Assembly: GCF_013364155.1 (NCBI RefSeq)
Contig: NZ_CP054916.1
Span: forward strand, 1,673,001-1,737,000
From: Streptomyces sp. NA02950
GTDB lineage: Bacteria > Actinomycetota > Actinomycetes > Streptomycetales > Streptomycetaceae
Direction of reading: 5' to 3'
Length of the DNA stretch: 64,000 nucleotides
The notes under the pieces were generated by a model, which saw only the letters and a program-made list of their open reading frames with translations, searched no databases and was not told the origin of the DNA. Below are positions 1 through 64,000 of this stretch, in pieces. Position numbers and translations under genes: made by a program. Each line of letters begins with the position of its first letter. Within the stretch, counting starts at the first letter, position 1.

Positions 1-86
1 CCTGTCTCATCGACTTCGGCGTCGACGAGGAGCTGGTCGTGCGCAGCCTCAGCCAGCTGGACGAACTGAGGAGGCGTTACGCATGA
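1..86 (+). CDS. C-terminus of a luciferase-like flavin monooxygenase (partial)
   Basis: An open frame enters from the left edge (first full codon at base 3) and stops at the TGA that overlaps the next ATG. The 27 visible residues include CLIDFGVD and end SLSQLDELRRRYA. This matches what I recall of the C-termini of MupA/Atu3671-type FMN-dependent luciferase-like monooxygenases, which occur as stand-alone proteins or as modules of NRPS/PKS lines. The ATGA overlap with the condensation-domain gene indicates translational coupling. A flavin reductase encoded three genes downstream could supply its reduced flavin. Family assignment from so short a piece is tentative. Confidence 0.6.
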   Translation, partial: CLIDFGVDEELVVRSLSQLDELRRRYA

Positions 87-1429
87 CAGGCTCGTCCGTA
101 CCGGCGGAGCTGGCCGCCCGGCTGGCGGCCCTCACCCCGGAGCAGCGCGCCCGGCTGCGGGACCGGGTGCGCCAGGAGCGGCGCCCCCGGCAGCGGGTGC
201 TGACACCCGGCCAGCGCAGGCTGTGGGAGGCCCATCACACCACCGGCGGCCGCCCGGTGGACGTGGTCTGCCAGGCCGTCCGGCTGACCGGGGCGCGGGT
301 CGACCTGGATCTGCTGGCGGAGCGGATCGAGGGGTTCGTCCGGCGCCACGAGGCGCTGCGCACCACCTTCGAGGAGACCGCCGACGGTGTCCGGCCGGTG
401 GTGCACGCGGAGTTGCCGCCCCGGCTGCTGCGCACCTCGTGCCCGGACGCGGAGGAGGCGTACGCGCTCGCCCGCGAGCTGGCGCACGAGGCGTTCGATC
501 TGGCGGCCGGTCCACTGCTGCGGGTGGTGCTGGCCGAGGGCCCCTCCGGCGACGAGGCGTGGCTGCTGGTGGTCGTCCACAATCTGGTCTTCGACGCCTG
601 GTCGTTCGAACTGCTGCTGGACGAGCTCGGCCGCGCGCCGGGGACGGCGGAGCCCGAGGCGGTGCCGTTCAGCCGGTTCGCGGAGGAGCAGGCCGCGTGG
701 TCGGCGAGCGAGGCCGGACGTGCGGCGGCGGCGTACTGGGCGGCCGAGGTCGCGGATCCGCCCGCGCCGCTGCCCACCGACCGGCCGCGCGGCGGGGCGA
801 CCCGGCGCGACGGCGGACGGGTGGAGTTCAGCCTGCCCGCCGCGGTGGCCAAGGGGATCACGGCAGCAGCCCAGCAGGAGGCCGCCACCGCCTACGCGGG
901 CTGGCTGGCCGTGGCGTGGGCCGCGTTCGAGGAGTTCGGCGGCTCGTCCGACGTGCTGCTCGGCACCTTCACCGCGGGCCGGGACCGGCCGGGCGCCGAG
1001 GCGACCGTGGGCTATCTGCTCAATGTGCTGCCGGTGCGGCTGCGCGACCCGGGCGACGGCGGCCCCGCCGCGCGGATCCGGGCCGCCCGCGCGGTCTCCC
1101 GGGCCGGGCTGCGGCACGCCGTCTGCCCGGGCGAGCTGATCGACGCCCCGCGCCGGGTGCCGGGCACCCATCCGCTGCTGGACGCGGTGTTCGTCTTCGA
1201 CAACCTCGGCGAGGGCACCCGTACCGTGCAGGGGGCCGAGGTCACCACGGCCGACCTGGACAAGGGCGTGGCCCGCTACGACCTGACGCTCGCGGTCCAC
1301 CCGGGTGCGGACGGGGTGTCCGGCTGGCTGGAGTACGACACCGGGCTGTACGACGAGGCCACGGCGCGCGGGCTGGCCGAGCGGTTCGTCGCCGCGGCCG
1401 AGCGGATGTCCCGGGAGGCCGCGCGGTGA
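83..1429 (+). CDS. Stand-alone NRPS condensation-domain protein with degenerate active site
   Basis: A 448-residue protein that is one condensation domain with no adenylation or carrier domain. A short helical lead-in (residues 6-35) is followed by the C1-type region LTPGQRRLWEA, the 'RRHEALRTTF' motif near 88-96 and a C5-like segment ending VGYLLNVLPVRLR. The catalytic HHxxxDG motif reads HNLVFDA at 166-172: the first His and the Asp are kept, but the second, normally catalytic His is Asn and the Gly is Ala. It may therefore be a structural or atypical acyl-transfer domain rather than a peptide-bond former. It is coupled on both sides through ATGA and GTGA overlaps. Confidence 0.85.
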   Translation: MTGSSVPAELAARLAALTPEQRARLRDRVRQERRPRQRVLTPGQRRLWEAHHTTGGRPVDVVCQAVRLTGARVDLDLLAERIEGFVRRHEALRTTFEETADGVRPVVHAELPPRLLRTSCPDAEEAYALARELAHEAFDLAAGPLLRVVLAEGPSGDEAWLLVVVHNLVFDAWSFELLLDELGRAPGTAEPEAVPFSRFAEEQAAWSASEAGRAAAAYWAAEVADPPAPLPTDRPRGGATRRDGGRVEFSLPAAVAKGITAAAQQEAATAYAGWLAVAWAAFEEFGGSSDVLLGTFTAGRDRPGAEATVGYLLNVLPVRLRDPGDGGPAARIRAARAVSRAGLRHAVCPGELIDAPRRVPGTHPLLDAVFVFDNLGEGTRTVQGAEVTTADLDKGVARYDLTLAVHPGADGVSGWLEYDTGLYDEATARGLAERFVAAAERMSREAAR

Positions 1430-2415
1430 TCACACCACGGCTCTGCGGTCCCGCCTACGAACTGGGCGAGTACGCCGATCCCGTGAGCGAACTGCCGGAG
1501 CTCCGGGCGGCGCCGCGGATCGCGGCCGATCTGACCTCGCCCGCCGCGGGGTTCGTCAGCTACCGCTGGTCCGAGGCGCCGGTGGCCGAGCTGATGACCG
1601 CCGCGGTCCAGCGCACCCTGGCGGCGTCCGGGGTGCCGGGCGGCGACATCGACATGGTGCTGCTGGCCACCGACTCGCTGCCCGGGGGACGCGCCGCGCA
1701 CCGGGACGTCGCCGAACTCCTCCAGGAGACCGGAATGTCCCGGGCCACGGTGTCCACGCTCGGTCTGATGGACTGCGCCACGGCGATGGCCGCGGTGGGC
1801 ACGGCGGCCTCTCTCGTCCGGGACGGCACCGCGCGTCAGGTCATGGTGGTCAGCGGGGATCTGGCCGAGCTGTCCACCGGCGGGCAGCGGGTGGTGGCGG
1901 GCGGCGCGGCGATCGCCAGCGACGGGGCGGCCTCCGCCCTGGTGTCGGCGGACGCGCCGGGTCGTCCGGTGCTGGCCATGGCCCACCACGCCGACCCGGA
2001 GCAGGAGTGGGGCGGCGGCCCGCCCCAGCGGCAGCTGGCGGCCCGGATCCAGGCCTATCGCGAGCTGTTCGGCCGGCTGGCGGCGCGCCATCCGGTGGAT
2101 CCGGCCGGATCCCTGGTGCTGCCGAGCCACTTCGCCCGTCATGTGATGCGGATGTATCTCGCGGACGTCGGGTTCCCGGCGGACCGGATCGTGCTGGAGG
2201 GGGTGGGGCGGCTGGCGCACTGCCAGGGCAGCGATCCGCTGATCACCCTCGCCGATCTGCCGGCCGAGCCAAAGCCCTCCGGAACGGGGCAGGCGGCCGC
2301 GGGGCGGGCGGTGGATCCGGAGCGGCTGGTGCTGCTGGGAGCCGGGATCTCCCATGTGGCGGCGGTGCTGCTGGACGCCCGTCCGCTCCCCCGGCTCGAG
2401 GGGGGATCGTCCTGA
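1426..2415 (+). CDS. Beta-ketoacyl-ACP synthase III-like (thiolase-fold) protein
   Basis: 329 residues, starting at a GTG that overlaps the preceding stop. It has the length and layout of FabH/KAS III: the nucleophile Cys117 lies in GLMDCATAM, and a C-terminal 'GAGISHVAAVLL' ends the second thiolase half. The usual FabH His and Asn positions are not clean: LPSHFARHV replaces the PHQAN-type motif, and GSDPLITLADL stands where GNTSAAS is expected. This suggests a pathway-specific acyltransferase or condensing enzyme, as in CerJ-type enzymes, rather than fatty-acid initiation. It belongs to the same coupled operon as the condensation-domain protein. Confidence 0.75.
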   Translation: MITPRLCGPAYELGEYADPVSELPELRAAPRIAADLTSPAAGFVSYRWSEAPVAELMTAAVQRTLAASGVPGGDIDMVLLATDSLPGGRAAHRDVAELLQETGMSRATVSTLGLMDCATAMAAVGTAASLVRDGTARQVMVVSGDLAELSTGGQRVVAGGAAIASDGAASALVSADAPGRPVLAMAHHADPEQEWGGGPPQRQLAARIQAYRELFGRLAARHPVDPAGSLVLPSHFARHVMRMYLADVGFPADRIVLEGVGRLAHCQGSDPLITLADLPAEPKPSGTGQAAAGRAVDPERLVLLGAGISHVAAVLLDARPLPRLEGGSS

Positions 2416-2441
2416 CCGGCCGCACCACGGACGCCCGCCAG

Positions 2442-2969
2442 GTGACCCCCGCGGATCTGCGGACCGTGGCCCGGCGGCTGCCGACGGGGGTCACCGTGGT
2501 CACCGGCGGACGGGGCGGGGAGACCCACGGGATGACGGTGAACTCCTTCACCACGCTCTCGCTGACACCGCCCCTGGTGTCCTTCTCGGTGCGGCACACC
2601 GCCCGGATCAGAGGGCTGATCGAGAGCACCGGCGGTTTCACGGTCAATGTGCTGGCCGCCGAACAGGCCGGTCTGGCCGGCTGGTTCGCCGACCGCAACC
2701 GGCCCACGGGGGCGGACAGTTTCCTCGCCGTCGAGACGGCCGGGGCCCCGGCGGCGGGCGGGGTGCGGATCGCGGGCGCGGTCGGGCACTTCGTCTGCCG
2801 TACGGTCCGGCTGGTCGAGGCGGGCGACCATGTGATCGTCATCGGGTCGGTGGAGGAGTGCGAGGCCCCGTCCTCGGCGGAGCCGCTGCTCTTCGTGGAC
2901 GGGGAGTTCCGCTCCCTCCCCGGGCGCCCGGCCGGGGGGACGTCCCCGGGGCCGGGCGCGGCGGGCTGA
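2442..2969 (+). CDS. Flavin reductase family protein
   Basis: A 175-residue flavin reductase-like (FMN-binding split-barrel) domain. It has the family start RRLPTGVTVVTG, the FMN-contact segment GMTVNSFTTLSLTPPLVSFS and the C-terminal LLFVDGEFRSL. Such proteins reduce FMN or FAD with NAD(P)H for a two-component monooxygenase. The luciferase-like enzyme at the left edge is the obvious partner. I chose the GTG at 2442. A CTG at 2412 would overlap the previous stop, sits about 6 nt after a run of Gs, and would add 10 residues; coupling elsewhere in this operon makes that start possible. The C-terminal 15 residues are Pro/Gly-rich. Confidence 0.85.
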   Translation: MTPADLRTVARRLPTGVTVVTGGRGGETHGMTVNSFTTLSLTPPLVSFSVRHTARIRGLIESTGGFTVNVLAAEQAGLAGWFADRNRPTGADSFLAVETAGAPAAGGVRIAGAVGHFVCRTVRLVEAGDHVIVIGSVEECEAPSSAEPLLFVDGEFRSLPGRPAGGTSPGPGAAG

Positions 2970-2982
2970 GCCGGGCCGGCGC

Positions 2983-4062
2983 TCAGCGGATCGCGTACCC
3001 GTACGGCTCGGGCGCGTGCACCCGGGCGCCGAGCTCCCGTGCCGCGTGGCGGGCGAAGGAGGGATTGCGCAGCAGTTCGCGGCCGATCAGCACGGCGTCC
3101 GCCTCACCGTTGGCGACGATCTTCTCGGCCTGTCCGGTCTCGGTGATCAGTCCGACGGCGCCGACCGGCAGCCCGGTTTCCCGGCGCACCCGGGCGGCGA
3201 ACGGCACCTGGTAGCCGGGCTCGACGGGGATGCGCACCCCGGCCGCGTTGCCGCCGGAGGAGACGTCCAGCAGATCCACGCCGTGCTCCTTGAGCAGCGC
3301 GGCCAGCGTGACGGTGTCGTCCGGCGTCCAGCCGTCGCGCTCCAGCCAGTCGGTGGCCGAGACACGGAAGAACAGCGGAAGCTCCTCCGGCCAGACCGCG
3401 CGGACCGCGTCGACGACCTCGAGGGCGAAGCGGACGCGGTTCTCCAGGGAACCGCCGTAGCGGTCGGTGCGGTGGTTGCTGTGCGGGGAGAGGAACTCGC
3501 CGATCAGATAGCCGTGGGCGCCGTGGATCTCGGCGACCTCGAACCCGGCGGCGAGGGCGCGCCGGGCGGCGGCCGCGAACTGCTCGACGACCTCGCCGAT
3601 TCGCTCCTCGGTGAGCTCGTCGGGCACCGGGTAGGGATCGTCGAAGGCGATCGGGCTCGGGCCCAGCGGCTGCCAGCCCCGCTCCTCCGGGCCGAGCGGC
3701 GCACCGCCCCGCCAGGGGGCGTCGGTGCTCGCCTTGCGCCCGGCGTGGGCGAGCTGGATGCCCGGGACGGTGCCGTGCCGCTTGAGGAAGCCGGTGATCC
3801 GGCGGAACGCCTCGACCTGGCGGTCGTTCCAGATGCCGAGGTCGGCGGGGCTGATCCGGCCCTCGGGCGAGACCGCGGTGGCCTCGACCAGGATCAGGCC
3901 GGTGCCGCCGGTGGCGCGGGCGCCGTAGTGCGCGAAGTGCCAGTCGTTCGGGACTCCGGCGCCCTCGCCGCTCTCCGCGCTGTACTGGCACATCGGCGCC
4001 ATCCAGACGCGGTTGGGGATGGTCAGCGACCGTAGGGTGACGGGCTCGAAGAGGGCACTCAT
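2983..4062 (-). CDS. NADH:flavin oxidoreductase, Old Yellow Enzyme family (YqjM-like)
   Basis: A 359-residue TIM-barrel FMN enzyme that reduces activated C=C bonds with NAD(P)H. Diagnostic segments are the N-terminal FEPVTLRSLTIPNRVWMAPM followed by CQYSAE (the YqjM-type Cys near residue 26). Further motifs are the HAGRK-type strand, EIHGAHGYLIGEFLSPHSN with RYGGS, and the phosphate-binding GAVGLIT and AVLIGRELLRNP near the C-terminus. The ATG at 4062 is preceded by GGAGACG; upstream in-frame codons lie inside the operator region and are not needed. It stands alone, convergent with the flavin reductase gene. It is probably repressed through the palindromes just upstream. Confidence 0.92.
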   Translation of the reverse strand: MSALFEPVTLRSLTIPNRVWMAPMCQYSAESGEGAGVPNDWHFAHYGARATGGTGLILVEATAVSPEGRISPADLGIWNDRQVEAFRRITGFLKRHGTVPGIQLAHAGRKASTDAPWRGGAPLGPEERGWQPLGPSPIAFDDPYPVPDELTEERIGEVVEQFAAAARRALAAGFEVAEIHGAHGYLIGEFLSPHSNHRTDRYGGSLENRVRFALEVVDAVRAVWPEELPLFFRVSATDWLERDGWTPDDTVTLAALLKEHGVDLLDVSSGGNAAGVRIPVEPGYQVPFAARVRRETGLPVGAVGLITETGQAEKIVANGEADAVLIGRELLRNPSFARHAARELGARVHAPEPYGYAIR

Positions 4063-4107
4063 GAACGTCTCCAATCGACTTCGCGCGACCGGGCCGGACC
4101 GCGCTAG

Positions 4108-4157
4108 TACGATACGCATCGTATTACGATGACCGCCAAATTACGAAGCTCTTCGTA
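4108..4157. promoter_or_regulatory. Two operator-like palindromes upstream of the Old Yellow Enzyme gene
   Basis: TACGAT-ACGC-ATCGTA (4108-4123) and TACGAA-GCTC-TTCGTA (4142-4157) are perfect 6+6 bp inverted repeats with 4-nt centres and the same TACGAN4 outline. Their centres are 34 bp apart. A third half-site pair (CGTACAA at 4154 and 4171) continues the pattern. They lie 46-95 bp before the oxidoreductase start, where a TetR- or MarR-type repressor would act. No regulator gene is adjacent. Confidence 0.6.
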
Positions 4158-4296
4158 CAACGATCTCTCTCGTACAAGGCCTCTCGCGCCACGGCGTCCG
4201 GCGCCCGCCGCCGGTGATTCACTGCTTCCTCCGGGGCGCCGATGTCGGTGGCGGGGTGCAGACTCTGTGATGACGGACACATCCACCTCGTCCCAC

Positions 4297-4328
4297 CGTC
4301 CGCACGTCCGCACGTCCGCACGTCCGCG
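4297..4328. repeat. Four tandem copies of an octamer
   Basis: CGTCCGCA is repeated three times plus a fourth copy with one mismatch (CGTCCGCG), immediately before the ribosome-binding region of the BNR-repeat gene. No coding role is apparent. Confidence 0.8.
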
Positions 4329-4347
4329 CTTCAAGGAGTGAGCCGTC

Positions 4348-5442
4348 ATGGACGACGTCCTGCTCGCCATCGGCACCCGTAAGGGCCTCTTCCTCGCCCG
4401 CCGGACCGGATCCCCCGGCGGGGACTGGGAGTTCACCGGCCCGCACTTCCCGATGCAGGCGGTGTACTCCGTCGGCGTCGACACCCGCCGTGGCCGCCCC
4501 CGGCTGCTGGCCGGTGCCGACAGCTCCCACTGGGGCCCCTCGGTCTTCCGCTCCGACGACCTCGGGCAGAGCTGGCACGAGTCCGCCCGGCCCGCGGTGC
4601 GGTTCCCCGAGGGGACCGACACCTCGCTGGAGCGGGTGTGGCAGCTGCATCCGGCGGGCCCCGCGGCACCGGAGGTGGTGTGGGCGGGCACCGAGCCGGG
4701 TGCGCTGTTCCGCTCCGGGGACGGCGGGGAGAGCTTCGACTTCGTCCGCGCGCTGTGGGACCACCCACAGCGGCCGCGGTGGGGCGCGGGGTTCGGCGGC
4801 CAGGCGGTGCACACCGTGGTCACCCACCCGCGGAACGCGGACGCGGTCGTGGTCGCGGTCTCCTCGGGCGGGGTGTACCGCACCGCGGACGGCGGGGCGA
4901 GCTGGGAGCCGTCCAACCACGGCCTCAAGGCGGAGTTCCTGCCCGATCCGTATCCGGATTTCGGTCAGTGCGTGCACAAGATCGCCCAGGACGCGGTCGA
5001 TCCGGACCGGCTCTACCTCCAGAACCACGGCGGGGTGTACCGCAGCGACGACGGCGGGGCGCACTGGACCGAGATCACCAAGGGCCTCCCGGCCGACTTC
5101 GGCTTCGCGATCGCCACCCATCCGCGGCGCGGCGGGGTCGCCTACGTCTTCCCGGTGATCGACGGCGGGGACCGCTATCCGCCCGACTACCGCTGCCGGG
5201 TCTACCGCACCGACGACGCGGGCGCGTCCTGGACCGAGCGGTCCGCCGGACTGCCCGGCGAGCACCACTACGGAGTGGTGCTGCGGGACGCGCTGCGCAC
5301 CGATGACGCCGACCCGGCCGGGGTCTACTTCGGCAACCGCAACGGCGAGGTGTACGCCAGCGCCGACGAGGGCGAGAGCTGGCGGCAGATCGCCCGGCAC
5401 CTGCCGGATGTGCTGTGCGTCCGGGCCGCCGTCATCGGCTGA
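4348..5442 (+). CDS. BNR/Asp-box repeat beta-propeller protein (sialidase/sortilin-like fold)
   Basis: 364 residues with at least five Asp-box (SxDxGxxW) repeats: FRSDDLGQSW, YRTADGGASW, YRSDDGGAHW, YRTDDAGASW and YASADEGESW, plus FRSGDGGESF. These mark the turns of a multi-bladed beta-propeller. It has no signal peptide or membrane segment, and the catalytic residues of true sialidases are not evident, so no reaction is assigned. Similar cytoplasmic propellers in actinomycetes are commonly annotated exo-alpha-sialidase or 'glycosyl hydrolase' without proof. The ATG is preceded by AAGGAG. Confidence 0.85.
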   Translation: MDDVLLAIGTRKGLFLARRTGSPGGDWEFTGPHFPMQAVYSVGVDTRRGRPRLLAGADSSHWGPSVFRSDDLGQSWHESARPAVRFPEGTDTSLERVWQLHPAGPAAPEVVWAGTEPGALFRSGDGGESFDFVRALWDHPQRPRWGAGFGGQAVHTVVTHPRNADAVVVAVSSGGVYRTADGGASWEPSNHGLKAEFLPDPYPDFGQCVHKIAQDAVDPDRLYLQNHGGVYRSDDGGAHWTEITKGLPADFGFAIATHPRRGGVAYVFPVIDGGDRYPPDYRCRVYRTDDAGASWTERSAGLPGEHHYGVVLRDALRTDDADPAGVYFGNRNGEVYASADEGESWRQIARHLPDVLCVRAAVIG

Positions 5443-5521
5443 GCGGACGGGTGACGCGCGCGGCCGGAAGTGATCCACCGGGCGGCACACGGTCACCGGC
5501 TGAGCCACTAGAGTGACGCGG

Positions 5522-6199
5522 GTGGCAGCGCGACCCTTGAACGAAATTGTCGAACCGGGCTGGGCCAAGGCACTTGAGCCCGTCGAAGAGCGCATCGCGG
5601 CGATGGGCGACTTCCTGCGGGCCGAGATCGCGGCGGGCCGTACCTACCTCCCCGCGGGAGCCAACGTCCTGCGCGCCTTCCAGCAGCCCTTCGACGAGGT
5701 GAAGGTGCTGATCGTGGGGCAGGACCCGTATCCGACCCCCGGTCACGCGGTGGGGCTCAGCTTCTCCGTGGCGCCGGAGGTCCGGCCGCTGCCCGGCAGT
5801 CTGGAGAACATCTTCCGGGAGCTGCACACCGACCTCGGGCTGCCGCGTCCGGCCAGCGGCGATCTGACGCCCTGGACCGGGCAGGGCGTGCTGCTGCTCA
5901 ACAAGGCGCTCACCACGGCGCCCCGCCGCCCCGCCGCCCACCGCGGCAAGGGCTGGGAGGAGGTCACCGAGCAGGCCATCCGGGCCCTCGCCACGCGCGG
6001 CCGCCCCCTGGTGTCCATCCTGTGGGGCCGGGACGCCCGCGCGGTGCGCCCGCTGCTGGGCAGCCTTCCGGCGGTCGAGTCCGCCCACCCCTCCCCCATG
6101 TCGGCCGACCGCGGCTTCTTCGGATCGCGGCCGTTCAGCCGCGCCAACGACCTCCTGGTACAGCAGGGAGCGCAACCCGTGGACTGGCGCCTTCCCTGA
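5522..6199 (+). CDS. ung: Uracil-DNA glycosylase (family 1)
   Basis: 225 residues. It removes uracil from DNA as the first step of base-excision repair. Motif A reads [19 protein letters not shown] (catalytic Asp68), with LLLNKAL near 124-130 and the leucine-loop region [17 protein letters not shown] from His189. The usual GQDPYH has Pro instead of His, a variant I recall from one of the two Streptomyces Ung paralogues. I favour the GTG at 5522: a TAGAGT box (5509-5514) ends 7 nt before it, as in leaderless transcripts. A GTG at 5513 would add three residues. Confidence 0.93.
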
Positions 6200-6238
6200 C
6201 GGCTTCGGCCCCGGTGGCCGACAGGTAGTCTGCCCGCC

Positions 6239-7060
6239 ATGACGACACATCCGAACACCCCTGCGGGCTGGTACGCCGACCCGCAGGGCACGCCGAACCA
6301 GCTGCGCTGGTGGGACGGCGCGCAGTGGACCGAGCACACCCACCCCGGCCAGCCGGGCCAGGTCCCGCCGCAGCAGGCGGCCCAGCCCCACCCCAACCCG
6401 GCCAAGGTCCAGCACCAGGTGCAGCACCAGGCGCATGTCGCCCCGGCCGCGGGTGGCGGCGGCACGCTGTTCTCCGAGCCGGTGCTCGTGGTCAACCAGA
6501 AGGCCAAGCTGATCGAGCTCACCAACGAGTACAGCGTGTTCGACCAGCACGGCCGCACCATCGGCTCGGTGGTGCAGGTCGGCCAGAGCACGCTGAAGAA
6601 GGTCGCGCGGTTCGTCTCCAGCCTCGACCAGTTCATGACCCACAAACTGGAGATCCGGGACGCCAACGGGCAGCCGCATCTGGTGCTCACCCGCCCCGCG
6701 AAGTTCATCAAGTCCAAGGTCCTGGTGACGCGCCCGGACGGACAGCCGGTCGGCGAGATCGTCCAGCAGAACGCCATCGGCAAGATCAACTTTGGTATCC
6801 ACGTCAACGGCCAGCAGATCGGCGCCATCAAGGCGGAGAACTGGCGGGCCTGGAACTTCGCCATCGTCGACCACACGGACTCCGAGATCGCCAGGATCAC
6901 CAAGACCTGGGAGGGCCTGGCGAAGACCATGTTCACCACGGCGGACAACTATGTCCTCCAGATCCACCGCCAGCTGCCCGACCCGCTGCTGAGCCTGGTG
7001 GTGGCCACCGCGCTGACCGTGGACACCGCGCTCAAGCAGGACGCCCGAGGGTTCGGCTGA
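6239..7060 (+). CDS. DUF2510 plus LURP-one/phospholipid-scramblase-like protein
   Basis: 273 residues in two parts. Residues 9-37 form a DUF2510 box (AGWYADP ... LRWWDGAQWTEH), a short Trp-rich module often at the N-terminus of actinobacterial membrane-associated proteins. A Gln/His/Pro-rich linker follows, with QHQVQHQAH near 58-66. Residues from about 77 form a scramblase/LURP-one-related beta-barrel (LVVNQKAKLIEL, 'EYSVFDQHGRTIGSV', 'HVNGQQIGAIKAENW'). The C-terminal helix LLSLVVATALTVDTALKQ resembles the buried helix of this fold. The role is unknown; lipid or membrane interaction is inferred from the family. Confidence 0.85.
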   Translation: MTTHPNTPAGWYADPQGTPNQLRWWDGAQWTEHTHPGQPGQVPPQQAAQPHPNPAKVQHQVQHQAHVAPAAGGGGTLFSEPVLVVNQKAKLIELTNEYSVFDQHGRTIGSVVQVGQSTLKKVARFVSSLDQFMTHKLEIRDANGQPHLVLTRPAKFIKSKVLVTRPDGQPVGEIVQQNAIGKINFGIHVNGQQIGAIKAENWRAWNFAIVDHTDSEIARITKTWEGLAKTMFTTADNYVLQIHRQLPDPLLSLVVATALTVDTALKQDARGFG

Positions 7061-7064
7061 GCCG

Positions 7065-8075
7065 GTGGCCGGCGCGTATGTCCTCGGCATCGACTCCGGG
7101 GGGTCGGGCGTACGGGTGGGTGTGGCGCGCGCCCAGGTGTCCGGTGGCTCCGCGGAGAAGCCGCTGACCTGGTCCTCGCCCACTCCGGCCGCCGTGGGTG
7201 AACGCGGGATCGACGCGGCCGGACTGCTGTCCCGGGTCCTCCCCGCCGCCCGGGAGCTGCTGCGCGAGGCCGGGGTACGGCGGGTGGCCGCCGTCTGCGT
7301 CGGCGCGGCGGGCATGGCCTCGCTCGGTGACGATCTGCGCGCCACCCTGCCGAGTGCGCTCGCCGACGCGTTCGGCACCCCCCAACTGGCCCTGGCGGCC
7401 GACGCGGTGACCGCGTACGCCGGGGCGCTCGGCCAGCGGCCCGGTGCGGTGGTCGCCGCGGGCACCGGCATGATCGCGCTCGGCGCGCTGCCGGAGAACC
7501 GGGGCGCGGACGGGCACCCCGGCGGCTGGCGGCGGGCGGACGGCTGGGGCCATCTGCTGGGCGACTGCGGCGGCGGGGCGTGGATCGGCCGCGCGGGCCT
7601 GGAGGCGGCGATGCGCGCGTACGACGGCCGCGAGGGCGGCTCACGGCCGCTGCTGGACCGGGCGGAGGCGGTGTTCGGACCCGCGGGGGAGCTGCCGGGG
7701 CAGCTGTATCCGCGCCCGGACCGACCCGCCGTCCTGGCCTCCTTCGCGCCCGAGGTCGGCCGCCTGGCCGGGGCGGATCCGGTCGCGGACACCATCCTGC
7801 GGGACGCCGCACGCCATGTCGCACAGGCGGCTGAGGCGGTCTGCCCGCGCGTGGAGTCCAGCGAGGTGGCTTTCACCGGCGGGCTGTTCCGCATGGGCGC
7901 CCCGCTACTGACGCCGCTGCACGCGGAGTTGACGGCGCGGCTGCCGGAGGTCCGGGTGACGGAAGCGGCCGGGGATCCGCTGGACGGCGCGCTGTGCGTG
8001 GCGGCGGCGCTGGCGGCGGACGACCTGCGGCTGCCACGGGACGCGGCCCTGCTGAACGTCATCGACCTGGGCTGA
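7065..8075 (+). CDS. BadF/BadG/BcrA/BcrD-type ATPase, N-acetylglucosamine kinase-like
   Basis: 336 residues of the ASKHA (actin/sugar kinase) fold. The phosphate-1 loop YVLGIDSGGSGVRVGVA opens the protein. AAGTGMIALG and WGHLLGDCGGGAWIGRAG form the phosphate-2/sugar-binding segments, and VAFTGGLFRMGAPLL is the adenosine loop. This subgroup includes eukaryotic-type GlcNAc kinases, so an amino-sugar kinase is the best guess; the substrate cannot be read from the sequence. The GTG start lies 4 nt after the stop of the scramblase-like gene, so the two are probably cotranscribed. Confidence 0.85.
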   Translation: MAGAYVLGIDSGGSGVRVGVARAQVSGGSAEKPLTWSSPTPAAVGERGIDAAGLLSRVLPAARELLREAGVRRVAAVCVGAAGMASLGDDLRATLPSALADAFGTPQLALAADAVTAYAGALGQRPGAVVAAGTGMIALGALPENRGADGHPGGWRRADGWGHLLGDCGGGAWIGRAGLEAAMRAYDGREGGSRPLLDRAEAVFGPAGELPGQLYPRPDRPAVLASFAPEVGRLAGADPVADTILRDAARHVAQAAEAVCPRVESSEVAFTGGLFRMGAPLLTPLHAELTARLPEVRVTEAAGDPLDGALCVAAALAADDLRLPRDAALLNVIDLG

Positions 8076-8110
8076 GCGGCCTCGCCGGAGTCCGGTGCGG
8101 TTCGGTTGCG

Positions 8111-8210
8111 CCCCGAAGGGGCGCGGGGCTGGTCGATGTGCGGCTCCGCCGCGTGGGCGCGACCAGCCACGACGCGGCCGCGGACGAACGACCGCACCTC
8201 GCGGTACCCG
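8111..8210. repeat. Dispersed intergenic repeat (copy 1)
   Basis: About 100 bp beginning with the CCCCGAAGGGG hairpin and containing 'cgatgtgcggctccgccgcg' and 'cgaacgaccgcacctcgcgg'. A clearly related copy lies at 48475-48572, about 40 kb away. Both are non-coding and sit next to gene ends, like REP-type elements. The remainder of the 392-bp gap up to 8467 shows only the leaderless promoter box of the next gene. Confidence 0.75.
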
Positions 8211-8453
8211 CACCAACGCCTCGGCGCGTGGCCCGTTATGCCCGCCCCGGCACCTCGCGATCACCGAACCTCTGTGCCCGGCCCCACCGATCCGTCCGGC
8301 CTCCGGGTGCTTGGATCCGTATTCCGGACACAGGGGTGGTTCTCCGTACATCCCTGACCGCTCAGCGCACAGCAATGAACAGCGCGGCTCGGCAAAAGGG
8401 GACAGATTACGCCCTGTCACACCCCTCCCGAACAGCCGAGCCCATGAAGCGAC

Positions 8454-8459
8454 TAACAT
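8454..8459 (+). promoter_or_regulatory. Probable -10 box, leaderless transcript
   Basis: TAACAT ends 8 nt before the ATG of the CbiX-like gene. The ATG has no Shine-Dalgarno sequence, so transcription probably begins at or next to the start codon. No good -35 element is visible. Confidence 0.5.
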
Positions 8460-8467
8460 GCGGCGCC

Positions 8468-9463
8468 ATGAGCTCCCCCACTGGGCCCGCGTCCGGCCTG
8501 CCTGTACGAATGCCGCGTCCCCGCCAGCCCGGACGGCACCGCCGACCGGAGCCCGCCGCCGCACCCCTCGGCGCGCCTCCGCTGGTGCTGGCCGTCCCGG
8601 GCACCCCGGAGGCGGCCACCCGGAGCCTGGCCGAGGAGGTCGTGAGCATCGCGCGATCCGAGCTCCCCGGCCTCGACGTCCACATCGGTTACGTGGACGG
8701 CGACGGCGAGGAGTTCCCGCGGCTCGAAGGTGTGCTGACGCTGGCCGCCCAGGACCGCGCCGAGCGCGTCCGCCAGGCGACCGAGGCCGCCAAGGCCGCC
8801 GCTGCCGCCACCGCGGAGGCCATCGCCGCCGCCGAGGCCGCGGGCGAGGAGATCCCGCCGCAGCCGCCCGAGCCCGGCATCCCCACCGACGGCCCCGCCG
8901 CCGTGGTGGTCCCGCTGCTCGCGGGCCCGGACAACGCGCTGCTGCGCCGGATACGCCAGGCCGTCATGGGCAGCGGCTCCGCCGCCGAACTCACCGATGT
9001 CCTCGGCCCGCACCCGCTGCTCGCCGAGGGTCTGCACGTACGGCTGTCGGAAGCCGGTCTGGCCCGCGCCGACCGCGCCCGGCTGTTCACGGTCGCGACC
9101 GCGGCGGACGGCATCATCCTGGCCACGGTCGGCGGTGAGGAGGCGGCCCAGGCGGGTGGCATCACCGGCATGCTGCTCTCCGCACGCCTCGCCGTCCCGG
9201 TGATGGCCGCGGCGCTGGACGAGGACGGCGCGGTCCTCCGCGTCGCCGAGCAGCTGCGCTCGGCCGGTTCCGCCCGGCTCGCGCTCGCGCCGTACCTCAT
9301 CGGCCCGGAGGTCTCCGCCGGGCTGACCGCAGCCGCCGCCGAGGAGGCGGGCTGCGCCGCGGCCGAGGCGCTCGGCGCCTACCCGGCCGTGGGCAAGCTG
9401 GTGCTGGCGAAGTACGCGGCGTCGCTGGGCCTGACGCTCCCGGACGCCTCGGCGGCGCGCTGA
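8468..9463 (+). CDS. CbiX/sirohydrochlorin chelatase-like protein
   Basis: 331 residues resembling the two-domain CbiX/CbiK chelatase fold. LVLAVPGTP begins the first half and VVVPLLAGPDNALLRRIRQA the second. GPHPLLAEGLHVRLSEAG is the most family-like segment, and 'ILATVGGEEAAQ' and 'LALAPYLIGP' follow. An Ala/Glu-rich helical insertion lies near residues 95-140. I see no clear pair of metal-binding His in the canonical CbiX positions. It may therefore be a degenerate relative rather than an active cobalt/iron chelatase. The gene is monocistronic and followed by a strong terminator. Confidence 0.65.
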   Translation: MSSPTGPASGLPVRMPRPRQPGRHRRPEPAAAPLGAPPLVLAVPGTPEAATRSLAEEVVSIARSELPGLDVHIGYVDGDGEEFPRLEGVLTLAAQDRAERVRQATEAAKAAAAATAEAIAAAEAAGEEIPPQPPEPGIPTDGPAAVVVPLLAGPDNALLRRIRQAVMGSGSAAELTDVLGPHPLLAEGLHVRLSEAGLARADRARLFTVATAADGIILATVGGEEAAQAGGITGMLLSARLAVPVMAAALDEDGAVLRVAEQLRSAGSARLALAPYLIGPEVSAGLTAAAAEEAGCAAAEALGAYPAVGKLVLAKYAASLGLTLPDASAAR

Positions 9464-9479
9464 CGCGACACGATCACCA

Positions 9480-9518
9480 CGGTGGGGCGGCGGCCCGGTC
9501 CGGGCCGCCGCCCCACCG
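9480..9518. terminator. Bidirectional hairpin terminator
   Basis: A 19-bp perfect inverted repeat (CGGTGGGGCGGCGGCCCGG and its complement) around a single T. It sits between the convergent CbiX-like and lactonase genes. There is no U-tract, which is usual for this genus. Confidence 0.8.
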
Positions 9519-9536
9519 CGTCCACGCCCATCGGCG

Positions 9537-10577
9537 TCAGCCGAACACCACGCAGGAGGCGGCGGGCGCCTCGATGGACCCGGCCCGGCCGGGCACCCCC
9601 GTCGCGTCGTCGACGGTGAACCACGTGATGTCGCCCGAGCGTTCGTTGGCCGCGTACAGATGACGCCCCGAGGGGCCGAGCACCAGGTCCCGGGGCCAGC
9701 TTCCGCCGCAGGGGGTGGTGGCGACCGGATCCAGCCGGTCACCGGAGGCGTCGAGCGCGAAGGTGGTGACGGTGTCGGCGCCACGGGCCGCGGCCCAGAC
9801 GAACCGGCCGTCCCCCGAGACCACCACCTCGGACGGGAAGCACTCCCCCGCGAAACCGTCCGGGAGCACCGGTGTCTCCCCGAGCGGTTCGAGCGTGCCG
9901 TCCGCCGCGTCCCAGCGGCAGATCGTGATCGTCGGCTCCAGCTCGTTGATCACATACACCCGATCGCCGCGCGGATGGAACGCGAGATGGCGCGGACCGC
10001 TGCCGGGCCGCATCCGGACCGCGCCGTGCGGCCGCAGCCCGGGCAGCCCGTAGCTCCGTACGGCATCGGTGCCCAGGTCCACGGTGAGCAGCCAGCGGCC
10101 CGAGGGATCGGGCCGTACGGCGTGCGCATGGGGGCCACGCTGCCGTTCGGGGTGCGGTCCGCCGCCCTCGTCCTGGAACAGGGCCGTCGGCTCCCCGAGC
10201 ACGCCGCCGTCGCGCACCGGGAGCGCGGTGACGCTGCCGGACACGTAGTTGGCGGTGAGCAGATGCCCGGCGGCGAGCGCGAGATGGGTGGGCCCGGCGC
10301 CGCGTACGGACACCGGGTCGGCCAGCAGCGCGGGCGGCCGGGCGGGGTCGGCCACCGAGAGCGCCGCGGCCGCGCCGTCGTCCGTCTCGCACACCGCGTA
10401 GAGGATGTCCCCGCCGGCGGACAGGGCGAGGTACGAGGGGTTGGCCACCGCGTCCGTGCTGTGCCGGGGGCGCAGCGCACCCGACTCCGCGTCGAGCGAC
10501 GCCACGGTGATTCCGGCGCCGCCCGCCGAGGTGAACGAGCCGATGTACGCCCGCTGCGCCGTGTCCGTCCCGGCCAT
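9537..10577 (-). CDS. Lactonase family beta-propeller (6-phosphogluconolactonase-like)
   Basis: 346 residues starting MAGTDTAQRAYIGSFTS. It shows repeated propeller strands with YLALS, GAGPTHLALAAG, HAHAVRPDPSGRWLL, GPRHLAFHPRGDRVYVINEL and 'WPRDLVLGPSGRHLYAANE', typical of the seven-bladed lactonase family (Pgl of E. coli and carboxymuconate cycloisomerase relatives). These hydrolyse sugar lactones in the cytoplasm; the natural substrate here is not known. No signal peptide is visible. It converges with the upstream gene across a strong terminator. Confidence 0.88.
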   Translation of the reverse strand: MAGTDTAQRAYIGSFTSAGGAGITVASLDAESGALRPRHSTDAVANPSYLALSAGGDILYAVCETDDGAAAALSVADPARPPALLADPVSVRGAGPTHLALAAGHLLTANYVSGSVTALPVRDGGVLGEPTALFQDEGGGPHPERQRGPHAHAVRPDPSGRWLLTVDLGTDAVRSYGLPGLRPHGAVRMRPGSGPRHLAFHPRGDRVYVINELEPTITICRWDAADGTLEPLGETPVLPDGFAGECFPSEVVVSGDGRFVWAAARGADTVTTFALDASGDRLDPVATTPCGGSWPRDLVLGPSGRHLYAANERSGDITWFTVDDATGVPGRAGSIEAPAASCVVFG

Positions 10578-10683
10578 CCCGCCGCCCTTCCGCCGACTCC
10601 GCTGCCGGGCCGACGGTAACAGTCAGGTCTGGACCAGGCGAGCGACGCTTTCGCTCAGCCGACGTCACGGGGGGTGTCGGCGT

Positions 10684-10767
10684 GGCGTGCGCGAGCAGCC
10701 CGTCGACGAACGTGCGGAACCCCCGGGGGTAGATGTCCCGCGCGGCCAGTGCGGCCCATGGGTGCCG
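10684..10767 (-). pseudogene. Possible remnant of a TetR-family C-terminus
   Basis: Directly after the FUSC gene's stop codon, and in the same frame, 28 codons read HPWAALAARDIYPRGFRTFV followed by DGLLAHA. This resembles the last helix of TetR-type regulators. No upstream HTH is left. The frame then runs on into the shadow of the neighbouring lactonase gene. I read it as the leftover 3' end of a deleted regulator of the adjacent membrane protein, but the match is short. Confidence 0.3.
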
Positions 10768-12267
10768 TCAGGCCCGCGCGGGTGCCGGGGTGTGGCCGCG
10801 CAGCGGGGCCGCGAGGGTGGCCAGTGACCGCTCCAGGTCGTGCAGATGGGCCAGGGCCCGGTCCACGCTCGGATGCGGGACGGGGTGGGCCGCGCGGGCC
10901 GCGGGCTCGGCGGCCGGTGCGATACCGGCGCCGGGGGTCATCAGCCGCCCCACGGCGGTCTCCACCCGGCGGCAGGCGGTGATCAGCCGTGCGTCGTGGC
11001 AGGCGTCCGGGTCGGCGGCCAGCTCGGCGAGGCCGCGGGCCTGCCGTGCGCAGTCGTCGAGCCCGACCATGATCTGCCGGGCACGGCTCCGGCGGGCGCG
11101 CAGCGGGCTGAGCGGGTGCAGCAGCGGGGCGACCGACATCCGCAGCCGCCCGAGCGCCGACTCCAGCTCGGCCACATGCGGTGCGGGATCGGCGGCCGGA
11201 TCCCCCGCGAGCCGTCGCGCGGACGCGGCCGCGCACTGCCGTACGCACTCCAGGGCGCTGCGCACCCAGGCGTCGCTGGCGGCGTGCGTGGTGACCGGCA
11301 GGACGACGGCGACGGCCAGCGCCGCACCCGTCGCGCCCACGGCGGTCTGCTCCAGCCGCAGCGTGAGCAGCCCGGGGTGGAGCACACCGAGCAGCCCGTA
11401 CAGCAGCCCGGCCATGAGGGTCACGAACACCATCATCCAGCTGTAGGACAGCGCGGCGGTGTAGAAGATGCCGAAGACGCACACGGCGACGAGGGCGGCG
11501 GTGAGCGCGGGCGCGCCGTGCAGCGGTACGGCCACCACCTGCCCGGCCGCGATCCCGCAGCCGGTGCCGAGCACCCGGCGGAAGCCGCGGACCAGCGTCT
11601 CGCCGCGCGAGGCGGTGTTGACGAAGATCCACCAGGCGGTGCCGACGGCCCAGTACCAGCGTTCACCGGAGACGGCCTGGCCGACGGCGAGCGCGAAGGC
11701 GCAGGCGACGACCGCCTGGAACGCCTGCCGGGTGGCGGGCCGGGTCAGACCGCGTCCGCCCGGCGGCGCGGGAACCGCGGGCGGCGGATCGCGCCGCTCC
11801 AGCGGCCATCCGGCGAACCGTACGAAGGCCGCCGCCAGCACACCGGTCAGCACCGCCGCGGTCAGTACGGGCAGTTCGCGGGGCAGCGCATGCAGAAACT
11901 GCGCCGCGAAGAACATCATGAACGCGAAGATGCCGAGGGCGTTGCCGCGCGCCCCCCAACGCCGGGCGGCGACCCCGCAGAAGACCACGGCGAGGAAGGC
12001 GGCGTCCCGCGTCCCGTCCCGCCCGTGCAGCGCGGCGGCCAGGGCCAGCACCGGCAGACCGACGGCCGGGAGCGCGGCGGTGGTCACGGCCTGTCGCCGC
12101 ACCGTCGGGTCGGCCACGGTGAAGAGCGTCAGCAGCGCGGCGAGCCCGGCCGCGATCACGGCGGGCAGCGGAAGACCGGCCACCGCGGTGGCCGCGACGG
12201 CGAGCCCGACGCCGAGGACGGCCCGCGTCGAGACACGCAGCCGCGCGCGCCCCGGATCCGGCGCCAT
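10768..12267 (-). CDS. FUSC-family integral membrane protein
   Basis: 499 residues with two blocks of hydrophobic helices (about 15-135 and 215-335), each followed by a soluble segment. This is the architecture of the fusaric-acid-resistance/aromatic acid exporter-like FUSC family. WWIFVNTASRGETLVRGFRR and GTGCGIAAGQ mark the start of the conserved FUSC domain in the second block. The long C-terminal part (340-499) is helical and soluble, with a Pro/Ala tail. I chose the ATG at 12267 because AGAGG lies 6 nt upstream; GTG 12285 and ATG 12273 are in frame. Transport substrate unknown. Confidence 0.85.
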   Translation of the reverse strand: MAPDPGRARLRVSTRAVLGVGLAVAATAVAGLPLPAVIAAGLAALLTLFTVADPTVRRQAVTTAALPAVGLPVLALAAALHGRDGTRDAAFLAVVFCGVAARRWGARGNALGIFAFMMFFAAQFLHALPRELPVLTAAVLTGVLAAAFVRFAGWPLERRDPPPAVPAPPGGRGLTRPATRQAFQAVVACAFALAVGQAVSGERWYWAVGTAWWIFVNTASRGETLVRGFRRVLGTGCGIAAGQVVAVPLHGAPALTAALVAVCVFGIFYTAALSYSWMMVFVTLMAGLLYGLLGVLHPGLLTLRLEQTAVGATGAALAVAVVLPVTTHAASDAWVRSALECVRQCAAASARRLAGDPAADPAPHVAELESALGRLRMSVAPLLHPLSPLRARRSRARQIMVGLDDCARQARGLAELAADPDACHDARLITACRRVETAVGRLMTPGAGIAPAAEPAARAAHPVPHPSVDRALAHLHDLERSLATLAAPLRGHTPAPARA

Positions 12268-12334
12268 GAACATCCTCTTCAGCACTGCGTCCCGTTCCCC
12301 TTGCCCTCGCGCCGTGGCGCGATGTCACCGCATG

Positions 12335-12363
12335 AAAAAGGCGCCGCGGGGGTCCGCAGCGCC
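12335..12363 (-). terminator. Intrinsic terminator with U-tract upstream of the FUSC gene
   Basis: On the minus strand, a 10-bp stem (GGCGCTGCGG / CCGCGGCGCC, one G-U) with a 4-nt loop is followed by five Ts. It lies 68 bp before the FUSC start in the same orientation. It therefore either attenuates that gene or ends a short transcript starting near 12.5 kb. The tract 12359-12435 just before it resembles the 5' half of a tRNA. Confidence 0.75.
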
Positions 12364-12497
12364 ATCGACGGACCCATCACAGCACCCGGAGGGCCCCTGG
12401 CTCAACCGAGCCCGGATCCACTGGGCCAATGGCCCAGCGGTGGGTGGATCGGGGCGGCCGGGGCGAGCCATTGGACTACGTCCGCGCTACGCCCTGC

Positions 12498-12516
12498 GTC
12501 TAGCCATCGATTAGAC
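12498..12516. promoter_or_regulatory. Operator-like palindrome
   Basis: GTCTA-N9-TAGAC lies in an AT-richer 120-bp stretch (about 12490-12600) between divergent transcription units. It could serve either the minus-strand transcript or the plus-strand cassette starting at 12625. No regulator is assigned. Confidence 0.4.
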
Positions 12517-12624
12517 ACAAAGCACCGATACCGCTACCCCTACGCTATGGCTATAAAGAGCGGTTCTGCCTAGGGCATTCGGTTAGCATTCGAAGGTCAT
12601 TGCGACAAAGAACCGGGGGACCTG

Positions 12625-13179
12625 ATGAGCAAGGACGATTTACCGGAGCCGAAGGACGACGAACTGCCGCTGCCTCCAGGCAAGCCGATCACCGACGGAC
12701 TCTTCGCTCCGCCACCCCTGCTGGCACCGCCCGGCGACCCGAACATCTACGACCCCAGTTCTCCCGCTCCCAAGCGGCCGCTGGCCCCGGGTGTCCAGGG
12801 GCCCGTACCGCAGAACCTGGCGATCGCGCCCGGTGTGCTGCGCGGCGCGGCGGGCAAGGCGGACGACGTCTACGACACCCTCCACAAGCAGGCGGCGTCC
12901 CTGGAGGAGCCGACGAAGACGGCGGCCAAGGCGGTGGAGGGACTGGCGGTGGAGAGTGCGCTGAAACACTCCCACAAGCACTGGGAGGAGCAGGCAGGCA
13001 CGGTCACCGCGTGGCTGGCCCATATCTCGGAGAGCCTGCGGCTCGCGGCCAACACCCATGTGAAACAGGACCTGGGCACGGGGGACACCTTCGACAAGCA
13101 CAAGAAGAGCCCGTTCCTGAAGGATCAGTCCACGCCACCCCTGGATCCGTCCGCCTCGTCGATCTGGAGGTACCGGTGA
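12625..13179 (+). CDS. Unrecognised protein with WXG-like helical region; TTA codon
   Basis: 184 residues, not recognised. Residues 1-62 are Pro/Asp/Lys-rich and disordered-looking (LPLPPGKPITDG, FAPPPLLAPPGDP). Residues about 64-150 form long amphipathic helices (VLRGAAGKADDVYDTLHKQA, 'HWEEQAGTVTAWLAHISESL'). That is the size and helix-hairpin character of ESX/WXG100-type secretion partners, though a clean WXG turn is absent. Codon 6 is TTA (12640-12642), so translation should need the bldA tRNA and be developmentally timed. GGGGGA precedes the ATG. The stop overlaps the GTG of the next gene, implying stoichiometric partners. Confidence 0.75.
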   Translation: MSKDDLPEPKDDELPLPPGKPITDGLFAPPPLLAPPGDPNIYDPSSPAPKRPLAPGVQGPVPQNLAIAPGVLRGAAGKADDVYDTLHKQAASLEEPTKTAAKAVEGLAVESALKHSHKHWEEQAGTVTAWLAHISESLRLAANTHVKQDLGTGDTFDKHKKSPFLKDQSTPPLDPSASSIWRYR

Positions 13180-14327
13180 CCGCCCGCTATGGCGAAGACT
13201 ACTACGAGTCGTTCCGGACGGCCGACTTCGGGGCGCTGGACACTCTCGCCGACAAGTGGAAGGCCGTCCACGAGAAGATCAAGGGCCTTGACGACACCAT
13301 TCGCGACGAGGTGCTCAAACCCCTCAGGGACAAGGGGTATTGGGAGGGCATGGCCGCCCCCTACGCGTGGGCCCAGATCGATGACATCCAGCGCCAGGCC
13401 ACGGCCGCCGCCAAGGTCGTGGACGCGGTGCGCAGGTCGCTCGAGGACGGGGCAGGGGAATTGAAGGCCGCGCAGAAGCGGCTGCACGCAGCGGTGAAGG
13501 GGTTCGGTGAGGAGGGGATGTACGTCGGCCCGAAGGGCAGGGTGATCGTGGGAAGCGCCTGTGACGTGCGGGAAAATCTCTCTGAAAAGGACGCCAAGAA
13601 GAGGAACGCCGCCCAGCGGAAGCTCAATATGATCCTCCGGGACGGTTTCGAGGCCGACCAGAACCTGGCCATCACGCTGATGGCCAACGTCGGCCTGGAC
13701 ATCTGGTTCAACAGCGGGAAGGTCCGCACGGACATCAACCACACCGGCAGCATCGGCACGGACCGCTTCGACCAGCTCGGCCGTGAACTCCAGGGCCTGG
13801 ACCCGGACCCGCGGAAGAACCACCTCACCCCCCGCACCCTGCTGGCCAACTGGGCAGCCGGGACGGGCGACGACATGTACCACTTCTCGCAGCACGATCC
13901 GTTCGTCGAACAGATCCGCAAGAGCGAGAGCATGGACAAAATTCGCAGCGACACCATGGAGCACTGGAAGAACGGCCTTGCGCAGGGCACACTCCACCAC
14001 CGGATCTCGGGCAAGTCGTTCATGGGCCAGGTGGGCACCTACGCCAAGGACATGGCGGGGCTGTCCGGGCTCGACAATCTGTGGGGCGGCGACACCAACG
14101 AGGCGCAGTCCCTTCTCGGTTCCTACGACGTCGACTACGTCGTCAAGGGCACCGATCCCGACGGCAAGCTCGTGGTGCAGTACACCCTGAAGAACGACAC
14201 CGACATGGAGTCATTCCTGCCCGGCTATCCCAAGTGGCAGGAGAAACTGAACCACGGCTCCGGCCCGGGCGCCGACATCAAGGAACGCATGGTCTGGACC
14301 GAGCGCATTGATCCGGCCGACCACTGA
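13176..14327 (+). CDS. Unrecognised two-part protein, candidate secreted effector
   Basis: 383 residues, no family recognised. Residues 1-120 are helical with repeated Trp and Lys (DKWKAVHEKIKGLDD, YWEGMAAPYAWAQIDDI), similar to the N-terminal modules of WXG/LXG proteins exported by type VII-like systems. After a turn (GMYVGPKGRVIVGS) comes a different domain with TLMANVGLDIWFNSGKV, NHLTPRTLLANWAAG, 'YDVDYVVKGTDPDGKLVVQY' and a C-terminal ERMVWTERIDPADH. There is no signal peptide or Cys pair. GGAGG lies 5 nt before the GTG. Lower-GC codon use than neighbouring genes hints at transfer. An effector role is inference only. Confidence 0.75.
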   Translation: MTARYGEDYYESFRTADFGALDTLADKWKAVHEKIKGLDDTIRDEVLKPLRDKGYWEGMAAPYAWAQIDDIQRQATAAAKVVDAVRRSLEDGAGELKAAQKRLHAAVKGFGEEGMYVGPKGRVIVGSACDVRENLSEKDAKKRNAAQRKLNMILRDGFEADQNLAITLMANVGLDIWFNSGKVRTDINHTGSIGTDRFDQLGRELQGLDPDPRKNHLTPRTLLANWAAGTGDDMYHFSQHDPFVEQIRKSESMDKIRSDTMEHWKNGLAQGTLHHRISGKSFMGQVGTYAKDMAGLSGLDNLWGGDTNEAQSLLGSYDVDYVVKGTDPDGKLVVQYTLKNDTDMESFLPGYPKWQEKLNHGSGPGADIKERMVWTERIDPADH

Positions 14328-14339
14328 CCCCACCCCGAC

Positions 14340-14837
14340 ATGATGACCACAGCGAACGAAGCAGGCACACTCCGCCGGATCTGGCGCAACCGCCCCCTCA
14401 GGTTCACCCTGATCGGGGCGGTGTCCCTGCTGTTTCCGGCGGGCTGCATCGGCGTGCTCAACGCCGTGTCACCGGAGTGCCTGAAGACCAGCCTCTCGGT
14501 GTCCGAGAACGATCTGCCCGGCGCCTACCGGGGTCCGGACGGTATGCGGGTCACCCTCCATCCCAATGGCCGGGTCGAGGTGAAGAACTGGCCGTACGAC
14601 CTCTTCGAGGACGGGGACCGCCGGTTCGACGGCCGGGGCGGCTGGTACTACGGCGTCACCGAGGCCACCAACGGGGACCGGATTCCCCAGATCGACGTGG
14701 ACTTCGACGAGGGCACTCCCGCGAACGACGTCCCGTCCGAGACGCAGCACCTGTACGTCGGCGGCACCCCGGAGGACCCGGTGGTCTTCGACCAGGACGA
14801 CCCCGACTCCTGCCCCGACGCGGAGTTCCGGCGCTAG
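14340..14837 (+). CDS. Small membrane-anchored protein, possible partner of the upstream gene
   Basis: 165 residues: a basic N-terminus (RRIWRNRPLRF), one hydrophobic segment at about 23-43 containing FPAGC (only a weak lipobox), then an acidic extracytoplasmic domain rich in Asp, Gly and Trp (GGWYYGV, HLYVGGTPEDPVVFDQDDPD). It begins 12 nt after the preceding stop with no Shine-Dalgarno sequence, so it is likely translated by coupling. Position and topology would suit an immunity or surface-anchoring partner. No homologue is recognised and this is inference. Confidence 0.7.
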   Translation: MMTTANEAGTLRRIWRNRPLRFTLIGAVSLLFPAGCIGVLNAVSPECLKTSLSVSENDLPGAYRGPDGMRVTLHPNGRVEVKNWPYDLFEDGDRRFDGRGGWYYGVTEATNGDRIPQIDVDFDEGTPANDVPSETQHLYVGGTPEDPVVFDQDDPDSCPDAEFRR

Positions 14838-14865
14838 GCAGGGCGGCAGGCCGCCGGGCGGCGGC

Positions 14866-15705
14866 TCAGGCGCCCAGCACGCCGCCGCCCAGCAGCCCGA
14901 ACAGCAGCACCCCCACGGCGATCCGGTAGACCACGAACGCGTTGAAGGAGTGCTGGGCGACATACCTCAGCAGCCACGCGATCGACGCGTAGGCGACCGC
15001 GAACGACACGGCGGTGCCCACCGCGAGGGGTGCCACGGCCGCCCCGGCGCCCACCGCGTCCTTCAGCTCGTACAGCCCCGCGCCGGTCAGGGCCGGGATC
15101 CCCAGGAAGAACGACAGCCGGGTGGCCGCCACCCGGTCCAGGTCCAGCAGCAGCGCGGTGGACATGGTCGCGCCGGAGCGGGAGAAGCCGGGGAAGAGCA
15201 ACGCCAGGATCTGCGAGCAGCCGACGAGCATGGCGTCCCGGAAACCGGCGTCGTCCTCACCGCGCTTGTGGCGGCCCCACCGGTCGGCGGCCCACATCAC
15301 CCCGCTTCCCGCGATCAGGGACCCGGCCACCACCCACAGCGATGCGAGCGGCCCCTCGATCAGCGGTTTCGCCGCCAGTCCGACGGCCACGACGGGGAGG
15401 GTGGCGAAGATGACCCACCAGCCGAACCGGTAGCCGTGGCGGTAGCGCTCCTCCGGGCGGACCAGACCCCGGGCCCAGGCCCCGCTGATGCGCACGATGT
15501 CCCGGGAGAAGTAGACCAGGGCCGCGGCGATGGCCCCCACCTGGATCACCGCGGTGAACGCGACGACGGACCGGTGGTCCACCGGGATACCCATCAACCC
15601 CTCGGTGATCTTCAGATGTCCGGTGGAGGAGACCGGGAGGAACTCGGTCACCCCTTCCACGAGACCGAGAACCATGGCCTGTCCGATGCTGATCGCGCCG
15701 CTCAC
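14866..15705 (-). CDS. uppP: Undecaprenyl-diphosphate phosphatase
   Basis: 279 residues with eight or so hydrophobic helices. It dephosphorylates undecaprenyl diphosphate to recycle the lipid carrier for cell-wall synthesis and confers bacitracin tolerance (BacA). Both catalytic motifs are intact: LVEGVTEFLPVSSTGHLKI (Glu17, Glu21, His30) and FPGFSRSGATMS with the Arg/Ser pair. The GTG at 15705 gives the normal family length, and the next in-frame ATG (residue 11) would cut into the first helix. The gene is transcribed away from the Lrp-type regulator with a 90-bp gap. Confidence 0.96.
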   Translation of the reverse strand: MSGAISIGQAMVLGLVEGVTEFLPVSSTGHLKITEGLMGIPVDHRSVVAFTAVIQVGAIAAALVYFSRDIVRISGAWARGLVRPEERYRHGYRFGWWVIFATLPVVAVGLAAKPLIEGPLASLWVVAGSLIAGSGVMWAADRWGRHKRGEDDAGFRDAMLVGCSQILALLFPGFSRSGATMSTALLLDLDRVAATRLSFFLGIPALTGAGLYELKDAVGAGAAVAPLAVGTAVSFAVAYASIAWLLRYVAQHSFNAFVVYRIAVGVLLFGLLGGGVLGA

Positions 15706-15795
15706 AACCGTGAGTATCGTGGAACGACCGGGCCGCACCGCAGACCGACACCAGCGCGCCCCGGGAACGACACAGACATGAGGAGCCGGCGGCCG

Positions 15796-16308
15796 ATGGC
15801 GACAGCGGTGGACGCGCTCGACGCGAAGATCCTGCGGCTGCTGCTGGAGCAGCCGCGCACCAGTGTCCGGGAGTACGTGCGGATCCTGGGCGTGGCCCGG
15901 GGCACGGTGCAGGCGCGGCTGGACCGGCTGGAGCGGGACGGGGTCATCACGGCCTTCGGTCCCTCGCTGTCGGCCGCCGCGCTCGGCCACCCCGTCCTGG
16001 CGTTCGTCCACATCGAGGTCACCCAGGGCCATCTGGACGAGGTCGGCGACGCGCTGGCCGCGCTCCCGGAGATCATCGAGGCGTTCTCCATCACCGGTGG
16101 CGGGGATCTGTTCACCCGGGTGGTGGCGCGGGACAACGCACATCTGGAGGACGTCGTCCAGGAGCTGATCCGGATGCCCGGTGTGGTCCGGACGCGCACC
16201 GAGATGGCCCTCCGCGAGCGGGTGCGCTACCGGATGCTGCCGCTGGTGGAGGCGGTGGGCCGGGCGGCTCCGGCGGCCCGCGCCCAGGAGCCCCGGCGAC
16301 AGCCCTGA
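15796..16308 (+). CDS. Lrp/AsnC-family transcriptional regulator
   Basis: 170 residues. An N-terminal winged HTH (DALDAKILRLLLEQPRTSVR, 'ILGVARGTVQARLDRLERDG', 'VITAFGP') is followed by a RAM effector-binding domain with HPVLAFVHIEV and FSITGGGDLFTRVVARDN. It would bind DNA as a dimer or octamer and respond to an amino acid. AGGAG lies 10 nt before the chosen ATG; an ATG at 15778 is in frame but the ribosome site would then be inside the gene. Targets are not evident. Confidence 0.92.
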   Translation: MATAVDALDAKILRLLLEQPRTSVREYVRILGVARGTVQARLDRLERDGVITAFGPSLSAAALGHPVLAFVHIEVTQGHLDEVGDALAALPEIIEAFSITGGGDLFTRVVARDNAHLEDVVQELIRMPGVVRTRTEMALRERVRYRMLPLVEAVGRAAPAARAQEPRRQP

Positions 16309-16333
16309 TCACCGGCTTGGCATGCTGGAGGCC

Positions 16334-17068
16334 ATGAGCCCCCGTCCGACGCCACCCCCGGCCCAGCCCCCGTCCCCGCCGCGCAGTCCCGCCGTGATCT
16401 TCGATCTCGACGGCACCCTCGTGGACACCGAGCCGCACTACTACGAGGCCGGTCGGCGCACCCTCGAGACGTACGGGGTCACCGGGTTCACCTGGGAGGA
16501 GCACTCCCAGTTCATCGGCATAGGCACCCGCGAGACGCTCCGGACCCTGCGCGACCGCTACGGTATCGACGCCTCCGTGGACGAGCTGCTGGCCGTCAAG
16601 AACCGGCACTATCTGGAACTGGCCGGCACCGCCACCGATGTCTTCCCCGGGATGCGCGCGTTCGTCGAGCGGCTGCACACGGCGGGACACCGGCTGGCCG
16701 TCGCCTCCGGCTCCTCCCGCGCCGCGATCGAGGCCGCCCTCGCCGCCACCGGGCTGAGCGCGCTGCTGCCCGTCTCGGTCTCCGCCGAGGAGGTCGGCCG
16801 CGGCAAGCCCGAGCCGGATGTGTTCCTGGCCGCCGCACGGCTGCTGGACACCGACCCGGCCGACTGTGTCGTGGTCGAGGACGCCGCACCGGGCGTGGAG
16901 GCGGCGCGGCGGGCCGGGATGCGCTGTATCGCCGTGCCGTACGCCGCGGACACCGGGCGGGGCGGTCCCGACCCGTCGGCGTTCGCCTCCGCGGGGCTCG
17001 TCTTCCCCGGTGGCCAGGGCGAGTTCGACGCCGATACCGCCTATGCCTGGACCACCGGGCGCGGCTGA
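16334..17068 (+). CDS. HAD-superfamily hydrolase (beta-phosphoglucomutase-like phosphatase)
   Basis: 244 residues with all HAD motifs: VIFDLDGTLVDTEPHYYEAG (motif I Asp pair), VASGSSRAAIEA (motif II Ser), GKPEPDVFLAA (motif III Lys) and CVVVEDAAPGVEAARRAGMR (motif IV). An alpha-helical C1 cap lies between motifs I and II. This subgroup hydrolyses sugar phosphates or isomerises hexose phosphates; the substrate is unknown. The first 19 residues are a Pro-rich leader. An in-frame ATG at 16322 exists; the spacing of CATGCT to the ATG at 16334 suits a leaderless message. Confidence 0.92.
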   Translation: MSPRPTPPPAQPPSPPRSPAVIFDLDGTLVDTEPHYYEAGRRTLETYGVTGFTWEEHSQFIGIGTRETLRTLRDRYGIDASVDELLAVKNRHYLELAGTATDVFPGMRAFVERLHTAGHRLAVASGSSRAAIEAALAATGLSALLPVSVSAEEVGRGKPEPDVFLAAARLLDTDPADCVVVEDAAPGVEAARRAGMRCIAVPYAADTGRGGPDPSAFASAGLVFPGGQGEFDADTAYAWTTGRG

Positions 17069-17146
17069 CACCCCGACATATCGTACCGTTGCCCCCAGTG
17101 AGAGGATACGCGCGCCCGAAGAGTCACCTGAGGAGATGGAGGGCGT

Positions 17147-18094
17147 ATGGGACGACATGGGGGCAAGGCGGTGCGCCGCTGGGGAGCGGCGGTCATCGCG
17201 TCCACGGCGGCGCTGTCGGTCGCCGTACCGGCGGCCACCGCACAGGCCACCGCGCGCACGACCGCGGCCGGGCCGTCGGGGATCCAGGCCAAGAGCGCGT
17301 ATCTGCTCGACAGCGGCCCCAACAAGCAGTTGTGGGCCAAGGGCGCCGACACCAAGCGCCAGATGGCGAGCATCACCAAGATGATGACCGCCGTGGTGGT
17401 GCTGGACACCCGCGGGGTGAACCTCGACAAGAAGGTGACCGTCCGGCAGGCGTACCTGGACTACATCGAGCGCAGCGGCGGCAGCAAGGCCGATCTCCAG
17501 AAGGGCGACAAGCTGACGGTCCGACAGCTCCTCTACGGGATGCTGCTGCCGTCGGGGTGCGACGCGGCGATGGCGCTGGCCGACACCTTCGGCACCGGGA
17601 GCACCACCGCCAAGCGCACCGCGTCGTTCATCTCCACGATGAACAAGAAGGCCGACGCGCTGGGGATGTCCAGGACCCACTACGACTCCTTCGACGGGAT
17701 CTCGGACCACAACGCCAACTACACCACCGCCCGGGACCTGGCGAAGCTGGCGCGGCACGCGCTCGGCAACGCCACCTTCCGCACGGTGGTGAAGTCGACG
17801 GACACCGAGCAGAAGGCCCCGGCGGCCAACGGCCGGACCCGCACCTACTACTGGTCCAGCACCAACAAGCTGCTGGGCTCGTACAACGGCGCCATCGGCA
17901 TCAAGACCGGCACCGGCAGCGCGGCGGGCAAGTGCATCGTCTTCGCGGCGAAGCGGAACGGCCGCACGGTCGTCGGTGTGGTGCTGAACGACGCCAAGCG
18001 GTACCCGGACGCGAAGAAGATGCTCGACTGGGCGTACCACACGCGGACCCAGGTGACCTGGCGCAAGCTGCCCGCGGGCACACCGCAGGACTGA
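17147..18094 (+). CDS. D-alanyl-D-alanine carboxypeptidase (peptidase S11, PBP5-like)
   Basis: 315 residues. It trims the terminal D-Ala of peptidoglycan stem peptides outside the cell. A signal peptide occupies residues 1-32 (basic start, WGAAVIASTAALSVAVP, then TAQA). The catalytic motifs are SITK (Ser75-Lys78), SGC at 136-138 in place of the usual SGN, and KTG at 253-255 within GIKTGTGSAAGK. It lacks the PBP5 C-terminal beta domain and amphipathic anchor, so it may be released or held by the wall. GGAGGG precedes the ATG. Confidence 0.95.
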   Translation: MGRHGGKAVRRWGAAVIASTAALSVAVPAATAQATARTTAAGPSGIQAKSAYLLDSGPNKQLWAKGADTKRQMASITKMMTAVVVLDTRGVNLDKKVTVRQAYLDYIERSGGSKADLQKGDKLTVRQLLYGMLLPSGCDAAMALADTFGTGSTTAKRTASFISTMNKKADALGMSRTHYDSFDGISDHNANYTTARDLAKLARHALGNATFRTVVKSTDTEQKAPAANGRTRTYYWSSTNKLLGSYNGAIGIKTGTGSAAGKCIVFAAKRNGRTVVGVVLNDAKRYPDAKKMLDWAYHTRTQVTWRKLPAGTPQD

Positions 18095-18104
18095 CCGGTC
18101 CTGC

Positions 18105-18110
18105 TAGGAT
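18105..18110 (+). promoter_or_regulatory. -10 box of a leaderless leader-peptide transcript
   Basis: TAGGAT ends exactly 7 nt before the ATG of the 18-codon leader. This matches the actinomycete leaderless pattern and sets the likely transcription start at or next to 18118. Confidence 0.65.
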
Positions 18111-18117
18111 TCCCGCC

Positions 18118-18174
18118 ATGCAGCGTGCCGCGATCGCGATGACGACGACGCCGGAGAGTGTCCCGGCGCGCTGA
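18118..18174 (+). CDS. Threonine-codon leader peptide of the ThrRS gene
   Basis: Eighteen codons encode MQRAAIAMTTTPESVPAR, with three consecutive ACG (Thr) codons at 18142-18150. The message is probably leaderless. The open frame ends 17 nt before a terminator hairpin, and the next gene is a threonyl-tRNA synthetase. Ribosome stalling on the Thr codons when charged tRNA-Thr is scarce would be the regulatory event; the peptide itself is probably not functional. Confidence 0.75.
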   Translation: MQRAAIAMTTTPESVPAR

Positions 18175-18218
18175 TCGATGTCCTGATCCAAAGCCCCGGG
18201 GCGAGTGCCCCGGGGCTT
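18149..18218 (+). promoter_or_regulatory. Transcription attenuator of the ThrRS gene
   Basis: Two nested hairpins are visible. CGCCGG (18149-18154) pairs with CCGGCG (18163-18168) and starts inside the last Thr codon. The terminator AAGCCCCGGGGC (18191-18202) pairs perfectly over 12 bp with 18207-18218 around a GAGT loop. TCCCGG at 18161-18166 could alternatively pair with CCGGG in the terminator's left arm. A ribosome stalled on the ACG codons would mask the first hairpin and favour that antiterminator. No U-tract follows the terminator. Confidence 0.7.
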
Positions 18219-18259
18219 CGCGCTGTGGTCACTCGCCCGCTGTCCGCGAGGAGACCGCC

Positions 18260-19513
18260 ATGAACGACCACGGTGTGCACGACCACCGCAGACTCGGCCG
18301 TGAACTCGACCTGTTCGACACCGACCCGCTGATGGGCTCGGGGCTGCCGTACTGGCTGCCCGACGGCGCGGCGGTGCGGCACTCCCTGGAGGAGTACATC
18401 CGGGCCGTCGAGCGGCGGGCGGGCTACCGCCACGTGTACTCCCCGGTGCTCGGCAAACGGGAGCTGTACGAGATCTCGGGACATTGGGCGCACTACAGCG
18501 ACGACATGTACCCCCCGATGGACGTGGGCGGTGAACAGGTGGTCCTGCGTCCGAGCCTGTGTCCCCACCATGCGCTGATCTACCGCTCCCGCTCCCACAG
18601 CTATCGCGAACTCCCCCTGCGCATGGCCGAGTTGGGCGGTATGCACCGCGCCGAACTGTCCGGTGTCCTCGGCGAGCTGACCCGGGTCCGGGCCATTCAG
18701 CTCAATGACGCCCATGTCTTCTGCACCCTGGACCAGGCGGCCGGCGAGGCGCGGGCCGCGCTGGAACTGATCGGCGAGGCGTACGCGGCACTCGGCATCA
18801 CCCCGGCCCGCTACCGGCTCTCGCTCCCCGGCCCCGGTGGGAAGTACGTGGCCGCCCCGGAGATGTGGCGGCGCGCGACCGCGCTGCTGACCGAGGTCCT
18901 GGAGGACTGCGGTCTGCCGTACGAGGCGGCCGAGGGCGAGGCCGCGTTCTACGGGCCCAAGATCGATGTGCAGCTGGCCGACGGCGCCGGACGGGAGTTC
19001 ACCCTGTCCACCGTCCAGATCGACTTCCACCAGCCGGAGCGGTTCGATCTGCACTACATCGGGGCGGACGGGGCGAAGCACCGGCCGGTCATGGTCCACC
19101 GCAGCATCATCGGCAGTGTCGAACGCGCGGTGGCCCATCTCATCGAGACCTACGGCGGCGGGTTCCCCGCCTGGCTGGCCCCCACCCAGCTGGCGGTCCT
19201 CCCGGTGCACGGCGACCAGCTGCCGTACGCCGAAGAGGTCGCCCGGCGGTGCGCCGCCCTCGGACTGCGCGCCGAGGTGGCGGGGCCGGAACGCGGCAGC
19301 CTCGGCGCCCGGATCCGGGCCGCCCGGCTCGTCCCCTACCAGGCCGTCATCGGCGCCAAGGAAGCCGCCGACGCGCACATCAGCCTGCGTCTGCGGGACG
19401 GCCGCCGCCTCGACCCGCGCCCCGCCGATGAGGTCCTGGCCCGGATCGGCGCCCTCGTGAGCGCCCACGACCCGGCCTTGTGGGAGGACGGTGCCGCCGA
19501 TCAGCCGGGATAG
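18260..19513 (+). CDS. thrS: Short threonyl-tRNA synthetase lacking TGS and editing domains
   Basis: 417 residues, against roughly 640-660 for standard ThrRS. It starts directly at the class II catalytic core (LFDTDPLMGSGLPYWLPDG) and ends with the anticodon-binding domain (LAVLPVHGDQLPYAEEVARR). The zinc ligands align with E. coli ThrRS by motif and spacing: Cys101 (RPSLCPHH), His152 (LNDAHVFC) and His279 (VHRSIIGSVER). The N-terminal TGS and the Ser-editing domain are absent, so mischarged Ser-tRNA could not be corrected in cis. It is probably a regulated second ThrRS, expressed when Thr charging falls. GAGGAG precedes the ATG. Confidence 0.93.
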   Translation: MNDHGVHDHRRLGRELDLFDTDPLMGSGLPYWLPDGAAVRHSLEEYIRAVERRAGYRHVYSPVLGKRELYEISGHWAHYSDDMYPPMDVGGEQVVLRPSLCPHHALIYRSRSHSYRELPLRMAELGGMHRAELSGVLGELTRVRAIQLNDAHVFCTLDQAAGEARAALELIGEAYAALGITPARYRLSLPGPGGKYVAAPEMWRRATALLTEVLEDCGLPYEAAEGEAAFYGPKIDVQLADGAGREFTLSTVQIDFHQPERFDLHYIGADGAKHRPVMVHRSIIGSVERAVAHLIETYGGGFPAWLAPTQLAVLPVHGDQLPYAEEVARRCAALGLRAEVAGPERGSLGARIRAARLVPYQAVIGAKEAADAHISLRLRDGRRLDPRPADEVLARIGALVSAHDPALWEDGAADQPG

Positions 19514-19537
19514 CCGAGCCGCAGCCGGCGGTGGGGG

Positions 19538-20299
19538 CTACGACCGGCGGCGCGGTTTGCCGCGCTTGCCGGCCCTGGCGCCGCCGGAGCCCCTGCGCGG
19601 GCTCTTGCCGGTCGCCCTGCCCGCCGTGGGCTGCCGCCGTGCGCCGCCGGTGTCCGGACGCTTGCGCTTCGGCTGCGCCGGGGGCGGGGTACGTCCCCGT
19701 GAGCTGTTGACGGTCCGCCCGCGGACGATCCCGATGAAGTCCTCCACCAGGCCGGTGGTCGCGTCCTCCGGCCACGACAGCGCGACCCGCGACGCGGGGG
19801 CGTCCGTGACCGGCCGATAGGTGAGGTCCCTGCGGTGGTGCAGACGGGCGAGTGACTGCGGTACCACCAGCAGTCCCACTCCGGCCGCCACCAGCGCAAT
19901 GGCGTCCGCCGTCGTGGCGGGGCGCTCGATCGCGGGCCGCCCCGGCCGGTGTTCCCAGTCGAGCACGTCGTCGAGGGGATGCAGCACGATGTCATCGGCC
20001 AGATCCTCGGCGGACACCTCGTCGACCGCCGCCACGACGTGGTCCTTCGGAACCACGACCACCGTCGTCTCGGTGTAGAGGGGGATCGCGCTGAAAACCG
20101 TCCGGTCGACCGGCAGCCGCACGAACCCCGCGTCGGCGCCGCCGCCGCGCAGCACATCGGACGCTTCGGCGGCGGACACCGGGATGAGGGTCAGTGGCAC
20201 CTCGGGCAGCCGCTCGTTCCAGATCCGCACCCACTTGGCGGGCGTCACCCCCGGGACGTACGCGAGCCGGAACGAAGGGGATACTTCCGAGCTGGTCAC
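19538..20299 (-). CDS. LysR effector-binding-domain protein without HTH, basic C-terminal tail
   Basis: 253 residues. Residues about 9-190 match the periplasmic-binding-like effector domain of LysR regulators (FRLAYVPGVTPAKWVRIW, LRGGGADAGFVRLPVD, IALVAAGVGLLVVPQSLARL). There is no N-terminal winged HTH. Residues 195-253 are instead an Arg/Lys/Pro/Gly-rich tail (KRKRPDTGGARRQPTAGRAT, 'ARAGKRGKPRRRS') that could bind nucleic acid. The start codon is well placed and the next gene is divergent, so the missing HTH is not a start-site error. It probably functions with the DUF5997 gene opposite it. Confidence 0.8.
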   Translation of the reverse strand: MTSSEVSPSFRLAYVPGVTPAKWVRIWNERLPEVPLTLIPVSAAEASDVLRGGGADAGFVRLPVDRTVFSAIPLYTETTVVVVPKDHVVAAVDEVSAEDLADDIVLHPLDDVLDWEHRPGRPAIERPATTADAIALVAAGVGLLVVPQSLARLHHRRDLTYRPVTDAPASRVALSWPEDATTGLVEDFIGIVRGRTVNSSRGRTPPPAQPKRKRPDTGGARRQPTAGRATGKSPRRGSGGARAGKRGKPRRRS

Positions 20300-20357
20300 T
20301 CCGCCAGGCTACCGGCCGTGGTCGGAGGCCGCACACACGCTCTATACCCTTGACACC

Positions 20358-20744
20358 ATGAAGTCGCACCAGACATCCCAGACGATGAAGCCCGCGACGG
20401 CGGCGAAGAAGCTGGGTGTGTACCTCCAGGCCACCCCCACCGAGTTCCAGGAGGGTGTTGTCTCACGCGCCGAATTGAACGCGCTCCAGGCCGACCCGCC
20501 CGAGTGGCTGCGGGACCTGCGCCGCGACGGCCCGCACCCCCGGCCGGTGGTCGCGGCGAAGCTCGGCACCTCCATCGCGGGTCTCGCGCGCGGTGGCGTC
20601 ACGGAAGCCCTCACCACCGAGCAGATCGAGGCCTTGAAGAGGGACCGTCCCGAGTGGCTGGAGAAGGAACGCGCCACCCAGGCCGAGGTACGGAAGGAAG
20701 CGGCGCGGATCAGGGAGAAGAACGCGGAGCGCCGCGAAAGCTGA
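20358..20744 (+). CDS. DUF5997 family protein
   Basis: 128 residues, recognised as the small conserved actinobacterial DUF5997 family. Key segments are KPATAAKKLGVYLQATPTEF, 'SRAELNALQADPPEWLRDLR' and 'LTTEQIEALKRDRPEWLEKE'; the latter two are related PPEWL/RPEWL helix-turn units. No enzymatic motif is present and the function is unknown. It is divergent from the LysR-domain gene across 58 bp. TATACC about 9 nt before the ATG suggests a leaderless message. Confidence 0.85.
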   Translation: MKSHQTSQTMKPATAAKKLGVYLQATPTEFQEGVVSRAELNALQADPPEWLRDLRRDGPHPRPVVAAKLGTSIAGLARGGVTEALTTEQIEALKRDRPEWLEKERATQAEVRKEAARIREKNAERRES

Positions 20745-21161
20745 TCAGCCGAGGAAGCTCAGCCGCACCTGACGGTCGCGGTTGTCCTTGTTGGTGTCGA
20801 CGAGGCACACCGACTGCCAGGTGCCGAGCGCGAGCCGTCCTCCGACGACCGGCAGCGTGGCATGCGGCGGGACGATGGCGGGCAGCACATGGTCCCGGCC
20901 GTGGCCCGGGCTGCCGTGGCGGTGGCGCCAGCGGTCGTCGGCGGGCAGCAGATCGTGGAGCGCGGCGAGCAGATCGGTGTCACTGCCCGCCCCGGTCTCC
21001 AGGATCGCCACCCCGGCGGTGGCATGCGGAACGAACACGTTGAGCAGTCCGTCGCGGCCGTCCGCCACCTCCCGCAGATAGGCCGCGCAGTCGGCGGTGA
21101 GGTCGGCGACGGTCTCGCGGGAGCCGGTGGTGATCTCGATGAGGTGAGTACGGAAGGTCAT
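20745..21161 (-). CDS. YjbQ (UPF0047) family protein
   Basis: 138 residues of the YjbQ family, a compact beta-barrel whose members have weak thiamine-phosphate synthase activity in E. coli but an uncertain role. Seen are GLLNVFVPHATAGVAILE, RHRHGSPGHGRDHVLPAIV (conserved His cluster) and 'LALGTWQSVCLVDTNKDNRD'. The stop codon abuts that of the convergent DUF5997 gene with no intergenic base. Confidence 0.93.
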   Translation of the reverse strand: MTFRTHLIEITTGSRETVADLTADCAAYLREVADGRDGLLNVFVPHATAGVAILETGAGSDTDLLAALHDLLPADDRWRHRHGSPGHGRDHVLPAIVPPHATLPVVGGRLALGTWQSVCLVDTNKDNRDRQVRLSFLG

Positions 21162-21224
21162 ACCTCCATCCTCGTACCCGGCTCCACGAAACGCCCATCA
21201 CCCCGTAGCCGTGGCGTCACGGCC

Positions 21225-22115
21225 CTAACGGCCCAGCACCGCCCCCGCATTGGATCTCATCGTGTCCAGATCGCGCCGTACCGCGTCGTACGTGGCCCGG
21301 TGGCGGGCGATGTCGGTGCGCTGGCGCTCGGCGAGCACGGAGGACCACACCTCCACGGTGTGGTGTTCTCCCTTGCACTCGACATCGGCCACGGCCGTGC
21401 CCACTTCCCGCTTGGTGCGGGTGGTGTTGCCGTCCGAGGCGCGGGACCACCTCTTGTCCCGGAAGGCGTCCCGCGGAGTCGCGTACCGCGCGAAGCCCTT
21501 GTCCTCGACGCACCGGGACCAGGTCTTCAGGGCCCGCCGCACCCGGGGGTCCCTCTGGGCCGCCTTCTCCAGCCGCACTTCGCGCCCGGTGGCGTAGCTC
21601 CACATGCGCTGCTCGTCCTTGACACCGCGGTAGAGCCGGCGGTCCGCCTGGCCGTTGCAGCCGCCCTTGGGTCCCTTGCGGGGCGGGTCGCCCTGCACCG
21701 CGGCGTACTCCTTCTCGGTCATGGGGCGGCCGTCCGGCTCCCGGCCGTCCTTCTTCTTGGGGTCCCAGCCGTATCCCCACCGGCGAGCCTGGTCGAGGTC
21801 GAGTCGGCCGTACGGGGTGGAGGCCGAGACCGCCACCATGGTGATGTGCCGCATGCCCATGCTCGGGAGCTGCGGATGGCGGGGGAAGCCGGTGAACCCC
21901 AGCCGCACCATGCAGCGTTGCACCAGCAGGTCGTGTGCCTGGCTGTACCGCTGGAAGTCGTCGTCCTGCCGGTACCGGTCGATCGGCAGCCGTGGCTCTT
22001 CCTTCGGCGGTGTGTGATCCGTGGAGCCGCCTCCGGCTCCGCAGCCCGCCACCGCCGCGATCAGCAGTGCCACCGCCGTTCCGCACCCCGCCGTTCCGCG
22101 TGCACACTTCGCCAC
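21225..22115 (-). CDS. Predicted lipoprotein, function unknown
   Basis: 296 residues starting at a GTG with GGAGG 9 nt upstream. The signal peptide ends at a good lipobox (LIAAVAGC, Cys25), so the mature protein should be lipid-anchored outside the membrane. The rest is soluble and charged, with internal Cys (QRCMVRLGF, KGGCNGQADR, WSRCVEDKGF, ADVECKGEH) that could form two disulfides. No domain recognised. It is transcribed away from the flavin monooxygenase gene. Confidence 0.8.
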   Translation of the reverse strand: MAKCARGTAGCGTAVALLIAAVAGCGAGGGSTDHTPPKEEPRLPIDRYRQDDDFQRYSQAHDLLVQRCMVRLGFTGFPRHPQLPSMGMRHITMVAVSASTPYGRLDLDQARRWGYGWDPKKKDGREPDGRPMTEKEYAAVQGDPPRKGPKGGCNGQADRRLYRGVKDEQRMWSYATGREVRLEKAAQRDPRVRRALKTWSRCVEDKGFARYATPRDAFRDKRWSRASDGNTTRTKREVGTAVADVECKGEHHTVEVWSSVLAERQRTDIARHRATYDAVRRDLDTMRSNAGAVLGR

Positions 22116-22209
22116 TGTTGGTGTCCTCCCCGTATGTCTGCCGCCCCCGGCCACCGGACCCTACCGCCCGGCCGGGAAGATCCCGCGGCCGGAACGGGTT
22201 GGTGGAAGC

Positions 22210-23283
22210 ATGAACAACGTGGATGTGGTGGTCGTGGGCGCCGGGCAGGCTGGGCTGTCCGCGGGGTATCACCTGCGGCGGGCGGGTTACGAGCCGGGCA
22301 GTGGGTTCGTGGTGCTCGACCGCTCCCCCGGACCGGGCGGTGCGTGGCAGTTCCGCTGGCCGTCGCTGACGTACGGCAAGGTGCACGGGCTGTACGACCT
22401 GCCGGGGATGCGGCTGACCAGCGACGACGCCGACGCCGAGCGGCCGTCGTCCGAGGTGGTCGGCGCATACTTCGCCCGCTACGAGCGCACCTTCGGCCTC
22501 CAGGTCATCCGCCCCGTCCATGTCACCGCCGTCCGTGCGGGCGACGGCGAACACCTGGTGGTGGAGACCTCGGCCGGGACCTGGGCCACCCGTGCCCTGA
22601 TCAATGCCACCGGCACCTGGGACCGGCCGTTCTGGCCGCGCTACCCCGGGCAGGAGACCTTCCGGGGGCGTCAGCTCCACACCGCGCAGTACCCCGGCCC
22701 CGAGGCGTTCGCCGGGCAGCGGGTGATCGTCGTGGGCGGTGGCACCTCCGGGGTGCAGCATCTGCTGGAGATCGCCGAGGTGGCGGCGGAGACGACCTGG
22801 GTGACCCGGCGGCCGCCGGTCTTCCGTGAGGGGCGGTTCGACGAGATCCGGGGGCGTGCGGCCGTCGCCCTGGTCGAGCAGCGGGTACGGCGCGGGCTGC
22901 CGCCGCGGAGCGTGGTGTCGGTGACCGGGCTGCCCATGACGGAGGCCATGCGGCGGGCCCGGGAGAAGGGGGTCCTGGACCGGCTGCCGATGTTCGACCG
23001 GATCTCCCCGGCCGGGGTGAGCTGGGACGACGGCCGGGTCGTGGAGGCGGACACCATCCTCTGGGCCACCGGCTTCCGCGCCGCGATCGACCACCTGGCA
23101 CCGCTGAGGCTGCGCGAGCCGGGCGGCGGTATCGCCCTGGAGGGCACCCGTGCCGTCCGGGACCCCCGGATCCATCTGGTCGGCTACGGGCCATCGGCCA
23201 GCACGGTCGGCGCCAACCGCGCCGGGCGGGCCGCGGTACGGGAGATCCGGGCGCTGCTGGACCCCGTCCCGGCCGCCGTCTGA
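22210..23283 (+). CDS. FAD-dependent NAD(P)-binding oxidoreductase (flavin monooxygenase-like)
   Basis: 357 residues with two Rossmann folds: the FAD site VDVVVVGAGQAGLSAGYHLR at the N-terminus and an NAD(P) site RVIVVGGGTSGVQHLLEIAE near 175. ATGFRAAIDHLAP is the C-terminal FAD-contact segment. The class is that of CzcO/FMO-type oxygenases, which hydroxylate or N-oxygenate small molecules; the substrate is unknown. It ends 11 bp from the stop of the convergent LacI gene. Confidence 0.88.
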   Translation: MNNVDVVVVGAGQAGLSAGYHLRRAGYEPGSGFVVLDRSPGPGGAWQFRWPSLTYGKVHGLYDLPGMRLTSDDADAERPSSEVVGAYFARYERTFGLQVIRPVHVTAVRAGDGEHLVVETSAGTWATRALINATGTWDRPFWPRYPGQETFRGRQLHTAQYPGPEAFAGQRVIVVGGGTSGVQHLLEIAEVAAETTWVTRRPPVFREGRFDEIRGRAAVALVEQRVRRGLPPRSVVSVTGLPMTEAMRRAREKGVLDRLPMFDRISPAGVSWDDGRVVEADTILWATGFRAAIDHLAPLRLREPGGGIALEGTRAVRDPRIHLVGYGPSASTVGANRAGRAAVREIRALLDPVPAAV

Positions 23284-23294
23284 GGACGGGCGGC

Positions 23295-24302
23295 CTACGC
23301 CCGCAACGTCGAGTCACGGACCACCAGTTCGGGCTGGAACACGATCCGCCGGTGCTGATGGACCGCCGCGTCCTCGCCCGTCTCCTCGATCAGCAGGTCC
23401 GCCGCCGTACGCCCCATCCGGAACGCGGGCTGCCGCACCGATGTCAACGGCACCGCGGCCGCCGCCGCGAACTCGATGTCGTCGTACCCCACCAACGCCA
23501 GCTCCCCCGGCACCGACACCCCCGCCGCGAAAAGCGCCTGGAGCACACCCAGCGCCAGCAGGTCATTGGCGCAGAACACCGCCGTCGGCCGCGGCGACAG
23601 CCCCAGCAACCGCGCCCCCGCGTCCCGGCCCGCCGCCACATCCAGCCGCTCGGTCTCGATGTGCTGTAACGCCTCGGGCGGCAGCCCGTGTTCGGCGAGC
23701 GCGGCGCGGACCCCGGCGCGCCGGTCCTGACACTGCGGAAGCCGCATCGAGCCACTCACATAGACCAGCCCCAGGTGGCCCTGAGCCAGCAGATGGCGGC
23801 CGGCGAGCGCCCCGCCCTCGACGTCGTCGACCGACACCGAGCACCCCTCCGCGGTGGGCACCTCGCGGTCCACGAAGACGAACGGGATGTCATGGCGGCG
23901 GAAACCGCGCAGATTCGCCCCGGTGGCATCGGCCGGGGTGACCAGCACTCCGCGCACCCGGTGCTCGGCGAAGAGGGCCAGATAGTCGGCCTCCTCATCG
24001 GGGCTCTGCGCGCTGTTGCACACCATCACCCCGAGCCCCGCCTCACGCGCCGCCCGCTCCGCGCCACTGGCCACATCCACGAAGAAGGGATTCGCCATGT
24101 CGAGCACCAGCAGGGAAATGATCCGGCTGCGCCCCGCCCGCAACTGCCGCGCGGACTCGCTGCGCACATACCCCAACCGCTCGATCGCCGCCCGCACCCG
24201 GTCCCGAGTCCCCTGGGCCACCATGTCCGGACGGTTGATCACATTCGAGACCGTCCCCACCGACACCCCCGCCTGGCGTGCGACGTCCTTGATCCCCACC
24301 AT
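23295..24302 (-). CDS. LacI-family transcriptional regulator with a TTA codon
   Basis: 335 residues. The LacI HTH and hinge are complete (IKDVARQAGVSVGTVSNVIN, then YVRSESARQLR). A periplasmic-binding-like effector domain follows (NPFFVDVASGAERAAREAGL, 'VFCANDLLALGVLQAL', 'VGYDDIEFAAAAAVPLTSV'). Codon 212 is TTA (23667-23669), so the protein should appear only when the bldA tRNA is available. It is divergent from lutABC and convergent with the flavin monooxygenase; regulation of lutABC is the natural inference, although known lactate regulators are GntR-type. Confidence 0.93.
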   Translation of the reverse strand: MVGIKDVARQAGVSVGTVSNVINRPDMVAQGTRDRVRAAIERLGYVRSESARQLRAGRSRIISLLVLDMANPFFVDVASGAERAAREAGLGVMVCNSAQSPDEEADYLALFAEHRVRGVLVTPADATGANLRGFRRHDIPFVFVDREVPTAEGCSVSVDDVEGGALAGRHLLAQGHLGLVYVSGSMRLPQCQDRRAGVRAALAEHGLPPEALQHIETERLDVAAGRDAGARLLGLSPRPTAVFCANDLLALGVLQALFAAGVSVPGELALVGYDDIEFAAAAAVPLTSVRQPAFRMGRTAADLLIEETGEDAAVHQHRRIVFQPELVVRDSTLRA

Positions 24303-24645
24303 GCGCCCCACGGCCTCGGCCCTCCGGCTTCCGCGACCCACCGCGGTCGCGGAACCATGGTAGTGCCCCATACCGGCCGGTAGGCGGCCCGGCAGCAGCC
24401 TCACCAGCGCCACCGCCCGCGAACTGGAAACCCGGCTGAACGGGGTGAATCCCGCAGCGGCACGTGCGGGAGGGGAACCGGGCCGGACCCCGCACCCGAG
24501 CGACCACCGCAACCCACCACGGCGGCTCCTTCACAGCACCCAACCGCTCCGGCAGTATGAGCCCACGGGTGATCGATCGGCGTGGACCGGGCCACTGCCC
24601 GGCTGGACACGGCCGGTCCGGCTGGCCCCGGCTGGAGGAGGAACC
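24303..24645. other. Divergent LacI / lutA intergenic region
   Basis: 343 bp that must hold both promoters. I see GGAACCATGGTAGTG near 24350-24365 with an ACCATGGT palindrome, but no convincing LacI-type operator with a central CG. No open frame here looks coding. Confidence 0.4.
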
Positions 24646-25398
24646 GTGCGCGTAGGGCTCTTCATCACATGCGTGAACGACACCCTCTATCCGCACACCG
24701 GCCAGGCCGTGGTCACGCTCCTCGAACGCCTCGGTGTCGAGGTCGGCTTTCCCCCCGAACAGAGCTGCTGCGGCCAGCCCCAGTTCAACACCGGCTACCG
24801 CCACGAGACCGAGCCGCTGGTCCGCCGCTACGCCACCGCGTTCCGGGACTACGACTGCATCGTGGCCCCGTCCGGGTCCTGTGCCGCGATGGTGCGGGAC
24901 AACTACCCCCGCATCGGTGCGAAGGCCGCCGCCGAGGGCCGTGGCCGGGAGCTCGCCGACGCCGCTGCCGCCGTTGTCCCCCGGACGTACGAGCTGACCG
25001 AGTTCCTGACCGATGTGCTGGAGGTGACGGACGTCGGCGCGTACTACCCGCACACCGTGACGTACCACCCCACCTGCCACGGACTGCGGATGCTCCACCT
25101 CGGCGACCGCCCGCGGGCGCTGCTCTCCGCGGTCCGGGGGCTGAAGCTGGTGGAGCTGCCGGGCGCGGAGGAGTGCTGTGGCTTCGGCGGTACGTTCGCC
25201 GTGAAGAACCCGGCGGTGTCGGCGGCGATGGGCGCGGACAAGGCACACAACATCACGGCGACGGGCGCGGAGGCGGTGTGCGCGGTGGACAACTCGTGCC
25301 AGATGCACATCGGCGGCACCCTCGCCCGGCAGGGCTCGACGGTGCGCCCGGTGCACATCGCCGAGATCCTGGCCAGCACGGAAGGGGACATCTGGTGA
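24646..25398 (+). CDS. lutA: L-lactate utilisation iron-sulfur protein LutA
   Basis: 250 residues with two CCG domains typical of heterodisulfide-reductase-like Fe-S subunits: EQSCCGQPQFNTGY near 42-55 with APSGSC, and TYHPTCHGLRM followed by AEECCGFGGTFAVKNP. With LutB and LutC it oxidises L-lactate to pyruvate at the cytoplasmic face. The GTG start has an excellent GGAGGAGG 5 nt upstream. It is the first gene of a coupled lutABC operon. Confidence 0.95.
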   Translation: MRVGLFITCVNDTLYPHTGQAVVTLLERLGVEVGFPPEQSCCGQPQFNTGYRHETEPLVRRYATAFRDYDCIVAPSGSCAAMVRDNYPRIGAKAAAEGRGRELADAAAAVVPRTYELTEFLTDVLEVTDVGAYYPHTVTYHPTCHGLRMLHLGDRPRALLSAVRGLKLVELPGAEECCGFGGTFAVKNPAVSAAMGADKAHNITATGAEAVCAVDNSCQMHIGGTLARQGSTVRPVHIAEILASTEGDIW

Positions 25399-26906
25399 GC
25401 GGCACCCACCGAGCCACCTACCTGGGGATGCCCGCCTTCCCGAAGGCGGCCGACACCTCCACCCACAACACCCAGCTGCGCGCCAATCTCCGCCACGCCA
25501 CCCACACCATCCGCGCCAAACGCGCCACCGCGGTGGCCGAACTGGACGACTGGGGGCGGCTGCGCGCGGCGGGCGCGGCCATCAAGGACCGTACGCTGCG
25601 CCACCTCGACCACTATCTGGAGCAGCTGGAGCGCGCGGTCACGGCGGCCGGGGGCCAGGTGCACTGGGCGGCGGACGCGGACGAGGCGAACCGGATCGTC
25701 ACCGAGCTGGTGCGGGCGACGGGCGAACGGGAGGTCGTCAAGGTCAAGTCGATGGCGACGCAGGAGATCGGGCTGAACCACGCGCTCGCCGAGGCGGGCA
25801 TCACCGCGTACGAGACGGACCTCGCCGAGCTGATCGTGCAGCTCGGCGACGATCTGCCGTCCCACATACTGGTTCCGGCGATCCACCGCAACCGCGCCGA
25901 GATCCGGGACATCTTCACGGCGAAGATGGCGCGGTGGGGCCGACCGGCCCCGGACGGCCTCACCGACGCGCCCGCCGACCTCGCGGAGGCGGCACGGCTG
26001 CACCTCCGCGAGAAGTTCCTGAACGCCAAGGTGGGCGTCTCGGGCGCGAACTTCATGGTGGCGGAGACCGGCACACTGGTGGTCGTCGAGTCCGAGGGCA
26101 ACGGGCGGATGTGCCTGACCCTCCCCGACACGCTGATCTCGGTGGTGGGCATCGAGAAGGTGGTGCCCACCTTCCAGGACCTGGAGGTGTTCCTCCAGCT
26201 CCTCCCCCGCTCCTCGACCGCCGAGCGGATGAACCCGTACACCTCGACCTGGACCGGCACCACCGACGACGACGGCCCCCGCGCCTTCCACCTCGTGCTC
26301 CTCGACAACGGCCGCACGGACGCCCTCGCCGACACCGTGGGCCGCCAGGCGCTGCGCTGTATCCGCTGTTCGGCGTGTCTCAACGTGTGCCCGGTGTACG
26401 AGCGCGCGGGGGGCCATGCGTACGGCTCGGCCTACCCCGGCCCGATCGGCGCGATCCTCACCCCGCAACTGCGCGGTACCCAGAGCGAGCTGGACGCCTC
26501 GCTGCCGTACGCGTCGTCGTTGTGCGGGGCGTGCTACGAGGTGTGTCCGGTCGCCATCGACATCCCCGAGGTCCTGCTCCACCTGCGCGAACGGGTCGTC
26601 GAGGGCGGCCCGGCCTCCGTCCGCGGCACCCGCGCCGTCATCAAGCCCGCCAAGGGCCACGCCGCCGAGCGCGCCGCGATGCGGGCGGCGAGCTGGGCGC
26701 TGGACCACCCACGGGTGCTGCGCAGCGGACAGCGCCTCGCCTCCCGCACCCGCCGTTTCCATCCGCGCCGGCTGCCCGGCCCGGGCCGGGCCTGGAGCGA
26801 CAGCCGCGAACTGCCCACGGTGCCGGCGGAGTCGTTCCGCGACTGGTGGCAACGGACCCGCACCACCACCACACCCCGCCATGGCGACGACAGGAACACC
26901 CCATGA
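25395..26906 (+). CDS. lutB: L-lactate utilisation iron-sulfur protein LutB
   Basis: 503 residues. An N-terminal LUD domain (VVKVKSMATQEIGLNHALAE, 'ANFMVAETGTLVVVESEGNG') precedes a two-cluster ferredoxin segment with CIRCSACLNVCPVY and CGACYEVCPVAIDIPEVL, which should bind two [4Fe-4S] clusters. The C-terminal 60 residues are Arg/Thr-rich and variable. The GTGA overlap with lutA and ATGA overlap with lutC fix the start and show coupling. Confidence 0.95.
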   Translation: MSGTHRATYLGMPAFPKAADTSTHNTQLRANLRHATHTIRAKRATAVAELDDWGRLRAAGAAIKDRTLRHLDHYLEQLERAVTAAGGQVHWAADADEANRIVTELVRATGEREVVKVKSMATQEIGLNHALAEAGITAYETDLAELIVQLGDDLPSHILVPAIHRNRAEIRDIFTAKMARWGRPAPDGLTDAPADLAEAARLHLREKFLNAKVGVSGANFMVAETGTLVVVESEGNGRMCLTLPDTLISVVGIEKVVPTFQDLEVFLQLLPRSSTAERMNPYTSTWTGTTDDDGPRAFHLVLLDNGRTDALADTVGRQALRCIRCSACLNVCPVYERAGGHAYGSAYPGPIGAILTPQLRGTQSELDASLPYASSLCGACYEVCPVAIDIPEVLLHLRERVVEGGPASVRGTRAVIKPAKGHAAERAAMRAASWALDHPRVLRSGQRLASRTRRFHPRRLPGPGRAWSDSRELPTVPAESFRDWWQRTRTTTTPRHGDDRNTP

Positions 26907-27604
26907 GCTCACGCGCCCTCGTGATGGCGAGGATCCGCCGCGCACTGGCCGATGTCCCGCGCACCGAGGCCCCGTCGGAGGTGGCGGTCGAGCGTACGTA
27001 TCTGCGCCGCCACGGCGACCGCACCCCGGCCGAGACCGCGGACCTGCTGGCCGAGAACCTCGCCGACTACCGCGCCGTGGTCCACCGCACGGACGCCGCC
27101 GCCCTCCCGGCCCTGATCGCCCGCCTGCTGACGGCCCGCAACGCCACCACGGTGGTCGTCCCGCCCGGCCTGCCCGCGGACTGGCTCTCGGCCACCGAGG
27201 TCCGCCGGGTCCCGGACACCGCCGAACTGACCCCGCACGACCTGGACGCGGTGTCCAGCGTGGTCACCGGCTGTGCGGTGGCCATCGCCGAAACCGGCAC
27301 GGTGGTCCTGGACGCATCCCCGGACCAGGGCCGCCGCCGGATCACCCTGGTCCCCGACCACCACATCTGTGTCATCGGTGTCCCCGTCCAGGTGGTGGAC
27401 TCCGTCCCCGAGGCCCTCGAACGCCTCGACCCCTCCCGCCCCCAGACCTGGATCTCCGGGCCCTCCGCCACCAGCGACATCGAACTGGACCGCGTGGAGG
27501 GCGTGCACGGCCCCCGCACCCTGGAGGTCGTCCTCGTCACCGCTGCCAACCCCCCTGCCGAGGATGCGGTTTTCCTCACATCACGGCCTCATCAGGCCAG
27601 TTGA
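26903..27604 (+). CDS. lutC: L-lactate utilisation protein LutC (LUD domain)
   Basis: 233 residues of the LUD fold: SSRALVMARIRRALADVP at the start, SVVTGCAVAIAETGTVVLDA in the core, and TWISGPSATSDIELDRVEGV followed by HGPRTLEVVLV at the end. It completes the LutABC complex. There is no further coupled gene; a 60-bp gap and a new promoter follow. Confidence 0.95.
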   Translation: MSSRALVMARIRRALADVPRTEAPSEVAVERTYLRRHGDRTPAETADLLAENLADYRAVVHRTDAAALPALIARLLTARNATTVVVPPGLPADWLSATEVRRVPDTAELTPHDLDAVSSVVTGCAVAIAETGTVVLDASPDQGRRRITLVPDHHICVIGVPVQVVDSVPEALERLDPSRPQTWISGPSATSDIELDRVEGVHGPRTLEVVLVTAANPPAEDAVFLTSRPHQAS

Positions 27605-27652
27605 GAGGCGTTGAAGAGGTTGAGACCCGTGCGCGGTGTCAGTGGCTGCCTC

Positions 27653-27658
27653 TATTGT
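27653..27658 (+). promoter_or_regulatory. -10 box of a leaderless small gene
   Basis: TATTGT ends 7 nt before the ATG at 27666 and there is no Shine-Dalgarno sequence. It selects this ATG over the in-frame codons further upstream. Confidence 0.55.
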
Positions 27659-27665
27659 GGGGGTC

Positions 27666-27863
27666 ATGTGTCCGACTCCTACTCCTCCCCAGCCCGCTTT
27701 ACTGTCCGCGTCCCCCTCCACCGACCAGGCCAACGAGGCCATCCGCGTGTTTCTGCGGGCACGGTCCGGGCGGGCGTTGTGTCCGGCGGAGCGCGCTGAG
27801 TACGGGCGGTTGTTGAGTGTGTATACGCGGGCGTTGCGCGGGGAGATGGAGAAGGCGGCCTGA
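27666..27863 (+). CDS. Small conserved Streptomyces protein, unknown function
   Basis: 65 residues: a Pro/Ser-rich start (MCPTPTPPQP) and a helical C-terminal half (TDQANEAIRVFLRARSGRAL, 'CPAERAEYGRLLSVYTRALR'). I recall similar short proteins with the CPAERAEY motif in many Streptomyces genomes, none characterised. No signal peptide or metal site. The gene stands between lutC and the penicillin-binding protein and is probably leaderless. Confidence 0.7.
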   Translation: MCPTPTPPQPALLSASPSTDQANEAIRVFLRARSGRALCPAERAEYGRLLSVYTRALRGEMEKAA

Positions 27864-27920
27864 GCGGAGCGGCGCCGGGTGGACCGGCGCCGACCAGACC
27901 TGGGGGGGGCGGGGGGCGCC

Positions 27921-29522
27921 GTGCGCGCAGTGGGCAAGGTCGTGGTGGGGGCGGCGGTGGCTGCGCTGGTGGGCGCCGCCGGCTTCGGGGCGTACAACCT
28001 GTACACCGGGGTGACCGGTGGCGACACCACCGCGACCCGTGACGGGCAGGTGACCGCGTCCGAGGTCCGGGACACGGCACGGCATTTCCTTCACGCGTGG
28101 GCGGACGGCAACGACCTGCGGGCGTCCGGCTTCACCAATGACGCACAAGCGGCGGTCGGCGCGCTGAGCGGGTTCCGGGACGACGCCCGGGTGAAGAAGG
28201 TGACGCTGACACCGGGCGCGGCCAAGGGCACCACGGTGCCGTTCCGGGTCACGGCGGAGATCCGTTACGGAAAGACCCGTTCGACCTGGAGCTATGGCTC
28301 GCGGCTGACCGTGGTGCGCGGCCGGACGACCAACAAGCCGCTGGTCGACTGGACGCCCGCGGTCATCCATCCCAAGCTGACGAAGGGCCAGACGGTCCGG
28401 ACGGACCTTGCGGAGAATCCGCCGATCCGGGTGCTGGACCGGCATGGCAAGGAGCTGCGGCAGGGCCGCTATCCCTCGCTCGATCCGCTGCTGATCTCGC
28501 TGCGGGCGCGGTACGGCGACGACGTGGGCGGTACGGCGCAGGTCGAGGTGTGGGCGGTGCGGCCGGACGGGACGGCCGGGGACACCCTGCACGTGGTGAC
28601 GGAGGGCAAGCGCGGCACGCTCCGCACCACGCTCGACGCGGCCGTGCAGAAGAGAGCGGAGAAGGCCGTTTCCCAGCGGTTCGGCGCATCCGTGGTGGCG
28701 CTCAGGCCCAGCACCGGCGAGATCCTGGCGGTGGCCAACTCCGACAAGGGCGAGTTCAACGCGGCGTTGCAGGGGCAGACGGCGCCCGGTTCCACGTTCA
28801 AGATCGTCACTGCCGCCACCCTGCTGGAGACCGGCAAGGTGACACCCGGCCGCCGGGTGCCCTGTCCGAGGACGGCCGCGTACCAGCAGGGCAGGACGTT
28901 CCACAACATCGAGCACAGCGAGAATCCGAGCGCCACCTTCGCGCAGGACTTCGCGGCCTCCTGCAACACGGCGTTCATCTCGCTGGCCGGGGCGATCCCC
29001 GACGGCGCGGTGGCGCGGGAGGCGCAGTCGGTGTTCGGGATCGGGCGCGACTGGCAGGTGGGGGTGTCGACGTTCGACGGAGCGGTGCCCGACGGCAGCG
29101 GGGACGACAAGGCCGCGGCCGTCATCGGCCAGGGCACGGTGCAGATGAATCCGCTCACCATGGCCTCGGTGGCCGCCACCGCCCGGACGGGCGCGTTCAA
29201 ACAGCCCGTCCTGGTGCCGCGTTCGGTGGGCCACCGGCAGCTCGCCACCAGCGACCGCGCGCTGAGCCCCGCCGTCGTCCAGCAGCTGAAAGGCATGATG
29301 CGGCTGACGGCGACGAGCGGTACCGCCGCACGGGCGATGTCCGGGCTGACCGGGGACATCGGCGCCAAGACCGGCTCGGCCGAGATCGACGGCCAGCCGA
29401 AGACCAACGCCTGGTTCACCGCCTACCGGAACGACATGGCCGCGGCCGCCGTGGTCACCCAGGGCGGCCACGGCGGCGACGCCGCGGGCCCCGTCGTCCG
29501 TGAGGTCCTCACCGCTCACTGA
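27921..29522 (+). CDS. Penicillin-binding protein (class B-like transpeptidase)
   Basis: 533 residues. An N-terminal membrane anchor (VVVGAAVAALVGAAGFGAYN) is followed by an NTF2-like MecA-N domain (about 47-150) and the transpeptidase domain, with STFK at 291-294, SCN at 347-349 and KTG at 483-485. It cross-links peptidoglycan at the outer face of the membrane. The MecA-N module resembles low-affinity PBPs such as MecA and PBP3-type proteins; whether it has low beta-lactam affinity cannot be seen. GTG 27921 is chosen because it follows a G-run and starts just before the anchor; GTG 27879 would add 14 residues. Confidence 0.93.
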   Translation: MRAVGKVVVGAAVAALVGAAGFGAYNLYTGVTGGDTTATRDGQVTASEVRDTARHFLHAWADGNDLRASGFTNDAQAAVGALSGFRDDARVKKVTLTPGAAKGTTVPFRVTAEIRYGKTRSTWSYGSRLTVVRGRTTNKPLVDWTPAVIHPKLTKGQTVRTDLAENPPIRVLDRHGKELRQGRYPSLDPLLISLRARYGDDVGGTAQVEVWAVRPDGTAGDTLHVVTEGKRGTLRTTLDAAVQKRAEKAVSQRFGASVVALRPSTGEILAVANSDKGEFNAALQGQTAPGSTFKIVTAATLLETGKVTPGRRVPCPRTAAYQQGRTFHNIEHSENPSATFAQDFAASCNTAFISLAGAIPDGAVAREAQSVFGIGRDWQVGVSTFDGAVPDGSGDDKAAAVIGQGTVQMNPLTMASVAATARTGAFKQPVLVPRSVGHRQLATSDRALSPAVVQQLKGMMRLTATSGTAARAMSGLTGDIGAKTGSAEIDGQPKTNAWFTAYRNDMAAAAVVTQGGHGGDAAGPVVREVLTAH

Positions 29523-29668
29523 GCCGCGACCGGCCATCACCGCCGGGGGTCCGCCGTACGGGTACTTCGTACAAGGGTTGCGCAAAGGGGTTGTTCACGC
29601 CGGATCCGCGCCCCTACTCTGACGCCACACCGCCGACTCCCCCTGACCCCTCCGGAGGCGATCACGGC

Positions 29669-33813
<4,145 letters not shown>

Positions 33814-33823
33814 GATGAGAGGA

Positions 33824-33856
33824 CCCGGCGGGCCGCCGCCGCGGCGGCCCGCCGGG
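33824..33856. terminator. Bidirectional hairpin terminator
   Basis: CCCGGCGGGCCGCCGC pairs perfectly (16 bp) with its complement around a single C, between the convergent lacZ and peroxiredoxin genes. Confidence 0.8.
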
Positions 33857-33882
33857 GGGTCGGACGGTGGGCGGGCCGGCGC

Positions 33883-34338
33883 TCAGCCCGTCGCGCTCCG
33901 CAGCGCCTCGAGCGCCTTGTCCGCGTGCACCGTCATCCGGAACTCACTCTTGACGATCTCCAGCACCCGGCGATCGGTACCGACCACGAAGGTGACCCGC
34001 TTGGTCGGTACCGCGGCGAGTCCGCGCTTGACGCCGAACCGCTCCCGTACCGTCCCCTCCGGGTCGGAGAGCAGCGGATAGCCGAAGGAGTGGCGGTCGG
34101 CGAACTCCGCCTGCCGCTCGACCGAATCGGCGCTGATGCCCACCGGCCGCGCGCCCACGGCCGTGAACTCCGCCGCGATATCGCGGAAGTGGCACGCCTC
34201 CTTGGTGCAGCCCGGGGTCATGGCCGCCGGGTAGAAGAAGAGCACCACCGGCCCGTCCGCGAGCAGTCCGCTCAGCGTACGGACCGTGCCGGTCTCGTCG
34301 GGAAGTTCGAAGTCCTCGACCACATCACCGATGTCCAT
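33883..34338 (-). CDS. bcp: Peroxiredoxin (Bcp/PrxQ type)
   Basis: 151 residues. A thioredoxin-fold thiol peroxidase: the peroxidatic Cys is in FYPAAMTPGCTKEACHFRD, and the second Cys five residues on (GCTKEAC) is the resolving Cys of atypical 2-Cys PrxQ enzymes. VPTKRVTFVVGTDRRVL is the conserved C-terminal strand. It reduces hydroperoxides in the cytoplasm. It lies 9 bp downstream of the AraC pair in the same direction. Confidence 0.95.
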   Translation of the reverse strand: MDIGDVVEDFELPDETGTVRTLSGLLADGPVVLFFYPAAMTPGCTKEACHFRDIAAEFTAVGARPVGISADSVERQAEFADRHSFGYPLLSDPEGTVRERFGVKRGLAAVPTKRVTFVVGTDRRVLEIVKSEFRMTVHADKALEALRSATG

Positions 34339-34347
34339 GGGAGCACG

Positions 34348-35376
34348 CTACTCGGGCCCCGGATGACCCGGGTGACCCGGTGGGTGCGGTCCCCGGCGCG
34401 CGGGCCGGGCGCACACCGCGGAGCGGTAGTCGCGCGGCGGGAGCCCGTACTCGGTGCGGAAGGCGCGGGTGAAGTCGGCGGGGCGGGGGAAGCCGCACCG
34501 GGCGGCGATCGCGTGGATGGGCCGGTCGCCCAGCCGGGGGTCGGCCAGATCGCGGCGCGCCCGCTCCAGACGCTGCCGCCGGATGAACGCGGACACCGTC
34601 AGTCCCTGCCCCTGGAACAGCCGGTGCAGCGACCGCGCGGAGATGTGGTGCGCCGCCGCGATCCGCTCGGGCGTCAGCCGCGGATCGCCCAGATGCCGGT
34701 GGATGAAGCCCTGGATGTGCAGGAACAGACTGTGGCGGCGGCTTTCCGGGGTGAGGGCGCCCGGGTTCTCCAGCTGCTGGTGCGCCACGGTCGCGGCGAG
34801 CAGATCGACCAGGACGGTGGACAGATGTGCCGCGTCGGAGGTGCGGTAGTGGTGGGTCCGGGTGGTCACATGGGTCAGGTACTGGGCGAGCAGGTCACTG
34901 AAGCCCCCGTCGGCAGGGATCCGGTGGGCGATCAGACGGTCCATCAGCTTCGGCCGTACCGGCACCAGGCGCTTGGGGATCTGCGCGACCACATGGCCCA
35001 GGCTGCCGTGGTCGCACGCCGTCCAGCCGTCGAAGGCACGGGAGGAGTCGTAGATCACCAGATCGCCGGGGCCCAGGGTGGTGTCCCGGCCCGCCTGGGA
35101 CAGGTGCATGCGCCCCCGGACGGTCAGGGACAGCTGGTAGTACTCGGGGTCGTGCCGCCGGATCAGCTTCGGTGTCCGGGTGCTGGTCATCGGCAGATAC
35201 GTCATGGAGGTGATCTGCGCGGTGCCGAGGTCCACCACATCGGCCGTCGCCCGGAAGTCGTCCGTATGGGCGCTGTTGAGCACGGTGGGGATCAGCGTGG
35301 TCACCGTCATGTCGTGCCACCAGGTGAATCGGTCGGCCCGCTCCACCGCGTCCGTGGTGAGACGTGTGGTGATCAT
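34348..35376 (-). CDS. AraC-family regulator (AraC_binding_2 type), copy A
   Basis: 342 residues: an N-terminal cupin-like ligand domain (DDFRATADVVDLGTAQITSM, 'LIRRHDPEYYQLSLTVRGRM') and a C-terminal double HTH (GFIHRHLGDPRLTPERIAAA, 'ISARSLHRLFQGQGLTVSAF', 'CGFPRPADFTRAFRTEYGLP'). The start ATG overlaps the stop of the upstream AraC gene (ATGA). The DNA for its HTH half is identical over 260 bp to that of the neighbour, while the N-terminal halves have diverged, so both should recognise the same operator but different ligands. Confidence 0.92.
   Translation of the reverse strand: MITTRLTTDAVERADRFTWWHDMTVTTLIPTVLNSAHTDDFRATADVVDLGTAQITSMTYLPMTSTRTPKLIRRHDPEYYQLSLTVRGRMHLSQAGRDTTLGPGDLVIYDSSRAFDGWTACDHGSLGHVVAQIPKRLVPVRPKLMDRLIAHRIPADGGFSDLLAQYLTHVTTRTHHYRTSDAAHLSTVLVDLLAATVAHQQLENPGALTPESRRHSLFLHIQGFIHRHLGDPRLTPERIAAAHHISARSLHRLFQGQGLTVSAFIRRQRLERARRDLADPRLGDRPIHAIAARCGFPRPADFTRAFRTEYGLPPRDYRSAVCARPARRGPHPPGHPGHPGPE
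34456..34715 (-). repeat. 260-bp identical repeat, copy A (AraC DNA-binding half)
   Basis: Base-for-base identical to 35466-35725 (offset 1010 bp, direct orientation). Similarity drops abruptly at both ends, on the N-terminal side at the codon after the conserved GFIH helix. Confidence 0.95.
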
Positions 35377-36377
35377 CGAACGGTCGCTCCTTCCGGACCG
35401 GAGGTGGTGGCGGACGACCGCAGCGCCGTACGGCGGTAGTCGCGGGGCGGAATGCCGTACTCGGCGCGGAAGGCGCGGGTGAAGTCGGCGGGGCGGGGGA
35501 AGCCGCACCGGGCGGCGATCGCGTGGATGGGCCGGTCGCCCAGCCGGGGGTCGGCCAGATCGCGGCGCGCCCGCTCCAGACGCTGCCGCCGGATGAACGC
35601 GGACACCGTCAGTCCCTGCCCCTGGAACAGCCGGTGCAGCGACCGCGCGGAGATGTGGTGCGCCGCCGCGATCCGCTCGGGCGTCAGCCGCGGATCGCCC
35701 AGATGCCGGTGGATGAAGCCCTGGACGCGGACGGTCAGCGCACGCTGATGGGGTTCGGGCGGCAGTGGGGCGTCGAAGTGGTGTGCGATCAGCGCCCCGG
35801 CCAGGTCGAGCGCCACACTGCCCAGCCGCTGGGCCTCCAGCGGACCGTAGTGGACGGTGTCGCGGGACAGCCGGGTGAGGAACGGCAGGAGCAGGGCACC
35901 GATGCCCTCACGGCCGGGTAATCGCACCGCGGTCGTCCGGTGGACGAGGTGGGCGGGCAGCGGCAGCAGTGCCCTCGGGATCATGATCTCGGCCGCGGCG
36001 ACCAGGTCCTGCCGGGTGTGCAGATGGCCTTCGTAGGGGTGGGAACTGCTCACCAGCACCAGTTCCCCGGTGCGCACCACCAGGCTTCCGTTGCCCTGGG
36101 TGATCCGCATGGCGCCGCGCAGCGGGGCGGAGAGGTGGTAGATCTCGGGGTCGGAGCGCCGGATGAGTTTCGCGGTCCGGGCGGAGTCCAGGGGCGGGCA
36201 GGTGAACGCGGACACCTGGACCGCCTTCAGATCCAGCACCCGCAGGGTGGCGCGGAAGTCGGCCGCGTGGTCGGTGTGGATCTCGTGGGGCGAATGGCTT
36301 TCGAAGGCCAGGTCGCGCCAGCTCGGGAAGCGCTCGGCCGTCGGCAGCCGGTCGCCGTGGAACACCGTCTCGATCAT
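35373..36377 (-). CDS. AraC-family regulator (AraC_binding_2 type), copy B, with a TTA codon
   Basis: 334 residues with the same layout as copy A: ligand domain (ADFRATLRVLDLKAVQVSAF, 'LIRRSDPEIYHLSAPLRGAM') then the identical double HTH ending FRAEYGIPPRDYRR. GGGGGGAA lies 7 nt before the ATG. Codon 153 is TTA (35919-35921), so the pair should be limited by the bldA tRNA, and coupling extends this to copy A. Identical DNA-binding halves with different sensor halves suggest competition or heterodimerisation at common targets. Confidence 0.92.
   Translation of the reverse strand: MIETVFHGDRLPTAERFPSWRDLAFESHSPHEIHTDHAADFRATLRVLDLKAVQVSAFTCPPLDSARTAKLIRRSDPEIYHLSAPLRGAMRITQGNGSLVVRTGELVLVSSSHPYEGHLHTRQDLVAAAEIMIPRALLPLPAHLVHRTTAVRLPGREGIGALLLPFLTRLSRDTVHYGPLEAQRLGSVALDLAGALIAHHFDAPLPPEPHQRALTVRVQGFIHRHLGDPRLTPERIAAAHHISARSLHRLFQGQGLTVSAFIRRQRLERARRDLADPRLGDRPIHAIAARCGFPRPADFTRAFRAEYGIPPRDYRRTALRSSATTSGPEGATVR
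35466..35725 (-). repeat. 260-bp identical repeat, copy B (AraC DNA-binding half)
   Basis: Second member of the repeat pair described at 34456-34715. Perfect identity including third codon positions points to recent gene conversion or unequal exchange. Confidence 0.95.
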
Positions 36378-36600
36378 TGCCGGTTCCCCCCTGATGTGCC
36401 CTGCGCGGTGTGCCGCCGACCTCCGGTGCGCACGGCAGCAGTACACGCACCGCTGATAAGCGTTCGATGAACTACCAGGAAGACGCGCCCGGCGTGCGGC
36501 GCGGTTCGGCCGCGGCCGGGCAGGGGGACAGTTCGGCCGCGGCCCCGCGAGGGCGGGACCGCGGCCGGTGTGGGGGGTGGGCCCGGTGGGTCACGGCGGG

Positions 36601-36693
36601 TCAGTTGCCGCCGGTCACCCTGACGTAGTCGACGACGAGCCGCTGCGGGAAGGAGGTGCTGCCGTCCGGGTCACCGGGCCAGTGGCCACCGAC
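36601..36693 (-). pseudogene. C-terminal remnant of a GH16 beta-glycanase
   Basis: Thirty codons plus stop read VGGHWPGDPDGSTSFPQRLV followed by VDYVRVTGGN. This is the characteristic last strand of GH16 laminarinases/beta-glucanases (GGNWPGxPDxSTxFPQ...VDYVRV). Nothing of the catalytic domain remains upstream; the DNA there belongs to a broken ROK gene. The two fragments meet near 36.69 kb, implying a deletion that removed both the ROK C-terminus and most of the glycanase. Confidence 0.7.
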
Positions 36694-37509
36694 GCCGCCC
36701 GCGCCCCGATGTACGCCTCCAGGCAGCCGACCGCCCCGCACCGGCAGGTGCGCCCGCCGACCTGGACAACGGTGTGGCCCCACTCCCCCGCGCTGCTGGT
36801 CGCGCCCCGGTACGGTGCCCCGCCGGTCACGATGCTCGCCCCGACGCCCGAGCCGATCAGCGCGATGACCGCGGTGTCCGCGCCGCGCCCGGCGCCGAAC
36901 CACATCTCGGCCTGGCCCTGCGCCGTGGCGCCGTTGTCGAGGAACAGCGGCGGCGCCGTGCCCGCGCGCAGCAGCCGCTCCAGCGGCACCGCGTCCCAGC
37001 CGAAGGTCTGGCCGTGGACGACGGCCTCGGGCTTCCGCTCGACGACGCCGGGGACCCCGACCCCCACGCCGATGACCGCTTCCGGCCGCACCTCGCCCGT
37101 GGCCAGGACCATGTCGAGGCCGGTCAGAATGTGATCGACGATCGGTCCGATCTCATAGCGGCCGGGGAGCAGCGGATGCTCCCATCGGGTGAGTTCGGTC
37201 GACCCGCGAGGTCGAACAACTCCACCCGGATGCGGGTTTCACCGACGTCGACCCGATGAGGTGACCGCTGCCGGGGGCGACCTGCGGCAGCGTCCGGGGG
37301 CGGCCGCCGTCGGAGTCCACCGAACCGGCGTCCTCCGCCAGCCCGTCGGCGAACAGCTCGGCGACGACATTGCTGCCCGAGCCCGCGCTGAGCCCGGTGA
37401 CCGCCCCCAGTTCCTGACGGCTCACCGGCCCCTGGACGTACAGCGCGCGCAGCAGCGTCGAACGGTTGCCGCGCCGCAGATCGCCTACGGTCCGCCGGTT
37501 TTCGGCCAT
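36694..37509 (-). pseudogene. Frameshifted, truncated ROK-family regulator
   Basis: Recognisable in three frames: HTH part MAENRRTVGDLRRGNRSTLL with 'SRQELGAVTGLSAGSGSNVV' (start 37509), then VDVGETRIRVELFDLAG, then WEHPLLPGRYEIGPIVDHIL through GSGVGASIVTGG and the zinc motif CRCGAVGCLEAYIG. Each frame change is explained by one missing base, at about 37248 and 37201, and both sit next to the same GGGTCGAC string. The last third of the ROK domain is replaced by the GH16 remnant. It is dead unless both indels are assembly errors, and even then lacks its C-terminus. Confidence 0.8.
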
Positions 37510-37610
37510 CGGGCTCCCTCCCCCCGGCCGAATCTACCGGCCCCGCGCCCCGTGGCGCAGTCCGCCGCACACCCCTTCACTCATGCCCTGAAGGAAGCGC
37601 CCCCGGGGGT

Positions 37611-38033
37611 CTATTCGGCCTCCGGCGTCCCGAACAGGGTGAGCAGGTCCTGCCGTCCGAACATCCGCGCCGTCTCGACGGCCGAGGGCGATCCTGCCCG
37701 CGGATCGGCGCCCCCGGCGAGCAGCACCCGCAGCACCTCCTCCTCCCCCTTGAAAGTGGCCCCGGCGATGGGGGTCTGGCCCCGCTCGTTGACGCGATTG
37801 GGGTCGGCGCCGCGCTCCAGCAGGGCCGATACGACCGCCGGGTGGCCGTAGTAGGCCGCCAGCATGAGCAGCGAATCACCCTTGTCGTTGGTGAGGTTGG
37901 CCGGGACGCCCGCGTCCACATAGGCGGCGAGGGTGTCCGTGTCGCCGTGCCGGGCCAGGTCGAAGACCTTGGCCGCCAGTTGCAGCACCTCCGGGTCGTG
38001 GGCGGGCTCGGTCTCGGGGTTCGGTTCGCTCAT
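37611..38033 (-). CDS. Ankyrin-repeat protein
   Basis: 140 residues with about three ankyrin repeats (NDKGDSLLMLAAYYGHPAVV, 'LLERGADPNRVNERGQTPIA', 'LLAGGADPRAGSPSAVETAR') and a short acidic N-terminus. No signal peptide, so a cytoplasmic protein-protein interaction module. I recall small stand-alone ankyrin proteins being common in Streptomyces, often near catalase or stress genes; no partner is obvious here. GAGGCGAGA precedes the ATG. Confidence 0.9.
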   Translation of the reverse strand: MSEPNPETEPAHDPEVLQLAAKVFDLARHGDTDTLAAYVDAGVPANLTNDKGDSLLMLAAYYGHPAVVSALLERGADPNRVNERGQTPIAGATFKGEEEVLRVLLAGGADPRAGSPSAVETARMFGRQDLLTLFGTPEAE

Positions 38034-38308
38034 GGCGTCTCGCCTCCGGCTCGGCTTCCGGCTTGTCCGTGCACGCGATCACTCTTCTTGCGATCACTTC
38101 TCTACGTGATCACATACACCCTAGGGAAGGGCGGGGCCCGGAGAGGACCCCGCACCGGAGCCGCACCGGGCCGCCGCGCACCCTCACCACACACCCATTG
38201 TGATGATTACACCGATAATCCACCCATTTGCACCTTTGCCTGGATGGATACATGCTGTGAGCCTGGAACAACTCATGGTGACCGTCCCCCACCAGCCAGG
38301 AGACCGTG

Positions 38309-38503
38309 ATGATCCTCTCCATTTCCGGTGTCGTACTGCTCGGCATCGTCGTCTTCGTGTTCTTCCGCAAGGACGGCCTCAAGGGTTCCCACGCCGTCGT
38401 CTGCGCCCTCTTCGGGTTCTACCTGGCGAGCACCGCGATCGCCCCGAGCATCAAGGCGGGCGGCGCGAGCCTGGCCAGCCTGCTGGGCGGAATCAAGATC
38501 TGA
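38309..38503 (+). CDS. smeA: Small sporulation membrane protein SmeA
   Basis: 64 residues: an N-terminal hydrophobic helix (ILSISGVVLLGIVVFVFF), a short RKDGLKGSH loop and a second hydrophobic stretch (AVVCALFGFYLASTAIAP). Size, topology and its position directly before the FtsK-like gene match the published S. coelicolor SmeA (SCO1415), a sporulation-septum protein that targets SffA. AGGAG lies 6 nt before the ATG. The 275-bp upstream gap has three GATCAC words (38075-38115) and CCGATAAT (38212-38219), of which the latter vaguely resembles a WhiG-type -10. Confidence 0.85.
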   Translation: MILSISGVVLLGIVVFVFFRKDGLKGSHAVVCALFGFYLASTAIAPSIKAGGASLASLLGGIKI

Positions 38504-38504
38504 C

Positions 38505-40184
38505 GTGGCCCGGCGACCGCTCCCCCGCCTCCGTCTCGGCAGTGCCCCGGCCCCACTGCTGCGCGGCCGCGATTTCGCCCGCACGGCCGCCGACAGCGCC
38601 GCCGATGTGCTCCACCCGCTGATCGCGCTCACCCGGGGGCTGCGCGTGATGGCCGCCGCCGGGCGGCGGAAGTGGGTGGAGTTGCCGGGCGAGCGCCGCG
38701 GCCCCGCGCTGTTCCTCGCGGCCGCCGGTGTGTTCGTCGTCTTCCTGCTGCCGTACGGGCCGCTGGCGGCGGCGGTCTGCCTGATAGGAGCGGCCTGCTG
38801 GGCGGGCCGGGAGCGCGCCACCGCCGCCCCGGGCGGCCCCGGTCCGGACGGCACCGAGCGGCTGCGCACCCTCTACGAGGCACTGGTGCCGTACTTCTCG
38901 GCCGCCGAGGACCCCAGCCCGCTGTACGCCCACGGCGGGGACTGGTCGCGCGCCTTCGACTCCTACGCGTTCGACGAGGGCGGACGGCTGACCCGGCTGC
39001 ATCTGCGCTACCCCGCGTACTTCACCGACGGCGAGCCCGGCTCCCGGGCCCGGATCGAGCAGCTCCTGCACGCCAAGTCCGGACGCGGCCGGGAGTACCT
39101 GTTCGCATGGGACGAGGAGGCGAACCGGCTCACCCTGACGGTGCTGCCCCCGCTGTCCACCGCGATCTGTGCCCAGCGCTTCGTCACCACCCCCGGCGAG
39201 ACCGTGCTCGGCTTCACCGACACCTCCTCCGTGCAGCGCACCCTCCCGGTGCTCGAGGGCGTCGAAGGTGTCGAGGGCGGTGACGGAGGTGACGGCGGTG
39301 ACGGCGGTACGGGCCCGGCCGTGACCGGCGGCGACCGCTCCCGGGGAGGCCGGGGCGGCACGCCCGCCGAACCCGCGACACGCGACGTCCCCCCGGTGGT
39401 CTGGCGCACCGGCCCCCGCTCCACCGAACCGCATCTGCTGGCGCTCGGCCAGCCCGGCAGCGGCACCACGACCCTGCTGCGCTCCATCGCGCTCCAGGCG
39501 CTGCACCACGGGGACGTCCTGGTGGTCGACGGCAGCGGCACCAGCGAGTACGCCTGCCTGGGCGGACGGGCCGGGGTGCTGGCCGTGGAGTGCGGTCTTG
39601 CCGGGACGCTGGCGACGCTGGAGTGGGCGGGGCACGAGACCGAGCGGCGGCTGATCGCCGCCAACCGCGCGCGGCAGCTGGGCCATCCGCTGCCGGACGA
39701 CATCCAGCGCCCGCTGTGGATCCTGCTGGACCGCCCCTCGGTGCTCAGCCATCTCGCCGCCGCCGACGGCCGCCCCGATCCGCAGGAACTGCTGGCCGTA
39801 CCGCTGCGGCACGGCCGGGCGGCGAACGTGCGGGTCGTGGTGGCCGACCAGCTCGACGCGGCCGACGGGCTCTCCGAGGCGGTACGGACCCACACCCGGG
39901 CCCGGGTGCTGCTCGGCCCGGCCTCCTTCGACCAGGCCGCTGCCGTCCTCGGCGTGCCCCCGCACACCACACCGACCCCGGAGATGCCCGCGGGCCGCGG
40001 TTACGCCCGGCTCGGCACCGGCCCGGTGCACCGGCTCCAGGTGCCCGCCACCCCGGATCCGTACGACGACGCGACGAGCGAGGCACAGCGGCAGGCGGTG
40101 CTCAGGCTGCTGCCGCGGCCGGAGGGCGCTCCCGCGGCGCGGACGGCGGAGCAGCCCCGTACCTCGGCCCCGTCCGGCGCCTGA
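38505..40184 (+). CDS. sffA: SpoIIIE/FtsK-like septal protein SffA
   Basis: 559 residues, one base after the smeA stop. Two hydrophobic helices (about 68-100) are followed by a linker, a Gly/Asp-rich repeat at 251-270 and an FtsK/SpoIIIE-type ATPase domain. Its P-loop reads GQPGSGTTTLL (315-325), so the Walker A Lys is Thr. The Walker B-like strand is RPLWILLDRPS. In S. coelicolor SffA (SCO1416) localises to sporulation septa and helps chromosome segregation. Loss of the Lys argues against ordinary ATP-driven DNA pumping, unless this is normal for SffA. No gamma DNA-binding domain is visible. Confidence 0.85.
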   Translation: MARRPLPRLRLGSAPAPLLRGRDFARTAADSAADVLHPLIALTRGLRVMAAAGRRKWVELPGERRGPALFLAAAGVFVVFLLPYGPLAAAVCLIGAACWAGRERATAAPGGPGPDGTERLRTLYEALVPYFSAAEDPSPLYAHGGDWSRAFDSYAFDEGGRLTRLHLRYPAYFTDGEPGSRARIEQLLHAKSGRGREYLFAWDEEANRLTLTVLPPLSTAICAQRFVTTPGETVLGFTDTSSVQRTLPVLEGVEGVEGGDGGDGGDGGTGPAVTGGDRSRGGRGGTPAEPATRDVPPVVWRTGPRSTEPHLLALGQPGSGTTTLLRSIALQALHHGDVLVVDGSGTSEYACLGGRAGVLAVECGLAGTLATLEWAGHETERRLIAANRARQLGHPLPDDIQRPLWILLDRPSVLSHLAAADGRPDPQELLAVPLRHGRAANVRVVVADQLDAADGLSEAVRTHTRARVLLGPASFDQAAAVLGVPPHTTPTPEMPAGRGYARLGTGPVHRLQVPATPDPYDDATSEAQRQAVLRLLPRPEGAPAARTAEQPRTSAPSGA

Positions 40185-40198
40185 GCCGTTCCCGCGCC

Positions 40199-40230
40199 GT
40201 CCCGGGGCCCTCCGGCCGAGGGCCCGGGAC
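40199..40230. terminator. Hairpin terminator between sffA and the MocR gene
   Basis: GTCCCGGGGCCCTC pairs with GAGGGCCCGGGAC with one bulge, between two convergent genes. Confidence 0.65.
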
Positions 40231-40246
40231 GCCGGGACGGCGGGGC

Positions 40247-41770
40247 TCAGGCGACGTACGTCCGCGGGGCCTCGGCCTCGGTGACGGCGCCCGTGGCGAC
40301 CCGTTCGGCCGCGGCGGCCAGCCGGGTGGCGGCCTGTTCGGCGACCGCGCCGCCGACGGTGAACGGCAGCCGCACATAGCCCTCGAAGGCCCCGTCCACC
40401 CCGAAGCGCGGTCCGGACGGCACCCGCACCCCCAGCCGTGCGCCCGCCTCGGCGATCCGCGATCCGGAGAGGCCGCCGGTGCGGACCCACAGGGTCAGAC
40501 CGCCGTGCGGCACGGTGAACTCCCAGTCGGGGAGGTGCCGCCGCAGGGCGTCGACCAGCGCGTCGCGGTGGCCGCGCGCGAGCTCGCGGCGTATCGCGAC
40601 GGCCTCCTCCCAGCCGCCGGTGGTCAGCAGCCAGGCGACGGCGAGCTGTTCGATGACGGGGGTGCCCAGGTCGGCGTAGGCACGGGCGGCGACGAGGCTG
40701 CGGATCACCTCGGGGGCGGCGCGCACCCAGCCGATGCGCAGCCCGGCCCAGAAGCTCTTGCTGGCCGAGCCGACCGTGATCACGGTGCTGCCCGCCGGGT
40801 CGAAGGCACAGAGCGGAGGCGGCAGTTCCACGCTGTCGTCGAGGCGCAGTTCGGCCATGGACTCGTCGGCGACCAGCACGGTCCCGGCCGACCGGGCGGC
40901 GTCCACGAGCTGCCGGCGCTGCTCCTCGGTGGCGAGCGCGCCGGTGGGGTTGTGGAAGTCCGCGACCACATAGGCCATACGAGGGGCGGCGGCGCTCAGC
41001 ACCTGGCGCCAGGACGGGATGTCCCAGCCGCCGAGCCGGTCGGCCATCGCGACGGGGACGAGGCGGGTGCCCGCCTCCCGCATCAGCTGGAGGATGTTGG
41101 CGTACGAGGGCGATTCGACGGCGACCCGCTCCCCGGGCCGCACCAGCAGCCGGGAGGCGGCGGCCACCGCGCCCATGGCACCGGTGGTGACCATGATCTG
41201 CTCGGGCATGGTCGGGATGCCGCGCGCGGTGTAGCGGTCGGCGAGCGCCTGGCGCAGGGCGGGCAGCCCGGCGGGGTAGTCACCGTGGGTGTGGGCGTAG
41301 GGCGGGAGTTCGTCCAGGGCACCGCGCATGGCGCGGGTGAGCCAGGGCTCGGGGGCGGGCAGCGCGGCACAGCCGAGGTCGATCACGGAGGCGGCGTCCT
41401 CCGGCGGGAGCGGATCGAGCCCGCGGGTGGGCAGCGGGCTCCCGGCCGGCATGGCGGTCCAACTTCCGGCGCCGCGCCGTGACTCCAGGAACCCTTCGCC
41501 GCGCAGCGCCTCGTAGGCGGCGGCGACGGTGGTACGGCTGACCGCGAGCGCGGCGGCCAGCTCACGCTCGGCGGGGAGCCGGGCGGCGACCGGAACCCGG
41601 CCCTCCAGGATGAGCAGCCGCACCCCGTCGGCCAGGGCCCGGTAGGCGGGCACCCGGCGGCCGCCGTTCAGGGCGGTGACCGCGGCCGCGGGCACGCGGT
41701 CACGGGTGTGCTGCGATCCGAGCAGCCGCGCGAGTTGCGGTGCCCCCACCGCGGAAGTCCACGGACTCAT
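40247..41770 (-). CDS. MocR-type regulator (GntR HTH fused to aminotransferase fold)
   Basis: 507 residues. Residues about 40-110 are a GntR winged HTH (YRALADGVRLLILEGRVPVA, 'LAAALAVSRTTVAAAYEALR'); the rest is a class I aminotransferase domain with the PLP lysine in VGSASKSFWAGLRIGW and the ADFHNPTG loop. MocR/PdxR proteins use PLP to sense and activate, often for vitamin B6 or amino-acid genes. It is divergent from a YczE-type membrane protein, the usual MocR partner arrangement. A GGAC-TG-GTCC palindrome (41809-41818) lies between them. Confidence 0.92.
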   Translation of the reverse strand: MSPWTSAVGAPQLARLLGSQHTRDRVPAAAVTALNGGRRVPAYRALADGVRLLILEGRVPVAARLPAERELAAALAVSRTTVAAAYEALRGEGFLESRRGAGSWTAMPAGSPLPTRGLDPLPPEDAASVIDLGCAALPAPEPWLTRAMRGALDELPPYAHTHGDYPAGLPALRQALADRYTARGIPTMPEQIMVTTGAMGAVAAASRLLVRPGERVAVESPSYANILQLMREAGTRLVPVAMADRLGGWDIPSWRQVLSAAAPRMAYVVADFHNPTGALATEEQRRQLVDAARSAGTVLVADESMAELRLDDSVELPPPLCAFDPAGSTVITVGSASKSFWAGLRIGWVRAAPEVIRSLVAARAYADLGTPVIEQLAVAWLLTTGGWEEAVAIRRELARGHRDALVDALRRHLPDWEFTVPHGGLTLWVRTGGLSGSRIAEAGARLGVRVPSGPRFGVDGAFEGYVRLPFTVGGAVAEQAATRLAAAAERVATGAVTEAEAPRTYVA

Positions 41771-41913
41771 CGAAAGCGGTCCACCTTTCCCGGATTGGCC
41801 ATGGAACTGGACTGGTCCCGGATCACAGAGTGACATGCCACCGCCCACCGCCACCAGGGCGCGACGAAGCAGGCACGACGAAACAGGACGAAGCAACAAA
41901 GAAGGAGTACGCG

Positions 41914-42594
41914 TTGTCCGCAGACCCACCGGGGGGATCCCGCCGCCTCACCCGCCGTCTCGTCCAGCTCTACATCGGACTCGTCCTGTACGGCACGTCC
42001 ATGGCACTGCAACTGCGGGCCACGCTCGGCCTCGACCCCTGGGACGTCTTCCACCAGGGCATCGCCAAGCGCGTCCCGCTCTCGTTCGGCACGGTGACGG
42101 TCGTCGTGGGCGCCGCCGTCCTGCTGCTGTGGATACCGCTGCGGCAGCGGCCGGGGCTGGGCACGGTATCCAATGTGCTGGTGGTGGGACCGGCGGCGGA
42201 CGCCACCTTGTGGCTGGTGCCCGCCCCCGAGGCGCCGGCGGTGCGGATTCCGCTGCTGGCCTTCTCGATCGTGCTGTGCGGCGCGGCCACCGGGCTGTAC
42301 ATCTCGGCCCGCTTCGGCCCGGGGCCGCGGGACGGGCTGATGACCGGGCTGCACCGGCGCACCGGCCGTTCGATCCGTCTGGTCCGGACCGGGATCGAGG
42401 TGGCGGTGCTGGTGACGGGATTCATCCTGGGCGGGTCCGTGGGCGCGGGCACGGTACTCTTCGCGCTGGCCATCGGGCCGCTGTCACAGCTCTTCCTGCG
42501 TCTCTTCGCGATCCCCACCGCCACCGGAGCGGGCTCCGAGGTGGTCGCGCGGGGCGGCGCCGAAGACCAGATCCCGGACAGATCGGAGATCTGA
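41914..42594 (+). CDS. YczE/YitT-type membrane protein
   Basis: 226 residues with five or six hydrophobic helices (LVQLYIGLVLYGTSMALQLR, 'FGTVTVVVGAAVLLLWIPL', 'AFSIVLCGAATGLYIS') and the family segment LGLDPWDVFHQGIA. It starts at TTG with AAGGAG 6 nt upstream; no ATG/GTG gives a better fit. In other genomes YczE-type genes sit next to MocR regulators, as here, and are presumed to be transporters of a PLP-related or amino-acid substrate; this is unproven. Confidence 0.88.
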   Translation: MSADPPGGSRRLTRRLVQLYIGLVLYGTSMALQLRATLGLDPWDVFHQGIAKRVPLSFGTVTVVVGAAVLLLWIPLRQRPGLGTVSNVLVVGPAADATLWLVPAPEAPAVRIPLLAFSIVLCGAATGLYISARFGPGPRDGLMTGLHRRTGRSIRLVRTGIEVAVLVTGFILGGSVGAGTVLFALAIGPLSQLFLRLFAIPTATGAGSEVVARGGAEDQIPDRSEI

Positions 42595-42768
42595 TTTCGA
42601 GCTCACGGCAGTGGAGCGGTAGTGTACGCCCTTGGCCTACCAGGCGGACCGTTACTGCGCGCTAAAGTACCAGAAACGCTGGGTGACATCTGCTGCCAGA
42701 TGTGACAAACCGGGCGCCTGTGGGTAGAACAACGGGGCGGCACGACGGGCGACGCATGTCCCAACACG

Positions 42769-42794
42769 GGAATCTTCACCGCCGACCGGACGTT
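42769..42794 (+). promoter_or_regulatory. SigR-type promoter of rbpA
   Basis: GGGAAT (GGAAT at 42769-42773) and GTT (42792-42794) are separated by exactly 18 nt. This is the consensus of the Streptomyces thiol-oxidative-stress sigma factor SigR. rbpA is a published SigR target, which supports the call. The start codon is 62 bp downstream. Confidence 0.8.
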
Positions 42795-42855
42795 GACCGG
42801 ATGACGACGACAGCGACACCTGTCCTGTGGGCGACAAGCCCGGGAGGCACGATTC

Positions 42856-43230
42856 ATGAGTGAGCGAGCTCTCCGCGGCACGCGACTCGTGGTGACCAGC
42901 TACGAGACCGACCGCGGCATCGATCTGGCCCCGCGCCAGGCGGTGGAGTACGCATGCCAGAACGGACATCGATTCGAGATGCCGTTCTCGGTAGAGGCGG
43001 AGATCCCGCCGGAGTGGGAGTGCAAGGCGTGCGGCGCCATGGCACTCCTGGTGGACGGCGACGGTCCTGAGGAGAAGAAGGGCAAGCCCGCGCGCACGCA
43101 CTGGGACATGCTCATGGAGCGGCGCACCCGCGAAGAGCTGGAGGAGGTGCTGGCCGAGCGGCTGGCGGTCCTGCGCTCCGGCGCCATGAACATCGCCGTG
43201 CATCCGCGGGACACCCGCAAGTCTGCCTGA
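42856..43230 (+). CDS. rbpA: RNA polymerase-binding protein RbpA
   Basis: 124 residues, easily recognised: RGTRLVVTSYETDRGIDLAP at the N-terminus, zinc ligands in YACQNGHRFE and WECKACGAMA, and the sigma-interacting C-terminal helix THWDMLMERRTREELEEVLA. It binds the principal sigma factor and RNA polymerase, stabilising open complexes. GGGAGG precedes the ATG. Induction by disulfide stress is expected from the promoter upstream. Confidence 0.97.
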   Translation: MSERALRGTRLVVTSYETDRGIDLAPRQAVEYACQNGHRFEMPFSVEAEIPPEWECKACGAMALLVDGDGPEEKKGKPARTHWDMLMERRTREELEEVLAERLAVLRSGAMNIAVHPRDTRKSA

Positions 43231-43248
43231 TCCGCAGGCCTGCGGAAG

Positions 43249-43309
43249 CATGGACGCACGAGGGCCGGGGCCACCGCCGAGCGGTGGCCCCGGCCCTCGT
43301 GCGTCCATG
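43249..43309. terminator. Exceptionally long hairpin terminator
   Basis: A perfect 29-bp inverted repeat (outer ends CATGGACGCACG...CGTGCGTCCATG) with a 3-nt CGA loop, between the convergent rbpA and fxsA genes. It should terminate in both directions. Confidence 0.9.
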
Positions 43310-43366
43310 TCACGGCGTCACGGCCTGCCCCGGGCTGTCGCCGGACCCACCGGGCCCGGCCGCGGC

Positions 43367-44002
43367 TCAGTCGCGGCGCGCCGAGCGCGGGCCGTCCTCG
43401 TCGCCCCGGATCTCACCCCGGATGGTGTCGGGGCCGCCGTGGCCCCCGTCGGCACGGCGGTCGCCGTCTCCACGCTGGTCGTCACGGATCACCTCGCCCT
43501 GGATGACCTGACCCTCCCTCGCGCGCTCCCGGCCCTGGCCCCGGCCCTGACGGAACGGATCGCCGGGCGCCCCCGGGACGTATCCCATCCGGCGCGACAG
43601 CGCCCCCTCGGCACGGCGCCGCAGCAGCGCACGGGTCGGTGGGAACAGACACACCAGCGCGGCCACGTCGGAGATCAGCCCCGGCATCATCAGCAGCAGC
43701 CCGCCCAGCATGGTGAACGAGGACCCGGGCCGCGCCGCGGGCTTCGAGGCGTCGGCGCCCGGCTGCATGGACTGGGCCAGGCTCTGCCAGGCCCGGCGCC
43801 CGCCGCGCCTGACCACGGCCGCGCCCACCACCACCCCCGCCACCAGCAGCAGGAAGACGGTCAGCCCACCGGTGGCGCGCGCCACCACGGTCAGCAGCCA
43901 GATCTCCAGCACCAGCCAGGCGGCGATCCCCAGCGGTACGAAGGTGCGGGCGCGCGAGCGCTTCGGGCGGGTCGGGTCGCTCTGCTGCGATGCGCCGGTC
44001 AT
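43367..44002 (-). CDS. fxsA: FxsA-family membrane protein
   Basis: 211 residues. Three or four hydrophobic helices (VPLGIAAWLVLEIWLLTVVA, 'LTVFLLLVAGVVVGAAVV') and the FxsA signature SSFTMLGGLLLMMPGLISD followed by LFPPTRALLRRR. The C-terminal 60 residues are charged (Arg/Gly/Asp). E. coli FxsA overexpression blocks F-exclusion of phage T7; the native role is unknown. GGAGG lies 4 nt before the second of two adjacent ATGs, which I chose. Confidence 0.92.
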   Translation of the reverse strand: MTGASQQSDPTRPKRSRARTFVPLGIAAWLVLEIWLLTVVARATGGLTVFLLLVAGVVVGAAVVRRGGRRAWQSLAQSMQPGADASKPAARPGSSFTMLGGLLLMMPGLISDVAALVCLFPPTRALLRRRAEGALSRRMGYVPGAPGDPFRQGRGQGRERAREGQVIQGEVIRDDQRGDGDRRADGGHGGPDTIRGEIRGDEDGPRSARRD

Positions 44003-44133
44003 CATGCCTCCAAGTGTGCCCGGGCCCGCGGCGGACACGGACCCCGGGGCCAGGGCTCCCACGGGACGCCTGCGGAATCCACAGGGAGTCGGCGGCGGCG
44101 GTCCGGGTACCCGCTGCCGCGGAGGTGTCGCAC

Positions 44134-44298
44134 ATGGCCGTCGTGCTGGAGATCCTCGCCTGGTGGGTGGCGCTGACCGGGGTGTGGCTGGTGCTCATCA
44201 GCACCGTGGACCCGCTGGAGGTCGTCGTGGGTGCGGGCGCCGCACTCCCCGCCGCCCTGCTGGTCCGCGCCGCGCGCCATGCGGTGGCGGGGCGGTGA
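44134..44298 (+). CDS. Short MnhE/MrpE-like antiporter subunit
   Basis: 54 residues, mostly two hydrophobic helices (LEILAWWVALTGVWLVLIST and PLEVVVGAGAALPAALLVRA). This corresponds to only the first third of a normal MrpE (about 150-170 residues). GGAGGT lies 7 nt before the ATG and the stop overlaps the GTG of the next Mrp gene, so it is a real gene rather than debris. It heads the Mrp operon. Confidence 0.75.
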   Translation: MAVVLEILAWWVALTGVWLVLISTVDPLEVVVGAGAALPAALLVRAARHAVAGR

Positions 44299-44774
44299 GC
44301 CCCGCGGACGGCTGGCTGCTGGCCGCACTGGTGCCGCTGGTGGCGCTCTGCCCGGTGCTGGGGTGGATCGCCTTCGGCGGTACGGAGGGCCGGCTGATCG
44401 CCCAGAACCTCACCTCGCTGCTGGCCGGTCTGTCGCTGCTGCTGGCCGCCCAGGGCTTCGGCCGCCCCTCGTACGTCGATGTGGCGCTGGTGCTGTCCGT
44501 GCTCGGGCCGACCGGGACGCTGATCTACGCCCGCTTTCTCGACGTCCTGCCCGACGCCCCGCTGGTGCGGTGGACCGCCCTGCTGGGCGTGCCCGCCGCC
44601 GTGGTGCCGCTGTGCGTGGCGGCCGGGCCCGGCCGGGCCGCGCTGAAGCTGCTGCTGATCGGCGCGCTGCTGATCGCGGGCAGCCTGGTGACCAGCGGGT
44701 ACGGCGGCCACCGGGTGCTCGCGGGCCGCCCCGGCGGTCCGGCCGGGCGCCACGGCGGAAGCGGGACGGGATGA
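44295..44774 (+). CDS. MrpF-MrpG-like fusion, cation/proton antiporter subunit
   Basis: 159 residues. Residues 1-80 follow MrpF (LIAQNLTSLLAGLSLLLAAQ, 'FGRPSYVDVALVLSVLGPTG', 'TLIYARFLD'). Residues 85-150 follow the helices of MrpG (WTALLGVPAAVVPLCVAAG, 'ALKLLLIGALLIAGSLVTSG'). The two are usually separate genes of 90-120 codons each; here one frame carries both in shortened form. GTGA and ATGA overlaps on either side show tight coupling. Confidence 0.7.
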   Translation: MSPADGWLLAALVPLVALCPVLGWIAFGGTEGRLIAQNLTSLLAGLSLLLAAQGFGRPSYVDVALVLSVLGPTGTLIYARFLDVLPDAPLVRWTALLGVPAAVVPLCVAAGPGRAALKLLLIGALLIAGSLVTSGYGGHRVLAGRPGGPAGRHGGSGTG

Positions 44775-45079
44775 CCGACGTGCTGATCGGCGTGACACTG
44801 CTGCTGGTCGCGGGCGCCGCCACCGCCGCCGTCCTCAACCGCGACCCGGTGCGGCAGGCACTGGTTCTCTCCTTCCTCGGACTCGCGCTGGCACTGCTGT
44901 TCACCTTCCTCCAGGCGCCCGACGTGGCGCTGTCCCAGCTCGCGGTCGGCTCGGCGGTGACTCCGCTGATGATCCTGCTGACCGTCCGCACCGTGCGTCG
45001 CCGGCCGGGCGACGGAGGCGACGGACGCGGTACGGGCGGGAGCGACACCGGTCCCCGGCCGCGGGACCGTGAGCGGTGA
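44771..45079 (+). CDS. DUF4040-type subunit (MrpA C-terminal/MbhD-like)
   Basis: 102 residues: three hydrophobic helices with LNRDPVRQALVLSFLGLALA and LQAPDVALSQLAVGSAVTPL. This matches the DUF4040 module that forms the C-terminal end of MrpA or the separate MbhD/MbxB subunit. The tail is Gly/Arg/Asp-rich. The large N-terminal MrpA (NuoL-like) portion is not encoded here. Confidence 0.8.
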   Translation: MTDVLIGVTLLLVAGAATAAVLNRDPVRQALVLSFLGLALALLFTFLQAPDVALSQLAVGSAVTPLMILLTVRTVRRRPGDGGDGRGTGGSDTGPRPRDRER

Positions 45080-45900
45080 GCGCCCGCGGCCGGCTGGGGC
45101 TCTTCCTCGTGGGCGCGGCCGCCTTCGCGGCCCTGTTCACCGCCGCGTGCTTCGGTCTGCCGTCGTTCGGCGCCGAGCACCACCCGTACGGTGAACGGGC
45201 CGTACGCGCCGCCCTGGGCCACCACACGGCCAACGCCATCGCGTCCGTCAACTTCGATCTGCGGGCCTTCGACACCCTCGGCGAGGAGAGCATCCTGTTC
45301 GCCGCGGTGCTCGGCGCGGTGGTTCTGCTGCGTCAGACCGCCGACGAGCGCCGTACGCCTCCGGCACCCGCCGCCGTCCACCCCCCGGTCCGCCGCTTCG
45401 CCCTGCTGACGCTGCCGGTCGCGCTGCTCATCGGCCTCTATGTGATCGCCCATGGCCAGATCAGTCCGGGTGGCGGCTTCCAGGGCGGGGTGGTCGCCGC
45501 CACCGCCCTGCATCTGCTCTATCTCGCCGCCGACTACCGGGCGCTGGAGCGGATCCGCCCGCTGGCGCTGTACGAGATCGGGGAGGCGGCCGGTGAATTC
45601 GCCTATGTGGTCACCGGGTTCGCGGCGGTGCTCGCGGGATCGGCGTTCCTGGCCAATGTCCTCCCGCTCGGCACCTTCGCCACCTTGTCCTCCGGCGGCA
45701 CGGTCATCGTGCTGAACGCGGCCGTCGGGGTGGAGGTCGCCAGTGGGGTCGTGGTGCTGCTGGCCCGCTTCCTGGACCAGGCCGTGGAGATCGTGCTGCC
45801 GGACGACGGCGCGGGCGGCGGCCGCGACCCGGGCGACGACAACAGCGACGACAACAGCGACGGAACGGACGACGGAACGGACGAGGAGGAGCCCACATGA
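45076..45900 (+). CDS. mrpB: MnhB-domain antiporter subunit (MrpB-like)
   Basis: 274 residues. An N-terminal hydrophobic part resembles MbhE (GRLGLFLVGAAAFAALFTAA, then SVNFDLRAFDTLGEESILFA). A second part is the MnhB domain with IAHGQISPGGGFQGGVVAAT, the family signature. The C-terminus is a repetitive acidic tail (DDNSDDNSDGTDDGTDEEEP). Together with the preceding DUF4040 protein it replaces the fused MrpA C-terminus plus MrpB of other systems. Confidence 0.88.
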   Translation: MSARGRLGLFLVGAAAFAALFTAACFGLPSFGAEHHPYGERAVRAALGHHTANAIASVNFDLRAFDTLGEESILFAAVLGAVVLLRQTADERRTPPAPAAVHPPVRRFALLTLPVALLIGLYVIAHGQISPGGGFQGGVVAATALHLLYLAADYRALERIRPLALYEIGEAAGEFAYVVTGFAAVLAGSAFLANVLPLGTFATLSSGGTVIVLNAAVGVEVASGVVVLLARFLDQAVEIVLPDDGAGGGRDPGDDNSDDNSDGTDDGTDEEEPT

Positions 45901-46241
45901 CGGTCCTGCCCTACCCGGTCGCCGGATGGATCTTCCTGATCGGCGTGTACGGGCTGGTGACCAGCCGGAACCTGATCCACGCTGTGGGGTGTCTGGCCGT
46001 CACCCAGTCCTCCACCTATGTGCTGCTGCTCGCCGTCGGCTACCGCCGCCACGCCACCGCCCCGGTCTACGCCGACGCGCCCACCGGCAGCCGGGTCGTG
46101 GACCCGGTCGTCCAGGCGCTCGCCCTCACCGACATCGTGGTCGGCGCCACCGTGACCGCACTGCTCCTCGCGCTCGTCGTGCAGCTGCGCAAACGCCACG
46201 GGACGGTCGACCCCGACGCCCTGTCCGAGCTGAAGGGCTGA
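45897..46241 (+). CDS. mrpC: MrpC/NuoK-like antiporter subunit
   Basis: 114 residues with three helices in NuoK topology (WIFLIGVYGLVTSRNLIHAV, 'CLAVTQSSTYVLLLAVGYR', 'VVQALALTDIVVGATVTALL'), including the VQALALTDIVVG signature. ATGA overlap with the MnhB gene. Confidence 0.93.
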   Translation: MTVLPYPVAGWIFLIGVYGLVTSRNLIHAVGCLAVTQSSTYVLLLAVGYRRHATAPVYADAPTGSRVVDPVVQALALTDIVVGATVTALLLALVVQLRKRHGTVDPDALSELKG

Positions 46242-46245
46242 CCGG

Positions 46246-48087
46246 GTGGACACCGCGAGACTGCTGCCGCTGGTGGTCGCCGTCCCGCTGTTCGGCGCGG
46301 CGGTGCTGGTGGCCTGCGGGCGACGGCTGCCGAGGATCGCGTCCGATGTGCTGGGCACCGCGTTCGCCGCCGCCACCGCCGCGCTGACGCTGGTGCTGCT
46401 GGCCGGGACCGGCGGCTCCGCGGCGGGTCCGGGACGGCGGGGCCCGGTGGAGTGGGTGGGCGGCTGGCGTCCGGTGGACGGCAAGGGCGTGGGCATCGTG
46501 CTGGTCGGCGATCCGCTGGGCGTCGGACTCGCGGCCCTGGTCTCACTCCTCGTCGTCGCCGTGCTCGTCTACTCCTGGCGCTACTTCGCGGAGCCGCCGC
46601 GCCGCCACGCCGGCTCCTTCCCCGCGCTGATCCTGCTGTTCCAGGCGGGCATGTCCGGATTCGCGCTCACCGGCGACCTCTTCGACGCCTTCGTCTTCTT
46701 CGAGCTGATGGGGGTGGTGGCCTACGCGCTGACCGGCTTCCGGGTGGAGGAGCCCAAACCGCTGCAAGGGGCGCTGGCCTTCGGCGTGGTCAACTCCCTC
46801 GGCGGCTACAGCACCCTGCTGGGCATCACCCTGCTCTACGCGCGGACCGGGGAGCTGGGGTTCGCGCCGATCGGGCGGAGCCTGGACACCCGCGCGCCGG
46901 ACGCCCTGGTGCTGGCGGCATTCGTGCTCGTGACGACCGGTCTGCTGGTGAAGGCCGCGGCCGTGCCCTTCCACTTCTGGCTGCCCGACGCCCACGCGGT
47001 CGCCCCGACCCCGGTGTGCATGCTGCTGTCGGGGGTGATGGTGGAGCTGGGGGTCTACGGAGTCGCCCGGGTCCACCGGACGGTCTTCTCCGGGCCGGGC
47101 GGGATCGCGCAGCCGGCCTTCAGCCACGCGCTGCTCGTCATCGGCACCGGCACGGCGCTGCTCGGCGCGGTGATGTGCTGGCAGCAGCGCCATCTCAAAC
47201 GGCTGCTGGCGTTCTCCACGGTGGCCCACACCGGGCTGTTCCTGGTCGGTGTCGCCGTGCTCTCCCCCGAGGGCGTCTCGGGCACGGCGCTGTACGTACT
47301 GGGCCATGCCGGGGTGAAGGCCGCCCTGTTCGCGTGCACCGGCATCCTGCTGGACCGCTATTCCTCCGTCGACGAGTACGAGTTGTTCGGCCGGGCCCGG
47401 GAACTTCCGCTGGCGGGTGCGGTCTTCGCGGTGGGCGGCCTGGCGCTGTGCGGCTTGCCGCCGTTCGGGACGGGCCTCGGCAAGGCCGTCGCGGAGGAGG
47501 CGGCGGGGCATACGGCGGGCTGGCTGCCCGCCCTGTTCGTGCTGGTGTCGGCCGTGACCGGCGGTGCGGTGCTGCGCGCGGCGCTGCGGGTGTTCGCCGG
47601 GGCGGGGCGGCGGCCCCGGAACGGGCCGCAGAGCGGACCGGAGACCACGGGCGAGGAGGAGCCCGAGACCCGCGGCAGGCTCGGCCGCGTTCCGGTGACG
47701 ATGCTCGGGGTATCGGTCGCCCTGCTGGCCGCGGCGCTGGCGGTGGGGCTGGCCCCCGCGGTCGCGGCCGGTGCGGGCCGTGCCGGGGCACTCTTCGCCG
47801 ACGGCACCGGCTACCGTGGTGCGGTTCTCGACGGGCGGGCCGCGGCCGCCCCCTCGTTCACGGCGCCGCACTGGTCGGCGGCCGGGGTGCTGCTCGGTCT
47901 GCTGTCCACGGCACTCGCCGTCGCGCTGGCCCAGGTGGCGGTACGGCGGGGGCCCGCCGCCGGCGGGGCGGCCGCGGTGCTCGCGCCCCTGCGGCGGCTC
48001 CAGTCGGGGCACATCGGCGACTACGTCGCCTGGACGGTCGCCGGTACGGCGCTGCTCGCCGCCCTGGCCCTGCCGGGGATCAGGTGA
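46246..48087 (+). CDS. mrpD: MrpD/NuoM-like proton-translocating antiporter subunit
   Basis: 613 residues with about 14 membrane helices. The proton-transporter core carries the key residues seen in NuoL/M/N: Glu in FDAFVFFELMGVVAYALTGF, Lys in VKAAAVPFHFWLPDAHAVAP, and Lys/His in WQQRHLKRLLAFSTVAHTG. The region 465-490 is an Arg/Glu-rich cytoplasmic loop, and more helices follow it. It is the only large channel subunit in the operon. GTG start 4 nt after mrpC. Confidence 0.92.
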   Translation: MDTARLLPLVVAVPLFGAAVLVACGRRLPRIASDVLGTAFAAATAALTLVLLAGTGGSAAGPGRRGPVEWVGGWRPVDGKGVGIVLVGDPLGVGLAALVSLLVVAVLVYSWRYFAEPPRRHAGSFPALILLFQAGMSGFALTGDLFDAFVFFELMGVVAYALTGFRVEEPKPLQGALAFGVVNSLGGYSTLLGITLLYARTGELGFAPIGRSLDTRAPDALVLAAFVLVTTGLLVKAAAVPFHFWLPDAHAVAPTPVCMLLSGVMVELGVYGVARVHRTVFSGPGGIAQPAFSHALLVIGTGTALLGAVMCWQQRHLKRLLAFSTVAHTGLFLVGVAVLSPEGVSGTALYVLGHAGVKAALFACTGILLDRYSSVDEYELFGRARELPLAGAVFAVGGLALCGLPPFGTGLGKAVAEEAAGHTAGWLPALFVLVSAVTGGAVLRAALRVFAGAGRRPRNGPQSGPETTGEEEPETRGRLGRVPVTMLGVSVALLAAALAVGLAPAVAAGAGRAGALFADGTGYRGAVLDGRAAAAPSFTAPHWSAAGVLLGLLSTALAVALAQVAVRRGPAAGGAAAVLAPLRRLQSGHIGDYVAWTVAGTALLAALALPGIR

Positions 48088-48148
48088 AGGAGCCGGTGGA
48101 GTTCGAGGAGCCAGGTCGCCGGAAGCCGGAAAGCCGCCGGAAGGTGGT

Positions 48149-48187
48149 CCCCTGCCCCCCGCCCCTCCCACGGGCGGGGGGCAGGGG
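48149..48187. terminator. Hairpin terminator after the Mrp operon
   Basis: CCCCTGCCCCCCGCCC pairs perfectly over 16 bp with GGGCGGGGGGCAGGGG around a 7-nt loop, between convergent genes. Confidence 0.85.
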
Positions 48188-48211
48188 CAGGGGAACCGCC
48201 CGCGGCCGGTG

Positions 48212-48400
48212 TCAGCGCTGCCGCAGTGCCGAGATGAGCTCGCTCTTCGACATCTGCGACCTGCCCTCGATACCGGCCTTCTTGGCCTTGCGGTAGAGCT
48301 CTTCCTTGGTCTGCGACTCCATCGTGCCGGACTTGGCACCCCGGCGGGGCATCGTCCGGCGCGAGGTGCTCTTGCTGCTCCTCATGGGCGTTTTAGGCAT
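48212..48400 (-). CDS. Small basic protein with a SAP/Rho-N-like helical motif
   Basis: 62 residues. A basic Ser/Thr/Arg-rich N-terminus (MPKTPMRSSKSTSRRTMPRR) is followed by TKEELYRKAKKAGIEGRSQM and SKSELISALRQR. The C-terminal half has the 'helix, GIxGRS, MSKxELIxALR' pattern of SAP/Rho-N-type nucleic-acid-binding helix pairs. AGGAGG lies 7 nt before the ATG. Function unknown; DNA or RNA binding is inferred from the motif and charge. Confidence 0.8.
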   Translation of the reverse strand: MPKTPMRSSKSTSRRTMPRRGAKSGTMESQTKEELYRKAKKAGIEGRSQMSKSELISALRQR

Positions 48401-48474
48401 GTTCCGCCTCCTTCCGCCTCAAGTCTCGGGGACAGGGCGGCCGGATGCCCGTGGGACTACTCCGAGCGGTAGGG

Positions 48475-48572
48475 CCGGGGGCGCGGGGCTGTGCCGATGT
48501 GCGGCTCCGCCGCGTGGGGCGCGAGCAGCCATGCCGCAGCCGCAGACGAACGACCGCACCTCGCGGCACGTC
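48475..48572. repeat. Dispersed intergenic repeat (copy 2)
   Basis: Related to 8111-8210: shares 'gcgcggggct', 'cgatgtgcggctccgccgcg' and 'cgaacgaccgcacctcgcgg' in the same order and spacing. It lies just downstream of ppm1. Confidence 0.75.
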
Positions 48573-48581
48573 CCGCGGAGC

Positions 48582-49643
48582 TCAGGCGTTCCTGCGGCCC
48601 AGCAGCTTGTTGACCCGGCTGGTCACACCCCAGGTCATGACCCGCCACGCCGCCTCGGTGACGATGTCGCGGCTCATCTTGCTCTCACCGCGCTCGCGTT
48701 CGATGAAGGTGACCGGGACCTCGATGACGTGGAAGCCCGCCTTGACGGCGCGCCAGGCCAGGTCGATCTGGAAGCAGTAGCCCTGGGAGGCGACCGCCTC
48801 CATGCCCAGGCCCTCCAGGGTCTCCTTGCGGAAGGCCCGGAAACCCGCCGTCAAGTCGCGGATCGGGACGTCGAGCAGCAGCCGCGAGTAGGTACTGCCG
48901 CCCCGGGAGATGAACTCGCGGGACTTGGGCCAGTTGACGATCCGTCCACCGGGCACCCAGCGCGAGCCGATCACCAGGTCCGCGCCCTTGAGGGCGGTCA
49001 GCAGCCGGGGCAGCTCCTCGGGCTGGTGGGAGCCGTCGGCGTCCATCTCCACCAGGACGCCGTAGCCGTGCTCGATGCCCCAGCGGAACCCGGCCAGATA
49101 GGCGGCGCCGAGGCCCTCCTTGCCCTTGCGGTGCAGCACCCGTACGTGGTCGTCCTCGGCCGCGATCTCATCGGCGACCTTGCCGGTGCCGTCCGGGCTG
49201 TTGTCGTCGGCGACGAGGATGTGCGCCTCCGGGACGGACTCACGGACCCGGGCGACGATGGGCTTGATGTTCTCCGCCTCGTTGTAGGTCGGAATGATCA
49301 CCAAGGTGGTGCCGAGCGGGCCGTACTTCCGGCGGCCGCCCTCCTCCTGGGTGGTGCGGCGCGGCTCCGCGGCCGTGTCCCCGGTGCCCGGCCGCTCCTC
49401 GGCCCCGGTGACCGGCTCATCCGCCTCGGTGCGCGGCTGGTCGGCCTCGCGTGCGTCGCTCACGGCGTCGGATTGTTCGCTTCTCCGCCCGCGAGGCGCA
49501 TCCTCACGGTCGCTGCTCCGGCGCGGCTGGTCGGCCTCGCGTGCGTCGCTCACGGCGTCGGATTGTTCGCTTCTCCGCCCGCGAGGCGCATCCTCACGGT
49601 CGCTGCTCCGGCGCGGCTGGTCGGCCTCGCGTGCGTCGCTCAC
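48582..49643 (-). CDS. ppm1: Polyprenol-phosphate mannose synthase
   Basis: 353 residues. A GT2 glycosyltransferase that makes polyprenyl-phosphate-mannose for protein O-mannosylation: TTLVIIPTYNEAENIKPIVA, VADDNSPDGTGKVAD, the metal motif EMDADGSHQPEELP and FIERERGESKMSRDIVTEA. Residues 1-71 are unusual: a 30-residue unit beginning VSDAREADQPRRSSDRED occurs twice and a third copy is truncated. Each unit has its own in-frame GTG. The first GTG, 2 nt after the lnt stop, gives the full protein; starts at 49553 or 49463 would yield versions 30 or 60 residues shorter with the catalytic domain intact. Confidence 0.93.
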   Translation of the reverse strand: MSDAREADQPRRSSDREDAPRGRRSEQSDAVSDAREADQPRRSSDREDAPRGRRSEQSDAVSDAREADQPRTEADEPVTGAEERPGTGDTAAEPRRTTQEEGGRRKYGPLGTTLVIIPTYNEAENIKPIVARVRESVPEAHILVADDNSPDGTGKVADEIAAEDDHVRVLHRKGKEGLGAAYLAGFRWGIEHGYGVLVEMDADGSHQPEELPRLLTALKGADLVIGSRWVPGGRIVNWPKSREFISRGGSTYSRLLLDVPIRDLTAGFRAFRKETLEGLGMEAVASQGYCFQIDLAWRAVKAGFHVIEVPVTFIERERGESKMSRDIVTEAAWRVMTWGVTSRVNKLLGRRNA

Positions 49644-49645
49644 GG
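49431..49645 (-). repeat. 90-bp in-frame minisatellite at the start of ppm1
   Basis: Two complete 90-bp units (49431-49520 and 49521-49610) and 35 bp of a third (49611-49645) are identical at every base. Unit length is a multiple of three, so copy-number change keeps frame. Each unit contains a potential GTG start for ppm1. Confidence 0.95.
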
Positions 49646-51364
49646 CTACTGCCCCTTCTCGTCCGTACGTCCCCGACGGCCGATCATGATCGCGGCCGCG
49701 CAGGACAGAAGGCCCACCATAGCGAGCACCCACTCCGGGGTCGCACCGACGCGGTCGGCGAGGGTCTTGCCGTCACGCAGGGGGATGCGCGCGGTGAGCA
49801 CATCTTGCGTGAATTCTTTCGTCCGCTGCTCGATCGTGCCATCCGGGGAGACCACGGCACTGATCCCGCTCGTGGCCGCCGTGATCACCGGACGGCCGTG
49901 CTCGATGGCCCGCAGCCGGGACATGACCAGCTGCTGATCGGGCTGGCCGCTGCGGCCGTAGGTGGCGTTGTTGGTCTGCACGACGATCGCGCGGGCCCCC
50001 GCGTTGACCGTGTCGCGGACGATCTCGTCGTAGGCGACCTCGAAGCAGATCACATCGCCGAGCCGGGCCGGGCCGACGTTCAGCACACCGGTGTGGTCAC
50101 CGGGGTAGAAGTCGCGGGGCACCCGCTGGAGCCGGGTGATGACCTTGCTGAGCTGCTGGCGGAAGGGCACGTACTCACCGAAGGGCACCGGGTGCTGCTT
50201 GGTGTACGAGGCGCCGGGGCCCTTCTTCGGGTCCCAGACGATGCCCTGGTTCTCCACGTAGCCGTCCTTGGTGGGGTGGTCCACCAGGGCGCCGACCAGC
50301 ACCGGGACGTCGATGGCCTTCACGGCCTCGTCGATCCGGGCGTATGCCTCCCTGTACTGGAAGGGATCGAGGTCGGAGGCGTTTTCCGGCCAGATCACCA
50401 GGTCCGGCTTCTTGATCCGGCCTGCCTTCACGTCCTCGGCCAGTGCGAGGGTGGCCTTGACATGGTTGTTGAGGATCTTCATGGGGCGGCCCAGGAAGTC
50501 CATGCCGGGCTGCTGCACATTGCCCTGGACGACCGCGATGTCGACCGACTTCACGGCACCGGTCGGGATGGGCACCGCGGACCCGGCCGCGGTCACCGCC
50601 CCGGCGACCACCAGAGCGGCGGCGGCGGGCAGCACCGCCCGCGGGGAGAAGGCACCGCGCAGCCGCCACAGGACGAGCAGCACGGAGGCCAGCAGTCCGC
50701 CGACCAGCGCCACCGCGAAGGTGACCAGCGGGGCACCGCCCAGTGCGGCGAGCGGGGTGAAGGGCGAGCCGGTGTTGGCGAAGGCCAGCCGGCCCCAGGG
50801 GAAGCCCCCGAACGGCGTCCGGTCGCGGGCCCACTCCTCGGCGACCCACAGACAGGACGTCCACAGCGGCCACAGGGCCGGCACCGGGAGCCGGGAGACC
50901 AGGGCGAGCCCGGCACCCAGCAGCGCCATGAAGGCCGCCTCGATGACGGACAGGCCCACCGTCGCGTCCCAGCCGACCACGCTGAGCCACTTCAGCAGCA
51001 GCACGAAGAACGGCAGCCCGAAGGCGAAGCCCGTCCAGGCGCCCTGGCGGGCGGTGCGGCCGTGGGTGAGCAGCGCCAGGGCGGCCACCGCGAGCAGGGA
51101 CAGCGGCCACACGCCGAACGGCGGGAAGGCGAAGCCGAGCGCGAGGCCGCTCAGGGCAGCGAGCAGGCTGCGGCGCGCCTCGCGGCGGGCCAGCCGGGCC
51201 AGCCGGCGGAACCGGCCCGGCCGGTCCCCGGCGGCGGGCACGGGCGCTGCGGCCTCGCCGTCGCCGGAGGGCGGGGCGGCGGCGGGCCCGGGCGTCTCGC
51301 CCGGTCGGTCTGCGGCCGGGCCGGGCGAGGCGGCTTCGGCGGTGGTGTCGGAACCCGAGGGCAC
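49646..51364 (-). CDS. lnt: Apolipoprotein N-acyltransferase
   Basis: 572 residues. About eight helices (FAFPPFGVWPLSLLAVAALA, 'FGLPFFVLLLKWLSVVGWDA') and then a nitrilase-type domain with the catalytic triad Glu in VIWPENASDLD, Lys in SYTKQHPVPFGEYVPF and Cys in GDVICFEVAYDEIV. It adds the third acyl chain to lipoproteins at the outer membrane leaflet. A charged Ala/Pro-rich tract (residues 1-50) precedes the first helix. GTG 51364 has AGGAAGG 7 nt upstream. Two bases separate it from ppm1; the two activities are fused or adjacent in many actinobacteria. Confidence 0.95.
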   Translation of the reverse strand: MPSGSDTTAEAASPGPAADRPGETPGPAAAPPSGDGEAAAPVPAAGDRPGRFRRLARLARREARRSLLAALSGLALGFAFPPFGVWPLSLLAVAALALLTHGRTARQGAWTGFAFGLPFFVLLLKWLSVVGWDATVGLSVIEAAFMALLGAGLALVSRLPVPALWPLWTSCLWVAEEWARDRTPFGGFPWGRLAFANTGSPFTPLAALGGAPLVTFAVALVGGLLASVLLVLWRLRGAFSPRAVLPAAAALVVAGAVTAAGSAVPIPTGAVKSVDIAVVQGNVQQPGMDFLGRPMKILNNHVKATLALAEDVKAGRIKKPDLVIWPENASDLDPFQYREAYARIDEAVKAIDVPVLVGALVDHPTKDGYVENQGIVWDPKKGPGASYTKQHPVPFGEYVPFRQQLSKVITRLQRVPRDFYPGDHTGVLNVGPARLGDVICFEVAYDEIVRDTVNAGARAIVVQTNNATYGRSGQPDQQLVMSRLRAIEHGRPVITAATSGISAVVSPDGTIEQRTKEFTQDVLTARIPLRDGKTLADRVGATPEWVLAMVGLLSCAAAIMIGRRGRTDEKGQ

Positions 51365-51936
51365 GGTGCGGCCTTCCTGCAATGCGTGCTGTAGTGAGGT
51401 GACCGTATAACGCGGGCACGCGGAAGTGGTCCCGAGGTACGGAATGTGCTCCTGGGGGTGCGGAACGCTTCGGCCACGGCCAGGGTTCCCGGGGCTCGGC
51501 GGCGCCGCCCCCGCGGCCGGGGGCGGTCCGCCGTGTGCGTGCGGATGGGGGCCCGACGCCCTTCGGGCCGACCTGGGACCCGCTGGCTGCGGGTCGACCG
51601 AGAGCCGTTGTCTACTGAGCGTCCGGGCCCCTCCCGGGTCGCACCTGCCGACCCGGCGATCCCTCCCTCGCCCCCGTGCGCTGGACCTGGCTCCCAGTGG
51701 TGGCGCACCGGTGCGGTGCGTCTCCCTCTGGCCCAGCGGCGTTCGACGACTGCGTGAAGATTCCCCGGTCGGGCGTCCAGTGGTGGACTCGGCCGAACCT
51801 ACCGGCCACCGACCGCACCCTGTCAACAGCCGCATGACCTGCGCCGTTTCCTCAAATGACCAGGTCAGTACGGACGGTGTTCAGATGCCGCGACAGGCCG
51901 GGGGCACATCGTTCGGCGGTACGGGGCGCCCGCGCG
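51365..51936. other. Non-coding gap between lnt and the amidohydrolase
   Basis: 572 bp between two minus-strand genes. Frames that are open here have no ribosome site, no recognisable protein and poor codon bias. Several GC-rich inverted repeats (for example CGGGCCCCTCCCGG near 51625) are present but none is distinctive. It must contain the lnt promoter; I see nothing else. Confidence 0.5.
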
Positions 51937-53607
51937 TCACTCGTCCGGCCGGAGGTAAACGGTGCGTCCACCGACCACCGTGCGCACACACACGGGCAGT
52001 TGACCGCCGGGGGTGAGGTCGGGCAGGCCGGGTGTGCCCGAGCGCGGATCGGTCGACCATCCGGCGACGCGCGTGTCGGGAACCTGCACCACCAGCTCGC
52101 CGGTGCGCCAGACCGCGTAGTCGGCGGGCGCGCCGGGCACCAGGACGCCCGCGTCGTCGCGGCCGATCGCCCGCCATCCGCCGCGCGTATGGGCGGTGAA
52201 GGCGGCGCGGACCGACACGCGGTGCTCGGGGGTGCGGTGGAAGGCGGCGGCGCGCACGGTGCCCCAGGGGTCGAGCGGGGTGACCGGGCTGTCGGAGCCG
52301 AGCGCGAGGGGCACTCCGGCACGCAGCATGGCCGCGTAGGGGTTGAGGGTCCGGGCCCGTTCGGCGCCCAGGCGCTGGGCGTACATGCCGTCCTCGCCGC
52401 CCCATGCGGCGTCGAAGGCGGGCTGGACGGAGGCGGTGAGGCCGAGTTCGGCGAAGGCCGCGATGGTCTCGGGGGTGAGCATCTCGGCGTGTTCCACGCG
52501 GTGCCGGGCGGCGCGCACCCGGGCGAGTCCGATCCGTTCGGCGGCGGCCCGCACGCCCTCGACGACGGCGGTGACGGCGGCGTCGCCGATGGCGTGGAAC
52601 CCGGCCTGGACACCGGCCTCGGTGCAGGCGGCGACATGGGCGGTGACGGCCGCGCGGTCCAGGTAGGCGGTGCCGGTATGCGGCGCGTCGGCGTAGGGCT
52701 GGTGGAGACACGCCGTGTGGGAGCCGAGCGAGCCGTCCACGAAGAGATCTCCGGCGGCGCCGAGGACGCCGAGGGCCCGCACCTTCTCCAGGTCGGCGGC
52801 GCTCTCCGCGGCCTCGGCCCAGTAGCCGAACACGCGCGGCCCCGGCTCCTCGGCGGCCAGCGCCAGCAGTCCGGTGAGGTCGTCCTCGCCGGAGATCTCG
52901 GGGCCCGCGCACTCGTGGAGGGAGCCGATGCCCAGGGAGGCGGCGCGGGCCAGGGCGGCGCGCTGGGCGTCGGCGCGCTGCCGCGCGGTCACGCTCACCT
53001 GGGCGGCGGCGCGTACGGCGTGGTGGGCGGCGCCGGTCAGCGGCGCGTCGGGGTGGTAGCCCGCCAGGCCGGACACGCCCGGCACCAGATCGAGCAGTGC
53101 GGTGGTGACGACCGCGGAGTGCACATCGACGCGGGTCAGATAGAGGGGGCGGCCGCCGGTGGCCTCGTCGAGTTCGGCGCGGCCGGGCGGACGGCCCTCG
53201 GGCCAGCCGCTGGCGTCCCAGCCGTGGCCGAGAAGGACCCGGTCCTCGGAGCGGGCGGCGGCATGGGCCCGGATCCGGGCCAGGGCGTCGGAGAGCGTCC
53301 GGGCCCCGGCGAGGTCCAGTCCGGTGAGGGCGAGTCCGGTGGCGGTGGTGTGCACATGCGCATCGGTGAACGCGGGCGTCACCAGCGCCCCGTCCAACTG
53401 GATCACCTCGTCGACCCCGTCGGCGAAGCTGTCGGCGGCTCCCTCGGAGCCGACCCACGCGATGGCGCCCCGCTCGACGACCATCGCGGTCGCGAACGGA
53501 TCGGCGGGGCTGTGGACCTCGCCGCCGCGCAGCAGCACGGTGCGGCCCTCGTCGGTCCGGTCAGCGGTCCGGTCAGGGGTGGGGTCGTTCACGGCGGGCT
53601 GCCTCAT
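51937..53607 (-). CDS. Amidohydrolase family protein (YtcJ-like)
   Basis: 556 residues. A metal-dependent hydrolase: the HxH metal pair is in TDAHVHTTATG, with further ligands in GSLGSHTACLHQPYAD, GFHAIGDAAVTAVVEGV, HRVEHAEMLTPE and the Asp in ALGSDSPVTPLDPWGTV. This subgroup includes N-substituted formamide deformylase and imidazolonepropionase-like enzymes; the substrate is unknown. The ATG at 53607 is a compromise; a GTG at 53592 is preceded by GAGG. Transcribed in the same direction as the downstream lnt. Confidence 0.88.
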   Translation of the reverse strand: MRQPAVNDPTPDRTADRTDEGRTVLLRGGEVHSPADPFATAMVVERGAIAWVGSEGAADSFADGVDEVIQLDGALVTPAFTDAHVHTTATGLALTGLDLAGARTLSDALARIRAHAAARSEDRVLLGHGWDASGWPEGRPPGRAELDEATGGRPLYLTRVDVHSAVVTTALLDLVPGVSGLAGYHPDAPLTGAAHHAVRAAAQVSVTARQRADAQRAALARAASLGIGSLHECAGPEISGEDDLTGLLALAAEEPGPRVFGYWAEAAESAADLEKVRALGVLGAAGDLFVDGSLGSHTACLHQPYADAPHTGTAYLDRAAVTAHVAACTEAGVQAGFHAIGDAAVTAVVEGVRAAAERIGLARVRAARHRVEHAEMLTPETIAAFAELGLTASVQPAFDAAWGGEDGMYAQRLGAERARTLNPYAAMLRAGVPLALGSDSPVTPLDPWGTVRAAAFHRTPEHRVSVRAAFTAHTRGGWRAIGRDDAGVLVPGAPADYAVWRTGELVVQVPDTRVAGWSTDPRSGTPGLPDLTPGGQLPVCVRTVVGGRTVYLRPDE

Positions 53608-53686
53608 GGGGTCGGTTCTCGCACTCACGCGCGCCGGGCGCGTCGGGTCGGGACGGGACACGCCCGGCGGGCGCGTCCGGTGGCGG

Positions 53687-54127
53687 TCAGACGCGCGGCG
53701 GACGCGCTTCGTAGGGGGTGGAGAGGACCACGGTGGTGCGGGTGGAGACCCCGGCCAGCGAGCGGATCCGGCTGAGCAGGTGCTCCAGCTCCAGTGGGGT
53801 GGCGACCCGCACCTTGAGGATGTAGTTCTCGTCCCCCGCGACGCTGTGGCACGCCTCGATCTCGGGCACCTCGGCGAGCCGCTCGGAGATGTCGTCGGGC
53901 GCGCTGGGGTCGAAGGGTTTGACCGAGATGAAGGCGGTCAGCGGCAGACCCACGGCCTCCGGGTCCACAACGGCGGCATAGCCGCGGATCACCCCGCGCT
54001 GCTCGAGGCGGCGGACCCGCTGATGCACGGCCGATGTGGACAGGCCGGTGGCCTTGCCCAGGTCCGTGTAGCTCATCCGCCCGTCCTTGACGAGCAGCTC
54101 CACGATTTGTCTGTCCAACTCCTCCAC
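53687..54127 (-). CDS. Lrp/AsnC-family transcriptional regulator
   Basis: 146 residues of standard length: HTH (LDRQIVELLVKDGRMSYTDL, 'TGLSTSAVHQRVRRLEQRGV') and RAM domain (LPLTAFISVKPFD, 'CHSVAGDENYILKVRVATPL'). It is a typical feast/famine regulator responding to an amino acid. The GTG start has a TAAGGT box 8 nt upstream and no ribosome site, so the message is probably leaderless. It may control the amidohydrolase gene just downstream. Confidence 0.95.
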   Translation of the reverse strand: MEELDRQIVELLVKDGRMSYTDLGKATGLSTSAVHQRVRRLEQRGVIRGYAAVVDPEAVGLPLTAFISVKPFDPSAPDDISERLAEVPEIEACHSVAGDENYILKVRVATPLELEHLLSRIRSLAGVSTRTTVVLSTPYEARPPRV

Positions 54128-54135
54128 AGCCGATC

Positions 54136-54141
54136 ACCTTA
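54136..54141 (-). promoter_or_regulatory. Probable -10 box of the Lrp gene
   Basis: On the minus strand TAAGGT ends 8 nt before the GTG start, in the leaderless arrangement. Confidence 0.5.
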
Positions 54142-54354
54142 TGTGGTCGCGGGCGTTCCGGCACAGCGGGTCACCGGCCCCGGAGCGTGGGCCGGACGGC
54201 CCTTGTTCACCGCATCCGCGCGGGGCATGTGACGAACGCCACATCCCGTCGGGGGGGTCCGCGAAAGTGCGGAGATTACCTCCCGGGCGGCGCGGGAAAT
54301 GCTTGCTGTGGTCGAGGCCGACGCGCCTGACCAGCCCACCCGAGGGGGAAACTC

Positions 54355-54735
54355 ATGCCCTACCTTGAGCGCCTCGACGAAGGCGACATCGATTCTCACG
54401 AGAACGAGACCTACGAGATGTTCCGGGTCGTCTGCCCGGACTGCGCGCGGCCCATCGCCCTGCTCGCGGACGAGGACGTACTCCCGGAGCACGCGCTGTG
54501 CCCGTCTCCGTGGGACCCGTTCGGGCTCACGGTGTGCGCCGGTACGGGGCGCGGGGTGGCCGACGCCTCCCCCGCCGACGCGTCGCTCGACGCCCAGGAG
54601 CAGGACGCGGCGCTACTGCTGACGCTGCCGGAGGGCCTCGACTGGCGGATGCAGCCGTTCTCGCACATCGGCGGACCCGGGTCGCGCCCGATCAGCATGC
54701 CGGTCCTGCGGCGGGGCCCGGCACCCCGCGTGTAG
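54355..54735 (+). CDS. Conserved Streptomyces protein with a CxxC pair, unknown function
   Basis: 126 residues, no domain recognised. An acidic N-terminus (YLERLDEGDIDSHENETYEM) leads to FRVVCPDCARPIALLADEDV, a CxxC knuckle; another Cys pair at about 49 and 62 might complete a zinc site. The end is LDWRMQPFSHIGGPGSRPIS. GAGGGGGAA lies before the ATG. It is divergent from the Lrp gene and convergent with the acyl-CoA dehydrogenase. Confidence 0.75.
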   Translation: MPYLERLDEGDIDSHENETYEMFRVVCPDCARPIALLADEDVLPEHALCPSPWDPFGLTVCAGTGRGVADASPADASLDAQEQDAALLLTLPEGLDWRMQPFSHIGGPGSRPISMPVLRRGPAPRV

Positions 54736-54788
54736 CGGGCCGGGCGGCGGGGGCCCGGCGCTGCCGCGCCCCCGGAACCGCGACCTGA

Positions 54789-55961
54789 TCAGTGGCTCTC
54801 CGGGCCCGCGAGAGCGCGGGCGATGACCACCCGTTGGATCTGGTTGGTGCCTTCCACGATCTGAAGGACCTTGGCCTCGCGCATGAACCGCTCCACGGGG
54901 AAGTCCGCCGTGTAGCCGTATCCGCCGAGCAGCTGGACCGCGTCGGTGGTGACGCGCATCGCGGTGTCGGTGCAGAACAGCTTGGCCATGGCCGCCTGCT
55001 TGGAGAACGGGCGGCCCGCGTCCCGCAGCCGGGCGGCGGCCAGATAGAGCGCGCGCCCGGCCTCGATCTGGGTCGCCATGTCGGCCAGCATGAAGCGCAG
55101 CCCCTGGAAATCGGCTATCGGGCGGTCGAACTGGCGGCGCTGCGCGGTGTACGCGAGCGCCTCGTCCAAGGCCGCCTGGGCGACGCCGATCGCGCAGGCC
55201 GCGATGCCCAGCCGCCCCGCGTCGAGGGCGGACAGGGCGATGGCGAAGCCCTGCCCCTCGTCGCCGATGCGCCGGGCGTCGGGGACCCGGACGCCGTCGA
55301 GGTGGATCTGCGCGGTGGGCGAGCCCTTCATGCCCATCTTGTGCTCGGGCGCGGCGGCGCTGAGCCCGGGTGCGTCACCGGGGACGAGGAACGCGCTGAT
55401 GCCACGGGTGCGCTCGGGGCCGGTGCGGGCGAGCACGGTGTAGAAGTCGGCGATACCGCCATGGGTGATCCACGCCTTGGTGCCCTCCAGCGTCCATGTG
55501 TCCCCGTCGCGGGTGGCACGGGTGGTGAGGGCGGCGGCGTCGGAGCCGGAGGAGGGCTCGGACAGGCAGTACGCGCCGAGCAGTCCGCCGCCCAGCATCG
55601 CGGGCAGGTGCTCGGCCAGCTGCTGCTTGCTGCCGAAACCGGCGAGGGCGTGGCAGGCCAGGGTGTGCACGCTGACGCCGAGACCGACGGTGAGCCGGGC
55701 CGCGGCCAGCTCCTCGAGCACCTGGAGGTAGACCTCGTACGGCTGGTCGCCGCCGCCGAACTCCTCGGGGTGGACCAGCCCCAGCAGTCCGGACTCGGAC
55801 AGCAGGGTGAACAGCTCGCGGGGGAAGCGGCCGGCCGCTTCCTCCTCGGCGGCACGAGGCTTGATCTCGCGGTCGATCAGCTCACGTACGAGCGCGATCA
55901 GATCGCGCGCCTCATCGGTGGGCAGTTCGCGTTCCACCGGCTGCGGGCCGTGGTCGGTCAT
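54789..55961 (-). CDS. Acyl-CoA dehydrogenase
   Basis: 390 residues, full-length ACAD fold. FAD and substrate motifs are AYCLSEPSSGSDAAALTTRA, WITHGGIADFYTVLARTG, 'RRQFDRPIADFQGLRFMLAD', 'AVQLLGGYGYTADFPVERF' and 'REAKVLQIVEGTNQIQRVVI'. The catalytic Glu of short/medium-chain enzymes falls in QIVEGTNQ. It introduces the alpha-beta double bond in fatty or branched-chain acyl-CoA degradation. GAGGAG lies 9 nt before the ATG. An ETF partner is not in the window. Confidence 0.96.
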   Translation of the reverse strand: MTDHGPQPVERELPTDEARDLIALVRELIDREIKPRAAEEEAAGRFPRELFTLLSESGLLGLVHPEEFGGGDQPYEVYLQVLEELAAARLTVGLGVSVHTLACHALAGFGSKQQLAEHLPAMLGGGLLGAYCLSEPSSGSDAAALTTRATRDGDTWTLEGTKAWITHGGIADFYTVLARTGPERTRGISAFLVPGDAPGLSAAAPEHKMGMKGSPTAQIHLDGVRVPDARRIGDEGQGFAIALSALDAGRLGIAACAIGVAQAALDEALAYTAQRRQFDRPIADFQGLRFMLADMATQIEAGRALYLAAARLRDAGRPFSKQAAMAKLFCTDTAMRVTTDAVQLLGGYGYTADFPVERFMREAKVLQIVEGTNQIQRVVIARALAGPESH

Positions 55962-56148
55962 GGCGGCGCTCTCCTCTCCCTGTAGGGCACGGCGGCGGCG
56001 GGCGGCCGAGGATGTGGCGGCGCCGCCGTTGTCACCGCTGGCCGGCCGGTTCCCGTCGGGTCTCGAGCGGGTGATGACCTGCACCGCGGCGGTTGGAGTA
56101 TGCCCGATCGGCAGCGGTCCGTCACCGGTCGATCGATCTTCAACCACC

Positions 56149-56172
56149 TTCTCGGACAGCTTCTCGGACAGC
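56149..56172. repeat. 12-bp tandem duplication
   Basis: TTCTCGGACAGC occurs twice head-to-tail in the divergent acyl-CoA dehydrogenase/chitinase gap. Confidence 0.8.
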
Positions 56173-56200
56173 GCGCGGGGCGGCACGCCGGGCGGGGCAC

Positions 56201-56238
56201 GGGACGGTGCGGAACGGTGCGGAACGGTGCGGAACGGG
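56201..56238. repeat. 10-bp tandem repeat
   Basis: The decamer GGAACGGTGC is repeated, with imperfect first and last copies, about four times just upstream of the chitinase promoter. Confidence 0.8.
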
Positions 56239-56255
56239 ACGCCGAACAGAAGAGC

Positions 56256-56299
56256 ATTGGCCCAGACCATTGACCCCACTGGTCTAGTCCATCTAACGT
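56256..56299 (+). promoter_or_regulatory. Chitinase promoter with two DasR-type (dre) sites
   Basis: TTGACC (56270-56275) and TAACGT (56294-56299) are 18 nt apart and form a good promoter. Two 16-bp sites resemble the DasR operator ACTGGTCTAGACCACT: ATTGGCCCAGACCATT (56256-56271, 12/16) and ACTGGTCTAGTCCATC (56278-56293, 13/16). The second lies wholly between -35 and -10. DasR is the GlcNAc-responsive GntR repressor that controls chitinases in Streptomyces. Confidence 0.8.
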
Positions 56300-56389
56300 T
56301 TCTGCACCGCGCCCTGCGCGTGCATGTCAAGATTTGGGCAGGTCGTCGGGCACTTCACTTCTCCCCTCACCCCCCACCGAGGAGATTCC

Positions 56390-57679
<1,290 letters not shown>

Positions 57680-57699
57680 CCCTCCGCACCACCCCCCCA

Positions 57700-57730
57700 G
57701 GGCGGGGAGCCGCGCTCCGGCTCCCCGCCC
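57700..57730. terminator. Hairpin terminator after the chitinase gene
   Basis: GGGCGGGGAGCCG pairs over 13 bp with CGGCTCCCCGCCC around a 5-nt loop, 20 bp past the stop codon. Confidence 0.85.
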
Positions 57731-57853
57731 GTGGCATGCGCCGCGTCGTCCGCGGGAGCGCTCCGGTTCCCCGGGACGGACAGGAGGAATGTCACCCGGC
57801 GGCAGGGGCCCGGAGGGCGGCCGGGGTGGCTCCGGCCGTGCCACGATGCGGCG

Positions 57854-58093
57854 ATGACTTCACGTCAGCACAGCCCCTTCGTGCTCCTGACCGCCTTCGT
57901 CCTGCTGCTCGCCGCGATGTTCGGCGCGGCCTACGCGGTCGGGGCGGCGGTGGGCCCCGTCGCCCCCGGAATGCACGACGGCGGCGGTTCCGGGTCCGGG
58001 ACCGGTCCTGGTGACGGCCGTACCGGGCACGACGGCGGTGGGGCGGACGGCGGTGGCATGGGCGGGATGCACGGCATGGGGACAGCCCGATGA
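57854..58093 (+). CDS. Small membrane-anchored protein with Gly/His/Met-rich tail
   Basis: 79 residues: one membrane helix (VLLTAFVLLLAAMFGAAYAV) and an extracytoplasmic tail rich in Gly, Asp, His and Met (MHDGGGSGSG, HDGGGADGGGMGGMHGMG). The stop overlaps the ATG of the copper ATPase, so the two are coupled. The Met/His pattern and coupling suggest it binds copper at the membrane surface, handing it to or from the pump; this is inference. Confidence 0.75.
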   Translation: MTSRQHSPFVLLTAFVLLLAAMFGAAYAVGAAVGPVAPGMHDGGGSGSGTGPGDGRTGHDGGGADGGGMGGMHGMGTAR

Positions 58094-60426
58094 GCGCTCC
58101 CCCGGCCACCGGATCCACGTCCTTCACCACCGAGTTGGTGGTGGGCGGGATGACCTGTGCTGCGTGTGTGCGACGCGTCGAGAAGCGGCTCGGCCGGGTC
58201 GGGGGCGTCGAGGCGAGCGTCAACCTGGCCACGGGGCGGGCCCGGGTGACCCACCCGGCCGCCGTGCCGACGGCCGAACTGGTGGCGGCCGTGGAGGGCG
58301 CGGGCTTCACCGCCCGGCCGGTGCCGCCCCCGGGCCCGCCGCCGGGGCCGCCGCCGGGGCCGTCCGCGAAGCGGGCCACGGCAGAGGGAGCCGGGACAGA
58401 GGCGGCCGACCGGCACCGCGTACCGGTCACCGCGCTGCTCTCGGCGCCGGTCCTGGTGCTCTCCATGGTCCCGGCCCTCCAGTTCCGCAACTGGCAGTGG
58501 CTGTGCTTCGTCCTGACAGCACCGGTGGTGGTCTGGAGCTCCTGGCCGTTCCACACCCGTGCACTGCGCGGGCTGCGGCACGGCGCGGCGACGATGGACA
58601 CGCTCGTCTCGCTGGGCGTCCTCGCCTCGTTCTCGTGGTCCGCGTACGCCCTGTTCCTCGGCGGCGCCGGGGATCCGTCGATGCGGATGCCGTTCTCGCC
58701 GCTGCCGAGCGCTCCGGGCGGCACACCGCATGTGTATCTGGAAGCGGCCGTCGGCGTCCCGCTGTTCGTCCTCACCGGACGGCTGCTCGAGGCGCGCGCC
58801 CGGCACGGCACCGGCTCCGCGCTGCGCGCCCTGGCCTCGCTCACGGTCAAGGACGTCGTCCTCGCGGCGGACGGGGACACACCGGAACGCCGTGTCCCCA
58901 TCGGTGAGTTGGGCGTCGGCGACCGGTTCGTGGTGCGCCCCGGGGAACGGGTGGCCACCGACGGCGTGGTCACGGCGGGCGGTTCGGCCCTCGATCTGTC
59001 GCTGGTGACGGGCGAGAGCGCACCGGTCGAGGTGGCTGCGGGCTCGCCGGTCGTGGGTGGCGCGGTCAACTCCGGCGGACTGCTGGAGGTACGGGCCGAG
59101 GCGGTCGGGGCCGACACCCGACTGGCCCGGATCGCCCGTCTGGTGGCCGACGCCCAGTCCGGCAAGGCACGCGCGCAGCGGCTCGCGGACGCCATCGCCG
59201 CCGTGTTCGTACCGGCCGTGCTCGCGGTCGCCGTCAGCGTGCTCGGCTTCTGGCTGGGCGCGGGCGCGGCCCCCGAGGCGGCCGTCACGGCCGCGGTGGC
59301 CGTCCTGGTCGTGGCCTGCCCCTGTGCGCTGGGTCTTGCCACCCCCACCGCCCTGCTCGCCGCCACCGGCCGCGGCGCCCAACTCGGCATCCTGGTCAGC
59401 GGTCCGCGCGCGCTGGAGCGGCTGCGTCGGGTGGACACCGTGGTCCTCGACAAGACGGGCACGCTGACCCACGGGGTGATGGAGGTGGCCGAGGTGACCT
59501 CCCGCGCCCGGCCCGACGGCCTCGGCCGGGCCGAGGCGGTCCGGTTGGCCGGCGCGGCCGAACACGGCTCGGAACACCCGATCGGCCGCGCCCTGGTGGC
59601 GTACGCCGGTACCGCACTGCCGCCGGTGACCGAGTTCGTGGCGACGCCCGGACGCGGGGTGACCGGCCGGGTCGAGGGCCACCACGTGGAACTGCTCCGT
59701 CCTGACGACCAGCCCCTTCCACCCGAACTCGGCGACGCCGCGGAGGCCGCCGGACGGGAGGGGCACACCGCCGTGGTGCTGTGGGTCGACGGACGGGCCG
59801 AGGCGGTCTTCGCGCTCGGGGACGGCCTCCGCTCCGGCGGCTACCGCGCCGTCGACCATCTCAAACGGCTGGGCCTGAGGCCCGTGCTCGCCACTGGCGA
59901 CGGACCCGCCGCCGCCCGCTCTGCCGCCGGGCAACTCGGCATCGACGAGGTGCGCTCCCGGATGACGCCCGAGGGCAAGGCCGAGCTGGTGCGGGAGTTG
60001 CGGGCACGTGGGCACCGGGTCGCGGTCGTCGGCGACGGGGTGAACGACGCCGCCGCCCTCGCCCACGCCGACCTCGGCATCGCCATGGGCGGCGGCACCG
60101 ACGCGGCGATCGGCGCGGCCGATGTGACACTGGTGCGCGAGGACATCCACGCGCTCGCCGACGCGGTCCGGCTGGCCCGTCGCACCCTGGGCACCGTACG
60201 GGCCAATCTGCTGTGGGCGTTCGGCTACAACCTCCTCACCCTGCCGCTGGCGGCCGTCGGCCGGCTCGGCCCGATGGTGGCCGCCGCCGCGATGTCCGTC
60301 AGTTCGGTCGTGGTGGTCGGCAACAGCCTGCGGCTGCGCGGCTGGGAGCCGTCGGGGGCGCGTGGATCGCGCGGGATGCGCGGGATGCGCGGGATGCGCG
60401 GGTCGCTGGGGAGGTCCGGCCGGTGA
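58090..60426 (+). CDS. copA: Copper-translocating P1B-type ATPase
   Basis: 778 residues. One N-terminal heavy-metal domain (ELVVGGMTCAACVRRVEKRL, Cys23 and Cys26) is joined by a PPPGPPPGPPPG hinge to the P-type ATPase core: LSLVTGESAPVEV (actuator), VVACPCALGLATPTALLAAT (membrane CPC), VVLDKTGTLTHG (phosphorylated Asp), AEHGSEHPIGRALV (HP) and VAVVGDGVNDAAALAHADLG. These mark a Cu(I) exporter. The C-terminus ends in a repeated RGMRGMRGMRG tract encoded by a 9-bp tandem repeat. Confidence 0.96.
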   Translation: MSAPPATGSTSFTTELVVGGMTCAACVRRVEKRLGRVGGVEASVNLATGRARVTHPAAVPTAELVAAVEGAGFTARPVPPPGPPPGPPPGPSAKRATAEGAGTEAADRHRVPVTALLSAPVLVLSMVPALQFRNWQWLCFVLTAPVVVWSSWPFHTRALRGLRHGAATMDTLVSLGVLASFSWSAYALFLGGAGDPSMRMPFSPLPSAPGGTPHVYLEAAVGVPLFVLTGRLLEARARHGTGSALRALASLTVKDVVLAADGDTPERRVPIGELGVGDRFVVRPGERVATDGVVTAGGSALDLSLVTGESAPVEVAAGSPVVGGAVNSGGLLEVRAEAVGADTRLARIARLVADAQSGKARAQRLADAIAAVFVPAVLAVAVSVLGFWLGAGAAPEAAVTAAVAVLVVACPCALGLATPTALLAATGRGAQLGILVSGPRALERLRRVDTVVLDKTGTLTHGVMEVAEVTSRARPDGLGRAEAVRLAGAAEHGSEHPIGRALVAYAGTALPPVTEFVATPGRGVTGRVEGHHVELLRPDDQPLPPELGDAAEAAGREGHTAVVLWVDGRAEAVFALGDGLRSGGYRAVDHLKRLGLRPVLATGDGPAAARSAAGQLGIDEVRSRMTPEGKAELVRELRARGHRVAVVGDGVNDAAALAHADLGIAMGGGTDAAIGAADVTLVREDIHALADAVRLARRTLGTVRANLLWAFGYNLLTLPLAAVGRLGPMVAAAAMSVSSVVVVGNSLRLRGWEPSGARGSRGMRGMRGMRGSLGRSGR

Positions 60427-60932
60427 TGAGCTCCCTGCTGCGTGCCGCGCCGGCGCCCGTCGTCGCGTGTGCGCTCACCCTCGTCGGGCTCGTCGCCTGG
60501 ACGGTGACCGGTGCCGCGGGCTCCCCCGCCGACGTCCACGTCACCCGCGCCCGAGTGCTGCTGCCCTCGAACCCCGACGCCACCGCCGCCTTCTTCGACC
60601 TGCGCAATACAGGTGGCGCGGACGACGAACTCCTGTGCGTCACCACGCCGTTGACCGATCGCGCCATGCTCAGCCGCCGGGTCGTACGGCGTGGCGCGGG
60701 CTCGATGCGCATGGTGTCCTCGGCGCGTATCGCCGCCCACGGCACCCTGCGGATGTCGGCGGAGGAGCTGGATGTGATGCTCCGGCCCGCGCCGAGGCGG
60801 TTGCGGGCCGGTGACCGGGTGCCGTTCGTGCTGCACTTCCGTGAGAGCGGGCGGGTTCGGGTGGCGGCTGTTGCGGTCCGGCCGGGCACCGCGGCGGACC
60901 GAGCGGCGTCTCCTCGCATGCCCGGCACATGA
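60426..60932 (+). CDS. PCu(A)C-like copper chaperone, periplasmic
   Basis: 168 residues starting at an ATG whose first base is the last base of the copA stop; a GTG at 60423 is also possible. An N-terminal signal anchor (VVACALTLVGLVAWTVTGAA) is followed by a cupredoxin-like PCuAC domain: NPDATAAFFDLRNTGGADDE, 'MRMVSSARIAAHGTLRMSAE', ELDVMLRPAPRRLRAGDRVP. Of the usual H(M)...M...HxM ligand set, the canonical His before VML is Asp and several positions are Met-rich instead, so copper affinity may differ. Coupling to copA supports a copper role. Confidence 0.85.
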   Translation: MSSLLRAAPAPVVACALTLVGLVAWTVTGAAGSPADVHVTRARVLLPSNPDATAAFFDLRNTGGADDELLCVTTPLTDRAMLSRRVVRRGAGSMRMVSSARIAAHGTLRMSAEELDVMLRPAPRRLRAGDRVPFVLHFRESGRVRVAAVAVRPGTAADRAASPRMPGT

Positions 60933-60933
60933 G

Positions 60934-60984
60934 GCGGTGATCAGGGCCCTCTTCGGGTGTGAGGAGGGCCCGTGATCACACCGC
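60934..60984. terminator. Hairpin terminator after the copper operon
   Basis: GCGGTGATCAGGGCCCTC pairs with the complementary arm ending 60984, with two small bulges and a 12-nt loop, directly after the chaperone stop. Confidence 0.75.
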
Positions 60985-61402
60985 CCGGCGTGGCACCGGG
61001 GCGTTCGGCACCGGCCGCCCCCCGCCGGCCGGTGCGCGGCGGCCGACACGGGGTCGCCACGCCGCGCAGACGATGCTGCCGTCTCCCGCGCGACGCGTCG
61101 TTGGCAACGGGCGCCGGGCGATTGGCACACGGCGCCACGGTGTTCCGTTCGGCGCGTCCGGGCGTCGACGGGCCCTACGGCCGGACGCCGGCGCCCCTGG
61201 GGCGGTCCTCAGCCGTCCCTGGGGCGGCCCTCGGCCACGTCCCTGGCCGGCCCCCGCAGCCACTCTCCGAACGGCGCTCGGCGAGCTCTCCAGCGGCAAC
61301 CCGGCAGCACGCCGACGCACCCCCGGCGGCTCTCCGGCAGTGCGTGGCGGCCCGCTCGGCGAGCTCTCCAGCGGCCCCGGCCACGGCGCCGTCCCCGCGC
61401 CC
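60985..61402. other. Non-coding gap with a 22-bp direct repeat
   Basis: About 420 bp between convergent units. The string GCTCGGCGAGCTCTCCAGCG(GC) occurs at 61276 and 61354, 78 bp apart. No open frame has a ribosome site or recognisable product. Nothing else is seen. Confidence 0.6.
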
Positions 61403-61437
61403 CCGGCCGGTCACGCGACCGTCGCGTGACCGGCCGG
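61403..61437 (-). terminator. Hairpin terminator of the ECF sigma gene
   Basis: CCGGCCGGTCACGCGA pairs perfectly over 16 bp with TCGCGTGACCGGCCGG around a 3-nt loop, 8 bp past the sigma-factor stop. Confidence 0.9.
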
Positions 61438-61444
61438 TCGGCCG

Positions 61445-62089
61445 CTACCCGGTGCCCGCCAACTCGGGTTCGCACAGGGCCGACGGGAGCCCGTCGGGCT
61501 GGTCCGGCGCCGTCAGCTCGCCGATCAGGGCCTCGCGGGCGCGGGCCACCCGGGAGCGGACCGTGCCCACCGGGCAGCCCGCGACGACGGCCGCCTCGGC
61601 GTACGGCAGACCCAGCATCTGGGTCAGCACGAACGCCTCGCGCCGCTCGTACGGCAGCAGCGCCAGCAGTTGCGTCAGCGCCACGCCCTCGTCGAAGCCG
61701 ACGACCGGCAGCCCCCGGCTCTGGGTGCGTTCGGCCGCCGCCTGCCAGTCGTCGGTGTCCGACAGCCGCGGACGGGCCGCGTTGCGGCGCAGCCGGTCGA
61801 CCACCGTGCGGCGGGCGATCGACAGCAGCCAGGTGCGCGCGGAGGACCGGGCCTCGAAGCGCGGCAGACCGCCCAGCGCGCGCAGATACGTCTCCTGTAC
61901 GAGGTCGTCGGCCGACTGCGGATCGTCGCTCAGCCGCGACACATAGCGCCACACATCGCGCTGGGTGGCGCGGATGAAGCGGTCGACGGCGTCGGGGTCG
62001 CCACCGCGCGCGGCGAGCGCCCAGGCCGTCACGGTCTCGTCGTCACGCTCCGGCACGGGCACCTCCGGTCGCCGCGCGGCGGACACCAT
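61445..62089 (-). CDS. ECF-type RNA polymerase sigma factor
   Basis: 214 residues with sigma regions 2 and 4 only. Region 2 is AVDRFIRATQRDVWRYVSRL followed by ADDLVQETYLRALGGLPRFE and ARTWLLSIARRTVVDRLRRN. Region 4 is ALTQLLALLPYERREAFVLT, 'MLGLPYAEAAVVAGCPVGTV' and RSRVARAREALIGEL. It would direct a small stress or envelope regulon. The start ATG lies 17 bp from the divergent zinc-finger gene start; GTG 62062 or 62056 are alternatives with no better ribosome site. Confidence 0.93.
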   Translation of the reverse strand: MVSAARRPEVPVPERDDETVTAWALAARGGDPDAVDRFIRATQRDVWRYVSRLSDDPQSADDLVQETYLRALGGLPRFEARSSARTWLLSIARRTVVDRLRRNAARPRLSDTDDWQAAAERTQSRGLPVVGFDEGVALTQLLALLPYERREAFVLTQMLGLPYAEAAVVAGCPVGTVRSRVARAREALIGELTAPDQPDGLPSALCEPELAGTG

Positions 62090-62105
62090 CGGGGACGATG
62101 AGGGA

Positions 62106-62324
62106 GTGAGCTGCGCAGCGTTCCGTACCGCCCTCTCCGCTCGTGTCGACGGCGAGGCGCTCCCGCCGGAGATGCCGGAGGGGGCGCTCGACGCCCATCT
62201 GCGGGTGTGCCCGGAGTGCCGTGGCTGGGGTGAACGAGCCCGGGAACTGCGGGAGTTGGCGGCACGCATCGACGATGCGCGGTTCGACGGCGCACGGCTC
62301 GAGGTGCGCTTCGACCGGGAGTGA
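62106..62324 (+). CDS. Small zinc-finger anti-sigma-like protein
   Basis: 72 residues, GTG start. The motif DAHLRVCPECRGWGERAREL gives the His-x3-Cys-x2-Cys core of the ZAS (zf-HC2) anti-sigma domain, with CAAF near the N-terminus as a possible fourth ligand. There is no membrane segment, so it would be a soluble redox- or zinc-sensing anti-sigma factor, like RsrA in type. It is transcribed divergently from the ECF sigma gene rather than downstream of it. The shared 16-bp gap means both promoters overlap the partner's coding start. Confidence 0.8.
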   Translation: MSCAAFRTALSARVDGEALPPEMPEGALDAHLRVCPECRGWGERARELRELAARIDDARFDGARLEVRFDRE

Positions 62325-62497
62325 GCGCCCCGGGGCCGGGGCGGGGAGAGTGGCCGGGGCCGGATGCCGTCGTGGCACGGCCGGGCGGCTGCGGGCAGGG
62401 GTCATCGCCTGCGGTCCTTCCTGGAGTCCGGACACCGCCGCTGGGCGGTCGGTCCGGTGACACGGTTCGGTGTGCGGGTGCCGTCGCGTGGCGCCCC

Positions 62498-63166
62498 TCA
62501 GAGGGCGGGGACGGCGGACCGCACCGGCGGACCTCGGGTGGCGATGACATGGACGAGCAGCAGTCGGCGCAGCCGCTGCGCGGTGCCCTCGCGCGCGGCG
62601 CGCGGACGCGGTGGGCCGGGTGGCAGCGGGGTGCCGAGGAGCAGGGCCAGCAGCGGCGCGAAGAGCCGGGTGGCCAGGGTGCGTACCAGCCGGAAGAGCC
62701 GGAACACGGCCTGTTCGCCACCCGAGAGCCACATCCCGCACACCAGGGCCACCAGGACGTGGGCGGACCACATGCCGGGCGCGCCGTGGCCCATGACACC
62801 GTGGCCCATGGCGCCGTGCGCGGACATGGCGTCCATGGACATCGTGTCCATGGAGTCATGTGCGTGAAGGTGGCCGTGGGCCATGTGCGTGGCGTGGCGG
62901 GCATGTCCGGCCCCGGACATCGCACCGGCCCCCGGCGTCGAACCCGCTGCCCCGGCCGCCCCCGCCGTCAGCTCCTGCGCACGTGTGAAACCCATGTGCA
63001 GCGCCGACTGCGCCCCCACCGTCGCCGCCGTGATCAGCAGCGGCCCGCGCTCCCGCCCCGCCACGGCCCATGCGGCACCACCGGTGACCAGCACCGCCAC
63101 CCCGATGGCCCACCACGGCACACCCGTACCGGACATCACCGCGTGGCCGAGCGCGGCGAGCAGCAC
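62498..63166 (-). CDS. His/Met-rich integral membrane protein, possible metal role
   Basis: 222 residues with several helices (VPWWAIGVAVLVTGGAAWAV, 'WSAHVLVALVCGMWLSGGEQ', 'RTLATRLFAPLLALLLGTPL'). Between helices lies a loop crowded with His and Met (GHARHATHMAHGHLHAHDSM, 'DTMSMDAMSAHGAMGHGVMG', HGAPGMW). That composition suits Cu or other soft-metal binding, and the copper export operon is 2 kb away. The GTG start is forced: an in-frame TAG lies 10 codons upstream. The reading continues hydrophobic before it (LFAAVCVLL), so a CTG start near 63181 is possible. Confidence 0.75.
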   Translation of the reverse strand: MLLAALGHAVMSGTGVPWWAIGVAVLVTGGAAWAVAGRERGPLLITAATVGAQSALHMGFTRAQELTAGAAGAAGSTPGAGAMSGAGHARHATHMAHGHLHAHDSMDTMSMDAMSAHGAMGHGVMGHGAPGMWSAHVLVALVCGMWLSGGEQAVFRLFRLVRTLATRLFAPLLALLLGTPLPPGPPRPRAAREGTAQRLRRLLLVHVIATRGPPVRSAVPAL

Positions 63167-63422
63167 ACAGACCGCCGCGAACAGTGCTGCCCGCTACGCC
63201 CGTAGCCCGTGCCCCGCTTCCATGACGCCCTCATCGTCGCATTCGTGGCGTCCGCGCCGACGCCGGGGGCGCACTGACGCACCCCACCGTCCCATGAACG
63301 CGGAGAGGCGCCACGCCGTACCTGAACGCGACTTGTTCCGACTATTGCGGGGCATCCGCCTCACAAGGAAATCTGAACGCAGGCGGCCCCACACCGCCCG
63401 TGTGTGAACCAAAGGATCGATC

Positions 63423-63551
63423 ATGAGCTCCGAGCAGTGCCCGAACTGCGGTGGCCATCTCGCGGTCAACCAGGACGGGTGGAAGATCTGTCACTCCTGC
63501 GGCTATGCCTCGCCGCCCGGCGTCGCACCCGCCCCGTCCCTGCCCACCTGA
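63423..63551 (+). CDS. 42-residue zinc-ribbon protein
   Basis: A short gene with AAAGGA before its ATG. The protein has two knuckles, CPNCGGHL (Cys6, Cys9) and ICHSCGYASP (Cys23, Cys26), forming a four-Cys zinc ribbon, followed by a Pro/Ala tail. Such mini zinc ribbons usually bind nucleic acid or act as protein adaptors; no family member is recognised. It lies 49 bp before a GAF-domain gene. Confidence 0.7.
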   Translation: MSSEQCPNCGGHLAVNQDGWKICHSCGYASPPGVAPAPSLPT

Positions 63552-63599
63552 GCCCCCGGCCCCAGACCCCTCCGTCCGTACTGCTGAGCGAGGCCCCCC

Positions 63600-64000
63600 G
63601 TGGTCAACCCCTGGCTGGCGATGGCACCCGGCACGAACCCGGCGGAGCGCACCCGTGCCGTGCGCCGCGCCCATGAGGAGTTCCTGACGGAGGGGGCCGT
63701 GGATCCCACCGTCCGTCCCGTGGTGGCGGATTCGTGGCGGCGCTCGGCCGACGCCCGGGTGACACAGGAGTGCGTGGCGCCGATCGAACTGGCGGACGAC
63801 ACGCTGGAGGCGTACCGGGCGGAACATCCGCTGGCGCGGGTGATGCCACTGTTCCGGGAGCTGCTGGGCGCGATCGCCTACGACGGGGCCCATCTGATGG
63901 CGGTCTGCGACGAGCAGGGGCGGCTGCTGTGGGTGGAGGGGCACACCGGCGTACGGGACCGGGCCGAGCGGATGAACTTCGTGGCCGGGGCGCGCTGGGA
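63600..64000 (+). CDS. GAF-domain regulator, N-terminal part (cut by window edge)
   Basis: 133 codons are visible. VVADSWRRSADARV and HPLARVMPLFRELLGAIAYD followed by HLMAVCDEQGRLLWVEGHTG are the start of the helical and GAF sensory region found in AcoR-like and actinobacterial 'GAF domain-containing, helix-turn-helix' regulators. GTG 63600 follows GAGCGAGG. The C-terminal output domain lies outside the window, so its class cannot be stated. Confidence 0.8.
   Translation, partial: MVNPWLAMAPGTNPAERTRAVRRAHEEFLTEGAVDPTVRPVVADSWRRSADARVTQECVAPIELADDTLEAYRAEHPLARVMPLFRELLGAIAYDGAHLMAVCDEQGRLLWVEGHTGVRDRAERMNFVAGARW

Follow-up and report, generated by a model that had tools for sequence, protein, structure and literature searches.

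Attenuators in front of aminoacyl-tRNA synthetase genes have been described in Streptomyces for trpS and leuS (Seliverstov et al. 2005, PMC1262725; listed also in PMC8079986), and the passages of the former study that deal with threonine operons state that no conserved upstream RNA structure was observed there (PMC1262725). For threonine, the closest described system is thrL of S. lividans TK24 (MKRVRPFLETTPGFVPAR), which was reported in 2021 to precede the thrS gene SLIV_19410 (PMC8079986). According to its thrL section, the frame is leaderless as judged by the RNA-seq start and is accompanied by one hairpin and no uridine-rich sequence, and termination was 'not clear' (PMC8079986). This report, the sole paper on the element that we found in the open-licence literature searched, contradicts a preliminary description of the locus studied here, which had known of no described Thr-codon attenuator for a Streptomyces ThrRS. 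As far as the thrL section goes, the element is thus known in outline from S. lividans (PMC8079986).

Here we analysed a Thr-codon leader in Streptomyces sp. NA02950. The window, that is, the whole stretch of 64,000 nucleotides that was analysed, corresponds to positions 1,673,001-1,737,000 of the contig in a 9.77-Mb genome; positions below count from its first nucleotide. The following features are relevant to the analysis:

ends at 18094, + strand: upstream D-Ala-D-Ala carboxypeptidase gene, on the same strand as the leader
18105-18110, + strand: -10 box TAGGAT, beginning 13 nt 5′ of the ATG at 18118
18118-18174, + strand: putative leader ORF MQRAAIAMTTTPESVPAR* of 18 codons (ATG 18118, TGA 18172-18174)
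18142-18150, + strand: Thr run, sensor codons ACG ACG ACG (codons 9-11)
18149-18154 with 18163-18168, + strand: hairpin 1:2, 6 bp, starting inside the third ACG
18160-18166 with 18196-18202, + strand: possible antiterminator 2:3, by complementarity
18191-18202 with 18207-18218, + strand: terminator-like hairpin 3:4, perfect 12 bp, loop GAGT at 18203-18206
18199-18207 with 18230-18238, + strand: helix 3b:5, GGGCGAGTG with CACTCGCCC, which excludes the upper part of 3:4
18227-18230 with 18253-18256, + strand: helix 5:SD part a, GGTC with GACC, in the unconstrained minimum free energy (MFE) structure
18232-18236 with 18246-18250, + strand: helix 5:SD part b, CTCGC with GCGAG, in the unconstrained MFE structure
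18260-19513, + strand: short ThrRS (ThrRS2), 417 aa (ATG 18260, stop at 19513)

Because the -10 box lies 13 nt before the ATG, the 5′ end of the transcript is expected on or beside the start codon, which would make the RNA leaderless. A TAnnnT box stands in leaderless position at three short ORF starts in the window, and only the start of MQRAAIAMTTTPESVPAR has TTT. A simple scan called neither a promoter nor a terminator at the leader, and Rfam searched at the gathering score returned no family in the window, hence no T-box match. The pattern of leader plus first hairpin occurs once in the whole genome, and the leader architecture is well beyond chance. A pattern of promoter, ATG and Thr codons with the spacing of a shorter leader was rejected; it misfits the window spacing and had one unrelated match in the genome. 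The apparently leaderless 18-codon frame with three ACG codons, the small hairpin starting in the last of them and the threonyl-tRNA synthetase downstream, all claimed in the preliminary description, were recovered at the positions given above. Its 12-bp terminator hairpin is indeed a perfect 12-bp helix (18191-18218), but a U tract sought 3′ of 3:4 in the window was not present, so that 3:4 is a putative intrinsic terminator at most.

The protein encoded behind the leader scores 435 bits with the NCBIfam thrS model TIGR00418, which exceeds the cut-off. Pfam identified only the catalytic and anticodon-binding domains in ThrRS2, and found neither a TGS nor an N-terminal editing domain. A housekeeping ThrRS is also encoded in the genome and is 42% identical to ThrRS2 over the common part; the closest named relative among the best 80 of 275 ThrRS2 relatives comes from Streptomyces sp. 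NEAU-Y11 (L005, 89% identity). In a comparison with solved structures, ThrRS2 scored 376 bits with 1nyq, which we take to be the Staphylococcus aureus ThrRS, and 273 bits with 1evk and 1qf6, presumably both E. coli ThrRS; the higher score with the Staphylococcus chain may point to a horizontal origin. Obafluorin resistance arises elsewhere via a change of a ThrRS glycine (PMC11252418), and the FYGPK glycine of ThrRS2, which we equated by motif with the residue named in the resistance part of that work, is unaltered. We also considered that ThrRS2 might be a zinc-responsive paralogue, as thrS2 of Anabaena is described in the relevant part of PMC4787780.

We examined how far the leader is conserved. 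A contig scan confirmed 275 ThrRS2 relatives, of which the best 80 loci were kept, and a class sample of 296 genomes contained 46, NA02950 included, with a short ThrRS at E ≤ 1e-150. The window, these best 80 loci and 45 further class-sample loci made up a set of 126, with 120 distinct leaders and two locus pairs whose leaders are identical. The Thr-codon leader was kept in 122 of the 126 short-ThrRS loci, so the comparison of upstream regions for Thr codons and the hairpin, which the preliminary description had suggested as a check, did not refute its reading. In three of the misses (L046, L115, L125) the contig ends too near the gene; in the fourth (L060) the ORF is lost, and the hairpin and segment 5 are retained. 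Together with L175 (genome G335), L060 has a ThrRS2 gene with the 12-bp hairpin and a stretch resembling segment 5, no leader ORF and a differing upstream region.

The leader peptides of the relatives read M[KQ]R...TTTPxxVPAR and variants thereof. Among 79 leaders (78 of the best 80 loci plus the window), the Thr run comprises three codons in 78 and two in one, and ACG-ACG-ACG is used in 74 of the 78 three-Thr leaders. Five genes of the window contain 66 ACC, 24 ACG, 4 ACA and 2 ACT codons; the near-constant use of ACG as sensor codon, despite ACC being commoner, may mark the isoacceptor that is emptied first. In 78 of the 79 leaders, a TAnnnT box begins 12-13 nt 5′ of the start codon that was chosen, a count that is partly circular because starts were picked with a preference for such a box. 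In three leaders (L045, L112, L119), minor differences in length put the part beyond TTT into another frame and alter the peptide end (e.g. MQRAQMTTTPEVSRRAD); the RNA CCCGGCGCGCTGA is retained in all three, and TTT is in frame with the start. From this pattern, the ORF seems to be constrained at the RNA level in its terminal part and at the codon level in its Thr run. With respect to genomic context, the leader moves together with the ThrRS2 gene and not with its neighbours: in flanks of up to 2.5 kb per side, a relative of the carboxypeptidase encoded upstream was found at 1 of 80 loci, as was one of the gene downstream, and the largest neighbour family spans at most 10 of 81 loci. Second copies of the leader precede another ThrRS2 start (L171, genome G462) and a broken ThrRS2 remnant (L172, G316), which suggests gain and loss of the module.

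The specificity of the association was assessed by applying one filter, a promoter-linked Thr-run ORF and a perfect GC-rich hairpin of at least 9 bp, to both kinds of thrS. Of the 126 ThrRS2 loci, 121 passed for the ORF, 113 for the hairpin and 110 for both; of 40 upstream stretches of about 400 nt from housekeeping thrS genes, hand-picked among 287 genomes with a match, none passed for either. Three of these (L191, L208, L216) contain a short ORF with clustered Thr codons and no -10 box. Housekeeping thrS was thus rejected as a carrier of the leader, the copy of NA02950 itself having none by eye and genus g102 (see below) being the exception. A covariance model, R1, built from the 120 leaders and run on the 296 genomes of the class sample, returned 44 matches above 60 bits, of which 43 lie beside a short ThrRS by coordinates and one (G234) lies at a contig end. 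Such a match stands beside the gene in 43 of the 46 short-ThrRS genomes; the remaining three are G196, with 38.8 bits, and the contig-end cases G292 and G152. Another 32 class-sample matches fell below 60 bits, and the four inspected were a true ThrRS2 leader (G196), the leader of a full-length ThrRS (G241), another leader (G232) and an unrelated hairpin, which was discarded (G219). In a genus sample, 111 of 199 genomes had a match to R1 at E ≤ 1e-3, counting the model match alone, and 100 genomes (101 places) exceeded 60 bits. Weak genus-sample matches were inspected in G316, G463, G335 and G341, the last of which was rejected as a tRNA-associated hairpin.

We then turned to the base pairs. 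Alignment A1 contains 120 sequences and A2 112 of them; the alignment is not structural. Hairpin 1:2 is paired in 99.9% of the cells of A1 and is nearly invariant, and 2:3 is paired in 96.2% with no double change; both lack covariation because they hardly vary. The 3:4 hairpin is paired in 95.7% of cells and has 22 double-change cells, a number reached by none of 500 shuffles; slid by +1 register, it has 21 double-change cells and only 66.8% pairing. The helix 3b:5 joins the terminator loop and its flank to a segment that starts 9 nt 3′ of the hairpin (18227-18238). On A1 it is paired in 95.1% of cells with 24 double-change cells, compared to 7.5 in shuffles (0/500 reach the native value) and 3 to 10 in slid registers. 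Of the 500 shuffles, 24 reached the native count of 3b:5 pairs with a double change (4), and 42 the native count of pair types. The 24 double-change cells are confined to the four positions of the loop; in the flanking pairs, only one partner changes (G-C to G-U, C-G to U-G).

A further helix, 5:SD, covers the Shine-Dalgarno sequence GAGGAG of ThrRS2 (18248-18253). It appears in the unconstrained MFE structure of 18118-18275 (-77.8 kcal/mol), which contains 1:2, 3:4 and GGUC.CUCGC/GCGAG..GACC. Matched changes of its two sides occur in a Kitasatospora-like group (TCCACTC with GAGTGGA; L040, L053, L058), in L061, L062 and L074 (GGTG with CACC), in L099 and L106 (GGGC with GCCC) and in L110 (GTGCGTC with GACGCAT). 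In a fixed register on A2, 85.5% of cells are paired and 11 show a double change compared to 5.0 after shuffling (0/500 reach 11); three of six slid registers exceed this number (21, 16 and 12), and the register of the helix varies. Pairing between the SD core and segment 5 has a modestly raised probability, 0.58 versus 0.45 with shuffled heads, and exceeds that of its own shuffles in 94 of 120 leaders.

In addition, we used an alignment-free test in which partner segments were swapped among the 120 loci in 300 permutations and pairing energies were compared. The native energy was better than all 300 permutations for 3:4 (z -9.0), 3b:5 (z -7.9) and 5:SD (z -10.1); 1:2 (z -1.8, 4/300 reaching it) and 2:3 (z -0.8) did not exceed all permutations. 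The controls gave z values of -0.9 for segment 2 with 5, -1.6 for the leader with SD (20/300), 0.6 for 3b with SD, 0.3 for a decoy with SD and 2.8 for a decoy with 5, and reversed pairs were reached by 47 and 238 of 300. Kinship among loci can inflate such tests; that the controls, which use these same loci, stay largely flat speaks against it. A pairing between the leader start and the stop region was discarded; the two are strongly complementary, but the native energy (-17.56) equals the permuted one (-17.54) closely enough to leave no covariation.

A similar arrangement was found in genus g102 (family f17), where four of five genomes have a short ORF with TTTP or TTTTP, preceded by a TAnnnT box, ahead of the full-length ThrRS (L174 / L219, L222, L223 and L224; peptides MARVFWSTTTPGISRRLSLAR, MARMHRPTTTPGTSRRHPRMR, MARAFEATTTPGTSRRHPLTR and MAGAFESMTETTTTPGVSRRCSLTR); the filter found no leader ORF in the fifth. 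The Thr codons differ synonymously in two of these leaders. A hairpin CCCCGGGAGCGATCCCGGGG follows, with GGTC replacing GATC in one case, and then CGCTCCC. Since CGCTCCC is complementary to GGGAGCG of the hairpin, g102 also has 3b:5, written in different letters. In these four genomes, the full-length ThrRS is preceded by a diverged version of the architecture in which the order of the hairpins is unchanged. A leader of another kind was seen at L177 (G232:C1:2563250-2565200), where the ORF MQRKFWRFYGYRPSGRTVALLALR stands behind a TAnnnT box and, with a strong T-tailed hairpin, precedes a gene that by eye resembles a DAHP synthase; it is possibly an aromatic amino-acid attenuator.

Folding of the nascent leader was examined in snapshots. 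With segment 1 masked by a stalled ribosome and the RNA ending before segment 4, 2:3 formed with a mean probability of 0.92 (above 0.5 in 111 of 120 leaders), and with no ribosome at all with 0.62 (86 of 120). Because 2:3 forms in the ribosome-free RNA, 1:2 alone cannot block it, and a ribosome at the stop codon would have to do so. When 2:3 was held and the RNA was cut off behind segment 5, the probability that this segment paired with the 3b/4 side was 0.64 (above 0.5 in 102 of 120), compared to 0.03 on the terminator path. Equilibrium folding of the complete leader gave a Shine-Dalgarno accessibility of 0.32 versus 0.33 whether or not 2:3 was held, with 5:3b at 0.11, and does not support a thermodynamic switch of the Shine-Dalgarno site. 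Since the effect vanishes at equilibrium, a translational layer can only be kinetic; antitermination must likewise be kinetic because 2:3 falls far short of 3:4 in stability (-63.5 versus -77.8 kcal/mol). The snapshot folding of modelled nascent RNA fits a kinetic switch.

Our evidence comes from sequence and folding; the ORF, its codons, the spacing, the conservation and the compensatory changes in 3:4, 3b:5 and 5:SD are observed, and from them we infer leader translation, stalling, termination at 3:4, the 2:3 step and the order of events in the translational layer. The size of the ribosome footprint allows a stalled ribosome to be placed on the leader. With any of the Thr codons in its A site, a ribosome of this footprint would cover 18149-18154 and free 18162 onward; at the stop codon it would cover segment 2 and leave 3:4 free. 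In our working model, a ribosome would begin translating the leaderless RNA at its 5′ AUG. Given ample charged tRNA-Thr, it would reach the stop codon at 18172 and cover segment 2, so that 3:4 would form and halt RNA polymerase; in any read-through RNA, the Shine-Dalgarno sequence would be kept within 5:SD. When charged tRNA-Thr is scarce, the ribosome would stall on the ACG codons and cover segment 1 (18149-18154), segment 2 would capture segment 3, and 3:4 would come too late. The leftover part of segment 3 (3b) would then capture segment 5 before the Shine-Dalgarno sequence is transcribed, and the site would be open.

Ribosome-mediated control of this spare, editing-domain-less ThrRS by the supply of Thr-tRNA, whichever the output layer, is in our view probable on the sequence evidence. 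The ribosome-mediated Thr attenuation put forward in the preliminary description fits that evidence; the pairings 3b:5 and 5:SD had been overlooked. Their covariation suggests control of translation as well, and ThrRS2 may thus have a second, translational layer. We tentatively propose, as a possibility to which we assign less than even chances, that one stall is read twice through the split segment 3, controlling transcription and translation, and that the same design precedes the full-length ThrRS of another genus. Granted the core, attenuation of transcription alone would be rather unlikely: here 3:4 would be a tail-less terminator, and 3b:5 and 5:SD would be side effects or serve RNA stability. 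The classical order of 1:2, 2:3 and 3:4 with ribosome-sized spacing, the closed Shine-Dalgarno site in equilibrium folding and the mixed fixed-register support for 5:SD are consistent with it, but the permutations link segment 5 to two partners, the terminator loop and the Shine-Dalgarno region, and 3b:5 has its 24 double-change cells. Less likely again, on the same premise, is a mainly translational attenuation, for which ermC is the model and in which 3:4 would not terminate and the leader ribosome would set whether segment 5 covers the Shine-Dalgarno sequence. The GC-rich 3:4 itself covaries and is paired in 95.7% of its cells across 120 leaders, and tail-less hairpins can act as terminators in actinomycetes, both of which speak against it; the U tract is absent after 3:4, 5:SD covaries, and termination was called unclear in the S. 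lividans thrL account (PMC8079986), as this reading would have it.

Two further explanations were weighed. We give hardly any credence to the idea that the D-Ala-D-Ala carboxypeptidase gene upstream uses the 12-bp hairpin as its terminator and that the ORF is there by chance; that gene does end at 18094 on the same strand, but its relative flanks 1 of 80 loci, no neighbour family occurs in more than 10 of 81, and leader and hairpin stay with ThrRS2. Binding of ThrRS to its own leader, with incidental Thr codons, has a precedent in the E. coli enzyme acting on thrS, a case mentioned in PMC2965389, and is nevertheless very improbable here, given that the Thr triplets are in frame with a start codon at a promoter-like box and that the domain search of ThrRS2 revealed no N-terminal domains.

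Returning to ribosome-mediated control by Thr-tRNA supply, we suggest that the second ThrRS might serve as an emergency enzyme when charging of tRNA-Thr fails, be it through starvation or a ThrRS-inhibiting antibiotic of a neighbour. Its nearest functional parallel is the second TrpRS of S. coelicolor, which is inducible and indolmycin-resistant. Polycysteine leaderless ORFs of mycobacteria were reportedly described by Canestrari in 2020. As summarized in the corresponding part of a review (PMC9031893), these likewise use contiguous cognate codons as an attenuator, for cysteine instead of threonine. The Streptomyces trpS and leuS attenuators, as presented in the sections on these genes, share with the window a cognate-codon leader and an antiterminator/terminator before a synthetase gene, but use Trp or Leu codons instead of Thr (PMC1262725). 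The vmlR leader of Bacillus subtilis resembles the one proposed for ThrRS2 in that a single ORF serves attenuation of transcription and of translation; according to the passages describing it, it senses antibiotics and not an amino acid (PMC9226507). Breadth of conservation, 3b:5, 5:SD and the second genus were not found described in the open-licence literature searched. Closest is thrL-thrS of S. lividans, likened here by its printed peptide form: it too has a leaderless 18-codon TTP..VPAR leader, with two Thr codons versus three in the window, and its thrL section covers one strain and contains no structure or comparison (PMC8079986). Our comparison turns this one-strain annotation into a defined element that occurs in several families of actinobacteria and whose base pairs can be tested, and the unclear termination in S. 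lividans may be explained if part of the control is translational.
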